Source of the DNA: Acidobacteria bacterium RIFCSPLOWO2_02_FULL_65_29
GTDB lineage: Bacteria > Acidobacteriota > Vicinamibacteria > Vicinamibacterales > CAVVIG01
DNA length: 55,093 nt
Direction: 5' to 3'
Assembly: GCA_001767435.1 (NCBI GenBank)
Contig: MEKT01000154.1
Location: 1,317-56,409 of the forward strand
Numbering within the stretch: the stretch's first letter is position 1; the number at the start of each line of letters is the position of its first letter. Under the pieces are notes generated by a model. That model did not search any database. It saw only the letters and a list, made by a program, of their open reading frames with translations, and had not been told where the DNA came from. Of the stretch, positions 1 to 55,093 are shown in pieces. Made by a program: the position numbers and the translations under genes.

Positions 1-1
1 C

Positions 2-226
2 CGCGCGAACACGGACTTATTCGTCCGCGCGGGAGTGCAGCTCACCGACCGTGAGGGCCCCGTGCACAACCCCGACACATTCGAGACCAACGTGGCCGGC
101 CTTTTCGTGGCCGGCGGCGCGATCGCGGGCGTCGACACGGGCACGATCTTCATCGAGAACGGCCGATTTCACGGCGAGAAGATCGTCGAGGAGATCGCCA
201 GGCGCCTGGAGCGGGGCGCAAATTGA
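2..226 (+). CDS. YpdA-like FAD-dependent thiol-disulfide reductase, C-terminal end (5' truncated by window edge)
   Basis: The reading frame is open from base 2 and stops at 224-226, so only about 74 C-terminal residues are visible. They contain ETNVAGLFVAGGAIAGVDTG followed closely by FIENGRFHG. The first resembles the second nucleotide/FAD-binding strand of thioredoxin-reductase-like flavoproteins, and the NGRFHG ending is characteristic of the YpdA family (putative bacillithiol disulfide reductase). Proteins of this family reduce low-molecular-weight disulfides in the cytoplasm with NADPH. The active-site half lies outside the window. The assignment rests on this tail alone; a generic NAD(P)/FAD oxidoreductase is the alternative. 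Confidence 0.7.
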   Translation, partial: RANTDLFVRAGVQLTDREGPVHNPDTFETNVAGLFVAGGAIAGVDTGTIFIENGRFHGEKIVEEIARRLERGAN

Positions 227-227
227 C

Positions 228-290
228 AGGGCAGAGGGCAGAGGGCAGAGGGCAGAGGGCAGAGGGCAGAGGGCAGAGGGCAAAGGGCAG
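228..290. repeat. Tandem 7-bp repeat, unit AGGGCAG
   Basis: About eight near-perfect copies of AGGGCAG begin two bases after the stop codon of the preceding gene. The same G-rich word, in a looser form with GGGCAAA units, fills the ureA-ureB spacer at 14511-14586, so this is a dispersed word rather than a local slippage event. Confidence 0.9.
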
Positions 291-299
291 GACTACGAA

Positions 300-471
300 C
301 ACGACGATCACCGCAGAGCGCAGAGCTCGCGGAGGCTTCAAAATGGGCTGATCTGCGGGCTCAGCGGTCTCTGCGTTGATCTGAATTTGAGGAATTGAGG
401 AAGGAATTGGGGAGTTTGAGAGTTCTGAGAGCTGGGAGCCGAAAGCTGAAAGCCGACAGCTGACAGCTGAA
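300..471. repeat. Spacer of degenerate short words (CGCAGAG, GAATTTGAGG, AGCTGA)
   Basis: No gene is seen here. 308-375 carries CGCAGAG/CTCTGCG words that recur at 22452-22490, 15063-15140 and 43290-43310. 384-425 holds degenerate GAATTGAGG units related to the tandem repeat at 22499. 430-470 holds AGCTGAAAGC/AGCTGACAGCTGA words like those at 4037-4079. Confidence 0.7.
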
Positions 472-1104
472 TTAATGCGCGACGTTCGACACGCCGGGCG
501 TCCGCGCGATCATGATCTTCATCTCGAGCAACTCGACCAGCGACTCGGCCCGGCTCTGCAGGCTCTCCTGCTCGAGGAGCGCCTGTTTTTCCAGGGGATC
601 GAGCGCCAGGTACTGCGCCAACGCATTCACGAGATCTTCATCCGACATCGCGGCTGTCGTCCTCGGATCGGATTCTCTCGCGCCGATCGCCGGCGAGAGC
701 AGCGTCTCGAGCTTCGCCCGCTGATTGCGGAGGAGGTCGCGATCGCTCGCGGTCAACCCGCGCTCGGCAAGGGACTCGACCACGGCCCGTCGATAGCGCC
801 GGCCGTGATCTTCCGCAACAATCCGGAACCGCTCGACACCGCGAAGCACGATGTCGAAGCACCCGTCGGCGAGTCGCTCGACGTGCGTGATCAGGCCGCT
901 GCAGCCGATGGAGTAGACCGGCGGCCGCCCCTCGTAGTCCCGCTCCCACCCCGGCTTCAGCAGCGCCATCCCGATCAGTCGATCGCCCTCGAGGGCGTCG
1001 GAGACCATGTCCCGGAACCGCGGTTCGAAGATATGGAGCGGCAGAAATACATTCGGGAAGAGGACGACGTTCGGGAGGGGGAAGAGCGGAAGGAGGTCGG
1101 ACAT
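472..1104 (-). CDS. Stand-alone Lon substrate-binding (LON N-terminal/PUA-like) domain protein
   Basis: The 210-aa protein starts SDLLPLFPLPNVVLFPNVFL and continues with LHIFEPRFRDMV, the classic opening of the Lon substrate-binding domain; it lacks the AAA and Ser-Lys protease domains of Lon. The rest is helical (about residues 115-200), as in Lon N-terminal fragments. Such single-domain proteins are common, but their biochemical role is not settled; substrate recognition or adaptor activity is inferred. The start codon lies two bases after the stop of the VWA gene, so the two are almost certainly co-translated, and an upstream in-frame extension to 1305 would overlap that gene and is rejected. 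Confidence 0.85.
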   Translation of the reverse strand: MSDLLPLFPLPNVVLFPNVFLPLHIFEPRFRDMVSDALEGDRLIGMALLKPGWERDYEGRPPVYSIGCSGLITHVERLADGCFDIVLRGVERFRIVAEDHGRRYRRAVVESLAERGLTASDRDLLRNQRAKLETLLSPAIGARESDPRTTAAMSDEDLVNALAQYLALDPLEKQALLEQESLQSRAESLVELLEMKIMIARTPGVSNVAH

Positions 1105-1106
1105 TC

Positions 1107-2399
1107 CTAGTGAATCGTCTTCGTCTTCTTGTCCATGTAATCCATGAGCACGTACTGGCCGAGCGTATACGGCGTCGTGAAGTAGGCCTTTCCCTTGCAG
1201 ATTTCCGCGACGCGTCGCACGAAGCTCACCAGATCGTAATCGCGCGCGAGCATGAAGGTGTTGATCATGATGCCGCTCTTGCGGCACGCGGCGACCTCCG
1301 CGCACGTCTCAGCCACGATGAATGGATCGAGACCGAAGGCGTTCTTGTAGATGCGGCCGTCGGGCTGGGTGAGCGCCGAGGGCTTGCCGTCGGTGATCAT
1401 GATGATCTGACGCATGTCCTTGTGCTGCCGATCGAGGATGCGGCGCGCGAGGCGAAGCCCCTCGCGCGTGTTGGTGTAGTACGGTCCCACGCGTACGCGT
1501 CCCAGCTCGGCGAGCGGGATTTCCTCGGCCGAGTCGTGGAAGAGCACCACCTTCAGCGCATCGCCCGGATACTGGTTCTTGATGAGCTGCGCGAGTGCGA
1601 GCGCGACACGCTTGGCCGGCGTGAAGCGATCTTCGCCGTACAGAATCATGCTGTGGCTGCAGTCCAGCATCAGCACCGTCGCGCAGGAGCTCTGATACTC
1701 GCCCTGGACGACCATCAGATCCTCGTGGGAGACGCGGATACGTCTGGAGGCTGGAGGCTGGAGGCTTGGGGCTAGAGCTTCGCGCTCGCGCGCTTCGCGC
1801 GCCACGGCGTTGAGCAGCGTCGCGGCAGCATCGAGGTTGAGCGTGTCGCCGAATTCGTACGGCTTCGGAGCGCCGGTCGTCTCGACGCCGGTCGCCTGCT
1901 CGCGCGTGTCGTGGCGGCCGAAGCTGCTCTTGCCGAGCGAGCCGAGCAGATCGCGCAGCGCGCGGTACCCCAGAAAATCGAGCGTCTTGTCGGTGACCTC
2001 GAACTGCACCGGTGGCTGGTTGGGGCCCGACGCGCGTCCGGCCCGCCGCTCACGCTCCGCCTCGAGATCGGGCGGCGTCGAGATGTAGCCCTGCTCGCCC
2101 ATCCGTTCGATGATCTGCTGAATCAGCTCCTCCAGCTTCGACCGGAGCTGTTCCTGATCGCCGTCCGCCGGATCGCCCAGCAGCTTCTGAATCGTTTCGT
2201 CCGGCAGGACGCCCCCGTTGAAGAGCGCCTCGAGGATCGCGTCGTGCAGCGCCTGTAGCGTCCGCTCCTCGTCGTTCATGCCGCCGTAAGGGTTGCTGAA
2301 GCCGCTGGCGAGCAGCAGGTCGGAGAGCTTGGCGACCAGATCCTCCAGGTCCAGTTCGTCGAGCAGGTCGCCTGTGAACTTGGTATATCGATACTTCAT
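1107..2399 (-). CDS. VWA-domain protein partnered with a MoxR-like AAA ATPase
   Basis: 430 aa. The N-terminal 200 residues are helical and charged, with no membrane segment. Residues about 240-430 form a von Willebrand A domain with a MIDAS motif DCSHS at 246-250, a later threonine in YYTNTREG, and ITDGKPS. VWA proteins encoded next to MoxR/BchI-like ATPases act with them in metal insertion, chaperone or complex-remodelling roles (CoxD/CoxE, RavA/ViaA, BchI/BchD). The ATPase gene lies about 120 bp upstream on the same strand and the Lon-domain gene 2 bp downstream. The linker at about residues 208-220 is encoded by repeated GGAGGCT units, the same kind of short-word repeat seen in spacers. 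Confidence 0.88.
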
Positions 2400-2402
2400 A
2401 AC

Positions 2403-2525
2403 GTGTGGAGGCTGGGGACTAGGGACTAGGGACTAGTCTAGGACTAGTCTAGGGACTGGAAAACCAACTGATGTTGCCCCTAGCCCCTAGTCCTATCCCC
2501 TAGTTTCTAGCCCCAAGTCCCTAGT
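2403..2525. repeat. Inverted word-repeat spacer (GGGACTAG words)
   Basis: The left half consists of GGGACTAGGGACTAG-type words and the right half of the complementary CCCTAGTCC words, separated by about 30 bp. It fills the gap between the AAA ATPase and the VWA gene; the ATPase stop codon (TAG, 2521-2523 on the minus strand) falls inside the last word. A large imperfect hairpin is expected in either DNA or RNA. Confidence 0.85.
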
Positions 2526-4017
2526 TGTAATACTTCTTCTTCGCGCCCGGCATCCGAATCTCCTCATCGGCCGGCGGATCCTCGCGGCGCTGTACACGGC
2601 GCGGCGGGCTTTCGGTGCCGGCCGTATAGCCCCGATCGTCGCTCCGGCTGATTTTCTTCTGCGCGTACAGCCCTTCGAGCACGAAGTCGATGGCCGATGC
2701 CCGCCCTGGCGCCATCGCGCCCGGGGCCACGCCGGCCTGCTCGGCCAGCTCGCGCAGCCCCTGGACGCCTCGCGTCTGCGCGATCACATCGTCCGCGGAG
2801 GTGAGGTCGGTCAGCGGCAGCGAGCCGCCAAGGTCGAACCATTCCACGATCGTGCGCGTGTCCGCGCCGTCGAACATGCCGGTGAACACTGTCCCGACGG
2901 CGGATCGGATGAGGTCGCGTGCCACCTGTTCGGCGCCGCGCAGCTCGCCCTCGTACTCCAGCTCGAACTTGCCCGTGATCGACGGCAGCGCCGCATAGAT
3001 GTCGGTGACCCGCGGGACGACGGCCGTTTCGCCGCTGGCGAGAGCGCGGCGCTCCGCGTTCGAGACGACGAGCTCGAGCGTCGTGATGGGCAGCCGCTGG
3101 CTCACGCCCGACCGCTTGTCGATTTTTCGATCGGTGCGCGCCTGGAACGCCACTTCCTCGATCACGTCGCGCACGTACGCGGGTATCTCGACTTTCGCGC
3201 CGCCGGGGCGATCGGTCCAGGCTTCCTGCGCGGTGATCGCGATCGCGTTGGCGCGCGTGGCCGGGTAGTGCGTCCGGATTTCCGACCCGATGCGGTCCTT
3301 GAGCGGTGTGATGATTTTTCCTCGCGCGGTGTAGTCCTCCGGGTTCGCCGTGAAGACGAGCAGGACGTCGAGGTTCAAGCGAATCGGATAGCCCTTGATC
3401 TGGACGTCGCCTTCCTGCAGGATGTTGAAGAGTCCCACCTGAATCTTGCCGGCCAGATCGGGCAGCTCGTTGATCGCGAAGATGCCGCGGTTGGCGCGCG
3501 GCAGCAGGCCGTAGTGCATGGTAAGCTCGTCGGCCAGGTTCAGGCCCGCCTGTGCGGCCTTGATCGGATCGATGTCGCCGACCATGTCAGCAATCGTCAC
3601 GTCCGGCGTCGCGAGCTTCTCGACGTAGCGCGCCTCGCGGGGCAGCCAGCCGATCTCCAGCCGATCGCCTTCGCGCGACACGCGCGCCCGGCACGCCGCG
3701 CAAATGGGCGCGAGCGGATTGTCGTGAATCTCGCAGCCCGGAACGACCGGAATCCGCTCGTCGAGCAGATCGACCAGGCCCCGCAGGATGCGGCTCTTGG
3801 CCTGGCCGCGCAGCCCCAGCAGGATGAAGTTGTGCCGCGACAGGATGGCGTTCACGAGCTGCGGAATCACGGTGTCGTCGTATCCGATGATGCCCGGGAA
3901 CAACGTCGCTCCCGCGCGCAGCTTGCAGACGAGGTTGTCGCGTATTTCCTGTTTGACCGGCCGCGAGGGCACGCGCGTGTGCCTCAGGTCGCCCAAGGTG
4001 CGAATAGAATCAGTCAT
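2521..4017 (-). CDS. MoxR/BchI-like AAA+ ATPase with altered Walker motifs
   Basis: 498 aa, soluble. A P-loop variant GLRGQAKSR lies at 68-76 and a Walker-B-like strand [11 protein letters not shown] at about 178-188, where the usual Asp before the catalytic Glu is Asn. Between them, Cys95, Cys106 and Cys109 (C-x10-C-x2-C) could bind a metal. A sensor-1-type FTANPEDYT follows, and the C-terminal third is helical. It belongs to the magnesium-chelatase subunit I/MoxR class that works with VWA partners; the VWA gene is next in the operon. From memory, the Asn-Glu pair is typical of this subfamily rather than a mutation. Substrate unknown; metal-centre assembly or complex remodelling is inferred. 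Confidence 0.85.
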
Positions 4018-4036
4018 CTCATCCTGATTCTAGCTC

Positions 4037-4079
4037 AGGCAGAGCTCGGAGCTGATAGCTGAAAGCTGATAGCTTTTCT
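4037..4079. repeat. AGCTGATAGCT word repeat between divergent genes
   Basis: Three near-copies of AGCTGATAGC/AGCTGAAAGC occupy almost all of the 64-bp divergent spacer between the AAA ATPase gene and the glycerophosphodiesterase gene. They may overlap both promoters; no clear -35/-10 pair is visible. Confidence 0.7.
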
Positions 4080-4081
4080 AC

Positions 4082-4921
4082 GTGCCTCATCCGTTTTTCG
4101 ACTCGGCGCGGCCGCTCGTCTTCGCGCATCGCGGGGGCGCGGCGCTCGCGCCCGAGAATACCTTCGCGGCCTTCGATCGGGGCCATTCGCTCGGCGCCGA
4201 TGGTCTGGAGCTCGACGTGCGCGTGTCGCGCGACGGGGTCGTCGTGGTCCATCACGACGACACACTCGAGCGGACCACGAATCTACGTGGGGCGGTCAGC
4301 GCCTACACGGCCGACGAGCTCTGGCGCGCCGACGCCGGCTATCGCTTCGGGCATCAGGACGCCTGGATCTTCCGCGGGCTCGGCTACGGCATCCCTCGCC
4401 TGCAGTGGGTGCTCAGCCGCTATCCCGATACGCGGATCATCATCGAGTTGAAGGACAACACGCTCGACATGGCCCGCGCGGTGCTCGCCGTCGTGCGCGA
4501 GGCGCACGCGGTCGATCGCGTCTGTCTCGGATCGTTCCGCCTGCGCGCGTTGCGCCTCGTCCGTGCCGCCGAGCCGCGCCTCGCGACCAGCGCGGCGCAG
4601 GAAGAAGTGCGCTGGGCGCTCTATCGATCCTGGATTCGGTGGCCCGTGAGGCGGCCGCCCTATCTCGGCTATCAAGTGCCCGAGGTGGCCGGCATGACGC
4701 GCGTGGTCTCCCCGCAATTCGTCGAAGCGTCTCACCGCGCCGGACTTCCCGTCCAGGTGTGGACGGTCGATTCGGAAGACGATGCGCGCCGGTTGCTTGG
4801 ATGGGGAGTGGACGGCCTCATCACCAACCGGCCCGACCTCCTGGTGCCCATGGTTCGGGGGATGATCCAATTCCACCTTGCAGATCACGGGGGCAAGACG
4901 GGCTCGAGCCGCGGCGCATGA
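4082..4921 (+). CDS. Glycerophosphodiester phosphodiesterase
   Basis: 279 aa with a GTG start and no convincing ribosome-binding site. The GDPD signature is clear: FAHRGG near residue 15, APENTFAAF, GLELDVRVSRDG (metal-binding Glu and Asp), VVHHDD (catalytic His), IIIELK and QVWTVDSEDD near the C-terminus. These TIM-barrel enzymes hydrolyse glycerophosphodiesters to glycerol-3-phosphate and an alcohol. No signal peptide is visible, so a cytoplasmic role in phospholipid turnover is likely. The stop codon overlaps the start of the next gene (ATGA). Confidence 0.93.
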   Translation: MPHPFFDSARPLVFAHRGGAALAPENTFAAFDRGHSLGADGLELDVRVSRDGVVVVHHDDTLERTTNLRGAVSAYTADELWRADAGYRFGHQDAWIFRGLGYGIPRLQWVLSRYPDTRIIIELKDNTLDMARAVLAVVREAHAVDRVCLGSFRLRALRLVRAAEPRLATSAAQEEVRWALYRSWIRWPVRRPPYLGYQVPEVAGMTRVVSPQFVEASHRAGLPVQVWTVDSEDDARRLLGWGVDGLITNRPDLLVPMVRGMIQFHLADHGGKTGSSRGA

Positions 4922-5928
4922 TGAAAGTTCGTCATGGGCGGCGCGCGAACAGCGTCTTGCTGAATGATGATCAGATGCAGATCCCGGCACTGAATGATGT
5001 CCTGAGCGCGCGGGCCCGCGTGCGGCGCCTGGTGCGGCCGACGCCCCTGTTGTGGCACCCGCTGCTCGCCGCGGAAACCGGCCTGAACATTCACGTCAAG
5101 CACGAGAACCACAACCCGACGTGCTCGTTCAAGATTCGCGGCGGCCTGAATCTCGTCGCCAGTCTGCCGGCCGACGAACGTCGGGGCGTCATCAGCGCGA
5201 GCACGGGCAATCATGGCCAGTCGATCGCCATGGCCTCGCGCCTCGAGGGCGTGCCATGCACCATCGTGACACCGCGCGGCAACAACCCCGAGAAAAACGC
5301 CTCGATGCGCGCGATGGGCGCCGAGGTGATCGAGGCCGGCAGGGACTTCGACGAAGCGCGCGAATACGTCGAGCGGATGAGCGTTGAGCGGGGCCTGCGA
5401 TACGTCCACTCCGCCAACGAGCCGCTGCTCCTCGCCGGCGTCGCGACGTACGCGCTCGAGATCTTCGAAGATCTGCCGGACGCCGACACTGTCATCGTCC
5501 CGATCGGCGGCGGCAGCGGCGCGTCGGGTTGTTGCCTCGTCCGTACGGCGCTTGGCAGCCGCGCGAAAGTGATCGGCGTCCAGGCCTCGCGCGCGAATGC
5601 GTTTGCGAGATCCTGGAAGACGCGCACACGCGTCGTGGGCGACTCGGCCGATACTTTCGCCGAAGGCATGGCCACCCGTGTGACGTTCGATCTCACCTAC
5701 GGCATTCTCGAACGCGAGCTCGACGACATCGTCGAGCTGACCGAAGGCGAGCTGGCCGAGGGCGTGCGTCTCGCGCTTCGCACGGCGCACAATCTGGCCG
5801 AGGGCGCCGGTGCGGCCCCGCTGATGGCAGCTGTGAAGCTGCGCGAGCAGCTGGCGGGCAAGAAAGTCGTGTGCGTCATGACCGGCGGCAACATCGACGC
5901 CGCCACGCTTCGGCGGATCTTGGGCTGA
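4918..5928 (+). CDS. Threonine dehydratase-like PLP enzyme (fold type II)
   Basis: 336 aa from ATG 4918, which overlaps the upstream stop; ATG 4975 (317 aa) is an alternative start because homology seems to begin near PALNDVLSARARVRRLV. The PLP lysine lies in CSFKIRGGLN; ISASTGNHGQS and the glycine-rich phosphate-binding loop VPIGGGSGASG are intact. The protein stops after the catalytic domain (MTGGNIDAATLRRILG) and lacks the ACT regulatory domain of biosynthetic IlvA, so it is probably a short, catabolic-type threonine/serine ammonia-lyase. A related hydroxy-amino-acid dehydratase or racemase cannot be excluded. Confidence 0.88.
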   Translation: MMKVRHGRRANSVLLNDDQMQIPALNDVLSARARVRRLVRPTPLLWHPLLAAETGLNIHVKHENHNPTCSFKIRGGLNLVASLPADERRGVISASTGNHGQSIAMASRLEGVPCTIVTPRGNNPEKNASMRAMGAEVIEAGRDFDEAREYVERMSVERGLRYVHSANEPLLLAGVATYALEIFEDLPDADTVIVPIGGGSGASGCCLVRTALGSRAKVIGVQASRANAFARSWKTRTRVVGDSADTFAEGMATRVTFDLTYGILERELDDIVELTEGELAEGVRLALRTAHNLAEGAGAAPLMAAVKLREQLAGKKVVCVMTGGNIDAATLRRILG

Positions 5929-5972
5929 ACCAGTCGAGACTCGGGACTCGGAGCTTGTGAAGAAATCGCTGT

Positions 5973-6176
5973 AGTGTCCGCCTTCCGCCTCCGCGCGCAC
6001 CACGATGTCCTCGCGTTTCGGTGGACCGCCGTAGCCTTGGCGAAGGCGGTTAGGCGGACTTTTCGTGGTCCGGCTGAACAGGCCTACGATCTGTCGCGCC
6101 CGCTGCCGTAAGCAGGACTAAAGTCCTGCACTACAGGCCGGCGCAAGACGCTCTACTACATGCCGGCGCAAGACGC
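5973..6176. repeat. Composite palindromic repeat (GTCCGCC...GGCGGAC module plus GCAGGAC/GTCCTGC module)
   Basis: Two modules lie in order: an imperfect inverted repeat of GTCCGCCTTC / GAAGGCGG type around 5977-6060, and a perfect palindrome with 7-bp arms GCAGGAC/GTCCTGC at 6112-6129, followed by CTACAGGCCGGCGCAAGACGCT, repeated once more. The same two modules in the same order occur at 19769-19895, and the GCAGGAC module alone twice at 33639-33693. No gene is seen in this 249-bp spacer. Confidence 0.88.
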
Positions 6177-6177
6177 T

Positions 6178-6885
6178 CTAGTCGCTTGATGTTGGCCGAT
6201 CGAGCGCGCGTCGCGCCTTCCGAAACACGTCATCCATCATGCGCGCGTTCAGCTTGCCCGTGTTGGTGTTCTGCCGGCTCGGGTGATAGCAGCCGATGAG
6301 CGTCTGTCCGTTCGGCAGCGCGTCGGTCGACGCGTGCGCGAAATGCGGGCGCGGCCGCACGACCACGCCCCGCCGCCCGAGCAGTCTCACGTAGGCATCG
6401 AATCCAATCTTGCCGAGCGCCACGATCACCTGGACGCGGCCGAGCGCCGAGAGCTCGGCGTCGAGATGGGGAAGGCAGTTGGCGATCTCTAGCGGCGTGG
6501 GCTTGTTGCCGGGCGGCGCGCAGCGCACCGCGGCCGCGATGAAAGCGTCGCGGAGCGCCAGACCATCGTCTGGGTGCCGCGAGGTCGGGATATTGGCGAA
6601 TCCCGCCCGGTGGAGAGACGCCATCAGGAAGTCTCCCGATCCGCCGGCGCCGTCGCCGGTGAAGACGCGGCCCGTTCGATTAGCGCCGTGCGCGGCGGGC
6701 GCGAGCCCGAGAATGAGGAGGCGCGCGCGCGGATCGCCGAACCCAGGGACGGGCCGCGCCCAGTAGGTGTCGTCGCGGAAGGCGCGACGCTTTTCGCGCC
6801 CGATGTGCTCGCAGTATTCGCGCAGGCGAGGACAGCGTTCGCACGAAATAATCTGCCGGTGAACTGTTGCGAGCCTCAGTCCCAA
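6178..6885 (-). CDS. Uracil-DNA glycosylase, family 5 (UdgB-like)
   Basis: 235 aa with a TTG start; no better start lies downstream before the first conserved cysteine. Cys15, Cys18, Cys122 and Cys137 match the four-cysteine [4Fe-4S] pattern of family 4/5 enzymes. Motif 1 is GLAPAAHGANRTGR (60-73), without the Asp/Asn water activator of other families, as in UdgB; motif 2 is HPSRQN. The enzyme removes uracil and some other deaminated bases from DNA in base-excision repair. A single-gene transcription unit seems likely, as repeats lie on both sides. Confidence 0.92.
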   Translation of the reverse strand: MGLRLATVHRQIISCERCPRLREYCEHIGREKRRAFRDDTYWARPVPGFGDPRARLLILGLAPAAHGANRTGRVFTGDGAGGSGDFLMASLHRAGFANIPTSRHPDDGLALRDAFIAAAVRCAPPGNKPTPLEIANCLPHLDAELSALGRVQVIVALGKIGFDAYVRLLGRRGVVVRPRPHFAHASTDALPNGQTLIGCYHPSRQNTNTGKLNARMMDDVFRKARRALDRPTSSD

Positions 6886-6891
6886 AGCCCC

Positions 6892-6990
6892 ACCACGGTG
6901 GCCACGGACACGAACGGAGGATACGGCTTCAACGAATGATCGTGCCGTAACCTCCCGCGTGTCGGGGTTTTATTCCGTGGCCTCCGTGGT
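6892..6990. repeat. Inverted repeat, 16-bp arms (ACCACGG...CCGTGGT)
   Basis: The arms at 6892-6907 and 6975-6990 are complementary at 15 of 16 positions and separated by 67 bp. The structure sits just after the stop of the M13 peptidase gene and before the start of the glycosylase gene, both on the minus strand, and could act as a Rho-independent-like stop or be another dispersed repeat. There is no T-run. Confidence 0.7.
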
Positions 6991-7003
6991 AGCGCGTTGT
7001 CCG

Positions 7004-9070
7004 TCACCATACACGGCACGCGTTCGCGCGGACCATCGGCGCACCTGGTTTGCACGAGAACGCCCGTTGAAACTCTGGCATGTTCGACACCACCCCGTTC
7101 ACGCGGTAACGGCCCGGCGAGTGCGTGTTGGTCTGCGCCTGCAGTCGTTCGTAGGCGGGGCGCCGGCTTTCGCACCAGACCTGGCCCCATCCGAGGAACA
7201 CGCGCTGCTCGGGCGTGAAGCCGTCGAGCGTTCGGGCCTGCTGGCCGGCAGCCGATGCCAGGTAGCCCAGCAGCGCGATGCGCAGGCCGCCGTTGTCGGC
7301 GGTGTTCTCGCCAAGCGTCAACTTACCGTTCAACTTCACTTCGTCTATGGCGGTGAAGTTCGCGTACTGGTCGACAAAGCACGCGGCCCGCTCTTCGAAC
7401 GCTTTCCCGTCGGCCGGCGTCCACCAGTCCTGCAGGTTGCCCGCGGCGTCGAACTGCCGGCCCTGATCGTCGAAGCCGTGCGTCAGCTCGTGGCCGATCA
7501 CGGCGCCGGCGCCGCCGTAGTTGACCGCGGTGTCGGTCGCCGCGTTGTAGAAGGGCGACTGCAGAATCCCGGCAGGGAAGTTGATGTTGTTCTCGAGGGG
7601 GTTGTAGTACGCGTTGACGGTCGCCGGCGTCATGCCCCATTCGGTCTTGTCGAGCGGCTTGCCTATCTTGTTCAGCTGACGCGTGAACTCGAACGCGTTG
7701 GCACGGTGGGAATTGCCGAGCGCGTCGCCTCTCACGATCTCGAGCGCGCTGTAATCGCGCCAGGTGTCGGGATAGCCGATCTTGTTCGAGATGGCGTGCA
7801 GCTTGGTCACCGCCTGCGCCCTGGTCGCGTCGGTCATCCACGGCAGAGTGGCGATGTCCCGTTCGAGGGCGGACTCGACGTTGCGCACCATATTCAACAT
7901 GTCGGCCTTGGCCTGCGGCCCGAAGGTGGCGGCGACGAACGCCTGACCGAGGGCTTCGCCCAGGTCGCCGTCGGTGTACTGCACGCAACGCTTCCAGCGG
8001 AGACGCTGCTCGGCGATGCCCCGGAGCGTCATGCTGTAGAACCGGAAGTTTTCGTTGACGAACGGCGTCGGCAGGAGAAATGCGTTGGCATGCACGACGT
8101 GCCACCGCAGATAGGTTTTCACCTCGTCGAGCGGTGCGGTCTTCAGGACCTCGGTGAACGCCTTGAAGAACTCGGGTTCGGCCACGTTGACGACGGCGAT
8201 CGGCGGTGCGCCGGTGGCGCGGAAATACGCGGCCCAGTCGAAGTTGGGCGTCAGCGCCTGCAGCTCCGCCGGCGTCATCTTGTGGTACACCTTCGAAGGG
8301 TCCCGGCGCGAAACGTTGTCCAGCGCCGCCTTGGCCAGCGAGGATTCGAGGCGCATCACGGCGGCTGCCGCCGTCGACGCCGCCGTCGAGTTGCCGCCGG
8401 CGAGCGACGCGAGTTTCGCCACGTGATCGGTGTATTGACCGCGAATGTCGGCCGAGCGCGCGTCGGCACGGAAGTAGTAGTCGCGATCGGGCAGTCCGAG
8501 CCCGCCCTGGTCGAGCTGGGCGATCACCGTGCTCGAGTCCTTGAAGTCGGCCTCGGCGCCGAAGTTGAAGAACGCGTTGACGCCGCTGCTGTGGAGGCCC
8601 GCGACGAGCGCCGGGAGATCGGCCGCGCTCTTCAGGGCGGCGATTCGCTGGAAGTCGGCGTCGAGCGGCGCGACGCCCTTCGCTTCGATCGCGGCTTCGT
8701 CCATGCAGCTCGCGTAGTAGTCGCCAATCTTTCTGCTGGCCGAGTCGGTGCCCGACGCGGCGGCCTCGAGCACGTTGCGCAGGACGTCGTTATTGCGCTC
8801 CTGCAACGCGTCGAACGTGCCCCACCGGGCCTGATCGCCGGGAATCGGGTTGTTCGCAATCCATCCGCCGCACGCAAACTGATAGAAGTCGGTGCATGGA
8901 TCGACCGCGCGGTTCAGGCCCCTCAGGTCCAGGCCCGATGAGGACGCCGAGGCGGGCGCCGGAGAAGTAGACGGGCGTCCCGCGTCCTGCACCAGGCCTA
9001 GCGCACTGGCCAGCGGCAGCGAGATGAACGTGAAAACCATGATCAAGCGGCGGACGGTCGGTGCGCGCAT
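7004..9070 (-). CDS. M13-family zinc metallopeptidase (neprilysin/PepO-like), secreted
   Basis: 688 aa. The start at 9070 has a strong GGGAGGAG site about 8 bases upstream. Residues 1-30 (VRRLIMVFTFISLPLASALG) look like a signal peptide, followed by a Ser/Pro/Ala-rich stretch. The M13 N-terminal domain opens with DPCTDFYQFACGGWIANNPIP. The zinc site is HELTH near residue 525 and the third ligand lies in ENTADNGG near 586; both are intact. It ends with ANACRVW, the usual family ending CxxW. Likely a periplasmic or lipid-anchored peptidase acting on small peptides. Transcribed alone and divergently from aceE. Confidence 0.95.
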   Translation of the reverse strand: MRAPTVRRLIMVFTFISLPLASALGLVQDAGRPSTSPAPASASSSGLDLRGLNRAVDPCTDFYQFACGGWIANNPIPGDQARWGTFDALQERNNDVLRNVLEAAASGTDSASRKIGDYYASCMDEAAIEAKGVAPLDADFQRIAALKSAADLPALVAGLHSSGVNAFFNFGAEADFKDSSTVIAQLDQGGLGLPDRDYYFRADARSADIRGQYTDHVAKLASLAGGNSTAASTAAAAVMRLESSLAKAALDNVSRRDPSKVYHKMTPAELQALTPNFDWAAYFRATGAPPIAVVNVAEPEFFKAFTEVLKTAPLDEVKTYLRWHVVHANAFLLPTPFVNENFRFYSMTLRGIAEQRLRWKRCVQYTDGDLGEALGQAFVAATFGPQAKADMLNMVRNVESALERDIATLPWMTDATRAQAVTKLHAISNKIGYPDTWRDYSALEIVRGDALGNSHRANAFEFTRQLNKIGKPLDKTEWGMTPATVNAYYNPLENNINFPAGILQSPFYNAATDTAVNYGGAGAVIGHELTHGFDDQGRQFDAAGNLQDWWTPADGKAFEERAACFVDQYANFTAIDEVKLNGKLTLGENTADNGGLRIALLGYLASAAGQQARTLDGFTPEQRVFLGWGQVWCESRRPAYERLQAQTNTHSPGRYRVNGVVSNMPEFQRAFSCKPGAPMVRANACRVW

Positions 9071-9130
9071 GGTTGTCTCTCCTCCCGGAGTCGAGGGTAC
9101 AATTCGAGTTGGTCTACGAGCCAGCCATTC

Positions 9131-9208
9131 ATGAGACGTAACTGTTTACCGGTCCGACTAGTAATTGTTTACCGCTCATGGATCGAAGGCGGCAAACAAT
9201 TACCATGA
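9131..9208 (+). other. Possible 25-codon leader ORF created by the element
   Basis: The left copy of the duplicated ATGAGA supplies an ATG that opens a frame right across the element. Its TGA stop (9206-9208) overlaps the ATG of aceE (ATGA at 9205-9208). The arrangement would allow translational coupling. Whether it is translated is unknown; no Shine-Dalgarno sequence is evident in front of 9131. Confidence 0.3.
9137..9204. mobile_element. Miniature hairpin element, 68-bp copy, with 6-bp target duplication
   Basis: Flanked by a direct repeat ATGAGA (9131-9136 and 9205-9210; a seventh base C also matches). Bases 9158-9204 are identical at 45 of 47 positions to the reverse complement of 25306-25352 and form a hairpin from arms TAATTGTTTACCGC and GGCGGCAAACAATTA. 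The left half, GTAACTGTTTACCGG, matches one arm of the second hairpin of the 92-bp copy, with about 23 bp missing. The size, palindromic structure and target duplication are those of a miniature inverted-repeat element; no transposase is encoded. It lies immediately upstream of aceE. Confidence 0.85.
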
Positions 9209-11880
9209 GACATATTGCTCCCAAAGAGGCGACCGAGCTCGACGCCATCGAGACGCGGGAGTGGCTCGACTCGCTCGATTATGTCCTGCAGAGCGGCGGC
9301 GCAGGCAAAGTCGCGCGGCTCCTTCGTGAACTGAGCCTTCACGCGACCAAGAACGGCGTCACGCTGCCCTTCACCGCCAACACTCCGTACATCAACACGA
9401 TTTCCGCCGACAACCAGAATTTGATGCCGGGCAGCCCGGACCTCGAGCGCCGGATCAAGAGCCTCGTGCGTTGGAACGCGGCTGCGATGGTCGTGCGCGC
9501 GAACAAGGCGGAAGACGGTATCGGCGGCCACATCTCCACCTATGCGTCGGCGGCCACGCTCTACGAGGTCGGCTTCAACCATTTCTTTCGCGGGCATGAG
9601 AGCCCCGACGCCGACGTCATCTATTTCCAGGGCCACGCGGCGCCGGGCATCTACGCGCGCGCGTATCTCGAGGGCCGGATCGACGACTCGCACCTCGAGA
9701 ACTTTCGCCGCGAGTTGCAGCCCGGCCGCGGTCTGTCGTCGTATCCGCACCCGTGGCTGATGCCCGACTTCTGGGAGTATCCCACGGTGTCGATGGGCCT
9801 CGGCCCCATCATGGCGATCTACCAGGCGCGCTTCATGCGCTACCTCGAGGATCGCGGGCTGAAAGCATCGTCCAACGCCAAGGTGTGGGCGTTTCTCGGC
9901 GACGGCGAAACCGACGAGCCCGAAGCGCTCGGCGCCATCACGCTGCCGGCCCGCGAACGCCTCGATAACCTGATTTTCGTCATCAACTGCAACCTGCAGC
10001 GGCTCGACGGTCCGGTCCGCGGCAACGGCCAGGTCATCCAGGAGCTCGAGGCAGCGTTCCGCGGCGCCGGCTGGAACGTGATCAAGGTCCTGTGGGGCCG
10101 CGAGTGGGATCCGACGCTCGCCAAGGATCGCGACGGTCTGCTGGTCAAGCGCATGGGCGACATCGTCGACGGTCAGTATCAGAAATACGCTGTCGAGTCC
10201 GGCGCCTATCTCCGAGAGCACTTCTGGGGCGCCGACCCGCGGCTGCTCGAGATGGTCAAGCACCTGTCGGACGACCAGCTGAAGAAGATGTCGCTCGGCG
10301 GCCACGATCCGATCAAGGTGTACAACGCCTACAAGGCCGCGACGGAGCACAAGGGCTCGCCGACGGTCATCCTCGCTCGCACGATCAAGGGGTACGGGCT
10401 CGGCGAGGCCGGCGAAGGCAAGAACATCACGCACCAGCAGAAGAAGATGAACGAAGAGGAGCTGCGGGCGTTCCGCACCCGCTTCGGCATCCCGGTGTCT
10501 GACGCCGAGATCGGCCGCACGCCGTTCTACCGTCCGGCCGAGAACAGTCCCGAATTCAAGTATCTGAAGGAGCGGCGCGCCGCGCTCGGCGGCTACACGC
10601 CCCTTCGCAAGATCCGCAGTGCGCCGCTCGACAAGGTCTCGAGCGAGATCTTCGACGAGTTCTACGCGGACTCCGAGGGCCGGCCAGCGTCGACGACCAT
10701 GGTGTTCGTGCGGATGCTGTCGAAGCTCCTGCGCGACAAGGATCTCGGGCCCCTCGTCGTACCGATCGTCCCAGACGAGGCGCGCACCTTCGGTATGGAG
10801 GCGCTCTTCCGGCAGGTCGGCATCTACTCGCACTCGGGCCAGGCCTACGAGCCGGTCGACAGAGACATGCTCCTGTACTACAAGGAAGCGTCAGACGGCC
10901 AGATCCTCGAGGAAGGCATCAACGAGGCTGGCTCATTGTCGTCGTTCATCGCCGCCGGCACCGCCTACGCGACCTACGGCGTGAACACCATTCCGTTCTT
11001 CATTTTCTACTCGATGTTCGGTTTCCAGCGGATCGGCGACCTCATCTGGGCCGCCGCCGATTCGCGCACGCGCGGGTTCCTGATCGGCGGCACGGCAGGG
11101 CGCACGACGCTCGCCGGCGAAGGCCTGCAGCACCAGGACGGCCACAGCCACCTGCTGGCGTACCCGGTGCCCAACGTCGTGGCCTACGATCCGGCGTTCG
11201 CGTACGAGATCGCGGTCATCATTCAGGACGGCATCCGCAGGATGTATGTCGATCAGGAGAGCGTCTTCTATTACATGACGGTGATGAACGAGCAGTACGC
11301 CATGCCGGCCATGCCCGAGAGGGCGCGCGACGGCATCCTGAAGGGGATCTACCGCTTCCGCGCGACGTCGTTGCCAAACGCCCGCGCGCGGGCGCAGCTG
11401 TTCGGCAGCGGCGCGATTGTGCCAGAAGTCGTCAAGGCCCAGGCGATTCTCGAGGAGAAGTACAACGTCGGCGCCGACGTGTGGAGCGTGACCAGCTACA
11501 GCGAGCTCTACCGCGACGGCCACGCGTGCGAGCGGTGGAACCTGCTGCACCCCGGCGAGCCGCAGCGGGTGCCCTACATCACCTCGTGCCTCGAGGGGGC
11601 CCCGGGCGTCCTCGTGGCGGCGTCCGATTATCTGAAAGCGCTGCCCGATTCGATCGACAAATGGCTGCCGCGGCCGTTGACGACGCTCGGCACCGATGGG
11701 TTCGGCCGCAGCGAGAACCGCGCGAGCCTGCGCGAGTTTTTCGAGGTCGACTATCGCTTCGTGATTCTCGCCACGCTCAGCGCGCTCGCCCGCGAAGGCA
11801 CGATCGACACGTCGGTCGTGCAGCAGGCGATCAAGACGCACGCCATCAATCCGGAAAAGGCGAATCCGGCCGTTTCCTAG
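9205..11880 (+). CDS. aceE: Pyruvate dehydrogenase E1 component, homodimeric type
   Basis: 891 aa from ATG 9205. It decarboxylates pyruvate with thiamine diphosphate and acetylates the lipoyl group of E2. Homology begins at ELDAIETREWLDSLDYVLQ, right after this start; the in-frame ATG 9178 would add nine residues encoded entirely by the inserted element. The ThDP-binding motif is GDGETDEPE...NCN near residue 235-265, and the transketolase-like pyrimidine domain (VPIVPDEARTFGMEALF) is present. Length matches the E. coli-type single-chain E1. E2 follows 114 bp downstream; E3 is not in the window. The upstream region was rewritten by the element at 9137-9204. Confidence 0.95.
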   Translation: MRHIAPKEATELDAIETREWLDSLDYVLQSGGAGKVARLLRELSLHATKNGVTLPFTANTPYINTISADNQNLMPGSPDLERRIKSLVRWNAAAMVVRANKAEDGIGGHISTYASAATLYEVGFNHFFRGHESPDADVIYFQGHAAPGIYARAYLEGRIDDSHLENFRRELQPGRGLSSYPHPWLMPDFWEYPTVSMGLGPIMAIYQARFMRYLEDRGLKASSNAKVWAFLGDGETDEPEALGAITLPARERLDNLIFVINCNLQRLDGPVRGNGQVIQELEAAFRGAGWNVIKVLWGREWDPTLAKDRDGLLVKRMGDIVDGQYQKYAVESGAYLREHFWGADPRLLEMVKHLSDDQLKKMSLGGHDPIKVYNAYKAATEHKGSPTVILARTIKGYGLGEAGEGKNITHQQKKMNEEELRAFRTRFGIPVSDAEIGRTPFYRPAENSPEFKYLKERRAALGGYTPLRKIRSAPLDKVSSEIFDEFYADSEGRPASTTMVFVRMLSKLLRDKDLGPLVVPIVPDEARTFGMEALFRQVGIYSHSGQAYEPVDRDMLLYYKEASDGQILEEGINEAGSLSSFIAAGTAYATYGVNTIPFFIFYSMFGFQRIGDLIWAAADSRTRGFLIGGTAGRTTLAGEGLQHQDGHSHLLAYPVPNVVAYDPAFAYEIAVIIQDGIRRMYVDQESVFYYMTVMNEQYAMPAMPERARDGILKGIYRFRATSLPNARARAQLFGSGAIVPEVVKAQAILEEKYNVGADVWSVTSYSELYRDGHACERWNLLHPGEPQRVPYITSCLEGAPGVLVAASDYLKALPDSIDKWLPRPLTTLGTDGFGRSENRASLREFFEVDYRFVILATLSALAREGTIDTSVVQQAIKTHAINPEKANPAVS

Positions 11881-11994
11881 AACGCAACCACGGAGGACAC
11901 TGAGCGTCCAACAGAAGGCGATGGGAGGACACGGCGGGAAACGTCTTGGGACCGTGCCCTCGGTGATTCTGTGACCTGAGTGTTAGAGGTGTTT

Positions 11995-13335
11995 GTGGCT
12001 ATCGATTTCAACCTCCCCGAGCTCGGCGAAGACATCACGGCCGGCGACGTGCTTCGCGTGCTCGTCAAGCCCGGCGACGTGCTCGCGAACGATCAGCCCG
12101 TCCTCGAGCTCGAAACCGACAAGGCCACGATCGAAGTGCCGTCCTCCGTCGCCGGACAGGTGAAAGAGATCAAGGTGAAGGCCGGCGACACCGTGAAGGT
12201 CGGCCAGGCCATCCTGAGCGTCGAGGAGAACGGGTCGAGTCCGCCACCGCCGCCGACTCCGTCGACATCCGCGGCGGCGACGACCGCCGCGGAGCATGGC
12301 GTGCCGGTCAACAAGGTCGTCGACATCAGCCGTGGCGCGCGGCAGTCGGCCGACACCAGTCACGCCGCCTCGGATCTGCCGGCCGCGCCCGCCGCACCCT
12401 CGGTGCGTCGAATGGCGCGCGAGCTCGGCGTCGACATAAGGCAAGTTGCCGGGAGCGGCCCTGACGGCCGCATTTCGATCGAAGACGTCAAGGCACACGC
12501 GAAGCGGATCGTGACAGGCGTCGGGCCAGCAGATGGCGGCGGGGCGCAGGCTCCTGATGTTCCTGCCAGGGCCCTGCCCGATTTTTCGCGCTGGGGAGCG
12601 ATCGATCGCCAGCCGATGCGGGCCGTCCGCCGCAAGACGGCCGAGCACCTGAGCGCCGCGTGGGCCGAGGTGCCCCATGTGACCCAGCACGACCTCGCCG
12701 ACATCACCGCTCTCGAGGAGCTGCGCCGACGCTACTCAAAGCAGGCCGAAGCGGCCGGCGGCAGCCTCACCATTACGGCGATTGCAACGAAGGTCGTGGC
12801 GAGCGCCCTGAAGGTGTTCCCGCAGTTCAATTCGTCGATCGATGTGGTGGCCGGCGAGATCGTCTACAAGAAGTACATCAACATCGGCATTGCCGTGGAC
12901 ACCGATCGAGGGCTCCTCGTGCCGGTCATCCGCGACGCCGACGCCAAGAACGTGATTCAGCTGTCGGTCGAGCTGTCCGGGCTCTCGGAGAAAGCACGAA
13001 CGCACAAGATCTCACTCGAGGACATGCAGGGCGGCTCGTTCAGCATCTCGAACCTTGGAGGCATCGGCGGATCGTTCTTCACGCCCATCGTCAACCTGCC
13101 GGAGGTGGCGATTCTCGGCATCTCGCGCGCGAAGATGGAGCCGGTGTACGCGAAAGATGCCGACCGTGGGCGGGGCCGCGGAAGCGGAGACGGCGCCCGG
13201 CTCGTGCCGCGCTTGATGCTGCCGTTGTCGCTGTCCTACGACCACCGCGTCATCGATGGCGCCGACGGCGCGCGCTTCCTGCGCTGGGTGGTCGAGGCGC
13301 TCGAGCAGCCGTTTCTGCTGGCGTTACAGGGGTAG
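11995..13335 (+). CDS. aceF: Dihydrolipoamide acetyltransferase, pyruvate dehydrogenase E2
   Basis: 446 aa from GTG 11995, chosen because GAGG lies five bases upstream and the protein then begins AIDFNLPELGED; GTG 11980 would add five residues. A single lipoyl domain carries the lipoylated Lys43 in ETDKATIEV, followed by a Pro/Ala/Thr linker, a peripheral subunit-binding domain (PSVRRMARELGVDIRQVAGS), a second linker and the catalytic domain ending in SYDHRVIDGADGARF with the active-site His and Asp. It passes the acetyl group to CoA. Only one lipoyl domain is present, against three in E. coli. Expected partners: AceE upstream and LipA for lipoylation. Confidence 0.95.
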   Translation: MAIDFNLPELGEDITAGDVLRVLVKPGDVLANDQPVLELETDKATIEVPSSVAGQVKEIKVKAGDTVKVGQAILSVEENGSSPPPPPTPSTSAAATTAAEHGVPVNKVVDISRGARQSADTSHAASDLPAAPAAPSVRRMARELGVDIRQVAGSGPDGRISIEDVKAHAKRIVTGVGPADGGGAQAPDVPARALPDFSRWGAIDRQPMRAVRRKTAEHLSAAWAEVPHVTQHDLADITALEELRRRYSKQAEAAGGSLTITAIATKVVASALKVFPQFNSSIDVVAGEIVYKKYINIGIAVDTDRGLLVPVIRDADAKNVIQLSVELSGLSEKARTHKISLEDMQGGSFSISNLGGIGGSFFTPIVNLPEVAILGISRAKMEPVYAKDADRGRGRGSGDGARLVPRLMLPLSLSYDHRVIDGADGARFLRWVVEALEQPFLLALQG

Positions 13336-13560
13336 CCACGAAAACACGAAAACACGAAGAAGACCATCGAGCGAGCCACGAAGGCACGTAGACACGAAGA
13401 AGAAAACGCCTCACCCAGGCATTGTTCTGCGGTCTCTGCGAGTTCCGCCCTTCGACCCCTCGACTGGCTCGGGGTCGTCCCGAGCTCGGTCGAGGGGCGA
13501 CATGCTCAGGGCATCCCCGATCCCTGTCGAGGGATGCGGCAATCGTCGTGAGTAGGAATT
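13336..13560. repeat. Dispersed words (CACGAA..., CCCTCGAC...GTCGAGGG)
   Basis: No gene is visible. 13336-13402 repeats ACACGAAGAAG/CCACGAA words, also found at 23308-23340. 13441-13540 holds CCCTCGAC/GTCGAGGG inverted words (CGACTGGCTCGGGGTCGTCC, CCTGTCGAGGGATGC), the same family as 14984-15062. Confidence 0.75.
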
Positions 13561-13564
13561 ATGA

Positions 13565-13768
13565 TTAGGCCGCGACGCGGTCACCGAGCGTGACGGTTCC
13601 GGCATGGGTCTGGCGCAGGTAGGCCAGGTCCACGAGCGTATCGAGCACGATTTTGCACACGTCGTGATCGAGGCCGAAGAGGCGCGAGGCTTGACGCGGG
13701 GTCAGGGACAGACCGGGCATTTCCTCGAACTCCGCCAGCACGCGTCGGGCTACGGCGTCGACGTTCAT
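13565..13768 (-). CDS. Small winged-helix-like protein (67 aa)
   Basis: Starts at ATG 13768 with GGAGGGAG seven to eight bases upstream; the longer frame to 13969 lacks any support. The sequence (LTPRQASRLFGLDHDVCKIVLDTLVDLAYLRQT) has the pattern of a single helix-turn-helix/winged-helix unit of the kind found in many small Acidobacteria-like proteins: helix, turn, recognition helix, then a short beta hairpin TVTLGDRV. DNA binding is inferred, not shown. It is divergent from the urease cluster with a 430-bp gap between them, so it could regulate that cluster or just be a neighbour. Confidence 0.75.
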   Translation of the reverse strand: MNVDAVARRVLAEFEEMPGLSLTPRQASRLFGLDHDVCKIVLDTLVDLAYLRQTHAGTVTLGDRVAA

Positions 13769-14199
13769 CTGGACACTCCCTCCGCCAGGATGAGAAGCGG
13801 TTTCACAACCCGCCCGGCCGGCCTCGGACAGGACGCGCCGGTCGTGAAACCAGCGGGAGCAAGACGCGGACCACTCGGGTCCGACCTCCGTGCCGCGCCG
13901 ATCGGGCGTATTTCGGCGTCTTTTTCGCGGAATACGCGTCCGGTCGGCGTCCGCATGGCACCGGCACATCTTACAAAAACGTAGAAACTTCGGCGGAGCG
14001 CGACGTGAGCGTAGGATTCGGCCTCAATCTCCAGGAACGGGGGCCGGAGTGAAGGTCGCCCTGGCAAACGCCCGCTGTGGACCCGTGAAGGACAGAAACG
14101 TCCGGTGAGCCAATGAGCCATACAAGAATGTATGGGCGCTCAGGCTTTACATTTTCCCGGCTCTTGAGGCATAACAGCCGGCGCGACACCCTGGACGCG
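13769..14199. promoter_or_regulatory. Long divergent leader region before the urease cluster, rich in hairpins
   Basis: There is no gene in 431 bp. On the minus-strand side, GGTTTCAC (13799-13806) pairs with GTGAAACC (13844-13851), and CGTATT/AATACG form a further inverted repeat near 13910-13940. On the plus-strand side, 14008-14100 can fold into consecutive hairpins: CGGCC with GGCCG, GGC-AAAC-GCC inside a GGTC/GACC stem, and GGAC-AGAAAC-GTCC. A short palindrome CATACA-AGAA-TGTATG follows near 14119-14135. A weak promoter-like TTTACA (14146) and CATAAC (14170) lie before ureA. I cannot match it to a known riboswitch class. Confidence 0.45.
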
Positions 14200-14502
14200 A
14201 TGCACCTCACGCCGCGAGAAATCGACAAGCTGCTCATCTTTTCCGCCGGCGAGCTGGCGCGCAAGCGCCGCGCCCGCGGACTGAAGCTGAACCATCCGGA
14301 AGCGGTCGCGCTCATCACGTCGGACATCCTCGAGCTGATTCGCGACGGCCGGTCGGTCGCCGAAATCATGAGCCTCGGCGCGGCCATCCTGCCGGCCGAT
14401 GCCGTGATGGACGGCGTGGCCGACATGATTGCGGAGATTCAGATCGAGGGCACGTTCCCGGATGGCACGAAGCTCGTGACGGTGCATCAGCCGATACGCT
14501 AG
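14200..14502 (+). CDS. ureA: Urease subunit gamma
   Basis: 100 aa, the family's normal length, beginning [14 protein letters not shown] and ending [11 protein letters not shown]. Features of Ure[33 protein letters not shown]. Upstream in-frame codons to 14113 are not homologous and were left out. It is the smallest structural subunit of the nickel enzyme that hydrolyses urea to ammonia and carbamate, in the cytoplasm. First gene of the cluster ureABCEFGD. A ribosome-binding site is not obvious (CTGGACGCG before the ATG). The long leader upstream is the probable control region. Confidence 0.97.
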
Positions 14503-14510
14503 GCGCTCGG

Positions 14511-14586
14511 GGGACGGCAAGGGCAAAGGGCAAGGGCAAGGGCAAAGGGCAGAGGGCAGAGGGGCAAAGGGCAAAGGGCAAAGGGA
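14511..14586. repeat. G-rich word repeat (GGGCAAA/GGGCAG) between ureA and ureB
   Basis: About ten units of GGGCAA, GGGCAAA or GGGCAGA fill the ureA-ureB gap and end two bases before the ureB start codon. The final AAAGGG is the only Shine-Dalgarno-like sequence available for ureB, so the repeat may have been drafted as its ribosome-binding site. The word is shared with 228-290. Confidence 0.9.
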
Positions 14587-14588
14587 CC

Positions 14589-14963
14589 GTGGAGAAAGAA
14601 AAGATCATACCCGGCGAGTACTTGCTATCCGCCGATCCGATCGAGATCAACGCGGGTCGTCCAACCGTTCGTCTCGAAGTAACCAACCGCGGCGATCGGC
14701 CGGTGCAGATCGGCTCGCATTGTCATTTCTTCGAAGTCAATCGTTGCCTGGCGTTCGACCGCGAGCGGGCGTACGGCATGCGGCTCAACGTCGCCGCGGG
14801 CACCGCGGTCCGCTTCGAGCCCGGCGACACGCGCGCGGTCGAGCTCGTGACCATTGGCGGCGCGCGCCGCATCGTGGGCCTGAACCGGCTCGTCGAGGGC
14901 CCCTTGGATGATGACGACGTGAGGAGGCGTGCGCTCGAGCGTGTGCACACATTTGTCCGATAA
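14589..14963 (+). CDS. ureB: Urease subunit beta
   Basis: 124 aa with a GTG start. Typical UreB sequence: [39 protein letters not shown], the conserved [16 protein letters not shown] and [12 protein letters not shown]. It is slightly longer than the common form of about 101-106 residues because of a charged C-terminal tail ([18 protein letters not shown]). It is a structural subunit that assembles with UreA and UreC. The spacer before it is a G-rich repeat and the spacer after it contains further dispersed repeats, both unusual inside a urease operon, where structural genes normally abut. Confidence 0.96.
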
Positions 14964-14983
14964 CACCAGACGATCAACGCATC

Positions 14984-15062
14984 CCTCGACAAGCTCGGGA
15001 TGCCCTGAGCTCGTCGTCCCTCGACTGTGCTCGGGACGACTCTGAGGTCGTCGAAGGGTCGA
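14984..15062. repeat. CCCTCGAC/GTCGAGGG-type inverted words between ureB and ureC
   Basis: Words such as CCCTCGACAAGCTCGGGAT, CCCTGAGCTCGTCG and GGTCGTCGAAGGG repeat in both orientations, related to 13441-13540 and to a short stretch at 53745-53765. The rest of the spacer (15063-15172) holds CGCAGAG/CTCTGCG words. Together they push ureB and ureC about 210 bp apart. Confidence 0.75.
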
Positions 15063-15172
15063 AGGGTAGAGATCGCGGAGCGCGCAGAGAATTCCATTGG
15101 ATCAGTAACCAACGCGTACCGACTCTGCGTGCTCTGCGTCTGTCGTGGGAATTGTCATCCGCAAGTACATCC

Positions 15173-16879
15173 ATGAAGATCGATCGCCGCACGTACGCCG
15201 ACCACTACGGCCCGACGACGGGAGACCGCATCCGGCTCGCCGACACGTCGCTCATCGTTCGTGTCGAGCGCGATTTCACGACATACGGAGACGAAGCGAA
15301 ATTTGGCGGCGGCAAAGTCATTCGCGACGGCATGGGGCAGTCGCCGTCGGCGACGCGCCAGGCAGGCGCGCCGGATCTCGTGATCACGAACGCGGTCATC
15401 GTCGACAGCAGTGGGATCTACAAGGCCGACGTCGGCGTGCGTGACGGTCGCATCTCGGCGATCGGCAAGGCCGGCAATCCGGACGTGATGGACGGCGTGA
15501 CGCCAGGGCTCGAGATTGGCGCGTCGACGGAAATCCTTGCGGGCGAAGGCCGCATGTTGACGGCCGGCGGCATCGACTCGCACGTGCACTTCATCTCGCC
15601 GAACCAGATCCCGGACGCGTTCCACTCCGGCATCACGACGCTCGTCGGTGGCGGCACCGGGCCGGCGACGGGTACCAACGCCACCACGTGCACGCCCGGC
15701 GCGTGGAACATCCGGCGGATGTACGAAGCGGTGCAGGCCTTTCCGCTCAACTTCGGGTTTCTCGGCAAGGGCAACGCGTCGACCGAGGAGCCACTGCGCG
15801 AGCAGATCAGCGCCGGCGCGATCGGCTTGAAGCTGCACGAAGACTGGGGCACCACGCCCTCGGCCATCGATCGCGCGCTGTCGGTGGCCGACCAGCTCGA
15901 CGTGCAGGTGGCGATTCACACCGATACGCTCAACGAGTGCGGCTTCGTCGAAGACACGATTGCCGCGATCGGCGGCAGGACGATCCATACCTATCACACC
16001 GAGGGCGCCGGTGGCGGCCACGCACCCGACATCATTCGCCTCTGCGGCGAGCCCAACGTCCTGCCTTCCTCGACCAATCCGACGATGCCCTTTACGAGGA
16101 ACACGCTGGACGAGCATCTCGACATGCTGATGGTGTGTCATCACCTCTCACCCAAGGTGCCGGAGGACGTCGCGTTTGCCGATTCGCGGATCCGGCCCGA
16201 GACGATCGCGGCCGAAGACGTGCTGCACGATCTCGGCGCGATCAGCATGATGTCGTCCGACTCGCAGGCGATGGGTCGGATCGGCGAAGTGATCATGCGC
16301 ACCTGGCAAACCGCCGACAAGATGAAGCAGCAGCGAGGCGCGCTCCCACAGGATGGCTCGTCCGACGACAATTACCGAGTGCGGCGCTACATCGCCAAGT
16401 ACACCATCAACCCGGCGATCGCGCACGGCATGGCCTCCGAGGTGGGGTCGATCGCGGTTGGGAAAATGGCCGACCTGGTGCTGTGGAAGCCGGCATTTTT
16501 CGGCGTGAAGCCCGAGCTGATCATCAAGGGCGGCTTCATCGCCGGCGCCATGATGGGCGACGGCAATGCGTCGATTCCGACGCCGCAGCCGGTTGTGACA
16601 CGGCTGATGTTCGGCGGCTTCGGTGCAGCCCTCGACTCGTGTGCCGTACATTTCGTGAGCCGGAGCGGGTTCGAATCAGGCGCGCTCGACGGGCTCGCGC
16701 GCCGGGGCGTCGCGGTTCGCGGCTGCCGGTCGATCGGCAAGCGCGATCTGGTCCTGAATGCCGCGCTGCCCCGCATCGAGGTGAACGCCGACACGTACGA
16801 AGTCCGCGCCGACGGCGAGCTGCTCACCTCGGAGCCGGCCGACGTGCTGCCGCTGGCGCAGCGGTATTTTCTGTTCTGA
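15173..16879 (+). CDS. ureC: Urease subunit alpha (catalytic, nickel-binding)
   Basis: 568 aa from ATG 15173 ([24 protein letters not shown]), the normal start; the frame extends upstream to 15152 without homology. All active-site residues are present in this numbering: His137 and His139 (DSHVHFI), the carbamylated Lys220 (GLKLHEDWG), His249, His275 ([14 protein letters not shown]), catalytic His323 (MVCHHLSP) and Asp363 ([10 protein letters not shown]). Each is offset by three from the Klebsiella enzyme. The protein is therefore expected to be active once two Ni ions are installed by UreDEFG, encoded just downstream. Confidence 0.98.
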
Positions 16880-16884
16880 CAAAC

Positions 16885-17361
16885 ATGCTCGAACTGTTCA
16901 AGTCCCTTCCCCTGGCCCGCGAGGTGCATCGCGCCGACGCCTTACCGGCTCGCGCGCTGGGATACGTGCGCGACACGATCGCGCTCGGCTGGGAAGAGCG
17001 GGTGAGGGCCCGCGCACGGCGCACGTCGAATGGTGGGGTGGAGTTCGGCACGGCGCTCGAGCGTGGGACCGTGCTGCGCGGCGGCGACTGCTTGGTGATC
17101 GACGACCGGGCCGTCGTGGTGTCGGTCGTCGAGTGTGACGAGCCAGTGTTCGTCATCACGCCTCGTTCGCGGGCCGAATGGGGCCTGTACGCGTACCAGA
17201 TCGGCAACAACCATCAGCCGCTGATGATTGCGGGCGACGAGATCGTGTGTCCGGCCGTGCCCGGTCTCGAGCAACTGCTCGAGCAGTGTGGCATCCAGTT
17301 CGCGCGCGCGAGCCGGCCGTTCACGCCGGTCGCCATGCTGGCCGACCATCGCCATGGGTGA
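16885..17361 (+). CDS. ureE: Urease accessory protein UreE (nickel metallochaperone)
   Basis: 158 aa starting at ATG 16885, five bases after the ureC stop. Its N-terminal domain binds peptides (ALGYVRDTIALGWEERVRARARRTSNGG), and the C-terminal ferredoxin-like domain contains YQIGNNHQPLMI, the conserved metal-binding GNxH motif. The C-terminal tail (MLADHRHG) has only two histidines, so the His-rich nickel-storage tail of some UreE proteins is absent. UreE delivers nickel to UreG during activation. Its last eight bases overlap ureF. Confidence 0.92.
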   Translation: MLELFKSLPLAREVHRADALPARALGYVRDTIALGWEERVRARARRTSNGGVEFGTALERGTVLRGGDCLVIDDRAVVVSVVECDEPVFVITPRSRAEWGLYAYQIGNNHQPLMIAGDEIVCPAVPGLEQLLEQCGIQFARASRPFTPVAMLADHRHG

Positions 17362-18091
17362 AATCTCGCTGCTCGCTTTGCTGCACTTGTGCGACAGCCT
17401 GTTTCCCACAGGCGGGTTCGCGCATTCCGACGGCTTGGAGGTCGCAACGGCCGACGGGACCGTGGCATCGGCCGACGCGCTGCAACAATGGATGGACGTC
17501 CTGCTCGACGACAGCCTGGGGCGAAGCGAAGCCCTCGCCGTGGTGCTCGCCTGGCGCGCGTGCATCGACGACCGGACCGTCGATCTCGAGGCGCTCGACA
17601 GTCTCGAGAGGCTCGACAGGGAGGTGTATGCGCTGCGCCCCTCGTCGACCGCACGCGCGGCGAGCCGCGCGATGGGCGCGCGCCTGCTGAAAACGTGGTG
17701 GGCGATTCACCCGGAGCTCGTCACCAAGTCGCCCCCCGGGCTGCGGCCGGCGGGCGGGTCGAGCGGACCTGGCGCGGCCGCGGTGCGGGTCACCCTGCCG
17801 GTCGCCTTCGGCGGCGTCTGCGCCTCGGCCGGCATCGACGCGCGAGCGGCGGCCGGGGGTTACATCTACACACGCCTCGCGGCCACGGTGTCGTCGGCCA
17901 TGCGCCTGATGCCCATCGGCCAGACCGAGGCCCATGCGCTTCTCGCGCGGACGCTCGCGCGCGTGCCCGCCACGCTCGACGCAATCGAGGAACGGGTTGC
18001 GCGAGGCGATCGTCCGGGCGCTTTCGCGCCAGCATTCGACATCGCCACCATGGCCCAGCAACACTTGCGGTCGAGGCTGTTCCTGACATGA
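17354..18091 (+). CDS. ureF: Urease accessory protein UreF
   Basis: 245 aa. ATG 17354 overlaps the end of ureE (ATGGGTGA), indicating coupled translation. UreF features: LLHLCDSLFPTGGFAHSDGLE near the N-terminus, YIYTRLAATVSSAMRLMPIGQTEAH in the second half and a C-terminal SRLFLT that in homologues binds UreG. UreF acts with UreD and UreG as an activation complex gating GTP hydrolysis during nickel insertion. Residues 130-160 (KSPPGLRPAGGSSGPGAAA) form an unusual Gly/Pro-rich insertion. Confidence 0.93.
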   Translation: MGEISLLALLHLCDSLFPTGGFAHSDGLEVATADGTVASADALQQWMDVLLDDSLGRSEALAVVLAWRACIDDRTVDLEALDSLERLDREVYALRPSSTARAASRAMGARLLKTWWAIHPELVTKSPPGLRPAGGSSGPGAAAVRVTLPVAFGGVCASAGIDARAAAGGYIYTRLAATVSSAMRLMPIGQTEAHALLARTLARVPATLDAIEERVARGDRPGAFAPAFDIATMAQQHLRSRLFLT

Positions 18092-18096
18092 TCTGT

Positions 18097-18252
18097 GGCC
18101 GGTCCTCGCTGATCAATGACCAGCTTCCGGGCGGGGCATCCCGGCTGGCTGCGTTGCTCCTCCCTCACATACTCCCGGCATGCTCGGTCGTCGCGCCTTG
18201 CCATCCGGGCGCCGCGCTCCGGAATCTGGTCGTTGTTCAGCGAGGACAGGCC
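18097..18252. repeat. Long inverted repeat between ureF and ureG
   Basis: Arms at 18097-18130 and 18219-18252 are complementary at 30 of 34 positions (outermost GGCCGGTCCTCGCTGA with TCAGCGAGGACAGGCC). The centre contains further self-complementary stretches (CCGGGCGGGGCATCCCGG, CATACTCCCGGCATG). It fills the only sizeable gap between the accessory genes. It could be a dispersed REP-type element, an mRNA stabiliser, or an attenuator lowering ureGD expression. Confidence 0.85.
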
Positions 18253-18299
18253 ACTCGTCGCGTGGGCCGCGCGTCCCGCTCCGGCTCGCGCTCGCCCCA

Positions 18300-18905
18300 A
18301 TGAGCGCCGTACGCATCGGGATTGGCGGGCCGGTGGGATCCGGCAAGACGGCACTCGTCGATGCGCTGTGCAAGCGGATGCGAGGCGAGTACGCGCTCGG
18401 GGTCGTCACCAACGACATCTTCACGCGCGAGGACATGGAGTTTCTCGTGCGCAGCGAGGCGCTGGCGCCCGACCACATCATCGGCGTGCAGACAGGCGGC
18501 TGCCCGCACACCGCGATTCGCGAGGATGCGTCGATGAACTTCGACGCCCTCGACGAGCTCGCGCGCCGCCATCCGGGTCTCGATCTGATTTTTCTCGAAA
18601 GCGGGGGCGACAACCTGGCCGCCAGCTTCAGCCCGGAGCTCGTCGACGCCGCGATCTACGTGATCGACGTCTCGGGCGGCGACAAGATTCCGCGCAAAGG
18701 AGGTCCGGGGGTGACGCGCTCGGATCTGCTCGTGATCAACAAGATCGACCTCGCGGCCCAGGTGGGCGCCAGCCTCGACGTGATGGCGCGCGACTCGAAG
18801 CTGATGCGCGGCGAGCGCCCGTTTCTCTTCACCAATCTCAAAACCGGCGCCGGACTCGAGGAGATCGTCTCGTGGATTCAGCGGGAACTGCTGTTCGACC
18901 GGTAG
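18300..18905 (+). CDS. ureG: Urease accessory GTPase UreG
   Basis: 201 aa from ATG 18300 ([18 protein letters not shown]); the upstream open frame to 18180 runs through the inverted repeat and is not homologous. Walker A is GPVGSGKT (10-17), the nickel/zinc-binding Cys-Pro-His lies in [12 protein letters not shown], and [11 protein letters not shown] and the guanine-specificity NKIDL are intact. It is a SIMIBI-class GTPase that powers nickel insertion into UreC. Its 3' end overlaps ureD by 34 bases. Confidence 0.96.
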
Positions 18906-19738
18906 CCGACACCCGCGACACGGCGAGCGTCGGACGCCGCGCCCGGCTGGAGCTGGTCTTCGCGCGTCGCGACGGCCGGACGGTGCTGGTTCACGCGTAC
19001 GCCGAGCCGCCGTTCCGGGTCGGGCGGACGTTTCCCGATGGCGATGCCGCGCGCATGATTCTCGCTTCGTCTGGGCCGGGGGTGTTCGGTGGCGACGACC
19101 TGGCGCAGCACATCTCGGTCGGACCTGGCGCGCGTGTGCGGCTCACGTCTCAATCCGCGCTACAAATCCATCCGTCGCCGACCGGGGGGACGGCCCGGCT
19201 GCGCAGCACGTATCGGATCGAGGAGGACGGCGAGCTCGAATGCGAGTGGGACCCCGTGATCCCTTTTGCGGACGCGAGGCTCGATCAGCGGATCGACGTC
19301 AGCCTGGCCGAGCACGGTTTCGTCTGCTGGAGCGATGCGCTCATGGCGGGCAGAGTGGCCTCGCCCGTCGCCGCCGGTTCGTCTGACGGCTCGTCACGCG
19401 AGCGCTGGGCGTTTGCCGAGCTCTCGCACGAGCTGAAGGTGACCCGTGCTGATGTGCTCGAGTACCTCGAGCGCTATCGGATCGCGCCGCGCGAGCATCC
19501 GGTCGATCACGTCTGGATGGCCGGGCAGGCGTGTTATATCGGATCCGTGCTGGCGAGCGGACGGCCGGTTGAGGCCGCGGCGATCGCCGACGTGCACGAG
19601 CGGCTGGCGCGCATCGCGGGCGTGCGCGCCGCTGCCGATCGCCTCGACAGAGCGCTGTGCCTCGTGCGGTTGCTCGGCGACTCGGGCGTGCCGTTTCGAG
19701 ATGCCCGAGGACTGGCCGCGCGCGCGCTCGCGAGCTGA
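18872..19738 (+). CDS. ureD: Urease accessory protein UreD (UreH)
   Basis: 288 aa from GTG 18872, which has GAGGAG eight bases upstream and overlaps the end of ureG; longer readings run back through ureG. UreD motifs: [75 protein letters not shown]. It is the scaffold that binds urease and recruits UreF-UreG. The placement of ureD at the end of the cluster matches many actinobacterial and acidobacterial arrangements. With this gene the apparatus is complete apart from a nickel transporter. Confidence 0.92.
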
Positions 19739-19768
19739 TGCTCTCGAGCGTCTTCACCACAGTGTCGC

Positions 19769-19895
19769 GCCGGTCGTCCGCCTTCGCTGAAGCTCCGGCG
19801 GACCACTGTAGCCTTCGCGGAGGCTGGTCAAACCTGCACGCGCGCCGCCGCAGGCAGGACGAAGTCCTGCGCGACACGCCGGCGCGAAGCGCTCA
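19769..19895. repeat. Composite palindromic repeat, second copy
   Basis: The GTCCGCC...GGCGGAC module (19775-19802), TGTAGCCTTCGCGGAGGCT, then GCAGGAC-GAA-GTCCTGC (19854-19870) with GCGACACGCCGGCGCGAAGCGCT, follow the same order as at 5973-6176. The copy lies between the convergent 3' ends of ureD and lipA. Confidence 0.87.
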
Positions 19896-19929
19896 GTTGA
19901 GGATCTCGGGTCTTCGCCCGGCAGAAATG

Positions 19930-20832
19930 TCAGGCGAGCGCGGCGCGCTCGTAGGCGTCGGCGGTTTCGTGCGCGTGATAGGAACTGCGCACGAGCGGCC
20001 CGGATTCGACGTGGACGAATCCCAGGTCGAGCGCGATTCGTTTGAGATCGCGGAACTCGTCGGGATGGTAGTAACGGGCCATCGGTGCGTGCGCGTCGGT
20101 TGGCCGCAGGTACTGGCCGATGGTCAGGATGCCGCAGCCGACGCCGCGAAGGTGACTGAACGTCTCGACCAGCTCGTCGCGTTCTTCGCCGAGGCCCACC
20201 ATGACGCCTGTCTTGGTCGGGATCCGGGGCGCGTAGCGGCGAGAGCGGTCGAGCAGTTCCAGCGTGCGCTCGTACCGCCCGCCCGACCGGGCCATGCGGT
20301 AGAGCCGCGGCACCGTTTCGGTGTTGTGATTGAGCACGTCCGGGCCGGCGTCGAGCACGGCTTTGAGCGCGTCATGGCTGCCCTGAAAGTCCGGGATCAG
20401 CACTTCGATGCGGCAATGCGGCAGCCGCGCGCGCGTCTCTCGAATGGTGCCGGCGAAGGTCGAGGCGCCGCCGTCGGCAAGATCGTCCCGATCGACCGAC
20501 GTGACGACCACATAGCTCAGGTCGAGCGTCTGAATGGCGTGGGCGACGCGGACCGGCTCGGTCCGATCGACCGGTGCGGGACGCCCGTGCGCGACCGCGC
20601 AGTACGAGCATGCGCGCGTGCAGACGTCGCCCAGGATCATGAACGTGGCGGTGCCATGATTCCAGCACTCGCCGATGTTGGGGCAGCGCGCTTCCTCGCA
20701 CACCGTGTGGAGGCTCAGCTCCCGCATGAGGCCCTTGAGGCGGAGGTAGCTCGGCGAACCCGGGGCGCGGACCTTCAGCCACTCGGGCTTGGGCGTCCGG
20801 AACTGCGGCGCCAGCGGTATCACGCGCGCCAT
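19930..20832 (-). CDS. lipA: Lipoyl synthase
   Basis: 300 aa. The auxiliary [4Fe-4S] cluster cysteines lie in CEEARCPNIGECW and the radical-SAM cluster in CTRACSYC; the family's ending serine is in VRSSYHA (about residue 286), which ligates the auxiliary cluster. It inserts two sulfurs into protein-bound octanoyl groups, making the lipoyl cofactor needed by the AceF encoded 7 kb upstream. Divergently transcribed from the acyl-CoA ligase gene across 46 bp, with a TATTATATC sequence in between. lipB is not in the window. Confidence 0.96.
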   Translation of the reverse strand: MARVIPLAPQFRTPKPEWLKVRAPGSPSYLRLKGLMRELSLHTVCEEARCPNIGECWNHGTATFMILGDVCTRACSYCAVAHGRPAPVDRTEPVRVAHAIQTLDLSYVVVTSVDRDDLADGGASTFAGTIRETRARLPHCRIEVLIPDFQGSHDALKAVLDAGPDVLNHNTETVPRLYRMARSGGRYERTLELLDRSRRYAPRIPTKTGVMVGLGEERDELVETFSHLRGVGCGILTIGQYLRPTDAHAPMARYYHPDEFRDLKRIALDLGFVHVESGPLVRSSYHAHETADAYERAALA

Positions 20833-20878
20833 CCATCTATTATATCGACGGCACCATCATGCGGTTCGAGAGGGAGAC

Positions 20879-22435
20879 ATGACCACGGCGGCGGCGCTCG
20901 GCGTGCCGGAGATCTTCAATGCCGCGGCGCACTTTGTCGACCGGCATCTCCGCGAGGGCCGCGCTGGCAAAGTGGCCATCGAGTGCGGCGACGAGGCCGT
21001 GACCTACGCCCAGCTGCACGAGCGCGTCAATCGTTTCGGCTCGGCGCTTCGCGCGCGGTGCGGTGTCGGCGCTGGAGCGCGCGTGGCGCTGATGCTCGTC
21101 GACGGGCCGGCGTTCGCCTACGGCTTTTTTGGCTCAATCAAGATCGGCGCCGTGCCGATTCCCACCAATACGCTGTGGAAGGCCGCCGACTACGAGTACC
21201 TGCTGAACGACTCGGCGGCACGCGTGCTCGTGATCAGCGAAGAGCTCATCCCCGAGCTGAGCCGCATTCCGCGCGATCGGCTGCGGGCGCTCGAGCACGT
21301 CGTCGTTGTCGGAAGGCCCACGCTGCCAGGATCGATGGCGTTCGAGCGGTTCCTCGCGGAGGGCTCGCCGGATCTCGAGCCGGCGCCGACCGGCCGTGAC
21401 GCGCCCGCGTTCTGGCTGTATTCCTCGGGTAGCACCGGCACGCCGAAGGGCTGCGTGCACCTGCAGCACGACATGGTCGTCTCGGCGGAACTGTTCGCCA
21501 AGGGCGTGCTCGGCATCAGGGAGTCCGACCGCTGCTTCAGCGTCGCCAAACTGTTCTTCGCATACGGCCTCGGCAACGCGCTGTACTTTCCCCTGGCCGT
21601 CGGCGCCACGAGCATTCTCTGGGGGGGGCCGCCCACTCCGTCGAACGTCTACCGCGTCATCGAGCGCCATCGTCCGACGATCTTCTATTCGGTGCCGACC
21701 GGCTACGGGATGCTGCTCGCCCACCGGAGCGACCACGACCTGTCGTCGATTCGCGTGGCCGTGTCGGCGGGCGAGGCGCTGCCGCCGGCGCTGTACGAGC
21801 GCTTCAAACGGAGATTCGGCATCGAGGTGCTCGACGGCATCGGCTCGACCGAAGCGCTGCAGACGTTCATCTCGAACCGGCCCGGCGCGATCAGGCCGGG
21901 CTCGAGCGGGCGGCTGGTGCCGGGGTACGACGCGCGGATCCTCGACGATCGCGGCACGCCGGTCGCCACCGGCGACATTGGCCACTTGTGGGTTGCCGGT
22001 GACTCGACGTGCGCGGGCTACTGGAACCAGCCCGGGAAATCCGCCGCCACGATCGTCGACGGATGGCTGCGCACGGGCGACAAATACTCGCAGGATGGGG
22101 ACGGCTACTTTTGGTACGCGGGGCGAACCGACGACATGCTCAAGGTGGGCGGGCTCTGGGTCAGTCCCGTCGAGATCGAGAACGTGCTCGTCGAGCACCC
22201 CGCCGTGCGCGAATGCGGCGTCGTGGGCCGGGAGGATCACGACACCCTCGTCAAGCCCGCGGCCTATATCGTGCTACGCGAACGCGATGCCGCGTCGCCC
22301 GATCTCGCCGCGGAACTGCAGCGATTCGTGCGCGAGCGGCTGGCCGACTACAAGCGCCCGAGGTGGGTGGAGTTCGTGGCGGACCTGCCGAAGACGCCGA
22401 CGGGGAAGGTTCAGCGGTTCAAACTGCGATCCTGA
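20879..22435 (+). CDS. Benzoate-CoA-ligase-family AMP-forming acyl-CoA ligase
   Basis: 518 aa from ATG 20879 with GAGGGAG five bases upstream; the longer frame from 20789 crosses the lipA start. ANL-superfamily motifs: the P-loop YSSGSTGTPKGCVH, the A5 region DGIGSTEAL, A7 WLRTGDKY, A8 hinge GRTDDMLKVGGLWVSP and the catalytic Lys in TPTGKVQRFKLR. LFFAYGLGNALYFPLAVGAT and ILWGGPPTP are typical of benzoate-CoA ligases, so the substrate is probably an aromatic or related carboxylic acid, made into a CoA thioester with ATP. Exact substrate cannot be read from the sequence. A degraded aldehyde dehydrogenase and a TetR gene lie next to it, suggesting the remains of a catabolic cluster. Confidence 0.88.
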   Translation: MTTAAALGVPEIFNAAAHFVDRHLREGRAGKVAIECGDEAVTYAQLHERVNRFGSALRARCGVGAGARVALMLVDGPAFAYGFFGSIKIGAVPIPTNTLWKAADYEYLLNDSAARVLVISEELIPELSRIPRDRLRALEHVVVVGRPTLPGSMAFERFLAEGSPDLEPAPTGRDAPAFWLYSSGSTGTPKGCVHLQHDMVVSAELFAKGVLGIRESDRCFSVAKLFFAYGLGNALYFPLAVGATSILWGGPPTPSNVYRVIERHRPTIFYSVPTGYGMLLAHRSDHDLSSIRVAVSAGEALPPALYERFKRRFGIEVLDGIGSTEALQTFISNRPGAIRPGSSGRLVPGYDARILDDRGTPVATGDIGHLWVAGDSTCAGYWNQPGKSAATIVDGWLRTGDKYSQDGDGYFWYAGRTDDMLKVGGLWVSPVEIENVLVEHPAVRECGVVGREDHDTLVKPAAYIVLRERDAASPDLAAELQRFVRERLADYKRPRWVEFVADLPKTPTGKVQRFKLRS

Positions 22436-22498
22436 CGCGCGAAGCCACGACGACGATCGCCGCAGAACGCAGAGCTCGCGGAGGCTCTGGGCAAGTCC

Positions 22499-22586
22499 CT
22501 CAAATCCTCAAATCCTCAAATCCTCAAATCCTCAAATCCTCAAATCCTCAAATCCTCAAATCCTCAAATCCTCAAATCCTCAAATT
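22499..22586. repeat. Tandem 8-bp repeat, unit CTCAAATC, about 11 copies
   Basis: Perfect head-to-tail CTCAAATC units run from 22499 up to the stop codon of the TetR gene. Periodic units without unique spacers exclude a CRISPR array. A degenerate relative occurs at 384-425. Length variation between strains is likely. It could affect transcript ends of both convergent genes. Confidence 0.95.
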
Positions 22587-23182
22587 CAGGCTTCATGCAC
22601 TCTCAGCCCCGCGATCAGGTAATCCGCAAAGCGGTCGGCGATCTCCTGCGACGTGGCCGGACCGTCGGGGTCGTACCAGCGTGGAATCCAGTTGAGCGCG
22701 CCGAGCATCGCGAAGGATCGGAGCTTGATGTCGCCCCGATCGAAGACCCCCGCCTTCACGCCCTCCTCGAGCAGACGGCGCAGCCCCTGATCGAACTGGT
22801 CGCGGCCGGCGATGATGGTCTTGAGGTGCGCCGGCGACAGCGCCTCGAGATCGAGAAACAGCGCCGTGCCGTGCAGCTCATCGAGAATGGTGTGAACGCC
22901 CGCGACGATCAGACGCCGGACCTTCACGTCGGGCGCGAGGCCGCTCTGCTCGACTTCATGGAGGAGGCCCATCAGGCGCTCGAGCGAATACTGATGACAC
23001 GCGAAGAGGATCTCTTCCTTGTTGTGAAAGTAGTAGTAGAGATTCCCCTTCTTCATGTGGAGCGCGGCCGCAATCTGCTCGACCGTCGCGCCGTGGTAGC
23101 CGAGCCGGCGGAACGCCGCCGCGGCGCTCTTCAGGATCTCGATGCGCGTCGGATGCGGGCCGATCGTCTCGCGCGAGGCCAT
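22586..23182 (-). CDS. TetR/AcrR-family transcriptional regulator
   Basis: 198 aa from ATG 23182 (ASRETIGPHPTRIEILKSAA); the upstream frame to 23326 crosses the operator-like palindrome and is rich in Arg, so it was left out. HTH: AFRRLGYHGATVEQIAAALHMKKGNLYYYFHNKEEIL, a textbook TetR DNA-binding domain. The C-terminal ligand domain resembles regulators of fatty-acid or acyl-CoA degradation (FadR/PaaR-like), which fits the neighbouring acyl-CoA ligase. A 16-bp palindrome 86 bp upstream of the start is the likely operator, suggesting autoregulation. The stop codon abuts the tandem repeat. Confidence 0.9.
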   Translation of the reverse strand: MASRETIGPHPTRIEILKSAAAAFRRLGYHGATVEQIAAALHMKKGNLYYYFHNKEEILFACHQYSLERLMGLLHEVEQSGLAPDVKVRRLIVAGVHTILDELHGTALFLDLEALSPAHLKTIIAGRDQFDQGLRRLLEEGVKAGVFDRGDIKLRSFAMLGALNWIPRWYDPDGPATSQEIADRFADYLIAGLRVHEA

Positions 23183-23268
23183 CGTGCGCCGGCGACGGCG
23201 GCCCGGCCGTGCTCGGCCCGCCGGCTCTGACGCGGTCGACTTGCTCGCTGACACAGCTCTAACGTTAG

Positions 23269-23284
23269 TTGAACGAACGTTCAA
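23269..23284. promoter_or_regulatory. Probable TetR operator palindrome
   Basis: TTGAACG-AA-CGTTCAA has perfect 7-bp arms and lies between the TetR gene and the aldehyde dehydrogenase remnant. AACGTTAGTTGAACG just left of it adds a second half-site. The size and position fit a TetR-family operator; binding is inferred. Confidence 0.6.
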
Positions 23285-23343
23285 GTTCAACTCCGAGCGC
23301 CCACCGCCACGAAAACGCGAAAACACGAAGAAGACCGAACCAC

Positions 23344-23496
23344 GGTGTGATCTGCTGGATCAACACCTACAACGTCTACGACACGGCGGCGCCGTTCGGC
23401 GGCTACAAGCAGAGCGGCTTCGGCCGCGAGCTGAGCGTGCACGCGCTCGAGCACTACACACAGGTGAAGAGCGTGTGGGTGGACCTGAACCAATAG
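23344..23496 (+). pseudogene. Aldehyde dehydrogenase remnant (last ~50 residues only)
   Basis: The frame reads [20 protein letters not shown], then [18 protein letters not shown] and KSVWVDLN, the C-terminus of an NAD-dependent aldehyde dehydrogenase (betaine/phenylacetaldehyde type). Everything upstream, including the catalytic Cys and Glu, is missing; the sequence before it is a CACGAA-word spacer. There is no start codon or ribosome-binding site. It is therefore a 3' remnant left by a deletion, next to a TetR regulator that may once have controlled it. Confidence 0.85.
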
Positions 23497-23545
23497 CCGC
23501 CTTCGCGCTCTTGCGCTTCGGCGGGCCAAGGAGGCTCGGGATTCG

Positions 23546-23619
23546 TGGCTCGGCCTGCCCGCCGTAGCTCGCCCAGCGATCTGGCGAGCGCAATTGGGGA
23601 CTCGGGCCCGGGATTCGGG
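23546..23619. repeat. Dispersed repeat CGCCGTAGCTCGCCC...GGGATTCGGG, copy 1
   Basis: GCCGTAGCTCGCCC, a short variable part with GCGAGCG, then GGGGACTCGGGCCCGGGATTC. The same succession occurs at 40357-40429. The preceding 23498-23530 can also fold (CCGCCTTCGCGC / GCGCTTCGGCGGG). Confidence 0.75.
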
Positions 23620-23721
23620 TGAGAGCTCGAGCGCTGAGTGCGCCGATCAGCGAAGAAAGGGGATATCCGCACCCGAGACCAGAGTGAGATAATGATGTGA
23701 AGCGCGCCCGGCGCGAAAATC

Positions 23722-24176
23722 ATGAACGCGCGTCGTGTGCTGGTGTTGAGTTTGGAGCACTCCATGAGGGATCTGCTCGGCGCATTGGCGATCGCCGTCG
23801 TTCTGGCGACAGCGAGCGTGACGATGGCGCTTCGAGCGGCCGGACCCATGACGCTCGGAGTGCCTGGCCGTGCCAATGCCCACGTTTCGACGGCCTCCGA
23901 CGGATCGTTTGTTGTCGTCGTGTGGGCAGGGACAGAGGGTGGCGTCACCGACATCTCGCGGTGGCGTGGGACGAATCGGGCGGTGGCTCGCGGCGTCTCG
24001 CGCTCGCCCGCGGCGTGGTGAATGCGGACGGCCGCGTCGGTTTCGATCGGCTCGCGACGAGCGGCGCACGGATCGGCACCTATCCGGCGATCGCGCGAGC
24101 GCCCGAAGGTTTCCTCGTGGCGTGGACAACTGGAGTTCCGGCCACGTCGGTTGTTCGAGTTGAATTGGTCAAGTGA
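23722..24176 (+). pseudogene. Degenerate secreted protein gene (frameshifted, probably internally deleted)
   Basis: An N-terminal part (23722 to about 23960) reads with a signal-like stretch LLGALAIAVVLATASVTMAL and then ANAHVSTASDGSFVVVVWAG. From about 23961 the coherent sequence continues in another frame (VAWDESGGGSRRLALARGVV ... GTYPAIARAPEGFLVAWTTG ... VVRVELVK, stop 24174-24176). The two parts together give about 150 residues. The motifs recall sialidase/BNR-type secreted proteins, which are much longer, so a middle section has probably been lost. Sialidase-like identity is a guess. It lies directly before copC, 14 bp away. Confidence 0.6.
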
Positions 24177-24190
24177 AGGAGGAGCTGTTC

Positions 24191-24568
24191 ATGAACCGGA
24201 AGACATTCTTCGTCGGTCTCGCGATTCTGGCGTTGTTGTGGCCGCTGGCCACCTTCGTGCAGGCCCACATGAAGATCGAGAAGACGCAGCCGGCCGACGG
24301 CACGACGGTTTCGGCCGCACCAACGAGCATCCAGCTGTTTGTCACCGAGAAGCCAGACCTGGCCGTGACCAAGGTTGGGCTGTCGGGACCCTCGGGCAAA
24401 GTGGAGCTTGGGCCGGCCCACGCCATGGGCGAGAAGACCATCATGGCGGCCATCACGGGCACGATGGTGGACGGCAAGTATGCCGTCGACTGGCAGACGG
24501 CCGGCGACGATGGCCACGTGCAGAAAGGCGCGTTCACGTTTACTCTCACGCTCAAGAAAGGGGAATAG
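24191..24568 (+). CDS. copC: CopC-domain periplasmic copper-binding protein
   Basis: 125 aa from ATG 24191, preceded by AAGGAGGAG; an in-frame ATG at 24173 would spoil the signal peptide. Residues 1-25 form a signal peptide ending VQA, and the mature protein would begin with His26 (HMKIEKTQPADGTTV), the N-terminal His used for Cu(II) binding in CopC. A second probable ligand lies in DDGHVQKG, matching the conserved Asp-x-His. It binds copper in the periplasm and is thought to hand it to CopD, encoded two genes downstream; a methyltransferase gene is inserted between them, four bases after this stop. Confidence 0.9.
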   Translation: MNRKTFFVGLAILALLWPLATFVQAHMKIEKTQPADGTTVSAAPTSIQLFVTEKPDLAVTKVGLSGPSGKVELGPAHAMGEKTIMAAITGTMVDGKYAVDWQTAGDDGHVQKGAFTFTLTLKKGE

Positions 24569-24572
24569 GCGG

Positions 24573-25304
24573 ATGATCCCGACGATGCAGCCGCGAAGCG
24601 AGACGTCCGTTGTGGTCAAGAGGAGCGTCGCGCTGCTCTGGGCCATCGCCGGTCTGTGCCTGGCGGGCACGTCGCTGGCGCAGGATCACCCGCCGCAGGT
24701 TGGAGCGGCCGCGCCGGGCCAGCATATGGAGCACCGCTTCGATGATGCCGAGCGCTATGCGAAGTCGTTCGACGACCCGGCGCGGGACGCGTGGCAGATG
24801 CCCGACCGCGTGATCGAGGCGCTGGCCCTCTCGCGCGGCCAGTCGGTGGCCGACATCGGCGCGGGCACGGGATACTTCAGCGTGCGTCTGGCGAAGTCCA
24901 AGGCCGCGCCGATCGTCTACGCGGCCGACGTCGAGCCGTCGATGGTCGACTATCTGGCGAAACGCGCGATGAAGGAAGGCTTGACCAACGTCGTGCCCGT
25001 CCTCGCCGGGGCAAGCGTTGCCAACCTGCCTCGCGCCGTCGATGTCGTGTTGATCGTCGACACGTACCACCATATCGCGAACCGGCCGGCGTATTTCCGC
25101 GAGCTGCGAAAATCGATGAAACCGGGCGCCCGCCTCGCCATCATCGACTTCAAGAAGGACGCCCCCGAGGGACCTCCAGTGGAGTTCCGCTTCACCGCGG
25201 AGGAGATCGCGGCCGAGCTCGGATCAGCCGGATTCCGGCTGGTTACCCAGCACGTGTTCCTGCCGCGTCAGATGTTCCTCGTCTTCGAACCCGGCACTTT
25301 CTGA
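24573..25304 (+). CDS. Class I SAM-dependent methyltransferase with an N-terminal signal-like segment
   Basis: 243 aa from ATG 24573, four bases after the copC stop. Residues 17-36 (RSVALLWAIAGLCLAGTSLA) look like a Sec signal peptide cleaved before QDHPP. The rest is a complete Rossmann methyltransferase: motif I VADIGAGTGYFSVRLA, acidic ADVEPSM, DVVLIVDTYHHI and PGARLAIIDF. A methyltransferase outside the cytoplasm would lack a known supply of SAM, so either the segment is an uncleaved anchor with the domain inside, or the protein has another role. Its place between copC and copD suggests a link to copper handling, but no reaction can be named. Confidence 0.85.
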   Translation: MIPTMQPRSETSVVVKRSVALLWAIAGLCLAGTSLAQDHPPQVGAAAPGQHMEHRFDDAERYAKSFDDPARDAWQMPDRVIEALALSRGQSVADIGAGTGYFSVRLAKSKAAPIVYAADVEPSMVDYLAKRAMKEGLTNVVPVLAGASVANLPRAVDVVLIVDTYHHIANRPAYFRELRKSMKPGARLAIIDFKKDAPEGPPVEFRFTAEEIAAELGSAGFRLVTQHVFLPRQMFLVFEPGTF

Positions 25305-25305
25305 T

Positions 25306-25397
25306 GGTAATTGTCTACCGCCTTCGATCCATGAGCGGTAAACAATTACTAGTAACTGTTGACCGGTACGCGCCGGTCGACCCGGTCAACAGTTACC
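25306..25397. mobile_element. Miniature hairpin element, 92-bp copy, with 6-bp target duplication
   Basis: Flanked by perfect TCTGAT direct repeats (25300-25305, 25398-25403). It consists of two hairpins: GGTAATTGTCTACCGC with GCGGTAAACAATTAC, then GTAACTGTTGACCGG with CCGGTCAACAGTTAC. It is in the opposite orientation to the copy at 9137-9204. Removing the element and one TCTGAT restores a junction in which the methyltransferase stop TGA is followed by TGTG and then the ATG of copD. Confidence 0.9.
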
Positions 25398-25406
25398 TCT
25401 GATGTG

Positions 25407-26258
25407 ATGGAGCTCGCGCCGGAAGCCGCGGCAAAAGCGGTGGTCTACGCCGCAGTGCTGCTGGCGATCGGCGCGAGCGCCACACGCTGGCTCGTGGCGC
25501 CGCGGGCGCTCGCCGGCGAGGATGCGCGACGGCTCGAGCCCGCGCTGGCCGCGCTCGCCGGTTACGCGGCAGCCGCGATGCTGGCTGCGCAGTCGGTGCG
25601 CGCGGTGACGCACACGGCGGCGGCGTTCGGGTGGCGCGACGCGCTGGCGTGGGATCAACTTTCGGTCATCGCCTTCCAAAGCCGGTGGGGAGGTGGGTGG
25701 CGCCTGCAGGTCGGGGCAGCCGCCTTTTTGCTTGTTGCCACGAGTGTCGTCCACCTTCATCGATCCACCGGCTGGGTGCTGAGTGCAACCGGCGCGGTGA
25801 CGTGCGCCGCGTCGATGCCCCTACTCGGGCACGCGGCGTCCAATCCCCTCGGCCCGGTGCTGCACACGGCGCACGTCCTGGGCGCCGGTCTCTGGCTCGG
25901 GACCCTCGGGTGCGTTCTGCTGATTCGCCGCGAGGCCGCAGGCGAGTTGCTGCGGCACTTCGCGCCGATTGCGCTCACGGGGGCGAGCATCGCGGCCGCG
26001 GCCGGAGCGATTTCGGCCGTGCAGTACCTCGGCTCGCCCGCCAACCTGTGGGCGACGGCGTACGGCCGCGCGCTGGGCGTGAAACTCGCCATCGTCGCGG
26101 CCGTCCTCTGCTGCGGATATCTCAACTGGCGCCGCTGGTCCGCCTCGCCGACCGAGCCGACGGCGGAGGGGTCGGTGCGCCTGCCGATACTCGAAGCGCT
26201 TCTGGGTGTGGCCATCGTCCTGGCGACGTCGGTGCTGACCGAGCTCGCACAGCCCTAG
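25407..26258 (+). CDS. copD: CopD-family copper resistance membrane protein
   Basis: 283 aa from ATG 25407. About eight hydrophobic segments are visible, with intramembrane His in HTAHVLGAGLWLGTLG and MPLLGHAASN, as in the CopD domain, and an ending LATSVLTELAQP that resembles the family's conserved GxxLxxLxP end. It probably imports copper across the inner membrane with CopC. No Shine-Dalgarno sequence exists before the ATG; before the insertion at 25306 the gene would have started four bases after the methyltransferase stop, so it was probably translated by coupling. Confidence 0.85.
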   Translation: MELAPEAAAKAVVYAAVLLAIGASATRWLVAPRALAGEDARRLEPALAALAGYAAAAMLAAQSVRAVTHTAAAFGWRDALAWDQLSVIAFQSRWGGGWRLQVGAAAFLLVATSVVHLHRSTGWVLSATGAVTCAASMPLLGHAASNPLGPVLHTAHVLGAGLWLGTLGCVLLIRREAAGELLRHFAPIALTGASIAAAAGAISAVQYLGSPANLWATAYGRALGVKLAIVAAVLCCGYLNWRRWSASPTEPTAEGSVRLPILEALLGVAIVLATSVLTELAQP

Positions 26259-26296
26259 TGGGGTCCGACCCCACTCTGACCCCACTCCGACCCCAC
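26258..26296. repeat. GTGGGGT-CCG-ACCCCAC hairpin and GACCCCAC words
   Basis: Perfect 7-bp arms begin at the last base of the copD stop codon, followed by two more ACCCCAC words. It could serve as a terminator for the copper operon although no T-run follows; the words look like a dispersed repeat. Confidence 0.6.
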
Positions 26297-26425
26297 AGTC
26301 GGATATGCTGTTCAGTGAAATTTTCGCCCACACGGGCGAGCTCGGCGGCCCGGCGGGTCAGACGATGGCCGGCCTGCCCTAGGTCGGCGACGCGTGACAA
26401 TCTTTCGAGGAGGGACCAGGGAGCG

Positions 26426-26941
26426 ATGCATTCCGACGTGCTTCGGGCGATCAACGTGCAGATCAACTCCGAGTTCAGCGCCTGGTATCAGTACCTGGCG
26501 ATGGCGGCTTTTTGCGAGCGGGAAAAATTCACGGGCGCGGCGCGATGGCTCAAAGCGCAAAGCGTGGAGGAATACCAGCACGGGATGAAGCTGTTCGATT
26601 TCGTGCTCGCGCGAAACGGGGTCGTCGAGTTGACCGCCATCCAGCAGCCCGAGCGGGAGTTCGAATCATTCGGCGAGGTCTTCGAGTCGGCGCTGCGTCA
26701 GGAGCAGGCGGTGACCGAGCAGATCAATTCGCTCTACGAGCTCGCGTTCAAATCCAAGGGGTTCATCGAGATGACCGAGCTCCAGTGGTTCCTGACCGAA
26801 CAGGTGGAGGAAGAAAAATCGGCGCGCGAATGGGTGGCGCGGTTCCGGCTGGTCGGCGACGACCCGGGGTCCCTGCTCGATCTGGATCGCGAGCTCGGCC
26901 AGAGAGCCACGCCGCCGGCCGCCGCCGGCGGCAAGGTCTGA
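26426..26941 (+). CDS. Non-heme ferritin
   Basis: 171 aa from ATG 26426 with GGAGGGACCAGGGAG upstream. The four-helix ferritin motifs are present: INSEFSAWYQYLAMAAFCE, SVEEYQHGMKLFDFVLARNG (Glu and His of the ferroxidase site), EQINSLYELA and TELQWFLTEQVEEEKSARE. It stores iron by oxidising Fe(II) at a di-iron centre within a 24-subunit cytoplasmic shell. The C-terminal tail is a short Pro/Ala/Gly extension. It is nine bases from a desaturase gene, which also needs iron. Confidence 0.94.
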   Translation: MHSDVLRAINVQINSEFSAWYQYLAMAAFCEREKFTGAARWLKAQSVEEYQHGMKLFDFVLARNGVVELTAIQQPEREFESFGEVFESALRQEQAVTEQINSLYELAFKSKGFIEMTELQWFLTEQVEEEKSAREWVARFRLVGDDPGSLLDLDRELGQRATPPAAAGGKV

Positions 26942-26950
26942 AGCGCGCTG

Positions 26951-27754
26951 ATGTCCTTGCTGTCGCTGCTGACCAATCTAGGCGCGTGGATCAACGCGCA
27001 CGCGCTCTGGCCCGACCTGCCCGTCTGGAGTTACGCGCTGCTCGCGTTCCTGGACACCCACATCACCACGGCGTCGGTCACGCTGTATCTGCACCGTGCA
27101 CAAACGCACCGGAGCATCTCGTTCCACCCGCTCGTCGAGCACTTCATGCGCTTCTGGCTGTGGGTGCGCACGGCGATGCCGACGAAGGAATGGGTGGCGG
27201 TCCACCGCTGCCATCACGCGCACGTGGACACGCCAGAGGATCCGCACAGTCCCATCGTCTACGGCATCTGGCGGGTCGTGTTCATGGGCACCTCGCTCTA
27301 CCACCACGCCGCCCACAACGCCGCGGTGCTCGAGCAGTACGGCAAGGGCACGCCCGATGACGCGCTCGAGCGGCGGGTGTATGCGCCGCTCAGCCTGCTC
27401 GGCCCAACGCTGACGCTCGTCACCAACGCGCTCGTCTTCGGGACGTGGGGCCTGGCCATGTGGCTCGTCGAGATGGCCTGGATTCCATTTTTCGCCGCGG
27501 GCGTGATCAACGGGCTGGGCCACTGGTGGGGGTACCGCAATTTCGACACGCCGGATCACTCGAAGAATCTGCCCGGCCGGTACTGGTCGATCCTCACCTG
27601 CGGCGAGGCGCTGCACAACAACCATCACCACGTGCAGAACTCTCCGCGTTTCGCGACGAGGAGCGGCGAGCTCGACCCGGGGTATTGGTACTTCCGGGCG
27701 CTTCAGATGGTCGGGCTGGCGAGTGAGCGCCAGGAAGGCCGAGCGACGGCCTAG
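26951..27754 (+). CDS. Membrane fatty-acid (acyl-CoA/acyl-lipid) desaturase
   Basis: 267 aa with hydrophobic segments around residues 22-45, 155-180 and others. The three histidine boxes are HRAQTH (48-53), HRCHH (85-89) and HNNHH near residue 222, the pattern of delta-9-type desaturases, which insert a cis double bond using a di-iron centre, O2 and electrons from ferredoxin or similar. HVDTPEDPHSP follows box 2 as usual. Probably co-transcribed with ferritin. A second, more distant desaturase is encoded at 53776. Confidence 0.92.
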   Translation: MSLLSLLTNLGAWINAHALWPDLPVWSYALLAFLDTHITTASVTLYLHRAQTHRSISFHPLVEHFMRFWLWVRTAMPTKEWVAVHRCHHAHVDTPEDPHSPIVYGIWRVVFMGTSLYHHAAHNAAVLEQYGKGTPDDALERRVYAPLSLLGPTLTLVTNALVFGTWGLAMWLVEMAWIPFFAAGVINGLGHWWGYRNFDTPDHSKNLPGRYWSILTCGEALHNNHHHVQNSPRFATRSGELDPGYWYFRALQMVGLASERQEGRATA

Positions 27755-27879
27755 GACTCGCTCTCCCGATGAGCGCCCTTGGCTCGCCATCCAGGGGATG
27801 ACGACGAAAGGCGGCTGTTCCACGACGGTGAGTGGACGCTCGGTTGCCGCGAGCGGCCCTCGCGGGGCGCAACCAACCA

Positions 27880-28662
27880 CTACAGCCGAAGAAATCGCTC
27901 GCGCAGGATACGCGACTGCAGCCGGCTCACCTGCAGCTTCTGGCCATTGCTCAGCAGCGCCTGATGCGTCCCGCCGGGCATCACGTTCACCTTCACGATG
28001 GCGTCAACGTTCGCCAGCGTCCCGCGGCCGAGGCGAATGAACTGCGCCGGGTCGAGCCTCCCTTGGAGATCTTTCAGCCGGTACGTGATCGTGTGCCGCT
28101 CGCCCTTCGCGGTCGTCAGGTAGAGCAGCTCGCCTTCCGCGACGATTGATGCGATCTGGTGGACCGGGACGATCACGATCTCGTCGCGCCGCCTGACCGG
28201 GATCCGCTGGAGCAGCGGCGGCCGCGTGGACGATTCGAGCGCGGCAATCGCCTCGTTCACGCGGACGCCCTGCTCGGCGACGATCTCGGCGTGCTCGACG
28301 CGCTCCTGCGCGCGGTTGAGCGCCTCGCGCAGCCGCGTCTTCTCGACCGGCTTCAGCAGGTAGTCCACGGCGTTCAGTTCGAACGCCCGCACGGCGTACT
28401 CGTCGTAGGCCGTCACGAATGCGATGAGCGGCACGTCGCCCTTTTTGAGCATCCGCACGACGTCAATGCCGTCGAGCTCGGGCATCTGCAGGTCGAGCAA
28501 TGCCAGATCAGGCCGCTCGCGCTCGATGGCCGCGACGGCCTCGGCCCCCGATTCCGCTTCGGCGACGATCACCACATCCTCGAACGATCGAAGGAGCGCC
28601 GCCAGGAATGATCGAGCCGGACGCTCGTCGTCGGCGATGACGATGCGAAGGCGGGCGCTCAC
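27880..28662 (-). CDS. LytTR-type response regulator
   Basis: 260 aa with a GTG start that overlaps the stop of the sensor gene (GTGA). Receiver domain with acidic DD11-12, phospho-acceptor Asp57 (LALLDLQMPELDG), Thr in FVTAYDEYAV and Lys in YLLKPVEK. Residues about 160-260 form a LytTR DNA-binding domain (IPVRRRDEIVIVPVHQIASI, FIRLGRGTLANVDAIVKV). It is expected to act on promoters with paired 9-bp direct repeats, and its partner is the sensor kinase encoded immediately upstream. Confidence 0.93.
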   Translation of the reverse strand: MSARLRIVIADDERPARSFLAALLRSFEDVVIVAEAESGAEAVAAIERERPDLALLDLQMPELDGIDVVRMLKKGDVPLIAFVTAYDEYAVRAFELNAVDYLLKPVEKTRLREALNRAQERVEHAEIVAEQGVRVNEAIAALESSTRPPLLQRIPVRRRDEIVIVPVHQIASIVAEGELLYLTTAKGERHTITYRLKDLQGRLDPAQFIRLGRGTLANVDAIVKVNVMPGGTHQALLSNGQKLQVSRLQSRILRERFLRL

Positions 28663-30548
28663 GACACATCTCGCGCGGCGACCGCGTCGGCCGAGACCGC
28701 GAGCTCCACGGGCAGCCGCACTTCCACGGTGGTGCCCACGCCCGGAGCGCTGCGAATCGCGAGCGCTGCCCTGTCGCCGTACTGGACCGCGAGGCGCCGT
28801 TCGATGTTCCTCAAGCCGACGCCGTCGCTCCGTCCCCGGATCAACTCGCGGTCGGTGGCGCCCGCGCCGCTGTCGTGTACGACGACGGCGAGCATCGGGC
28901 CCGACGCCGCCGAGTGCTCCAAACGAGCGGTCACGGTGACATCGCCGCCGCGGCGCTCGGGCGCGATGCCGTGTTTGACCGCGTTTTCCACGATCGGCTG
29001 CAGGACGAGCGGCGGCACGCGGACCGCCTTGAGCGAGGCCGGCACGTCGATCCGGACTCGGAGCCGATCATCGAAGCGCGCGCGCTCGATGTCCAGGTAC
29101 GCCTCGATCATCTCGATCTCGCGGCCGAGGGTCGTGAGCTCGCTCTCGGACCTGAGCACGCCGCGCAGGAGCGACGTCAGCCGCATCAGCGTCTCGACGG
29201 CGCGTGTCGGAGAGGTCTGAATGAGGTAGCCAATCGTAGTGAGCGCGTTGAACAGAAAGTGCGGATTGATCTGCGCGCGCAGCGCGCGCAGCTCGGCCTC
29301 GGTGGCGAGCTTGCCCATTTCCTGCTCGCGCAACTCACGCTCGTAGCGCTCGCGCGAGATGCGGAGCGCGTCGATGCGCCGTCCAAGCACCGCTGCGATC
29401 GCGTCGAGGGCCGCGCGGTCGTCCGACAGCACACGCCGGCCGCCGGTCAGTCCGGCGACGTCGAGCGCGAAGCGCGGCGGCTCTGCTACGGGGATCTCCA
29501 CGGAGACCGCCAGATCGTCGGGCCGTGTTTCGTGGAGCGCGTCACGCCACCGGACGACGCGCGCGCTCAGCGCAGGCGCGAGCTCGGCGCACGCCTCATC
29601 GAGGAGCGCCGGAATGTCGCTCTGCCGTTGTGCCCGCCGCCCGATCTCGGCGCCGAGCGACGCGTAGTCGGGCCGTTTGAGCACGACGGCGTCGACAAAC
29701 CAGGCGGCCGCCGCTTGCAGCTTCGGATACAGAAGCGCCGTGGCGACCCAGAGCGTCACGAGCACGGCCACGTCCAGCGCTCCGGTGAGCGGCGCCTCTG
29801 GTGCGTTCGATCGCGCGCGGAACGTCGCGACCGAGACAAAGGCCGCGGTGACAAGGACGAGCAGCGTCAGCGCGCGCTTGAGAAACAGATCGGCCAGCGC
29901 GAACGGGAAATCCTGATAAAGAATCGCCAGCGCGAGCGGCAGCGACGCGTGATGGCCCAGCAGCTCCACCGGCCAGGACGGATCGCCCTGATGAAACTGG
30001 CTGAGGTGCAGCGCGGACACGGCGAAGATGGACAACGCCGCCACCCAGAGCGCGCGGCGCGACCCGGCCTGGCCGCGCGTCAGCACCGCAAGCGGCACCG
30101 CGAGGGCCGCGTAGCTGTACGTGAGGAGCCGCATGGCGAACACCGACGGCAGCGGACCATCGACCCACATCGACTGCGCCTGAAACGCCCCGGCCGTCGC
30201 GCTCACGCCATACGCGCTCACCACGAGCGTCCAGCGCGGCCAGCCGCGAACCTCGTCGCGTTCGCCGCGCAACACCGAGTGGACGACGACCGCCGGTAGG
30301 AGCCCCAGCGCGCCGAAGCCGATGGCGGTGAGGATCGGGAACGGTCCCGGAATGCCCAGCTTTGGGAGCTCGTAGGCGGGCAGCGCGCACAGGTTCCAGA
30401 CGAGCCCGAGGAGAGCCGTCGCCAGAAGCAGCGGATCGAAATGGGCCGTAACGCCAGGCGTTCGGCCGGCGCGGACGACCATGACGAGCAGCATCGCGTA
30501 GAGCGCGGTGCCCGCCGTCATGCCGATCAAATTGAGGAGCTCGCTCAC
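28659..30548 (-). CDS. LytS-like sensor histidine kinase
   Basis: 629 aa from a GTG start (ATG ten codons later is possible). The first 230 residues hold seven or so membrane segments; a GAF-like middle follows, then a coiled stretch (ERYERELREQEMGKLATEAELRALRAQ) leading to the His_kinase domain with NPHFLFNALTTIGYLI near residue 430 and the ATPase region PIVENAVKHGIAPER ... GVGLRNIERRL. The signal sensed is unknown. Forms an overlapping operon with the LytTR regulator and is divergent from the TonB receptor gene. Confidence 0.92.
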   Translation of the reverse strand: MSELLNLIGMTAGTALYAMLLVMVVRAGRTPGVTAHFDPLLLATALLGLVWNLCALPAYELPKLGIPGPFPILTAIGFGALGLLPAVVVHSVLRGERDEVRGWPRWTLVVSAYGVSATAGAFQAQSMWVDGPLPSVFAMRLLTYSYAALAVPLAVLTRGQAGSRRALWVAALSIFAVSALHLSQFHQGDPSWPVELLGHHASLPLALAILYQDFPFALADLFLKRALTLLVLVTAAFVSVATFRARSNAPEAPLTGALDVAVLVTLWVATALLYPKLQAAAAWFVDAVVLKRPDYASLGAEIGRRAQRQSDIPALLDEACAELAPALSARVVRWRDALHETRPDDLAVSVEIPVAEPPRFALDVAGLTGGRRVLSDDRAALDAIAAVLGRRIDALRISRERYERELREQEMGKLATEAELRALRAQINPHFLFNALTTIGYLIQTSPTRAVETLMRLTSLLRGVLRSESELTTLGREIEMIEAYLDIERARFDDRLRVRIDVPASLKAVRVPPLVLQPIVENAVKHGIAPERRGGDVTVTARLEHSAASGPMLAVVVHDSGAGATDRELIRGRSDGVGLRNIERRLAVQYGDRAALAIRSAPGVGTTVEVRLPVELAVSADAVAARDVS

Positions 30549-30901
30549 AGGACCGTTCTACGTTCTCGGTGCGGCGTTCGGCGTGCTCACGTTCGTCGTA
30601 CTGCGTTCATCGTGCTTCTCTGTACTTCGTTCAACGTCTCGGTATCCCACTTCGTCCTGCGACGTGCCTGTCGACTCGACCTGGCCTTTGTCTGACTTGC
30701 CGACTGACTTTACGCCGCTCCGTGTTTCGGCGGCTAGGCCAAGCCGTCCACCGGTCGATTTCGACCGACGGACGGTTCATTCTCAACCACTCGTGGGAGA
30801 AGCCGCGACAGGCTCGCGCCGCCGAACTAGGCTCAATCCCGCAACGATTTACAGCGCCATCCGTGGTTCGCTCATGCTGGCCTGGTCCGAAACGAGGTGT
30901 T
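30549..30901. promoter_or_regulatory. Divergent 353-bp intergenic region with a 16-bp palindrome
   Basis: No gene is seen here. CGGTCGA-TT-TCGACCG (30752-30767) is a perfect palindrome with 7-bp arms and a candidate operator. 30600-30700 is rich in CGTTC/CTTCGT words. The region separates the sensor kinase from the TonB receptor, so promoters for both should lie here, but I see no clear -35/-10 pair. Confidence 0.5.
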
Positions 30902-33205
30902 ATGTTCACGCGCCGCTCTTCCGACACAGGCACGTTTGACGTGAGCGCGTTTCTTCGCGCCACTCTGCTCGGATTGGTCACGGCCACTGTGCTCGCGGCC
31001 GGTTCCGTCGATGCGGCGGCCCAGGGCGGCGCCCTTTCGGGCCGATTGGTGAATTCGGTATCCGGCGAGCCGATCGCGGGTGTCACCGTCGTGATTGAAG
31101 AGCTGCGCCGCGAAGCCACCTCGGGCGCCGACGGCGCCTTCAGGTTCGACAACGTTCCGGCCGGCACGTATCACGTGTCGGTCCGCGCAGACGGGTACTC
31201 GTCCAGGCGCACCGAAGTCGTGGCCTCGGGAACGAGTGCCTTGCCCCTCGAGGTCAGCGTGGATCCCGACCTTCGATTCCACGAGGTCGTGTCTGTCAGC
31301 GCGGAGCCACGAAGCCAGTTCGAAGCCTATCAACCGACGTCAGTGCTCGCCGGACAGGAGCTCGGGAAGCAGATCGAGATGTCCCTTGGCGGGACGCTCG
31401 AGAGCCAGCCCGGTGTGGCCACTCGTGCATTTGGACCTGCCACGGCGCGGCCGGTCATCCGCGGTCTCGATGGTGACCGCGTCTTGATCCTCCAGGACGG
31501 CCAGCGCATGGCCGACCTGTCGAGCCAGTCCGCCGACCATGCCGTCACGGTGAATCCCGCGTCGGCGCAGCGCATCGAGGTCGTGCGCGGCCCGGCAACG
31601 CTGCTGTACGGGGCCAACGCCATCGGGGGCCTGGTGAACGTCATCACGGATGACATTCCTGTGGCGCCTCTGCAGGGCACTTCGGGCCACGTGATCTTTG
31701 ATGTGGGAACGGCGGCAAAGGAAGCCGGCGCGGCCGCCGACGTTCGCGTCGGCAATGGCCCGTTTGTTCTGCACGCGGGCGGAGGCGGCCGGCGGTCCGG
31801 CGACGTCGACACGCCGGAAGGCGAGGTCGACAACTCGCAGGCGCGCAGCGGCTTTGGCAACGTCGGCCTCTCGTGGACCGGGCCGAACGGCTACTTCGGC
31901 GGCAGCTACGGCTACGACGACACCAAGCTCGGCATTCCAGTCGTCGAGGAGGGCATCCTCCAGTCGACGCCGAGGAAGCACAGCTTCAGCATGCGCGCGG
32001 GCGCCCATGATCTGGCCGGCGCGTTCGATGGGTTTCGGGCGACGCTGTCGGTTCGCCGCTACAAGCACGAGGAGCTCGTGGGCGACGAGGTCGGAACGGC
32101 TTTCAAGAACGACACCAACGAGCTCGAATTCATGGGATCCCACCGTGCGATCGAGCGGTTGAAGGGCAGCCTCGGCGCCTGGGTGCTGGATCGGGCGTTT
32201 GACGCCGTGGGGGCCGAGGCGCTGTCGCCCGCCGTCGACCAGCGATCGTTTGCGGGTTTTCTGTACGAGGAGCTCACCTGGCCGCACGTCACGCTGCAGG
32301 TCGGCGGACGTGTCGACAACGCGCGCTACACGCCGAACGGAGAAGGGGAGCGGGGCTTCACGACGGGGTCCGGTTCCGCCGGCCTCCTGCTGCGCCCGGC
32401 GGCGGCCAACGACGCCGTGACGGTCGCCTTCAGCGTCGCCCGCGCGGCCCGCTATCCGGCGGTCGAAGAGCTCTTCTACTTCGGGCCGCACCCGGGGAAC
32501 TTCACGTTCGAGATCGGGAATCCCGACATCGAGCCCGAGCACGCCGTTGGACTCGACCTCGCGCTGCGGTGGCGGTCTGCGCGGGCGTCGGGCGAGATCG
32601 TTTACTTCCGCAACGACATCTCCAACTATCTCTTCCGAAGCCCGCTGACGGCCGAGGAATTCGAGGAGCGTGAAGACGAGTTTGCGGATCGCTTCCCCGG
32701 CCGCGGCATCGGCGAGCACGAAGAGGAAGGGGAAGGCCACCACGAAGAGGAGTTCCCGATCGTCGAGTACGTGGCGGCCGACAGTCTCCTGCAGGGCATC
32801 GAGGCGCATGCCGACTTTCAGCTCACGCCAACGCTGGCAGCCGAGGTCGGGTTCGACTACGTGCGCGGGACGCTGCAGTCGACCGACGATCCGCTGCCGC
32901 GCATGCCACCGCTCAGGTTCCGTGGCGGCCTTCGGTACCACTACAACGCGTTTCAGGTCGGTGGCGAGGTCACCACCGCCGCGAAGCAGGACCGCGTGTT
33001 CGGCGACGAGGAAACCACCGATGGCTACCAATTGCTAAAGCTGTTCGGGGCGTATTCGTTCCAGACCGGAGGCGCGGTCAGCACTATTACTGCGCGCCTG
33101 GACAACGCCACCGATGAGTTGTACCGGAATCACCTCTCGTTCATCAAGAGACTGGTCCCGGAAATGGGCCGCAACTTCAAGTTGCTCTACAACGTGAGGT
33201 TCTGA
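30902..33205 (+). CDS. TonB-dependent receptor with His/Glu-rich loop, probably metal-related
   Basis: 767 aa from ATG 30902 with GAGGTG five bases upstream. Signal peptide to about residue 39 (SVDAAAQ), then a carboxypeptidase-regulatory-like domain (ALSGRLVNSVSGEPIAGVTV), a plug domain (RPVIRGLDGDRVLILQDGQR, RIEVVRGPATLLYGANAIGG) and a beta barrel ending in aromatic Phe. Near residues 590-620 a loop is packed with Glu and His (GEHEEEGEGHHEEEF), resembling the metal-binding loops of zinc receptors such as ZnuD. It probably imports zinc, copper or a metal chelate. A cupredoxin lipoprotein is encoded convergently just after it. Confidence 0.88.
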   Translation: MFTRRSSDTGTFDVSAFLRATLLGLVTATVLAAGSVDAAAQGGALSGRLVNSVSGEPIAGVTVVIEELRREATSGADGAFRFDNVPAGTYHVSVRADGYSSRRTEVVASGTSALPLEVSVDPDLRFHEVVSVSAEPRSQFEAYQPTSVLAGQELGKQIEMSLGGTLESQPGVATRAFGPATARPVIRGLDGDRVLILQDGQRMADLSSQSADHAVTVNPASAQRIEVVRGPATLLYGANAIGGLVNVITDDIPVAPLQGTSGHVIFDVGTAAKEAGAAADVRVGNGPFVLHAGGGGRRSGDVDTPEGEVDNSQARSGFGNVGLSWTGPNGYFGGSYGYDDTKLGIPVVEEGILQSTPRKHSFSMRAGAHDLAGAFDGFRATLSVRRYKHEELVGDEVGTAFKNDTNELEFMGSHRAIERLKGSLGAWVLDRAFDAVGAEALSPAVDQRSFAGFLYEELTWPHVTLQVGGRVDNARYTPNGEGERGFTTGSGSAGLLLRPAAANDAVTVAFSVARAARYPAVEELFYFGPHPGNFTFEIGNPDIEPEHAVGLDLALRWRSARASGEIVYFRNDISNYLFRSPLTAEEFEEREDEFADRFPGRGIGEHEEEGEGHHEEEFPIVEYVAADSLLQGIEAHADFQLTPTLAAEVGFDYVRGTLQSTDDPLPRMPPLRFRGGLRYHYNAFQVGGEVTTAAKQDRVFGDEETTDGYQLLKLFGAYSFQTGGAVSTITARLDNATDELYRNHLSFIKRLVPEMGRNFKLLYNVRF

Positions 33206-33210
33206 CGTTC

Positions 33211-33627
33211 TTACTGGACCACAATCGTCCCCTGAAGCGTCGTGTCGAAGTCGCGGTTGTGGTCGTGATAGCCGCAGGTTCTCGGCGTGTTCAGATTGCC
33301 CGTGAGCTTCGTCTGGCCCGCGCTCATGAAGCCGACACCGCTCTCGATTTCCGGGCAGCTGCCGTGGGTCGGGTGTGGATCGCTGGCCATCTCGTGCGAG
33401 AGCGAGCTGCTGTTGACGAACGTCACCTGGCTGCCTCGCGGCACGGTGATGCTCTTCGGGCTCACGCCGGCGCTCGTGATGGTGATGGTCGTCGTGGCCG
33501 TCGGCGTGCCGCCTCCTGTCGATGGCGAGCCCGGATTGACGCTCGACGGGCTATCCGAGCCGCACGCCGCCGCGAGCGCCAGCGCCGCTACCGCCACGAG
33601 ACCCCAGGTGATTGTCCGAACCGTCAT
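33211..33627 (-). CDS. Cupredoxin-like lipoprotein
   Basis: 138 aa. Lipoprotein signal with lipobox LALAAAC (Cys22), then a Ser/Pro/Gly/Thr linker and a plastocyanin-like domain (ITITSAGVSPKSITVPRGSQ). Candidate type-1 copper ligands are His in SSLSHEMASDPHP and Cys-His in RTCGYHDHNRDF; a Met ligand is not obvious. Likely an outer- or inner-membrane-anchored periplasmic copper protein used in electron transfer or copper buffering. Its end faces the end of the TonB receptor gene (five bases apart). Confidence 0.85.
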   Translation of the reverse strand: MTVRTITWGLVAVAALALAAACGSDSPSSVNPGSPSTGGGTPTATTTITITSAGVSPKSITVPRGSQVTFVNSSSLSHEMASDPHPTHGSCPEIESGVGFMSAGQTKLTGNLNTPRTCGYHDHNRDFDTTLQGTIVVQ

Positions 33628-33638
33628 CTTTGCTCCGG

Positions 33639-33693
33639 GCAGGACTAAATCCTGCGCTACAGGTACCGACTCCTGGCAGGACTGAAGTCCTGC
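33639..33693. repeat. Two tandem GCAGGAC/GTCCTGC palindromes
   Basis: GCAGGACTAAATCCTGC (33639-33655) and GCAGGACTGAAGTCCTGC (33676-33693), each followed by GCTACA. They are the third and fourth copies of the module seen at 6112 and 19854, here without the GTCCGCC module, between two minus-strand genes. Confidence 0.88.
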
Positions 33694-33704
33694 GCTACAA
33701 GTAA

Positions 33705-34553
33705 TCAGAAGAACTTCCTGCTGATATTAAACCCCATATACCAGTTGTCGTTGGTGGCCCCTCCCCGGGCAAGCGATCCCGGCGTTGTCGCCTGGGAGTT
33801 CGAGAAGTTGAGCTGGAACAGGTGACCGCCGGATCGTTTTTCGATCGCGAAGCTCGCCTGGTTGACGCCGGGTTTGTACCCCGACGCACGCGGCACGAAC
33901 TCGGCGGCGAGGTACACCGTCGGGCGCACGCGAACGCGCGCGCCGAGCCCGATCATGAACGTGCTGTCCTCGTGGACAAACGGCTGATCGAGATTGGTGT
34001 TGCCGACAAACATGGGATCCACGTGAATCGCGCCGTACTCCCCGAACATCCGCGAGAGCATCACCCCAACGGCGCCCGAGTATTCGTCCCTGAAGTTATC
34101 GGTGCCTTCGACGCTTCCGAGGACGGAGACTTCGAGCGGTGTGTCACCCTGCCGCATGATGCCGTACTGGCCCGATAGCTGAATCGTCTTGCGTTCGCGC
34201 GTCCGATAGAAGGTGAACTGGCCGCTCGGCACGAGGCCGACGCGGTACTCCAGGCCGATCAGGGCGCCGTTGTCGATGCCGAAGAGATCCTCGATCAGGC
34301 TGTCGGCGCACACGCTGCACTCGAGCGGACGCACGAAGCGGTGCGTGACGCGGAATGCGCTCCCAAACTGCGGCAGCCGGAGCGAGGTCGGCAGCGCGAT
34401 CAACGTGAAGTCTGGCTCAGCCAGCTTCAGCACTGCGTCGTCGTCTCCGCCCTGCGCGAAGGCAGGCGCGCCGCCGAGCGTGAGTACGAGGGCGGCGGTT
34501 GAAGCCGCCGAGAACACGAGCCTGCGAGCGAGGCGGGTCGGTAGACAGATCAC
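33705..34553 (-). CDS. DUF5777-like outer-membrane beta-barrel protein
   Basis: 282 aa from GTG 34553, preceded by AAAGGAG; the longer frame to 34655 was rejected because the signal peptide then fits (ARRLVFSAASTAALVLTLGG to AFAQ). The body alternates polar and hydrophobic residues with many aromatic strand ends and finishes NISRKFF, an outer-membrane signal. SAFRVTHRFVRPLE, FGIDNGALIGLEYRVGLVPS and NFSNSQATTP recall the DUF5777 barrel family, often encoded with c-type cytochrome and cupredoxin genes. Function unknown; a cupredoxin lipoprotein is encoded next to it. Confidence 0.75.
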   Translation of the reverse strand: MICLPTRLARRLVFSAASTAALVLTLGGAPAFAQGGDDDAVLKLAEPDFTLIALPTSLRLPQFGSAFRVTHRFVRPLECSVCADSLIEDLFGIDNGALIGLEYRVGLVPSGQFTFYRTRERKTIQLSGQYGIMRQGDTPLEVSVLGSVEGTDNFRDEYSGAVGVMLSRMFGEYGAIHVDPMFVGNTNLDQPFVHEDSTFMIGLGARVRVRPTVYLAAEFVPRASGYKPGVNQASFAIEKRSGGHLFQLNFSNSQATTPGSLARGGATNDNWYMGFNISRKFF

Positions 34554-34745
34554 GGGCGCTCCTTTACGGATCGGATACGCAAGGGCAATGCCGACACGAC
34601 CGGCGGGCCAGGTCGGGGTACAGGGCCGCTGAGGCGCGATCGGCCGGAATTTCAACGGTCCTCGGCCATTTTGCGCTTGCGGCCGCCTCCGCCCTTACTC
34701 GGGCCGTAACGCGTTACCGTCCTCGTAACGCTAGTCGCGAGTCGT

Positions 34746-34806
34746 GAGTCGCTAGTCGATAGTCATTAGTCAGGAGCTGGAACTAACGACTATCGACTAT
34801 CGACTC
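34746..34806. repeat. Inverted word repeat (AGTCGATAGTC words)
   Basis: Arms 34746-34770 and 34782-34806 are complementary at 23 of 25 positions and consist of repeated AGTCGATAGTC words. It lies seven bases beyond the stop of the NtrC-type gene and can form a strong hairpin. The upstream 34690-34745 holds GTAACG words and the likely promoter of the barrel gene. Confidence 0.88.
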
Positions 34807-34813
34807 GCGCGCG

Positions 34814-36178
34814 TCAGTCAATTCGATATTTCGCCAGGTAGTATGACAGCGCGCGCTGGCTGATGCCCATGAGCTCGGCCGCGTCTTTCTTCACGCCGCG
34901 GGCGCTCTCGAGGGCGCGGCGAATCGTTTCGCGCTCGACCCACTCGATGTTCTGGCGCAGCCTCAACGACGGCAGGCCTGTCGTCTGCGGCGCCGCGACG
35001 CCGACGACCGACACGGCGCGCGCGGTGATGACAGGGCCTTCGGCCAGCACCACCGCGCGCTCGATCGTGTTCTCGAGCTCGCGGACGTTGCCCGGCCAGT
35101 CGTACTGCTGCAGCGCCGCCCGCACGCCATCGTCCACGCGGTCGATGCGCCGGCCCGTCCGCTGCGCGTGTTTCCGCACGAAGTGATCGACGAGCGCCGG
35201 AATGTCCTCGCGCCGCTCGCGCAGGGGCGGCAGCTCGATCGGAATCACGTTGAGCCGGTAGAAGAGGTCTTCCTGAAACTTGCCCTCGGCCACCATTTGC
35301 CGCAGGTCGCGGTTGCTGGCGGCGATCACACGGACGTCGACGCGCTCGGTGCGCTCGGCGCCGAGCGGCTCGAACTCGCGCTCCTGAAGCACGCGCAGGA
35401 GCTTCGACTGGAGCGCCGGGCTCATCGTGCCGATCTCATCGAGAAAGATCGTGCCCCCGTCGGCCAGCGCGAACTTGCCTTTCTTGGTGGCCATCGCGCC
35501 GGTGAACGCGCCTCGGACGTGGCCGAAGAGCTCCGACTCGAGCAGCGACTCGGGGATGGCCGCGCAATTGACTTTGATGAGCGGCATGTCGCGCTGCGCG
35601 CTTCGGTTGTGGATCGCCCGGGCGACGAGCTCCTTGCCCGTGCCGGTCTCGCCCGTGATGAGGACGGTGCTCTTGGTGGCGGCGACGCGCTCGGCGCGCC
35701 GGATGAGCTCCTCCATGACGCGGCTTCTGCCGATGATGCCGTAGTGGTCGAACTGCTCGTCGCGCTCGCTGCGCAAGTACCGGTACTCGGTGCGGAGGCG
35801 CTGGTGGTCGAGCGCGCGGCGAACCACCATGAGCAGCTCGTCGATCTCGAACGGCTTCTGCAGATAGTCGAGGGCCCCGAGCTTCATGGCTTCGATCGCG
35901 CTCTCGATGGTCGCGTGCGCCGTCATCATCAGCGCCTGCGCGCGCTCGCCCTCGGGTGTGGCCGCCACGTAATCGCGGATGAGATCGAGCCCGCTTTTCT
36001 CGGGCATCACATTGTCGACGATGAACAGGTCGAAGGTGCGCTCCGCCAGCAGGCGCTGGCCCTCGCGCGCGCTCGTCGTCTCCAGCACTTCGTGGCCGGC
36101 GTCGCGGAGCGCGCGCCCGAGCGCTTTGAGAATTTTCTCCTCGTCGTCGACGAGAAGAATGGACCCACGGTGTCGCAT
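34814..36178 (-). CDS. NtrC-type sigma-54-dependent response regulator
   Basis: 454 aa. Receiver domain with DD11-12, phospho-acceptor Asp55 ([15 protein letters not shown]) and KPF near 110. Sigma-54 AAA+ domain with Walker A GETGTGKE (175-182), the sigma-54-contacting loop GAFTGA (223-228) and Walker [11 protein letters not shown] Fis-type HTH closes the protein ([20 protein letters not shown]). It would open sigma-54 promoters when phosphorylated by the kinase encoded just upstream, whose stop overlaps this start by one base. Targets are unknown; the operon's own envelope genes are candidates. Confidence 0.95.
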
Positions 36179-37962
36179 CAGCGTGTGGGGAACTCGATGC
36201 GCATCTCGGTGCCGCGGCCGGCCGAGCTCGAGACGCTGAGCATGCCGCCCAGCCCTTCGATGATGTTCTTGGCGATTGGCAGGCCGAGCCCCGTGCCGCC
36301 GCGCTTCGTCGTGAAGTACGGATCGAACACCCGCGACACATCGGCGCCGTCGATGCCCACGCCGGCGTCTGCGACGACAATCGTGATGCCGCCGGCACTG
36401 GCGCGCGTGGACACGGTGACCCGCCCGGATGGCGGACCGGGCAGAGGGAGGTCCTTATCGGTGGACGCGAGCGGGCCGGCCAGCGCGTCGACGTGCGCCT
36501 CGACCGCCTGGCGCGCGTTCACGATCAGGTTCACCAGGGCCACGCGCAGCCGCTCGGCGTCGGTCGAGAGCGCCGGCACGGCCGCGTCGAGATCGAGCTC
36601 GACCGGCGCGCCCGGTGACGCTTCAGCCGCCTGGGCCGACTCGCGGCACACGGCGTTCAAGTCGACAGCCGCCTTCTCGAACCGGATCGGCCGCGCGAAG
36701 TCGAGCACGTCGTTCACGATCCGGTTGAGCCGCGCCACTTCTTCGTCGATGTCCGCAGCGGCCTCCCGTACAGCCGACGACCCCACCCCGGTGTGCCGCA
36801 ACGTGTGCAGCGCGGCCTTGATGATCATCAGCGGATTGCGCACCTCGTGCGCGATTACGGTCGACAGCCGGCCGAGCGACGACAGCCGCTCGCGCTGAGC
36901 GATCTCGCGCTGAAAACGCCCAATCGACTCGGTGAGCGTGTTGAAGGTCGTCGCCAGGAGCCGCGCGTCTTCGTCCCCTCGGCGCAGCACGATCTTGCGC
37001 GTCAGATCGCCGGTGGCGGCTACGTCGCGCATCACGTCCGTGATCGCGGCGAGCGGCCGCGTAATCGTCCGAGCCACGGCGAAGCTCAACAGCGTGGCCA
37101 AAAGCACCGCCACGACGGCGGTGAGGTAGAGCTCGCTGTGAATCGTGCGCAAGAAGCGCAGGTGCTCGGTCCGCGACCGCAGGATCAGCGCCATCGGATC
37201 GGCGCCCGGCACATCGACCTGGGTGCCCGCCGAAAGCGGCAGCGGCAGCGCCGCGTACTCTTCCGACCCCATCGTGACAGTGACCGGCGCGTTGACGCGC
37301 CGGAGGAGGCCGCCGAGCGATCCCCGGTGCTCGGCCGCGAGCGTGGTCGCCAGGATCTGGCCGTCGACGCCGAACGCGATCTCGCTTCCCGTGATCTCCT
37401 TGAGCTGCGCCGCCAGCGCGTCGTCGAGGAGAAAGCCCACGCTGAGCGTGCCGACGATCTCCGGTTGAATGAGGATGGGCACGGAGACCAGCTGCAGCAT
37501 GCCGCCCGGCTGCGGGATGAGGCTGACGCGTTCGCGGCCCGCCAGCGCCTCACGAATCGACGGCTGGTTGGCGACGACGACGCCCGCCCGCGCGGGCAGG
37601 CCGACCGAGGCCAGCACGTTCCCCGCCTTGTTCGTCACGAGCAGCAGGTTGGCGCCGAGCTGGTTCTGGCTGGCGATGTCCTCGAGCGGAGCCTGCACCG
37701 TCGGCGCGTCGTTGGTGTCGACCGCGGCCTTGAGCTTCGGCGTGTCCGCGATCAGCCGGGCCATCAGCGTGAAGGTCTGGGTCCGCGTCGTGCGCAGCTG
37801 TTCCACGAGCGCGCCGGTCGCCTCGATCTCGCGTGTGAGCGCGCTCTCGGCTTCGCGCGTGACCGTGACGTTCACGACGTAAATGGCCACGCCGATCGAC
37901 AGCACGGCCAGGAGCGCGCTCGTCAGAAAAATGCGGCTCCTCAGCGAAGACAGCAGGTTCAT
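36178..37962 (-). CDS. Membrane sensor histidine kinase with periplasmic double-Cache-like sensor
   Basis: 594 aa from ATG 37962; a longer frame overlaps the upstream gene. One membrane segment at about 10-30, a periplasmic region of about 250 residues (QLGANLLLVTNKAGNVLASV, IVGTLSVGFLLDDALAAQLK: dCache-like), a second segment near 290-310, a HAMP domain, then the phospho-acceptor His in STVIAHEVRNPLMIIK and the ATPase domain (NLIVNARQAVEAH, GVGIDGADVSRVFDPYFTTK). Overlaps the cupredoxin-like gene (ATGA) and the regulator gene (TGATG), so all are translated together. The ligand is unknown. Confidence 0.93.
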   Translation of the reverse strand: MNLLSSLRSRIFLTSALLAVLSIGVAIYVVNVTVTREAESALTREIEATGALVEQLRTTRTQTFTLMARLIADTPKLKAAVDTNDAPTVQAPLEDIASQNQLGANLLLVTNKAGNVLASVGLPARAGVVVANQPSIREALAGRERVSLIPQPGGMLQLVSVPILIQPEIVGTLSVGFLLDDALAAQLKEITGSEIAFGVDGQILATTLAAEHRGSLGGLLRRVNAPVTVTMGSEEYAALPLPLSAGTQVDVPGADPMALILRSRTEHLRFLRTIHSELYLTAVVAVLLATLLSFAVARTITRPLAAITDVMRDVAATGDLTRKIVLRRGDEDARLLATTFNTLTESIGRFQREIAQRERLSSLGRLSTVIAHEVRNPLMIIKAALHTLRHTGVGSSAVREAAADIDEEVARLNRIVNDVLDFARPIRFEKAAVDLNAVCRESAQAAEASPGAPVELDLDAAVPALSTDAERLRVALVNLIVNARQAVEAHVDALAGPLASTDKDLPLPGPPSGRVTVSTRASAGGITIVVADAGVGIDGADVSRVFDPYFTTKRGGTGLGLPIAKNIIEGLGGMLSVSSSAGRGTEMRIEFPTR

Positions 37963-38726
37963 CGGAGCGCAAAGTCCAGCTCGGTCGTACGGCCGTCGGG
38001 CACCGTGATCGGCTGGGGCGCGGAGGCGACCCCTTCGTTCCACGCGATCGCCCTGTAATCGCCCGCCGGCACGTTGTCGATCTGGTAGCGGCCCACAGCG
38101 TCGGTGACCGTGAAGAAGGGATGGCTGAAGACCAGGATGTACGCGTTCATGTGTGAATGAATCTCGCAGAAGACCCGCACGATGCCGGGCTGGGCGAACG
38201 GCACCGACTTGGACTTCCCCGTGGCGTAGCGGCCCAGATCGAACCTGTGGGCCCTCGAGAGCGAGAACACATTGTGATAGAACGGATCGCTGTTTGGAAA
38301 GTCCACGATCGTGCCTGTCGTGACCGCGAGCAGGTGCGGCACGAACGCCTCGTTGCGCTGGTTCATCACGGCGCGGTCCGGCTCGGTCCGCTCGAACGCC
38401 CCGCGCGGCGCGGTTTCCAGATACACGACCGACTTCTGGCGGTCCGAGACATCGCGTTCGCGGGGCGTCCCGAGATCCGACACGGTCGGCCTCCGCGCGC
38501 CCGAGGCTGCGACGCGGCCGAGCGCCACGCGGCCGCGTATCCCGCCGTTGGCTGCTCCGTTGTCGTGCGCGGGCGCTCCCGCTGCCCCGGCGGACACGAC
38601 AGACACGGCCGCCACACAGGCCAAGAGCACGATCGGTTGCGGCCCTAAGATTAGTCGCGAAGATTCGCGGTGGTAACCCACGGGCTCCTTGCTCGGCGAT
38701 TTGACGCGAAGCTTCGCTACAGTCAT
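37959..38726 (-). CDS. Cupredoxin-like protein with carboxypeptidase-regulatory segment
   Basis: 255 aa if ATG 38726 is used, which overlaps the stop of the upstream gene. The first 25 residues are then encoded by a dispersed repeat (38652-38720); a start at a GTG just before ACVAAVSVVSAGAAGAPA would give a normal signal peptide without them. Candidate copper ligands lie in DPFYHNVFSLS and VFCEIHSHMNAYI (His, Cys, His, Met), followed by a small beta domain (TVTDAVGRYQIDNVPAGDYRAIAW). The pattern resembles plastocyanin-like proteins annotated with methylamine utilisation. Encoded with a barrel protein and a sensory pair, it may be part of a periplasmic copper or redox-sensing unit. Confidence 0.75.
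   Translation of the reverse strand: MTVAKLRVKSPSKEPVGYHRESSRLILGPQPIVLLACVAAVSVVSAGAAGAPAHDNGAANGGIRGRVALGRVAASGARRPTVSDLGTPRERDVSDRQKSVVYLETAPRGAFERTEPDRAVMNQRNEAFVPHLLAVTTGTIVDFPNSDPFYHNVFSLSRAHRFDLGRYATGKSKSVPFAQPGIVRVFCEIHSHMNAYILVFSHPFFTVTDAVGRYQIDNVPAGDYRAIAWNEGVASAPQPITVPDGRTTELDFALR
38652..38720. repeat. Dispersed palindromic repeat TAGTCGCGAAG...CTTCGCTAC, uninterrupted copy
   Basis: 69 bp with outer arms GCGAAG/CTTCGC and inner CCCACGGG. It is the same repeat as 48803-48910, without the 40-bp insertion. Here it lies within the predicted 5' coding end of the cupredoxin-like gene. Confidence 0.88.
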
Positions 38727-39991
38727 CAGAACCAGAACACGGCCTGCGCCGCGCCGAGTGCGAGCGCCGTCGTCCGGCCGGCCTGGCGCGTGTTGCGCTG
38801 GAACGACAGCTTGACCAGAAGATTGCGGGTAAGCGCGTAGCCGCCCCCGACTTCCACGCGCGTGACGGGCGCCTCCCACTCAGTGGTCCTCGACGTCCCG
38901 GTGATCTCGCTGAAGCCGAGGTGGTCGAACCGGGCAGCGACGTACAGTCCTGGACGGATCTTGTAGCGTCCCTCGACGAACGTCGAGGCGGCGGTCAGCG
39001 GCAGCGCGATGACCGGCGTGCTCACGACGGGCAGGCGCCAGCTGCTGACGATGGTTTCGACGCGAATCAAATAATAACCGCGCGAGTACTCGAGATCGGC
39101 GCCGAACGCCGCCTGCGTGAAGCTCGAATTGTCGTGGAGCGCGCCGGCGCCTTCCGCCGCCGCGCGGGCGACGTAGGGCGCCTGCGCGCCGGACACTCCG
39201 ACGATCAGCCCCGGCGCCGGGCGCAGCGCGATCCGAGCGGCTACCTGTTTGCCCGCGTTGTCGTCGCCGACCAACGGGTTGGCCAGGCTGCCCGTGGTCA
39301 CTGCGACGGTCGCGTCGACGAGGCGGCCCGTGGCGTGCAGCTGGACGCCGGTATCCCAGCGGAACGCGCTCACGAGCGGCAGCCCGCGATCGGGCGCCGT
39401 GTTGCCGATCGAGAAATTCGACAGCCATCCGCGGCCGCGCATCCGAATCAGCTCGTCTGCGTGGGCCGGGAGCGCGTCGGCCCGAATCGACGTCAGGTAC
39501 TGGTACGCGAGCGGGTAGCCGATGAGCAGGTTGTCGGCCGCGTAGGTCCGCCGGGCGAAGGCTCCGAAGGTCGGCGGCACGCGGCCGATCTGAACGTCGA
39601 CGGGGCGCGCAATCCATGGGCGGATGCGCGCGTACAGCGCGTAGGGCTGCGGCTGGCCGGCGTCCTCGCTCCGCACTTCGCCGAGAAATGACAACCGGTC
39701 GGTGGCCTTCACCGAGGCGGTCAGGTCGACGCGCAACATCCTCAGCGTCGAATGCTCGTAGTCGGTGTAGTTGAAAAAGCCTGTGTCGTCGGCACAGACG
39801 CGGCTCGACGTCGTGGCCGCGTCGGTGCAGCTGAACGTGGCCCAGACGTCTCCGCCAATCGTCACTCGACCCCCGCCGAAACTGATGGGATCGGACGGCA
39901 GCGACTGCGCGCCGGCGGGCAGGCCACCGAGCAGGACGAGGCCCGCGACGAGCCGAGCGTTGGCCCAGCCGCAACGCGGAGAGGTTCTCAC
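38726..39991 (-). CDS. Predicted outer-membrane beta-barrel (porin-like) protein
   Basis: 421 aa from GTG 39991 (TTG 40000 is also possible). Signal peptide ANARLVAGLVLLGGLPAGAQ, then alternating beta-strand sequence throughout (RMLRVDLTASVKATDRLSFL, GYYLIRVETIVSSW, RYKIRPGLYVAARFDHLGF) and a C-terminal LGAAQAVFWF, the aromatic end of outer-membrane barrels. A two-cysteine pair (FSCTDAATTSSRVC) near the N-terminus may form a disulfide. No family was recognised; a porin-like role is inferred. First gene of the operon with the cupredoxin-like protein and the sensory pair. Confidence 0.72.
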   Translation of the reverse strand: MRTSPRCGWANARLVAGLVLLGGLPAGAQSLPSDPISFGGGRVTIGGDVWATFSCTDAATTSSRVCADDTGFFNYTDYEHSTLRMLRVDLTASVKATDRLSFLGEVRSEDAGQPQPYALYARIRPWIARPVDVQIGRVPPTFGAFARRTYAADNLLIGYPLAYQYLTSIRADALPAHADELIRMRGRGWLSNFSIGNTAPDRGLPLVSAFRWDTGVQLHATGRLVDATVAVTTGSLANPLVGDDNAGKQVAARIALRPAPGLIVGVSGAQAPYVARAAAEGAGALHDNSSFTQAAFGADLEYSRGYYLIRVETIVSSWRLPVVSTPVIALPLTAASTFVEGRYKIRPGLYVAARFDHLGFSEITGTSRTTEWEAPVTRVEVGGGYALTRNLLVKLSFQRNTRQAGRTTALALGAAQAVFWF

Positions 39992-40020
39992 TGTCAGCAA
40001 ATTATACGGCGAACCCTTGT

Positions 40021-40050
40021 TTGACAGTGCCGCGCGGGGCCAAGTACAGT
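40021..40050 (+). promoter_or_regulatory. Sigma-70-like promoter for the ferredoxin gene
   Basis: TTGACA (40021-40026), an 18-bp gap and TACAGT (40045-40050) lie about 40 bp upstream of the ferredoxin start. The -35 hexamer is perfect and the -10 matches at four of six positions. Confidence 0.5.
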
Positions 40051-40089
40051 CGTTCTCGAAGTCGAGTCTTCTGAAGGTCTTAGCAGCCG

Positions 40090-40350
40090 TTGGCCTACGT
40101 TATTTGTGAACCATGTGTTGGCACCAAGGATACGGCGTGCGTCGACGTCTGTCCGGTCGATTGCATTCATCCGCGGAAGGACGAACCGAGTTTTGCCTCG
40201 GCCGAAATGCTCTATATTCATCCAGACGAGTGCATCGACTGCGGTGCCTGCGTGCCGGCGTGTCCTGTCGAGGCGATCTTCACGCTGGATGAAACGCCGT
40301 CGAAGTGGGACGGGTATATCGCGAGGAACGCGGAGTACTATTCTGGTTAG
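40090..40350 (+). CDS. Seven- or eight-iron ferredoxin
   Basis: 86 aa with a TTG start. Cys6, Cys9, Cys17, Cys21 and Cys25 in the first half (CEPCVGTKDTACVDVCPVDC) and CIDCGACVPACP (Cys48, 51, 54, 58) give a [3Fe-4S]/[4Fe-4S] or double [4Fe-4S] ferredoxin of the FdxA type. It is a small cytoplasmic electron carrier. The nuoB and nuoI genes that follow are also iron-sulfur proteins of electron transport, which suggests a shared role. The predicted promoter lies at 40021-40050. Confidence 0.92.
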   Translation: MAYVICEPCVGTKDTACVDVCPVDCIHPRKDEPSFASAEMLYIHPDECIDCGACVPACPVEAIFTLDETPSKWDGYIARNAEYYSG

Positions 40351-40351
40351 G

Positions 40352-40429
40352 GGCTCGCCGCTTCGGCGAGCCACGCCGTAGCTCGCCCGACGAGCGCGCG
40401 AGCGGAGGCGGGGATTCGGGATTCGGGAT
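40352..40429. repeat. Hairpin GGCTCGCC/GGCGAGCC and dispersed repeat, copy 2
   Basis: A perfect 8-bp hairpin (40352-40372, loop GCTTC) directly after the ferredoxin stop may end its transcript. It is followed by CGCCGTAGCTCGCCC and GGGGATTCGGGATTCGGG, matching 23546-23619. It fills the gap to nuoB. Confidence 0.8.
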
Positions 40430-40441
40430 TAAGGACCGGCG

Positions 40442-40978
40442 ATGGGACTGATCGATCATCGGTTTGAAGACAACTTCATCACGACGAGCATCGATCGCGT
40501 GGCCAACTGGGCGCGTGAGTCGTCGATCTGGCCGATGGGATTTGGCCTGGCGTGCTGCGCGATCGAGATGATGGCCGCGGGGGCCTCGCGTTACGACATC
40601 GCGCGGTTTGGCGCCGAGGTGTTCCGTGCATCGCCCCGCCAGTCGGACCTGATGATTGTCGCCGGGACGGTGACCAAGAAGATGGCGCCCGTGCTGCGGC
40701 GGCTGTACGACCAGATGCCGGAGCCCAAGTGGGTGATTTCCATGGGCAGCTGCTCGAACGCCGGCGGCCCGTTCCCCACCTACAGCGTGCTGCAGGGCGT
40801 CGATAAAGTGGTCCCGGTGGATGTGTACGTGTCGGGGTGTCCGCCGCGTCCCGAAGCGCTGCTGTACGGATTGATGCGGCTGCAGGACAAGATTCGCAAG
40901 GAGGGCACGGTGCTCCGCAAGGAGCGTGTGATCATGTCGGGCCAGAGCGAGCCGACACTGATTGGGGAGCGGGCCTAG
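40442..40978 (+). CDS. nuoB: NADH-quinone oxidoreductase subunit B
   Basis: 178 aa. Ligands of the terminal cluster N2 are present: Cys38-Cys39 ([11 protein letters not shown]), Cys104 ([10 protein letters not shown]) and Cys133 ([12 protein letters not shown]). NuoB passes electrons to quinone in complex I. Only nuoB and nuoI are found here; nuoA, C, D and the membrane subunits are elsewhere. A word-repeat hairpin separates nuoB from nuoI. Confidence 0.95.
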
Positions 40979-41085
40979 GAATCGGGTAATTGGATAATCG
41001 GGTAATCGAGCAATTGAGTAAGAAATGGACGGGGATTGACGGTCAATATTTCTATCAATGACCCGATTACTCAATTACCCGATTC
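40979..41085. repeat. Inverted word repeat (TAATCGGGTAATTG words)
   Basis: Arms 40979-41003 and 41061-41085 are complementary at 23 of 25 positions, built from GAATCGGGTAATTG/TAATCGGGT words; the outermost 14 bp pair perfectly. It fills the nuoB-nuoI spacer, starting at the base after the nuoB stop. Confidence 0.9.
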
Positions 41086-41097
41086 AAGCAGACAAAC

Positions 41098-41568
41098 ATG
41101 CAAACCTTCGTCCGGTTCATCAAGAATATCTTCCTCATCGACCTGCTGAAGGGGATGTGGGTCACGCTGAAGTACACGCCGCGGCCGGCCTTCACGTTCC
41201 AGTATCCGGCGGAGCGCCGGCCGACGTCGCCACGGTTTCGCGGCGTGCTGCGGCTGCAAACCGAGCCCGGTACGGGCGCGCAGACCTGCATTGTCTGCGA
41301 CCAGTGCGCGAAGGCGTGTCCCGATGACCTGATTGCGCTCGGCGGGCACCGGGAGGCCGGCACGAAGATCAAGGTCCTCGACTATTTCGACTTCAATCTT
41401 TCGCGCTGCAGCTTTTGCGGCCTCTGCGCCGAGGTGTGTCCGACCAAGCCCATCAAGGCGCTCATCATGAGCGAGGACTACGAGCTCGGGAGCTACAGCC
41501 GCGAGACGCAGATTCTGCGCGTCGATCAGATGTACGACGGCGTGCCGATCGAGCAGTACACACACTAA
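41098..41568 (+). CDS. nuoI: NADH-quinone oxidoreductase subunit I
   Basis: 156 aa. It has a short N-terminal amphipathic part (FVRFIKNIFLIDLLKGMWVT) and two [4Fe-4S] motifs, CIVCDQCAKACP and CSFCGLCAEVCP, which hold clusters N6a and N6b of complex I. The RRPTSPRFRGVLRL segment is the family's conserved region before the first motif (usually ERFRG.H.L). Functions with NuoB to relay electrons towards the quinone site. Confidence 0.93.
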   Translation: MQTFVRFIKNIFLIDLLKGMWVTLKYTPRPAFTFQYPAERRPTSPRFRGVLRLQTEPGTGAQTCIVCDQCAKACPDDLIALGGHREAGTKIKVLDYFDFNLSRCSFCGLCAEVCPTKPIKALIMSEDYELGSYSRETQILRVDQMYDGVPIEQYTH

Positions 41569-41731
41569 AGGCGGCCGGAAGAATTAAGGTGTACATTTCA
41601 CGCGGCGGCGGGAATTTCGGTTTCCGAAAACGGCGCGTTGTACGCTATCCTTCCGTGCGCGACAACGGTTTGCGGCCCGGTTCTTGAAGGCGCGCGTCCA
41701 GTTCCCAACAACAGGTGTGTCTGGAGGGCCC

Positions 41732-43252
41732 ATGCAACGCGGTATCCGAGCGGCAGCACTGGTGGCCATCGTCGCAGCCACGACCCTTGCGATCGGCGCC
41801 GATCAGACGCCGCAGTCCCAGTCGGGCGAGATCCAGCTGCTGCTGGCTCACGAGTTCTTCGCCGACGGACGCTATCAGGATGCGCTCGACGCCTACCAGA
41901 AGGCGCTGGCGGCGCCGGCGCCGGCCGATCCGCGCGCCGCGCGCCAGGGCGTCATCCAGTCGGCGCTCAGGGTGGCGGCCTTCGATCTCGCCCGGGTCGA
42001 GGCAGACGCGCTCGTGAAGTCGACGCCCCTCGACCCCGCCGCGCTGTCTTTGAGCGCGGACGCGCTCTGGGCGTCGGGCTTGTTCGACGAGGCCGAGTCC
42101 CGATACAAGGATGCGCTGTCGGGCGTGCCCGCTCTCGCTCGAGGCCACCATGGCCTGGCGCGCGCGCTGGCGGCGCGGAGCCAGCTCGACGAGGCCATGA
42201 ACGAAGCCCAGCTCGCGCTGAAGCTCTCGCCGCGCGACCTGGAGATTCACCACACGGTCGGCGCGATCTACGAGCGCATGCACCGCTACGAAGAAGCGGC
42301 CGGCGCGTTCGGCAACTACGTCAACCTGCTGCCGAACAAAGACAACAGCGAGAAGGCCGACTGGTCGCGGTCTGAGATCAAGTTCCTGCGATCCTTCGGT
42401 CAACGCGTGCCCTTCGAGATGGATCCGACGACCGTCGGCGACTCGTGGACGGTCGATTTCCGGCTGGTCAACGACAAGGTGGTGATTCGGGCGAAAGTCA
42501 ACGACGGCTCCTTCCAGGATTTCGTCGTCGACACGGGCGCCGAGAACACCATCATCTCGAAGCCGACCGCGCAGCGGCTCGGCGTGACCCCCATCACGTA
42601 TACGCTCAGCGCGGGCGTCGGCGACGTCGGGCTGCGGGGGCTGCAACTGGCGCGCATGAACTCGCTCGAGCTCGGCACCCTGAAGCTGCGCAACGTGCCG
42701 TGTCTCATCAAGGATCCGCCGCTGCGCAACCTGCCGGTGAAGGAAGCCGAGAGCCTGTCGCCGCTCGTGCTCGGCTTCTCGATGATCATCGACTACCGGA
42801 CGCGGAAGATCACATTCGGCAAGCACCTGCCGGAGGAGCCGTTCGACTTCGAGCTTCCGCTGCGGCTGCATCGCCTGGCGACGGTGCGCGGGATGATCGA
42901 CGGCAAGCACCCAGCGAACTTCGTGGTGGACACTGGCGGCGAAGTGATTTCCATCAGCACGGCGACGGCCTCGGCGCTGTCGGCCCTGGGCCGACCGTCG
43001 CCGGACCGGAAGATCGCGCTGAAGGTGTTCGGATCGTCCGGCTGGGATCGCGACGCGTTCCTGCTGCCGGGGGTGGATCTGGCGTTTGACGCGATCAAGT
43101 ACACGAATTTCCCGGTCGTCGTGCTCAACCTGAACACACCGAGCGCCCTGCTCGGGTTCCAGCTTGGCGGGATCGTCGGCCACCGCTTCCTGAGCAAGTA
43201 CCGGGTCGGGATCGACCTCGAGGAGAGCGTGCTCAGGCTCAAGGCGATCTAG
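41732..43252 (+). CDS. Exported TPR protein with two retropepsin-like aspartic protease domains
   Basis: 506 aa from ATG 41732 with GGAGGG seven bases upstream. Signal peptide to about residue 22. TPR-like helices follow (about 28-205: ALDAYQKALAAPA, ARALAARSQLDEAMNEAQLA, AIYERMHRYEEAAGAFGNY). Two retropepsin-like lobes then each carry the catalytic motif: FVVDTGAENTII (Asp267) and FVVDTGGEVISIS (Asp400), plus hydrophobic-Gly ends (VLGFSMI, IVGHRFL). Two lobes in one chain would make a pepsin-like pair without dimerisation. It is probably a periplasmic protease or peptide-binding protein; substrates are unknown. Confidence 0.82.
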   Translation: MQRGIRAAALVAIVAATTLAIGADQTPQSQSGEIQLLLAHEFFADGRYQDALDAYQKALAAPAPADPRAARQGVIQSALRVAAFDLARVEADALVKSTPLDPAALSLSADALWASGLFDEAESRYKDALSGVPALARGHHGLARALAARSQLDEAMNEAQLALKLSPRDLEIHHTVGAIYERMHRYEEAAGAFGNYVNLLPNKDNSEKADWSRSEIKFLRSFGQRVPFEMDPTTVGDSWTVDFRLVNDKVVIRAKVNDGSFQDFVVDTGAENTIISKPTAQRLGVTPITYTLSAGVGDVGLRGLQLARMNSLELGTLKLRNVPCLIKDPPLRNLPVKEAESLSPLVLGFSMIIDYRTRKITFGKHLPEEPFDFELPLRLHRLATVRGMIDGKHPANFVVDTGGEVISISTATASALSALGRPSPDRKIALKVFGSSGWDRDAFLLPGVDLAFDAIKYTNFPVVVLNLNTPSALLGFQLGGIVGHRFLSKYRVGIDLEESVLRLKAI

Positions 43253-43332
43253 ATCAGCGATCAGCTCTCATCCGTCACGACGTGAACGCAGAGCGCGCAG
43301 AGAACACCAAGGATAACGGGCTAATCGTCAGG

Positions 43333-46300
43333 TCAGAAATCGTAGCCGATCCAGATTGAGAAGCGCGGCTTGCGGAAATCGGTGCTGCCGCCTTGGTCGA
43401 CGAAGAGCGCGTCCTCCCACTGCGTGTTGAACAGCGTGCGCCACGCCCAGTCGAAGTGAATCGGGAAGCCGAGCGCGAAGGTTTCGAGACCGATGCCGTA
43501 GGACGCTCGGGCATCGCGTAGACGGAACCCGTCGATGGTGCGCTGCTCGATCACGGGCACGATCTCGCCGGAGGCCGCGCGCGTGTAGCCGGTCGTCACG
43601 CTCGCCGATTCGCGGTCCGACGTCCAGAACTTGAAGTCCTGGCTGTTGAACCAGCCGGCGCCCATGTTGGCGAAGAACACGCCGCGGATGCCGCCGATCA
43701 CGCCGATGGGCGTGAGCGCCGCCTCGATGATCGGGAACCGGAGCTCCGCGTTGGTGAACACCACGTTCTGGCCGAGGAACTGGAGGTAATCGTACCCGCG
43801 CATCTCGGAGTTCCCGCCGAAGTAGATGTAGTCGGGGTAGTCGCCGATGCTCTTGAACCCGCGGAGCCGCAGCGCCAGGACGCCCGTGCTCGCGAGCCGC
43901 TGGTAGTAGCGGACGTCGCCGTCGAAGCTCTGGCGCGACAACGTGCTGCCGATCTTGGGCGCGATGTCATAGGCCAGGCGCATGGTGCTGCCGGCGAGCG
44001 GCCCGAATTCCCTGAACACCGTCGTTTCCGACACGAACGCAACGCCGAGGGGCACCAACGTGCCGCTCCTGAGCAGCGACTGGCCGCCGGTCAGCTCCTG
44101 CTGGTAGGCCTCGGAGTAGGCCTGCAGGTACGGATCGTTGTAACCCTCGGTCAGGTTGACGAGGCCCCCCGACACCTCGAGGCGGCGGTAGCGGTTGAAC
44201 GGGTAGAGGCCGATGGCCGATCCGCCGCGCACCGTGCGCGTGGCAATGGCCTGATCGCGGCCGATGAGCGGCGCGAGCGACGGATCGTAGAACACGCCCT
44301 CCAGCGCGCCGTAGAAGAACTGTGTCGAGTTGAAGCCCGTGAGCGCGTACTGGAACCGGCTGCCCAGGTTGACATAGGCCACCGACAGCGTGCGGTACTG
44401 CGCGATCGATGCCGCGAACACATTGAACTGCTTGTCGCCGAGCACGTCGCCGAAGCTGATCTGGGTGCCGCCGAACACATCGCCGTTGTTGGTGACGCCC
44501 AGGTTCACGGGCGGCCGGCCTTCGAGGAACATCTTCTCCCACGCGCCCTTGCGCCGCGCGTTGGACGACACCAGCGCGTGGGTGAGCGGCGGCTGGAAAT
44601 CGATGATCGGGCCGGGCGCACCGAAGTCCGCCGACGCCACGGAATGGATCGGCTCGGTGCGTTCGAGCGTGCGGATGGAGTGCTCGCCCTTGTAGTAGCT
44701 CACGAACGCGATGCGGTGCGAGCTGCCGTCGCGCAGCACCACGGGCGACGTGTTGCCGCCGAGCGCGTCGGTGAACTGGCGCAGCTCGCCCGTGTTCATG
44801 TCCAGCGTCCAGATATTGAAGATGTTCCCGTTCCGCGCCACCTCGGGCTCGATCGCCACGGCCGGATCGGTGGCCGTGGAGGCGAACACGATGGTGTGGT
44901 CGTCGACAAACTGCGCTCCCGCTTCGTCGTGCGTCCCGAACGTGACCTGCGTTTTCCGCTTGGTGTCGAGGTCGAGCCGGAAGAGCTTCTGGTTGCCGCT
45001 CACGCGCGCGTTGTACAGAATGAACCGCCCGTTGGGGGCGTAGGCCGGGCCGAAGTCGAAAAAGTCGTCGAGCGTCAGATTCACGACGTCCTGGCTCTCG
45101 AGGTCGACGGTGTAGATGTCGCGCGTGCCGCCGCGCATCGCCGAGAACGCCACCAGACGGCCGTCGGGCGAGAAGGACGGCGACTCGGGCTCGTCGACCG
45201 ACTTCATCGGCACGCGTACTTCGATCTTCCTCGTGAGCACGTTCTGCACGATGAGCGAACGCTCCTTCTCGGTGCGCACGAAATACGCCAGGCGATCGCC
45301 CTTCGGCGACCACGACATCCACGGCATCGCGAAGCCGTCCACGCCCATCTGTGTCAGGTTCGTGAACCCGTAGTCCTTGTCGAAGCCGTCCGTCAGGTTC
45401 CTGACGACCGTGCCGTCCTTGGACGAGACGAGCACGATGTCGAGCTCGCCGTCCTTACGGTTGATCGTGATGATCGCCAGGAGATCTCCCGACGGAGACG
45501 GCGCGATCGACCAGGCCTGCGAGAAGCGCGTCTTCTCCGGATTGGGCGACAGGTCGCGCCCGTAGTCGGCCGGCCGCTCCTTGTCGCGGAACGGTTTGAA
45601 CCGCTCCTTCAGGTAGCGGTCGAACGCCTGGTCGAATTCCTCGGGCGACATCTTGAACGCTTCCTGGTACGCGTCTTCGCCGCCGCCGATCACGCTCTTT
45701 CTGAGCGAGAACAGGAACTGCCGGATGCCTTCCTGCCCGAACTTCGCCTCGATGAACTCGAACACCGCATGGCCGAGGTTATAGGCGAGGAACCGCGCGC
45801 CGCCAGACCCGTAGCCTTCCTCCGTCGTCATCTTCGGGATGATGTCGGCCACTGCGCCGTCGCGCACCTGCATCAGGTCGAACGGCGTCCAGTCGGCGCG
45901 TTCGTACTCCGACAGTCCCTCGTTGACCCACAGCGGCACGCTCCGGCGAATGAGCGACTGCGGGATGATGTCGAACTCGAAGATGTGCGTGAGCTCGTGC
46001 GTGATGAGCCCGAACAAACGGTCCGGGGGATCGTCGATCGGCAGCAGCATCCGGTCGCGGAACGGCTCGGCGAACGCGCCAACGCCTTCCTGCCCGGCGC
46101 CCGGCGCCACGTTCTGCTGCTCGAACTCGCTGTGCGTCTTGAAGAGGATGAGCGGCACCTTGAATGACAGGTCGTGCTTCAGGTCGGAGCTGACTTTCTG
46201 GTAGGCGCTTTCGGCGTAGCCCGTCACGCGCTCGAGGTGGTGCTCGAGCTCCGGGTAATAATAGATCTCGAAATGGTCTGTTGCGTAGATGTGCCAGTCG

Positions 46301-46419
46301 AACCGGTCGTAGTGGATGTTGTTCTTGTTGTAGTACGGGTAGAACGGCGTCTGCGCCGCGGCGAAGCCGGAGAGTCCGACCAGGGCAAGGGCCGCAAAGA
46401 GGGGTACGCGCATGCGCAT
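43333..46419 (-). CDS. Metalloprotease-TolB propeller-Omp85-like barrel protein
   Basis: 1028 aa from ATG 46419 (ATG 46413 also possible). Signal peptide to about residue 22. Residues 40-280 hold a gluzincin-like domain: HELTH (141-145) with the third zinc ligand Glu167 (WVNEGLSEY). Residues about 300-610 contain PD40/TolB-type propeller repeats (WSPKGDRLAYF, SFSPDGRLVAFSAM, YAPNGRFILYNA). From about 640 to the end is a beta barrel with the Omp85/D15 signature FGGNSEMRGYDYLQFLGQN and NAELRFPI near residue 870-895, ending in WIGYDF. The catalytic and propeller domains would face the periplasm. Its role is not known; the fusion suggests envelope-protein processing, secretion or quality control. 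Confidence 0.85.
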   Translation of the reverse strand: MRMRVPLFAALALVGLSGFAAAQTPFYPYYNKNNIHYDRFDWHIYATDHFEIYYYPELEHHLERVTGYAESAYQKVSSDLKHDLSFKVPLILFKTHSEFEQQNVAPGAGQEGVGAFAEPFRDRMLLPIDDPPDRLFGLITHELTHIFEFDIIPQSLIRRSVPLWVNEGLSEYERADWTPFDLMQVRDGAVADIIPKMTTEEGYGSGGARFLAYNLGHAVFEFIEAKFGQEGIRQFLFSLRKSVIGGGEDAYQEAFKMSPEEFDQAFDRYLKERFKPFRDKERPADYGRDLSPNPEKTRFSQAWSIAPSPSGDLLAIITINRKDGELDIVLVSSKDGTVVRNLTDGFDKDYGFTNLTQMGVDGFAMPWMSWSPKGDRLAYFVRTEKERSLIVQNVLTRKIEVRVPMKSVDEPESPSFSPDGRLVAFSAMRGGTRDIYTVDLESQDVVNLTLDDFFDFGPAYAPNGRFILYNARVSGNQKLFRLDLDTKRKTQVTFGTHDEAGAQFVDDHTIVFASTATDPAVAIEPEVARNGNIFNIWTLDMNTGELRQFTDALGGNTSPVVLRDGSSHRIAFVSYYKGEHSIRTLERTEPIHSVASADFGAPGPIIDFQPPLTHALVSSNARRKGAWEKMFLEGRPPVNLGVTNNGDVFGGTQISFGDVLGDKQFNVFAASIAQYRTLSVAYVNLGSRFQYALTGFNSTQFFYGALEGVFYDPSLAPLIGRDQAIATRTVRGGSAIGLYPFNRYRRLEVSGGLVNLTEGYNDPYLQAYSEAYQQELTGGQSLLRSGTLVPLGVAFVSETTVFREFGPLAGSTMRLAYDIAPKIGSTLSRQSFDGDVRYYQRLASTGVLALRLRGFKSIGDYPDYIYFGGNSEMRGYDYLQFLGQNVVFTNAELRFPIIEAALTPIGVIGGIRGVFFANMGAGWFNSQDFKFWTSDRESASVTTGYTRAASGEIVPVIEQRTIDGFRLRDARASYGIGLETFALGFPIHFDWAWRTLFNTQWEDALFVDQGGSTDFRKPRFSIWIGYDF

Positions 46420-46733
46420 AAGCAGTTACCTCGAACCTCACGGGAAACGACGCGACCTGAAGTCGCGATCTTACCGTGTCGTGGAACGCGCCTGCAAACC
46501 ATGTGCTCGCCGGTTTGCGGCCCTTCACGCCCGATCCATCCCCACGTTGTCCTCGGCCGGCCGCAATGGCTGACCCCTGGGGGCGACAGATGGGATCAGG
46601 TGCAAAAGGTGCTAGGGTGCATGGGTGCAACGGTGCGGCACCCTAGCACGCCAGCACCCTTGCACCCCCGCACCTGCGGGAATAATGAAGGACGCGTCGG
46701 GGTTTACGAATTTCGGCGCGCTCGTCGACCGAC
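46420..46733. other. 314-bp spacer with two hairpins (GGTGC word repeat)
   Basis: No gene is seen. GCAAACC (46494-46500) pairs with GGTTTGC (46512-46518). GTGCTAGGGTGC (46609-46620) pairs perfectly with GCACCCTAGCAC (46638-46649), inside a run of GGTGC/GGGTGCA and complementary words up to about 46676. It is the divergent region between the fusion protease and the sigma-factor gene. Confidence 0.7.
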
Positions 46734-47309
46734 ATGCGCATGCGACCGGTGAAGCGAGCAGCGGCCGGCGGGCGAGGGGCCCGGGCGGCTGCGTTCGAGG
46801 CCGAGGTACTGGCGTCGGTCGACAGCCTCTACCGGACGGCGCTCAGGCTCACCCGGGTGCCCGCCGATGCCGAGGACCTTGTGCAGGACACGCTGCTCAA
46901 GGCGTTCCGCGCGGCGGACCGCTTCGAGCCGGGCACGAACTCGAGGGCGTGGCTGTTCACGATCCTCCACAACACGGCCCGTAACCGCGCGCGCGATCGC
47001 GCACGGCAGCCGGTCACGATCGACAGCGAAGCGGTCGAGCGCGCGGGCGACGTGCCGCCCTCGGGCGCCGTCGAGACGCCGGAATCGATTCTGTTGCGCG
47101 ACACGCTGGCGCCCGAGCTGCAGGCGGCGATCGACGAGTTGTCCGATGCGTTTCGTCAGGCCGTGTGGTTACGCGACGTGGAAGGGTTTTCGTACGCGGA
47201 AATTGCCGAGATGCTGAACGTACCGGTCGGCACCGTGATGTCGCGCATTTCGCGCGGCCGCCGGATGCTTTACGAACGGTTGCGCCACCTGAAAGCTGCC
47301 CATGCCTGA
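46734..47309 (+). CDS. ECF-type RNA polymerase sigma factor
   Basis: 191 aa. Region 2 is present (LASVDSLYRTALRLTRVPAD, AEDLVQDTLLKAFRAADRFE, RAWLFTILHNTARNRARDR), followed by region 4 (FRQAVWLRDVEGFSYAEIAE, LNVPVGTVMSRISRGRRMLY). It directs polymerase to a small regulon under envelope or oxidative stress. The anti-sigma gene overlaps its stop by eight bases, a common arrangement. An earlier ATG in another frame was rejected. Confidence 0.93.
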   Translation: MRMRPVKRAAAGGRGARAAAFEAEVLASVDSLYRTALRLTRVPADAEDLVQDTLLKAFRAADRFEPGTNSRAWLFTILHNTARNRARDRARQPVTIDSEAVERAGDVPPSGAVETPESILLRDTLAPELQAAIDELSDAFRQAVWLRDVEGFSYAEIAEMLNVPVGTVMSRISRGRRMLYERLRHLKAAHA

Positions 47310-48063
47310 CTGCGCGTCGGTTGACCCGCTCGTCACACCCTATGTCGACGGTGAGCTCCCGGGGGGCGAGCGCAGCGCGTTCGAACAGCACCTGTCGGCC
47401 TGCTGGCCGTGCAGGACTCGCGTCGAGCGCGAACGAGCGGTCCGCGACCTGGTCGCCGCGCGCAAGACCGAGCTCACCTCGGGCGGTGCGCCCTCGGCAC
47501 TTCACGCACGGTGCGCCGCGGCGTGCCACCACGCGGCTGCGGTGGGCCATGATGTACCCGCCTGGCGCGCGCGGCTCGTGCCGTTCGCCCTCGCCGCCAC
47601 GCTCGTCCTCGTGGTCGCCGCGGCGTTCGCCTATCCTCTCACCGCGCGCTCCTCGCGGATCATGGCCGCCGAGCTCGCGATGGATCACATGAAGTGCGCG
47701 CTCCTCAACAACGTGTTGGGCACGCGGCACACGCCCGCGCTCGTCGAGGGATCGCTGGCGGCCGACTTCGGCTGGCCGGCGCAGCTGCCCGATGACCCGG
47801 AACGCGCCGGCCTCGAGCTCGTCGGCGAGCGCACCTGCTTGTACGGCCAGGGATCCATCGCGCACGTGATGTATCGCCACAAGGGCCGGACCGTGTCCGT
47901 GTTCATGCTGCCCGATGTCTCCCGCAGAAACGAAGCGCTGAGCGTGCTCGGTCATCAGGCGGTCGTCTGGTCGGTGGGTCGCCGCACATTCGTGCTCGTG
48001 GCGCGCGAGCCGATCGAAGAAGCCGAGCGCATGGCGTCGTTCCTCCATGCGTCACTTCGATAA
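47302..48063 (+). CDS. Zinc-finger (ZAS-type) anti-sigma factor
   Basis: 253 aa. The N-terminal zinc-binding anti-sigma domain is recognised by PYVDGELPGGERSAFEQHLS and HLSACWPC (His-x3-Cys-x2-Cys). A single membrane segment (VPFALAATLVLVVAAAFAYP) at about residue 92-112 leaves a periplasmic C-terminal domain of about 140 residues that may sense signals. It probably holds the preceding sigma factor at the membrane. The periplasmic part contains two cysteines (KCALLNNVLG, RTCLYGQG), so a redox-sensitive disulfide is possible, which would fit the thioredoxin-like gene downstream. Confidence 0.87.
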   Translation: MPDCASVDPLVTPYVDGELPGGERSAFEQHLSACWPCRTRVERERAVRDLVAARKTELTSGGAPSALHARCAAACHHAAAVGHDVPAWRARLVPFALAATLVLVVAAAFAYPLTARSSRIMAAELAMDHMKCALLNNVLGTRHTPALVEGSLAADFGWPAQLPDDPERAGLELVGERTCLYGQGSIAHVMYRHKGRTVSVFMLPDVSRRNEALSVLGHQAVVWSVGRRTFVLVAREPIEEAERMASFLHASLR

Positions 48064-48097
48064 CGAAACGAAGCGTCGACAGTTCACAGTTAGTCGA

Positions 48098-48193
48098 CAG
48101 TTGACAGTTCACAGTTAACAGTAAAGCCCGCTGATAGCCGATAGCCGTCGCGGTTTCGTGTTTTCCGAACTGTTAACTGTGAACTGTCAACTG
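48098..48193. repeat. Perfect 25-bp inverted word repeat (ACAGTTCACAGTTAACAG words)
   Basis: Arms 48098-48122 and 48169-48193 are perfectly complementary over 25 bp with a 46-bp loop. The words GACAGTTCACAGTT also extend left to 48077. The structure lies between the anti-sigma gene and the thioredoxin-like gene and could end the sigma operon transcript or extrude as a cruciform. Confidence 0.93.
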
Positions 48194-48220
48194 GACTAGA
48201 ATGATCCGCTAGGAGACCCG

Positions 48221-48772
48221 ATGCGATTCCGATGGACCATTGCCACCCTCGCCGCCGCAGCCCTCGCCTGGACGACGATCCACAGCGAGATGCCGTGGCT
48301 GGGCAACGCCGAGGCGCAGGTCACGCCGCACGCCGGCGCCGCCTGTCCGGCCGACGCCAAAGCCGCTCAGCTCAACTACTCGCTCAAGAACGTGAGCAAC
48401 CAGAGTGTCCGGCTGGATGCCTACAAAGGGAAGGTCATCCTCCTCGATTTCTGGGCGACCTGGTGTGGGCCCTGCAAGGTGGAGATTCCCTGGTTCATCG
48501 AATTCCAGCAAAAGTACGGGAAAGACGGCCTCCAGGTGCTCGGCGTGTCGGTCGACGACACGCTCGCCAAGCTGACGCCGTATGTCGCCGAGATGAAGAT
48601 GACGTATCCGGTGCTGCAGGGGCTTGGACAAGACGGCATGCTCGATGCTTACGGACCGATGCTGGCCCTGCCCACGACAGTGCTCATCTCGCGCCAAGGC
48701 CTGATCTGCCAGAAACATGTCGGGATGGGGTCGAAGGAAGGCTTCGAGAACGCAATTAGAGCACTCCTCTAG
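48221..48772 (+). CDS. TlpA/ResA-like exported thioredoxin-fold protein
   Basis: 183 aa. Signal-like segment (TIATLAAAALAWTTIH), then a thioredoxin domain with WCGPC at 81-85 inside LLDFWATWCGPCKVEIPWF, and a conserved cis-proline in MLALPTTVLIS. A second cysteine near the end (GLICQKHVG) is unusual. It probably reduces disulfides of periplasmic proteins, for example apocytochrome c. It follows the sigma/anti-sigma pair and could be in their regulon, although a strong hairpin lies between them. Confidence 0.9.
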   Translation: MRFRWTIATLAAAALAWTTIHSEMPWLGNAEAQVTPHAGAACPADAKAAQLNYSLKNVSNQSVRLDAYKGKVILLDFWATWCGPCKVEIPWFIEFQQKYGKDGLQVLGVSVDDTLAKLTPYVAEMKMTYPVLQGLGQDGMLDAYGPMLALPTTVLISRQGLICQKHVGMGSKEGFENAIRALL

Positions 48773-48802
48773 ACATCTTGGCGCGGCCGCAAAGCGGCCG
48801 CC

Positions 48803-48910
48803 TAGTAGCGAAGATTCGCCGTTCTACCCACGGGTCCGTGACTCGGGTAGTGGTCAAGTTTGAACTTGACCACTACCGTGACTCGGCGGTTTGAGGCGAA
48901 GCTTCGCTAC
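48803..48910. repeat. Dispersed palindromic repeat TAGTAGCGAAG...CTTCGCTAC, interrupted copy
   Basis: It matches 38652-38720 along its length (GCGAAGATTCGC, CCCACGGG, CTCGGCG, GCGAAGCTTCGCTAC) except for an extra 40 bp at 48847-48886. It occupies the gap before the 74-aa gene. Confidence 0.88.
48847..48876. mobile_element. 30-bp perfect palindrome inserted with a 10-bp direct repeat
   Basis: GTAGTGGTCAAGTT-TG-AACTTGACCACTAC has 14-bp perfect arms and a 2-bp centre. CGTGACTCGG occurs on both sides (48837-48846 and 48877-48886), and only once, in a diverged form, in the uninterrupted copy at 38652-38720. This is what an insertion with target duplication would leave. Confidence 0.8.
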
Positions 48911-48931
48911 CTGTAATATGATGACAGGACC

Positions 48932-49156
48932 ATGTTGAAGGGATTCACGCACGCGCGACTCGCCTGTGGCTGCCGGATTGTCTTTCGCGCCGGTGTCGAG
49001 GGCAGTCCGGTGACGGTCGTGGTGGACGAGAAGTCGCCGGCGTGCACGATTGCTCTTCACGTCAGCCATCTCCCGCTCTTCGACTTCCGCGAGGCGCTGC
49101 GGCCATCGACCCGGCTCGGGCCCCCCGAAGAGGGAGAGTTCGAGGAAGAGAATTAG
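48932..49156 (+). CDS. Small uncharacterised protein (74 aa)
   Basis: The frame starts at ATG 48932 with a weak AGGA close by and ends before a clear terminator. The sequence (ARLACGCRIVFRAG ... VTVVVDEKSPACTIALHVSH ... PPEEGEFEEEN) has two Cys-containing segments and a very acidic tail. I do not recognise a family. The beta-strand-like middle and the terminator just downstream favour a real gene. The -10-like TAATAT at 48915 may be its promoter. Confidence 0.55.
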   Translation: MLKGFTHARLACGCRIVFRAGVEGSPVTVVVDEKSPACTIALHVSHLPLFDFREALRPSTRLGPPEEGEFEEEN

Positions 49157-49189
49157 TCGTTAGTCGTTGGTCGTGAGTCGAGATAGTCA

Positions 49190-49219
49190 CGCGGGGTTCT
49201 GCGACCCCGCGTTTTTTTT
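49190..49219 (+). terminator. Rho-independent terminator
   Basis: CGCGGGGT (49190-49197) pairs with ACCCCGCG (49204-49211), with a six-base loop, followed by eight T residues. It ends the transcript of the 74-aa gene and isolates the ABC-transporter operon. It is the only canonical intrinsic terminator I see in the window. Confidence 0.92.
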
Positions 49220-49342
49220 ACCGATTCGTCGAGATCTGGTCGCCGCTTGTCGGGATTCTGCGGCCGCTCGCCGATTAGATGGGGCGAGGCGGCAGGGGCT
49301 CCACTAGACTCAGACTCGTTCAGAGGCCCTGAGCTGTTCTTC

Positions 49343-50569
49343 ATGCCCGATCTCAAAGACGAACTGGCGGCGCTGCGCATCGATCGTGAGCCCGACCGTC
49401 GTGGCGCCGCACGCGCGGTGGGTTGGCTGCTGGTCGTGGTCGTCCTCGGCGGCGGCGGCTTCGCGCTTTGGCGCGTTGTCACCCGCGAGCGTCCGATCGA
49501 GGTGGAGGTCCAGACGATCTCCGAGCGCGCTGTTGGGACACAGGCCGCCGTCCTGAACGCGTCGGGGTACGTCACTGCACGTCGGCGTGCCACCGTCTCG
49601 TCCAAGATCACGGGCAAAGTCGTCGAAGTCAACGTCGAGGAGGGGATGGCGGTGCGCGAGGGCCAGGTCCTCGCGCGACTCGACGATGTGACGCCGAAGG
49701 CGGCGCTGGCGCTGGCCGAAGCCCAGGCCGAAGCGGCGCGGCGGGGCGTCAAGGAGAGTGAAGTCCGGGCGTCCGAAGCGCGCTTGTCGCTCGGGCGCGT
49801 GATGCAGCTCGTCAAGGACCAGCTCGCCACCGCCGCCGAGGTCGACAAGGCGCAGGCGGAGGTCGACTCGCTGGCCGCGCGCATCAGTTTGGCCGGCGAG
49901 CAGGTTCGCGTCGCCGAGCGTCAAGTCGAGCTCGAGCGGACCAACCTCGACAACACGATCATCCGCGCGCCGTTCAGCGGCGTGGCGATTTCCAAGGACG
50001 CGCAGCCAGGCGAGATGGTGTCGCCGGTGTCGGCGGGCGGCGGCTTCACGCGAACCGGGATCTCGACCATCGTCGACATGCGGTCGCTCGAGGTCGAAGT
50101 CGACGTGAACGAGAACTACATCAACCGCGTCAAAGACGGCCAGCAGGTCACGGCGGTGCTGAACGCGTATCCGGACTGGGAGATTGCGGCGCACGTCATC
50201 ACGACCGTGCCGGCCGCCGACCGGCAGAAGGCAACGGTGCTGGTGCGCATCGGCTTCGAGAAGCTCGATCCACGGATCCTGCCGGACATGGGCGTGAAGG
50301 TCACGTTTCTGCGCGAGGCTGCCGGCGACGCGCCCGTCGCGGCCCGGCCCGTCACGCTCGCGCCGAAAGCGGCGCTCAGGGTCGAGGGCGAGCAGACCTA
50401 CGCGTACGTCGTCGACGTCAACGGCGTGGTCGATCGACGCGCCGTGAAAACGGGCGGCGTCGACGGGGATCGGCTCGAGGTCGTCGCCGGTCTGAGCGCC
50501 GGCGAGCGTGTGGTCGTCTCGCCTCCGCCGACACTCGCGAGCGGCACGAGGGTGATAGTGAAACCGTGA
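49343..50569 (+). CDS. HlyD/RND-type periplasmic adaptor (membrane fusion protein)
   Basis: 408 aa from ATG 49343; the longer frame to 49247 lacks homology. One N-terminal membrane anchor (AVGWLLVVVVLGGGGFALW), then a lipoyl-like half (VSSKITGKVVEVNVEEGMAV), a coiled-coil hairpin (about 120-200: AEAQAEAARRGVKESEVRAS ... AERQVELERTNLDNTIIRAP) and the second lipoyl half, a beta-barrel and a membrane-proximal domain. Such adaptors bridge inner-membrane transporters and the outer membrane. It precedes the ABC ATPase and permease genes, giving a MacAB-like export system. Confidence 0.9.
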   Translation: MPDLKDELAALRIDREPDRRGAARAVGWLLVVVVLGGGGFALWRVVTRERPIEVEVQTISERAVGTQAAVLNASGYVTARRRATVSSKITGKVVEVNVEEGMAVREGQVLARLDDVTPKAALALAEAQAEAARRGVKESEVRASEARLSLGRVMQLVKDQLATAAEVDKAQAEVDSLAARISLAGEQVRVAERQVELERTNLDNTIIRAPFSGVAISKDAQPGEMVSPVSAGGGFTRTGISTIVDMRSLEVEVDVNENYINRVKDGQQVTAVLNAYPDWEIAAHVITTVPAADRQKATVLVRIGFEKLDPRILPDMGVKVTFLREAAGDAPVAARPVTLAPKAALRVEGEQTYAYVVDVNGVVDRRAVKTGGVDGDRLEVVAGLSAGERVVVSPPPTLASGTRVIVKP

Positions 50570-50594
50570 CCCAAGAACGAAGAGGATTGAGCGA

Positions 50595-51284
50595 GTGAGC
50601 GAGATGCTGGTTCGAGTCAGGGACGTGCACAAGCACTTCACGCGCGGGAGCGAGCGCATTGACGTGTTGAAAGGCGTCAACCTCGAGATTCCGCGGGGCG
50701 ACTTTCTTGGGCTCATGGGGCCGTCGGGCTCCGGGAAGACCACCCTGCTCAATCTGATGGGCGGGCTCGACGCGCCGACGGGAGGGAGCATCGACGTGGC
50801 CGGCGTGCCAATCGGTTCGCTTGGAGGCAGCCGCCTCTCGCGGTGGCGTTCCGAGCACGTCGGTTTCGTGTTTCAGCTGTACAACCTGCTGCCGGTGCTC
50901 ACGGCCGAGAAGAACGTGGAGCTGCCGCTCCTGCTGACGCGCTTGTCGAAGACCGAGCGGAGCAAGCGGGTCGCGATCGCGCTGAAAGTGGTCGGGCTGG
51001 CCGACCGCGCGAGACATTACCCGCGGCAACTGTCGGGCGGGCAGGAGCAGCGCGTGGGCATCGCGCGGGCGATTGTCACCGACCCGACGCTGCTCTTGTG
51101 CGACGAGCCGACGGGCGATCTCGATCGCAAGGCGGGCGACGAGATTCTCGACCTGCTGCAGACGCTCAACCGGGATCACGGGAAAACCATTGTGATGGTC
51201 ACCCACGACCCGCATGCAGCCGAGCGGGCGCGGCGCACGCTCCACCTCGACAAGGGCGTGCTGACAGGAGGCGCCTCGTCATGA
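50595..51284 (+). CDS. ABC transporter ATP-binding protein (MacB/LolD type)
   Basis: 229 aa from GTG 50595 with AGAGGA eight bases upstream (ATG 50604 is the alternative). Walker [11 protein letters not shown]-loop [13 protein letters not shown], signature LSGGQEQR, Walker [13 protein letters not shown] and an H-loop His in MVTHDP are intact. The typical LolD/MacB insert [10 protein letters not shown] is present. It powers the two permeases encoded next; its TGA overlaps the first permease's ATG (ATGA). Confidence 0.96.
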
Positions 51285-52429
51285 AGTTCCTGCCCCTCGT
51301 GTGGAAGAACGTCTGGCGGCGAAAATTCCGCACGACGTTCACGCTCCTGTCGATCTTCATCGCGTTCCTGCTCTTCGGCATCCTGATGACGATTCGTACG
51401 GCGTTCGCCCTCGGTGTGGAGATCGCCGGGATCGATCGCCTCGTCCTGATCAACAAGGTGAGCCTGATCATCCCGCTGCCGTTGTCGTACCAGGTGCAGC
51501 TGCAGCAGGTGCCGGGCGTCGAAGTGGCCACGCATCAAACCTGGTTCAACGGCATCTACCAGGATCCGGCCAACTTCTTCGCCAACATCGTCGTCGAGCC
51601 CGAGCCGTTCCTGAAAGTCTATTCGGAATTCGTCGTGCCGCCCGATCAGGTGAAGGCCTGGCTCGCCGATCGGCAGGGCGCGATTGTGGGCAAAGACCTC
51701 GCCGAGCGCTTCCAGTGGAAGATCGGCGACCGGATTCCGCTCACGGGCACGATCTGGCAGCCGAAACAGGGCAGCGCCTGGGAGTTCAACATCTCGGGTA
51801 TCTACGACGCCGCCGACGGCGTCGACAAGACGCAGTTTTTCTTCAGGTACGATTACCTGGACGAGAACCGCGCCGGCGGCGCGGGCCTCGTGGGTTGGTA
51901 CGTGATCAAGGTTGCCGATCCGTCGACGTCAGTCGATCTGGCCCGCCGGTTCGACGAGATGTTCGCCAACTCCTCGGCCGAAACCAAGACGACGACCGAG
52001 AAAGGGTTCGTGGAGAGCTTTGCGAGCCAGATCGGCGACATCGGCGCCATCATGATTGCGATCGCGTCGACCGTGCTCTTCATGTTCGGCCTCGTGGCCG
52101 CAAGCACGATGGCGCAGTCGGTCCGCGAGCGCACGAGCGAGCTGGCCGTGTTGAAGACACTTGGCTTCACCGACGCCGCGATCCTTGTGCTCGTCCTCGC
52201 CGAGTCGCTGTTTGTCGCACTCGCCGGCGGAAGCCTCGGGCTGCTGGCGGCCTGGCTGTTCGTGCAGCGCGGCGATCCGACGGGCGGGTTGCTGGCGATT
52301 TTCGTGCTCCCGGCGCGCGACCTGGTGATTGGCGTCGCGCTGATGGTGTCGATGGGTGTGCTCGCGGGCGTCGTGCCGGCGGTGGCGGCGATGCGTCTGC
52401 GTATTCCCGACGCGCTGAGGCGAACCTGA
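51281..52429 (+). CDS. ABC transporter permease (MacB/FtsX type), first
   Basis: 382 aa. Membrane segment 1 at about 18-42 (TTFTLLSIFIAFLLFGILM), a periplasmic domain (about 45-250) and three C-terminal segments (IMIAIASTVLFMFGLVAAST, ILVLVLAESLFVALAGGSLG, LVIGVALMVSMGVLAGVVPA). The conserved ERTSELAVLKTLGF motif lies after segment 2. Together with the second permease it probably forms a heterodimer driven by the preceding ATPase. Confidence 0.93.
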   Translation: MKFLPLVWKNVWRRKFRTTFTLLSIFIAFLLFGILMTIRTAFALGVEIAGIDRLVLINKVSLIIPLPLSYQVQLQQVPGVEVATHQTWFNGIYQDPANFFANIVVEPEPFLKVYSEFVVPPDQVKAWLADRQGAIVGKDLAERFQWKIGDRIPLTGTIWQPKQGSAWEFNISGIYDAADGVDKTQFFFRYDYLDENRAGGAGLVGWYVIKVADPSTSVDLARRFDEMFANSSAETKTTTEKGFVESFASQIGDIGAIMIAIASTVLFMFGLVAASTMAQSVRERTSELAVLKTLGFTDAAILVLVLAESLFVALAGGSLGLLAAWLFVQRGDPTGGLLAIFVLPARDLVIGVALMVSMGVLAGVVPAVAAMRLRIPDALRRT

Positions 52430-52447
52430 GAATGAGGAACTGACGCG

Positions 52448-53638
52448 ATGAGGTGGCTCAGACAAGCGATGGCGGTACTCGCGCTGAACCTGCGCACGAT
52501 TCCGGCGCGGTTGAGCTCGTCGGCAGTGGCCATCGTCGGCATCGCGGGCGTGGTGGTGGTGTTCGTGTCGGTGCTGTCGATCGCGGCCGGGTTCTCCGCA
52601 GCCATGCGTGGGTCCGGTTCCGCGGGTCGCGCGCTCGTGATGCGCAGCGGCGCCGACAGCGAGCTGACGAGCGGGATCAGCGGACCGAACGCCGATCTCA
52701 TCAAGCAGGCGCCCGGCATTCAACGCAAGGGTCAGATCGCCCTGGCGTCGGCCGAGCTCTACGTCATCATCGATCTGCCGAAGAAGGCCACGCCCGACAA
52801 ACCCGCCAACGTGCCCATGCGCGGCATCGAACCGGCGGGCATGGAGGCGCGCGACGAGGTCTCGCTCGTCGAGGGGCGGATGTTCGAGTTCGGCACCAAC
52901 GAGGTCATCGTCGGCCGCGGCGCCAACGGGCAGTTTCTGGGCATGAACGTCGGCGACACGATTGTGTCGGGCCAGAACCGCTGGCAGGTCGTCGGCCTGT
53001 TCGAAGCCGACGGCGCGGTGGCGGAAACCGAGATCTGGTGCGACGCGCGCGCGCTGCAGGGCGCGTACCGACGCGGGAACTCCTATCAGTCGGTGCTCGT
53101 GCGCCTCGAGTCGCCCGATTCGCTCACGATGTTCCGCGACTCGCTGACGTCCAATCCGCAATTGAACGTCATGATTCGCCGCGAGAACGAGTACTACGCG
53201 GGCCAGTCGCAGGCGATGACGCGGCTGATTCAGACCATCGGCTTCGGCATTGCCGGCCTGATGGGCGTCGGTGCCGTGTTCGGCGCCATCCTGACCATGT
53301 ACACGGCCGTGGCGTCGCGTGCGCGCGAGATCGCGACCTTGCGGGCGCTCGGGTTCACGACCAGTGCCGTCCTATTCTCGGTAGTCGGCGAGTCGCTCGC
53401 GCTCGGCGGGATTGGCGGCCTCATCGGCGGTGTCCTCGCGTACCTCGCCTTCAACGGCTACCAGACCTCGACGATGAACTTCCAGACGTTCAGCCAGGTG
53501 GCGTTCGCGTTCCGCGTGACGCCTCAGCTCCTCGGCATGGGGCTCTTCTATGCGCTGGCGATGGGCTTCATCGGCGGACTCTTTCCGGCGATTCGTGCGG
53601 CGCGGCTGCCTATTCCATCGGCGTTAAGGGAACTGTAA
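52448..53638 (+). CDS. ABC transporter permease (MacB/FtsX type), second
   Basis: 396 aa with GAGGAACTGACGCG before ATG 52448. Same topology: segment at about 25-48 (SSAVAIVGIAGVVVVFVSVL), a periplasmic domain, then IGFGIAGLMGVGAVFGAILT, the conserved SRAREIATLRALGF, and two more segments to the end. It is clearly related to the first permease but diverged. The exported substrate (lipid, peptide or lipoprotein) cannot be determined. Confidence 0.93.
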   Translation: MRWLRQAMAVLALNLRTIPARLSSSAVAIVGIAGVVVVFVSVLSIAAGFSAAMRGSGSAGRALVMRSGADSELTSGISGPNADLIKQAPGIQRKGQIALASAELYVIIDLPKKATPDKPANVPMRGIEPAGMEARDEVSLVEGRMFEFGTNEVIVGRGANGQFLGMNVGDTIVSGQNRWQVVGLFEADGAVAETEIWCDARALQGAYRRGNSYQSVLVRLESPDSLTMFRDSLTSNPQLNVMIRRENEYYAGQSQAMTRLIQTIGFGIAGLMGVGAVFGAILTMYTAVASRAREIATLRALGFTTSAVLFSVVGESLALGGIGGLIGGVLAYLAFNGYQTSTMNFQTFSQVAFAFRVTPQLLGMGLFYALAMGFIGGLFPAIRAARLPIPSALREL

Positions 53639-53775
53639 CGGTTCCGGGCCCGAGTCCCGGTGTATGATTTAGTCACTCTTTCTTCGCCGTGCTGATGGGC
53701 GCAGCCGGCGGCCAGCTGCCGGCGCACTGCGCGGCGCGGATTCCCTGAGCTCGTGCCTGTCGAGAGACCGGACTG

Positions 53776-54684
53776 TTGACCAAGCTGCTCACCTTTTCCA
53801 TCTTCTGGGTCGTCCAGGCTTCGGCCGTTCTGATTTTTTTCGTCCCGTTCGCGTGGGGGCTCGTGTTGCTGTGGGCGGTGTCGCACTTTCTGCGCGCGAT
53901 CGGGCTGACGCTCGCGTACCACCGATACTTCGCGCACCGCGCCTTTCAGATGAACCGCGTGGCCCGCTTCGCCTGGACCCTCATCGGTACGGCCGCGATG
54001 CAGAAAGGGCCCCTCTGGTGGGCGGGCCACCACGTCAACCACCATCGCTACTCCGATCGCGACGGCGATCCACACAGCCCGATGGTGAGCGGCTTCTACT
54101 ACGCGCACATCGGCTGGTTCCTCAACGACGCACGACACGAACGCCTTGCAGCCACCAACCCCGTCATGCGCGATTTCTCGAAGGCGCCGGAAATTGTCCT
54201 GCTCGACCAATATTTCGCCGTGCCGCCGCTCATCCTCGCAGCCGTGATGTATCTGGTTGGCGGCATGCCGTGGCTCATTTGGGGATTCTGCCTGCCGACC
54301 ATGACGCTGTCGCATGCGACCTTCGCCATCAACACCGTGAACCATTTGTGGGGCTCACGGCGGTTCGACACGATCGACCAGTCGCGCAACAACGCGTTCA
54401 CGGCGTTTTTTGCGGTCGGCGAGGGATGGCACAACAACCACCACCGCTATCAGCGCGCGGCGCGCAATGGGTTCTACTGGTGGGAGTTCGACCCAACCTG
54501 GTATGTGATCCGGCTGATGGCCGCCGTCGGGCTGGCTTGGGACCTTCAGAGAGTGCCCGGGCGGATTTACCGGGAGGCGGCGGCTGTCAAGGCCCGGAGG
54601 GCCGTCGCCCCCTCGATCGTCAGCATCCTCGACGCCGAAATCTATCAGGGAGTGGATTTGGCGGACGAAGCCGAGCCGGTGTAA
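53776..54684 (+). CDS. Acyl-CoA (delta-9-type) fatty-acid desaturase
   Basis: 302 aa with a TTG start. Hydrophobic N-terminus, then HRYFAH (49-54), HHVNHH (85-90) and HNNHHR near residue 220, the three histidine boxes of stearoyl-CoA-desaturase-like enzymes. DRDGDPHSPMVSGFYYAHIG follows box 2, as in many bacterial homologues. It inserts a cis double bond into fatty acyl chains. It is distinct from the desaturase at 26951 in length and motif detail, so the two probably differ in substrate or position. Confidence 0.93.
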   Translation: MTKLLTFSIFWVVQASAVLIFFVPFAWGLVLLWAVSHFLRAIGLTLAYHRYFAHRAFQMNRVARFAWTLIGTAAMQKGPLWWAGHHVNHHRYSDRDGDPHSPMVSGFYYAHIGWFLNDARHERLAATNPVMRDFSKAPEIVLLDQYFAVPPLILAAVMYLVGGMPWLIWGFCLPTMTLSHATFAINTVNHLWGSRRFDTIDQSRNNAFTAFFAVGEGWHNNHHRYQRAARNGFYWWEFDPTWYVIRLMAAVGLAWDLQRVPGRIYREAAAVKARRAVAPSIVSILDAEIYQGVDLADEAEPV

Positions 54685-54985
54685 GGGCCCTAACTTTAAC
54701 TAGGCGCGCACGGCGCGCCTGCGAGGGAGCGGCGCGGGGCGTAGGGGTCCCCGCAAGCGACCGAGCCGGGGTGTGGGGCGGAGCCCCACGTGAGTTCAGA
54801 CGCTATTTCGTTGACAACTGCCCAGCCGCCTTTCACTATTGCGGGGATCCTTTCTCCAATATCGCAGGGCCACGTCGGTGCGGAGCGCCCGGTGCGGTGT
54901 CCGGTGCCACGCGAGCCACGAGTTCTAGCGGTTGGGGAAGGATTTGACGTGACGGTCGCAGCGTATCCTGAGAGGTGATCCAGCG
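54685..54985. other. 301-bp spacer with a hairpin and a weak promoter
   Basis: AGGCGCGC-ACG-GCGCGCCT (54702-54720) is a perfect 8-bp hairpin 18 bp after the desaturase stop, without a T-run. TTGACA at 54811-54816 and CACTAT at 54834-54839 are spaced 17 bp and may drive the next gene. I see no coding sequence here. Confidence 0.5.
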
Positions 54986-55093
54986 ATGGAAGACATGAAC
55001 ACGAACATGACGGAAGAGACACCGAACAACGTGTCGCGACGGAATTTCATCAAAGGGGTGATTGCGGCGGGGGCGGCCGTGTCGTCGGCGGCG
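54986..55093 (+). CDS. Tat-exported protein, N-terminus only (truncated by window edge)
   Basis: 36 codons are visible. After an acidic start (MEDMNTNMTEETPNN) comes VSRRNFIKGVIAAGAAVSSA, a twin-arginine signal with the RR-x-F-hydrophobic-K pattern, preceded by AGAGGTG before the ATG. The protein is exported folded, usually with a cofactor; many such proteins in related genomes are molybdenum-hydroxylase iron-sulfur subunits or other oxidoreductases, but the function cannot be read from this stub. Confidence 0.75.
   Translation, partial: MEDMNTNMTEETPNNVSRRNFIKGVIAAGAAVSSAA

What the first reader, a model, noticed from the sequence alone, without database searches (positions are those of the whole stretch)
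25300..25403. Second copy of the same element, inverted, splits the methyltransferase-copD junction with a perfect 6-bp target duplication
The 92-bp copy is flanked by TCTGAT on both sides. The reconstructed empty site gives a methyltransferase stop codon followed by four bases and then the copD ATG, a normal coupled operon junction. Two independent insertions with duplications of the same length, both right before start codons, indicate a mobile miniature element with a preference for (or tolerance at) gene starts. I do not recognise it as a named family such as ERIC, RUP or Correia.
Basis: partly seen in the sequence, partly recalled or inferred. Interest (0 to 1): 0.75.

Follow-up and report, generated by a model that had tools for sequence, protein, structure and literature searches.

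The report
Miniature IS66-type hopping DNA hairpin pair
The 90-bp insert is a gene-less "hitchhiker" mobile element, made of two DNA hairpins, that was almost certainly moved around this Acidobacteria genome by the transposase of an IS66-type (ISBst12 group) insertion sequence; it is a new family of a familiar kind rather than a new kind of system.

Summary
With the correct ends (GTAA...TTAC) the element is 90 bp (25307-25396). Its target duplication is 8 bp (TTCTGATG / CTCTGATG, 7 of 8), not 6. The other window copy (9138-9203) has a perfect 8-bp duplication, CATGAGAC.

The home genome holds 11 copies. Four more two-ended copies there have perfect duplications of 8-9 bp, one more being a three-hairpin copy. 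Single-hairpin copies have none. Relatives of the same order carry two- and three-hairpin versions (HB-HC-HA, 161-169 bp).

The source was identified. Single-gene IS66 (ISBst12-group) transposons in the same order make 8-bp duplications and have the same tips. One has a left tip, GTAACTGTTTACCGGGT, identical over 17 bases to the outer end of hairpin HB, and a right tip with CCGC like HA. A motif scan of 162 genomes found that end only in these miniature elements, at IS66 tips, and in two unassigned hits. A relative has the methyltransferase-copD junction without the element.

It is therefore a MITE (miniature non-autonomous element), most likely mobilised in trans by an IS66/ISBst12 transposase. 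No intact partner was found in this genome. Preference for gene starts is not shown.

The parts
25307..25396 (-). MITE copy 2 (90 bp), HB-HA orientation on the minus strand
25307..25349 (-). hairpin HA (43 bp): 15-bp stem GTAATTGTTTACCGC, right-end module of the element
25352..25396 (-). hairpin HB (45 bp): stem GTAACTGTTGACCGG, left-end module; its tip matches IS66 tips
25299..25306 (.). target duplication TTCTGATG, left copy (contains the methyltransferase stop TGA 25302-25304)
25397..25404 (.). target duplication CTCTGATG, right copy (7 of 8 matching)
24375..25304 (+). upstream methyltransferase ORF (true start probably well inside this ORF)
25407..26258 (+). downstream copD-family gene
9138..9203 (+). 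MITE copy 1 (66 bp): HB reduced to its outer 21 bp, TA, complete HA (9161-9203)
9130..9137 (.). target duplication CATGAGAC, left copy
9204..9211 (.). target duplication CATGAGAC, right copy; contains the start codon (9205) of the pyruvate dehydrogenase E1 (aceE-like) gene

Best explanation
A MITE: a gene-less transposable element whose two ends (HB = left, HA = right, each folded back into a palindrome) are recognised by the DDE transposase of a single-ORF IS66-family insertion sequence (ISBst12 group). The transposase is supplied in trans. Integration makes an 8-bp staggered target duplication. The ancestral unit was probably three hairpins, HB-HC-HA, of about 165 bp. Loss of HC gave the 90-bp form in this genome, and later deletions gave truncated and single-hairpin remnants. 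Shown: repeat family, ends, 8-bp duplications, empty site in a relative, transposons in relatives with the same tips and duplication length. Inferred: that such a transposase moved it, and that the partner is now lost from, or missing in, this genome assembly.
For: Eleven copies in the home genome. Of 11 two-ended copies examined in three genomes, 6 have perfect 8-bp duplications, 1 has 9 bp, 2 have 7 of 8, 1 is an offset near-match and 1 has none; a chance 8/8 is about 3e-5. The 5 single-hairpin copies have none, so the mobile unit seems to need both ends. IS66 transposons in the order were found by a search for terminal repeats plus duplications: L123 8/8, L131 8/8, L178 8/8, L125 7/8, and L127 8/8 in the wider phylum. 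L173 (G070), 1572 bp, has left tip GTAACTGTTTACCGGGT, 17 of 17 with the MITE's HB end, right tip GTATCTGATTACCGCAT and a 7/8 duplication. The tip asymmetry CCGGGT / CCGC matches HB / HA in L173 and L127. Over 162 genomes the motif gave 16 hits against 1 in the control; outside the three MITE-bearing genomes 3 of 5 hits are IS66 tips. The transposase scores above the NCBIfam IS66 cut-off. Published ISBst12-group ISDge4 has tip GTAACTGCTCAGCA and an 8-bp repeat (PMC12898284). Relative G004 has the methyltransferase-copD junction with 11 bp and no element.
Against: No intact partner IS in the home genome: its single IS66 hit (C124) lacks such ends, though the genome is a 239-contig draft. The best pair of MITE copies is 92% identical, so recent activity is not shown. 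The IS66 tips seen here are not palindromic, and the origin of the palindromes is unexplained. The best-matching IS (L173) has a frameshift in its transposase gene. One two-ended copy (L061) lacks a duplication.
Confidence: 0.88

Rival explanations
1. A REP/BIME-like palindromic repeat moved by a RAYT (Y1, IS200/IS605-like) transposase.
For: Short intergenic palindromes, singles and pairs.
Against: RAYT/IS200-type insertion does not duplicate its target (own knowledge), whereas 8-bp duplications are consistent here. REPs carry a GTAG or CGTC tag (PMC3733652), and these palindromes begin GTAA. The tips match IS66.
Confidence: 0.02
2. A MITE of another DDE family that also makes 8-bp duplications.
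For: Several IS families make 8-bp duplications (own knowledge); the exact partner was not found in this genome.
Against: A 17/17 tip match and matching left/right asymmetry to IS66 elements of the same order. In 20,000 random trials, the best of 21 random tips never exceeded 15 of 19 matches, against 18 of 19 observed.
Confidence: 0.06
3. Two independent tiny elements (HA and HB), each mobile alone, that happen to sit side by side.
For: Each hairpin has GTAA...TTAC at both ends, and single hairpins exist.
Against: Singles have no clean duplications, while two-ended units nearly always do. The spacer TA and the order HB-HA are constant in the 90-bp form, and several relatives carry HB-HC-HA.
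Confidence: 0.06
4. A structured regulatory RNA or attenuator conserved upstream of genes rather than a mobile element.
For: Strong hairpins near starts of aceE-like, copD, rplU-like and aroB-like genes; three compensatory stem changes.
Against: Unrelated neighbouring genes, both orientations, target duplications, no Rfam match to a bacterial RNA, weak covariation (49 of 500 shuffles reach the HA percentage paired; HB 5 of 500).
Confidence: 0.03

Closest known systems
IS66 family, ISBst12 group (e.g. ISDge4 of Deinococcus geothermalis, PMC12898284)
   Same: Tips starting GTAA; 8-bp target repeat; L173, L121 and L127 of Acidobacteriota share the MITE's tip sequence.
   Different: The MITE has no transposase, is 66-169 bp, and its ends are palindromes.
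Bacterial MITEs in general (e.g. RUP, Correia/NEMIS, ERIC, Nezha, MITEPsy1)
   Same: Short, gene-less, terminal inverted repeats, target duplications, intergenic, derived from an IS.
   Different: Duplication is 8 bp rather than the TA of RUP, Correia and ERIC (own knowledge); unrelated ends; two or three hairpin modules.
REP/REPIN sequences moved by RAYTs
   Same: Intergenic palindromes, single or paired.
   Different: REPs have the GTAG/CGTC tag; the present element has 8-bp duplications and IS66-like tips.
Internally deleted IS66 copy L131 (G027, 511 bp)
   Same: Non-autonomous, ISBst12-type tips, perfect 8-bp duplication GTTGGTAG.
   Different: Keeps part of the transposase gene; no palindromic ends; may show how such derivatives start.

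Membership tests
[quoted passage not shown]
   66-169 bp, 11 copies in the home genome
[quoted passage not shown]
   GTAAYTGTTTACCG at both ends
[quoted passage not shown]
   8 bp (7-9) in 10 of 11 two-ended copies, counting near-matches
[quoted passage not shown]
   In relatives (L173 17/17 tip, frameshifted; L121; L127), not in the home assembly
IS66 family, ISBst12 group (as source) | Tips beginning GTAA and 8-bp duplication | tested here: met
   family features in PMC12898284 and PMC3281130
IS66 family, ISBst12 group (as source) | Single IS66 transposase ORF in the partner | tested here: met
   NF033517 above cut-off for L121 and L125; not carried by the MITE itself
IS66 family, ISBst12 group (as source) | Transposase acts on the MITE ends | not testable with these tools
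   needs an experiment
REP / REPIN | GTAG or CGTC tag and no target duplication | tested here: not met
   GTAA ends, 8-bp duplications; tag from PMC3733652, lack of duplication from own knowledge
ERIC / RUP / Correia | TA target duplication (own knowledge) | tested here: not met
   8-bp duplications

The most novel reading that the evidence does not exclude
The palindromic form of each end is functional: the transposase (or a host process) acts on folded hairpin ends, or keeps both arms of each palindrome identical, which would be a departure from ordinary duplex terminal repeats of IS66 elements. Alternatively, copies inserted at start codons (aceE-like, copD) have been co-opted as translational leaders.
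Probability: 0.12. Interest if true: 0.5.

Novelty: new member of a known kind. Interest (0 to 1): 0.33.

Why it matters
It names the source of an otherwise anonymous repeat: MITEs tied to ISBst12-type IS66 elements were not found in the papers searched, and IS66 transposition is poorly studied. The family gives natural substrates (two-ended, truncated, three-module) for learning which part of an IS66 end the transposase needs. It also gives annotators a sequence signature for Acidobacteriota genomes and explains displaced start regions such as those of the aceE-like and copD genes here.

Tried and rejected
A 6-bp duplication with GG...CC ends: rejected, because other copies give 8 bp with GTAA...TTAC ends. 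A nested insertion with CTAG duplication in the C214 copy (my first reading): rejected, because HC is a regular third module in G047 and G146 and can form a terminal end (L065). The home genome's IS66 hit on C124 as partner: no matching ends. Protein search for the partner in an even sample of the phylum gave only 5 genomes, with one complete element of use (L127). Exact hairpin scan of public genomes: only the same groundwater Acidobacteria MAG as G047; none in viral contigs. Plasmids and phages: none. Rfam: only sub-threshold microRNA families.

Full report
Observation. The insert lies between a methyltransferase ORF (stop 25302-25304) and a copD-family gene (ATG 25407). TCTGAT flanks it as described. 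A 54-nt stretch is 94% complementary to 9157-9210, so the two window copies are inverted relative to each other. The full palindromic pattern matches only here in the window and never in shuffles.

Anatomy. Lining up all copies shows the true ends, GTAA...TTAC. The unit is HB (about 45 bp, stem GTAACTGTTTACCGG), a TA spacer, and HA (about 43 bp, stem GTAATTGTTTACCGC). In the window: HA 25307-25349, TA, HB 25352-25396, so the element reads HB-HA on the minus strand. With these ends the flanking duplications become 8 bp: L002 CGTTGAAA, L003 GGGTTTGC, L005 CAATCCGA, L006 (window copy 1) CATGAGAC, and the C214 copy (L013) GCCGCATC, all perfect; L004 9 bp; the finding's own copy 7 of 8. Two relatives add CTCTCAGC (8/8, L065 of G047) and CATAGCGG/CATAGTGG (7/8, L087 of G146). 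Five single-hairpin copies have no clean duplication (one matches 5 of 8), so they look like deletion remnants.

Distribution. The home genome has 11 copies. Among 162 genomes of the order, a covariance model of HA finds clear copies in G000, G047 and G146, decayed copies in G144 and G147, and a distinct 64-bp hairpin with a similar tip in G010. G047 corresponds to an Acidobacteria groundwater MAG, which places the home genome in that phylum (inference from shared order). G146 mostly carries a three-module form HB-HC-HA; the C214 copy of the home genome and L061 of G047 have it too. The simplest history is a three-module ancestor that lost HC to give the 90-bp form. Nothing was found in plasmids, phages or viral contigs.

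Source. GTAA tips with 8-bp duplications point to the IS66 family. IS66 transposons of the order and phylum were searched for terminal repeats plus duplications. The single-ORF (ISBst12-type) elements share a tip of the form GTMNYYGNTTASCGGGT: L123/L171 duplication TTCCGGCG, L131 GTTGGTAG, L178 CTACCGGC, L127 CACGAAAC, all perfect; L125 and L173 7 of 8. L121 has GTAATTGATTACCGGGTC at both ends, without a clean duplication. L173 (G070, same order, 1572 bp) has a left tip identical to HB over 17 bases, and a right tip ending CCGCAT where HA has CCGCTCAT; L127 shows the same CCGGGT/CCGCCT asymmetry. A pattern scan of all 162 genomes for this end (one mismatch allowed) gave 16 hits against 1 for the reversed control. 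Eleven lie in the three MITE-bearing genomes, three are the tips of L121 and L173, one (G143) starts GGAA and lies beside no IS66 gene, and one (G153) is at a contig end and could not be judged. Proteins of L121 and L125 pass the NCBIfam IS66 cut-off. Published ISDge4 of the ISBst12 group has tip GTAACTGCTCAGCA and an 8-bp repeat (PMC12898284), and IS66 elements of Paracoccus have 8-bp repeats (PMC3281130).

Empty site. In G004, a relative of the same family, the methyltransferase (66% identical) and CopD (40%) are separated by 11 bp with no element. This supports insertion into a pre-existing junction, although it is one relative at moderate identity.

Mechanism. Shown: a repeat family with defined ends, 8-bp duplications, and IS66 transposons with the same ends in relatives. 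Inferred: movement in trans by an ISBst12-type transposase. Not found: an intact partner in the home draft genome, whose only IS66 hit is unrelated in its ends. The best pair of copies is 92% identical, so the burst was probably not recent.

The palindromes. IS66 tips in the partners are not palindromic, whereas each MITE end is. Stems are well kept (98% and 94% of cells paired) with three compensatory changes, but covariation against shuffles is weak for HA (49/500) and moderate for HB (5/500), so a selected RNA structure is not established.

Gene starts. All 11 genomic copies appear to lie between genes, and about half of 14 inspected copies sit within about 25 bp upstream of a start codon, judged by eye and a simple ORF model. 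Without a neutral model this does not show targeting.

Verdict.

Noticed in passing
9131-9208: In window copy 1 the insertion duplicated the start codon of the aceE-like gene. The old start now opens a 25-codon ORF through the element whose TGA overlaps the present ATG (ATGA), so translational coupling is possible.
   Followed up: partly
25304-25402: In window copy 2 an ATG overlapping the methyltransferase stop opens a 32-codon ORF through the element ending 4 nt before the copD ATG, analogous to copy 1; may be coincidence.
   Followed up: partly
L131:1473-1983: A 511-bp internally deleted IS66/ISBst12-type element with a perfect 8-bp duplication in G027, a likely intermediate on the way to MITEs.
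   Followed up: no
L144:1501-1564: G010 carries a separate 64-bp hairpin with tip GTATTTGTTTACCGCCCT, possibly another IS66-type MITE family.
   Followed up: no
48098-48193: A 25-bp perfect inverted repeat CAGTTGACAGTTCACAGTTAACAGT around a 46-bp loop; similar long hairpins of short repeated words at 34743-34809 and 40979-41085.
   Followed up: no
22498-22585: A tandem array of about eleven copies of the 8-bp unit CCTCAAAT.
   Followed up: no
13335-13405 and 23306-23336: Repeated GCCACGAAAACACGAAGAAGACC words; also GGGCAGA/GGGCAAA arrays at 228-287 and 14539-14585, probably another intergenic repeat class.
   Followed up: no
13426-13517 and 14997-15088: A 92-nt inverted pair, 80% complementary, itself rich in internal palindromes; possible second intergenic repeat family.
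   Followed up: no

Follow-up and report, generated by a model that had tools for sequence, protein, structure and literature searches.

Nearly precise excision of Tn10 is usually viewed as a pairing of inverted ends combined with polymerase slippage. It uses 24-bp repeats inside the long IS10 arms and leaves ~50 bp, such that the target duplications and the outer parts of the inverted repeats stay while the interior is lost between the short repeats. In our literature search the process was only mentioned in passing, as involving internally located inverted repeat sequences (PMC5991714). We analysed 55,093 nt of contig MEKT01000154.1 of Acidobacteria bacterium RIFCSPLOWO2_02_FULL_65_29 (hereafter the window, the whole stretch), in which one copy of an interspersed repeat is interrupted by a short palindrome. 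Here too both target duplications and both outer ends are kept and the interior is gone, but remnants of the window type differ from Tn10 in having inverted repeats of 17-20 bp, shared words of 0-4 nt and 23-38 bp remaining. The most probable account, to which we give a probability of about 0.82, is that an IS1-like transposon inserted in the host repeat and then lost its interior, leaving its fused ends as a scar.

The remnant also resembles a MITE in having inverted-repeat ends, a target duplication and no coding sequence; unlike MITEs, remnants are single copy, each is different, and they have almost no interior. Near-identical copies at several targets, as expected of a MITE, were not found for the window palindrome, which within 3 mismatches is single copy in its own genome and absent from 59 relatives. 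The scar is a well-documented new case of an already known event, to which its recurrence across a bacterial class adds interest, and all that we found is in keeping with known transposon biology. Where such natural scars of fused ends retain intact target duplications, they offer a means of tallying past transposon insertions and losses in genomes that are now without the transposon, and of asking how bacteria get rid of transposons while the target stays unrestored.

The palindrome within the host repeat

The features of the locus, and the second copy of the host repeat with which it had been compared, are as follows.

38654-38720, + strand: diverged host repeat copy with no interruption, the empty site of the sequence-only reading (sequence comparison)
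48805-48910, + strand: host repeat copy of 106 bp, interrupted by the remnant, with ends GTAGCGAAGATTCGCC...GGCGAAGCTTCGCTAC common to 21 other copies in the genome
48838-48845, no strand: left 8-bp target-site duplication GTGACTCG (sequence and 29-site boundary test)
48846-48877, no strand: 32-bp palindrome, in which the left and right terminal inverted repeats of an IS1-like transposon are probably joined (the intact element L053:2388-6294 and other elements have matching ends)
48846-48864, + strand: left-end segment, matching the G004 element (GGTAGTGGTCAAGTTTGAA, 19 nt; junction analysis)
48863-48877, - strand: segment matching the right end (15 nt), overlapping the left segment by 2 nt (AA; junction analysis)
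48878-48885, no strand: right 8-bp target-site duplication GTGACTCG (sequence and boundary test)

The palindrome, GGTAGTGGTCAAGTT-TG-AACTTGACCACTACC, is perfect over its 32 bp, and base composition predicts ~0.004 perfect inverted repeats in the window with an arm of at least 14 and a loop of no more than 4. Allowing two mismatches, the 14-bp arm has no occurrence in the window beyond the two in the palindrome itself, with 0.06 expected from shuffles. The sequence-only reading had placed a 30-bp palindrome with a 10-bp flanking duplication here; both features are present, while their sizes are 32 and 8 bp, the palindrome running on by one base at either end (G and C) and the outer bases of the supposed 10-mer being element bases that match the flank by chance. 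This boundary was examined at 29 palindrome-bounded sites of 22-38 bp from the window genome, its relatives and other genomes: a perfect 8-bp duplication lies at the GG...CC boundary in 11 of them, and none appears at the same 29 sites when the boundaries are shifted by 1-3 bases.

The host repeat belongs to an interspersed family of ~67 bp with ends GTAGCGAAGATTCGCC and GGCGAAGCTTCGCTAC, 22 copies of which were recovered from loci of the window genome and compared. All but one measure 57-68 bp and hold at most one copy of a CGTTACTCGG-like word; only the window copy has 106 bp and two words, and removal of 32 + 8 bases from it gives an ordinary 66-bp repeat. In the other copies the word is mostly CGTTACTCGG or CGTCACTCGG, while both words of the window copy are CGTGACTCGG, an identity that fits what is required of a true target duplication. 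The interruption that had been deduced from a filled and an empty site is borne out by the 21 uninterrupted copies, although the proposed empty site, 38652-38720, is a diverged paralogue at a different locus. A tandem 10-mer with no palindrome, which the same reading had named as counter-evidence, occurs in none of the copies compared. The family (here at 48805-48910 and 38654-38720 of the window and at L005-L034) has inverted ends, often with a GCGGCCGC-rich hairpin (CAAAGCGGCCGCCTA) in front of it, and it looks REP-like or MITE-like.

IS1-like transposons with the same ends

In G004, from the same family, two arms of this kind face each other 3.9 kb apart and delimit a 3907-bp element (L053:2388-6294) with exactly matching ends, so the 14-bp arm is indeed the terminal inverted repeat of a transposon. 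The element stops at a contig end, but its last 141 bases are shared with a second contig that extends into the flank, and through this overlap the target duplication CACGTTTC is found on both sides. Its products include a 300-aa IS1-like transposase and DNA-methylase-related proteins, among others. When the surroundings of transposase genes were searched for inverted ends flanked by an 8-bp duplication, 21 further elements came to light, which brings the intact elements with ends of this type to 22; they are 1.9-8.8 kb long, come from related genomes of the class and all have a perfect 8-bp duplication. All 22 carry a homologous transposase gene between the ends, several gene copies being broken. 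The ends are mostly of the GGTAGTGGTCAAGTTTGAA and GGTAGTGGGTCAGTTTGAA types, with related variants such as GGTAGTGTCTCAGTTTGA. These matches between the arms and the ends of intact elements, together with the 8-bp duplications, support the earlier suggestion of a larger transposon with fused ends and a deleted interior, and the 32 bp are better read as the leftover of a larger insertion than as a remarkably small inserted element. Duplications do recur, a point that the sequence-only reading had proposed to check, although at a perfect 8 bp and not at about 10 (22 intact elements and 11 remnants).

Of the 193 genomes of the class, 43 have the transposase at E 1e-20 or better. Twelve transposases out of 12 matched PF03400 (DDE_Tnp_IS1), and the same 12 matched NF033558, the member scored in detail falling below the NCBIfam IS1 cut-off (66.7 vs 100 bits). 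In an alignment of the 12, identity to the first is 54-67%, and acidic positions are conserved in CDEIW, TTDGH and SYVERQN, which would fit a DDE enzyme with these as its putative catalytic residues. The parent transposon shares with the IS1 family its PF03400 transposase, GGT... ends and an 8-bp duplication, perfect in the 22 elements and within the 8-9 bp of that family. It differs in its cargo, its size of 1.9-8.8 kb, the sub-cut-off score of the one member and its transposase, a single frame of ~276-318 aa in place of the two-frame insA/insB' layout with programmed frameshift; because of this single frame we call the family IS1-like and not IS1. An IS1595 identity had been suspected from the GGNNNTG start and the 8-bp duplication, but PF12762 gave one sub-threshold match in the genome, and the intact elements have the IS1-like transposase.

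In the window genome itself only a decayed transposase fragment was found, 61% identical over 41 aa (C180:2462-2584); an arm with one mismatch lies ~0.9 kb away, at C180:3501.

The cargo of the IS1-like transposons (L053, L111, L124, L126, L135) comprises DNA methylases, some with Mrr-like or HNH nuclease domains, an AbiEii-like AAA ATPase and a Fic protein, and such transposons may be carriers of defence-type genes. They also occur in sequences classed as viral, 55 viral contigs (L189-L243) encoding relatives of the transposase; despite these, no remnant of the searched pattern was found in the viral collection.

Recurrence of fused-end remnants

Eleven fused-end remnants, 23-38 bp long and each with a perfect 8-bp duplication, were found, one of them in another acidobacterial assembly (L062) and the rest in seven genomes of the class; by chance, ~0.001 perfect duplications would be expected. 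All 11 differ from one another in sequence and target, as expected from independent deletions. When the GTDB genome collection was scanned for exact matches to GGTAGTGGTCAA-N(2-20)-TTGACCACTACC, five places were returned: the three in Acidobacteria each have a perfect 8-bp duplication, and the two in unrelated bacteria have none. Within the class, a scan for the 8-mers GGTAGTGG and CCACTACC at a spacing of 6-36 bp recovered ten perfect-duplication remnants, distributed over seven genomes.

When scans of equal width were compared, the 22-52 bp range had ten perfect-duplication remnants and the 53-83 bp range one (binomial p ~0.006). The host genome of this single longer case also has MITEs of the family; another case in the longer range has a duplication that matches at 7 of 8 bases. 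The sharper contrast between 22-38 and 39-83 bp (p 2e-5) used a limit picked after the data had been seen, and the equal-width comparison of 10 with 1 is the fairer one. The transposase is found in 5 of the 7 remnant genomes compared with 38 of the 186 others (Fisher p 0.007, uncorrected for phylogeny).

The same ends also bound MITEs of 144-251 bp (L168-L172; G037, G047, G002), only one of the five read having a perfect 8-bp duplication, and G037 holds 21 forward and 19 reverse matches to the ends. Many runs of GGTAGTGG-like short repeats in G148 (L163-L167, L180-L188) mimic transposon ends and lack an 8-bp duplication.

Origin of the scars

We propose that an IS1-like transposon of the GGTAGTGG family entered a copy of the host repeat, duplicating the 8-bp target GTGACTCG, and that its interior, probably 2-5 kb with the transposase and cargo, was later deleted. 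Both deletion endpoints would lie inside the 17-20-bp terminal inverted repeats, so that what remains, ~17-19 nt from the left end joined to 13-15 nt from the right, would form a palindrome with an intact target duplication on either side. Most likely, the inverted ends paired and brought short words together, which allowed polymerase slippage or short-homology deletion. We infer this mechanism, the size of the lost element and the order of events, slippage being the best fit. The preference for endpoints within the terminal repeats points to deletion guided by the inverted repeats, as opposed to random internal loss.

Could the palindrome instead have moved at its present size, as an extreme MITE on which the IS1-like transposase acted in trans? 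Longer MITEs do exist in the family, multi-copy at ~183-228 bp in G037 and of 144 and 251 bp in G002 and G047. However, no sequence is common to any two remnants and none is multi-copy, genomes with two or more having different ones, and a transposase is unlikely to synapse two ends only 2 bp apart; because no copies are shared, we consider a 32-bp mobile element of this kind improbable. We find it similarly hard to credit that the transposase itself made the scars, by aberrant excision or end-joining in place of DNA polymerase slippage. The endpoints do lie inside the presumed transposase-binding ends and the transposase is enriched in remnant genomes, but such enrichment is predicted by any model, since a remnant needs a former transposon, and cleavage at the outer ends would not spare both of these and both target duplications; with all of them intact, the transposon's own transposase did not excise it at the outer ends.

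Least probable is a hairpin that arose within the repeat, by chance or with a function such as that of a terminator. Palindromes of the same sequence, without a duplication, do occur in Thalassotalea and Bacteriovorax, where they are followed by T-rich DNA in a terminator-like arrangement, but the exact match to transposon ends, the perfect 8-bp duplication and the absence of the palindrome from 21 other repeat copies all speak against such an origin in the window. A circle junction was rejected as well, the ends facing the wrong way (GG outermost).

Beyond the loss of a transposon interior at this one locus, it is possible, though less likely than not, that IS1-like cargo transposons in this class are regularly removed by a specific, hairpin-guided deletion within their terminal repeats, with the 23-38-bp palindromic scars recording past loss. 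A similarity of the retained lengths on the two sides, significant at first, was not significant after scar-derived reference ends had been removed. Microhomology at the junctions is weak, with a possible 2 nt (AA) in the window copy and 0-4 nt or a short filler in the others; leaving aside C194, described next, these others overlap by 0-2 nt or have the filler. A second palindrome of the window genome (C194) shares TTGA at its junction and is flanked by a duplication of only 6 bp.
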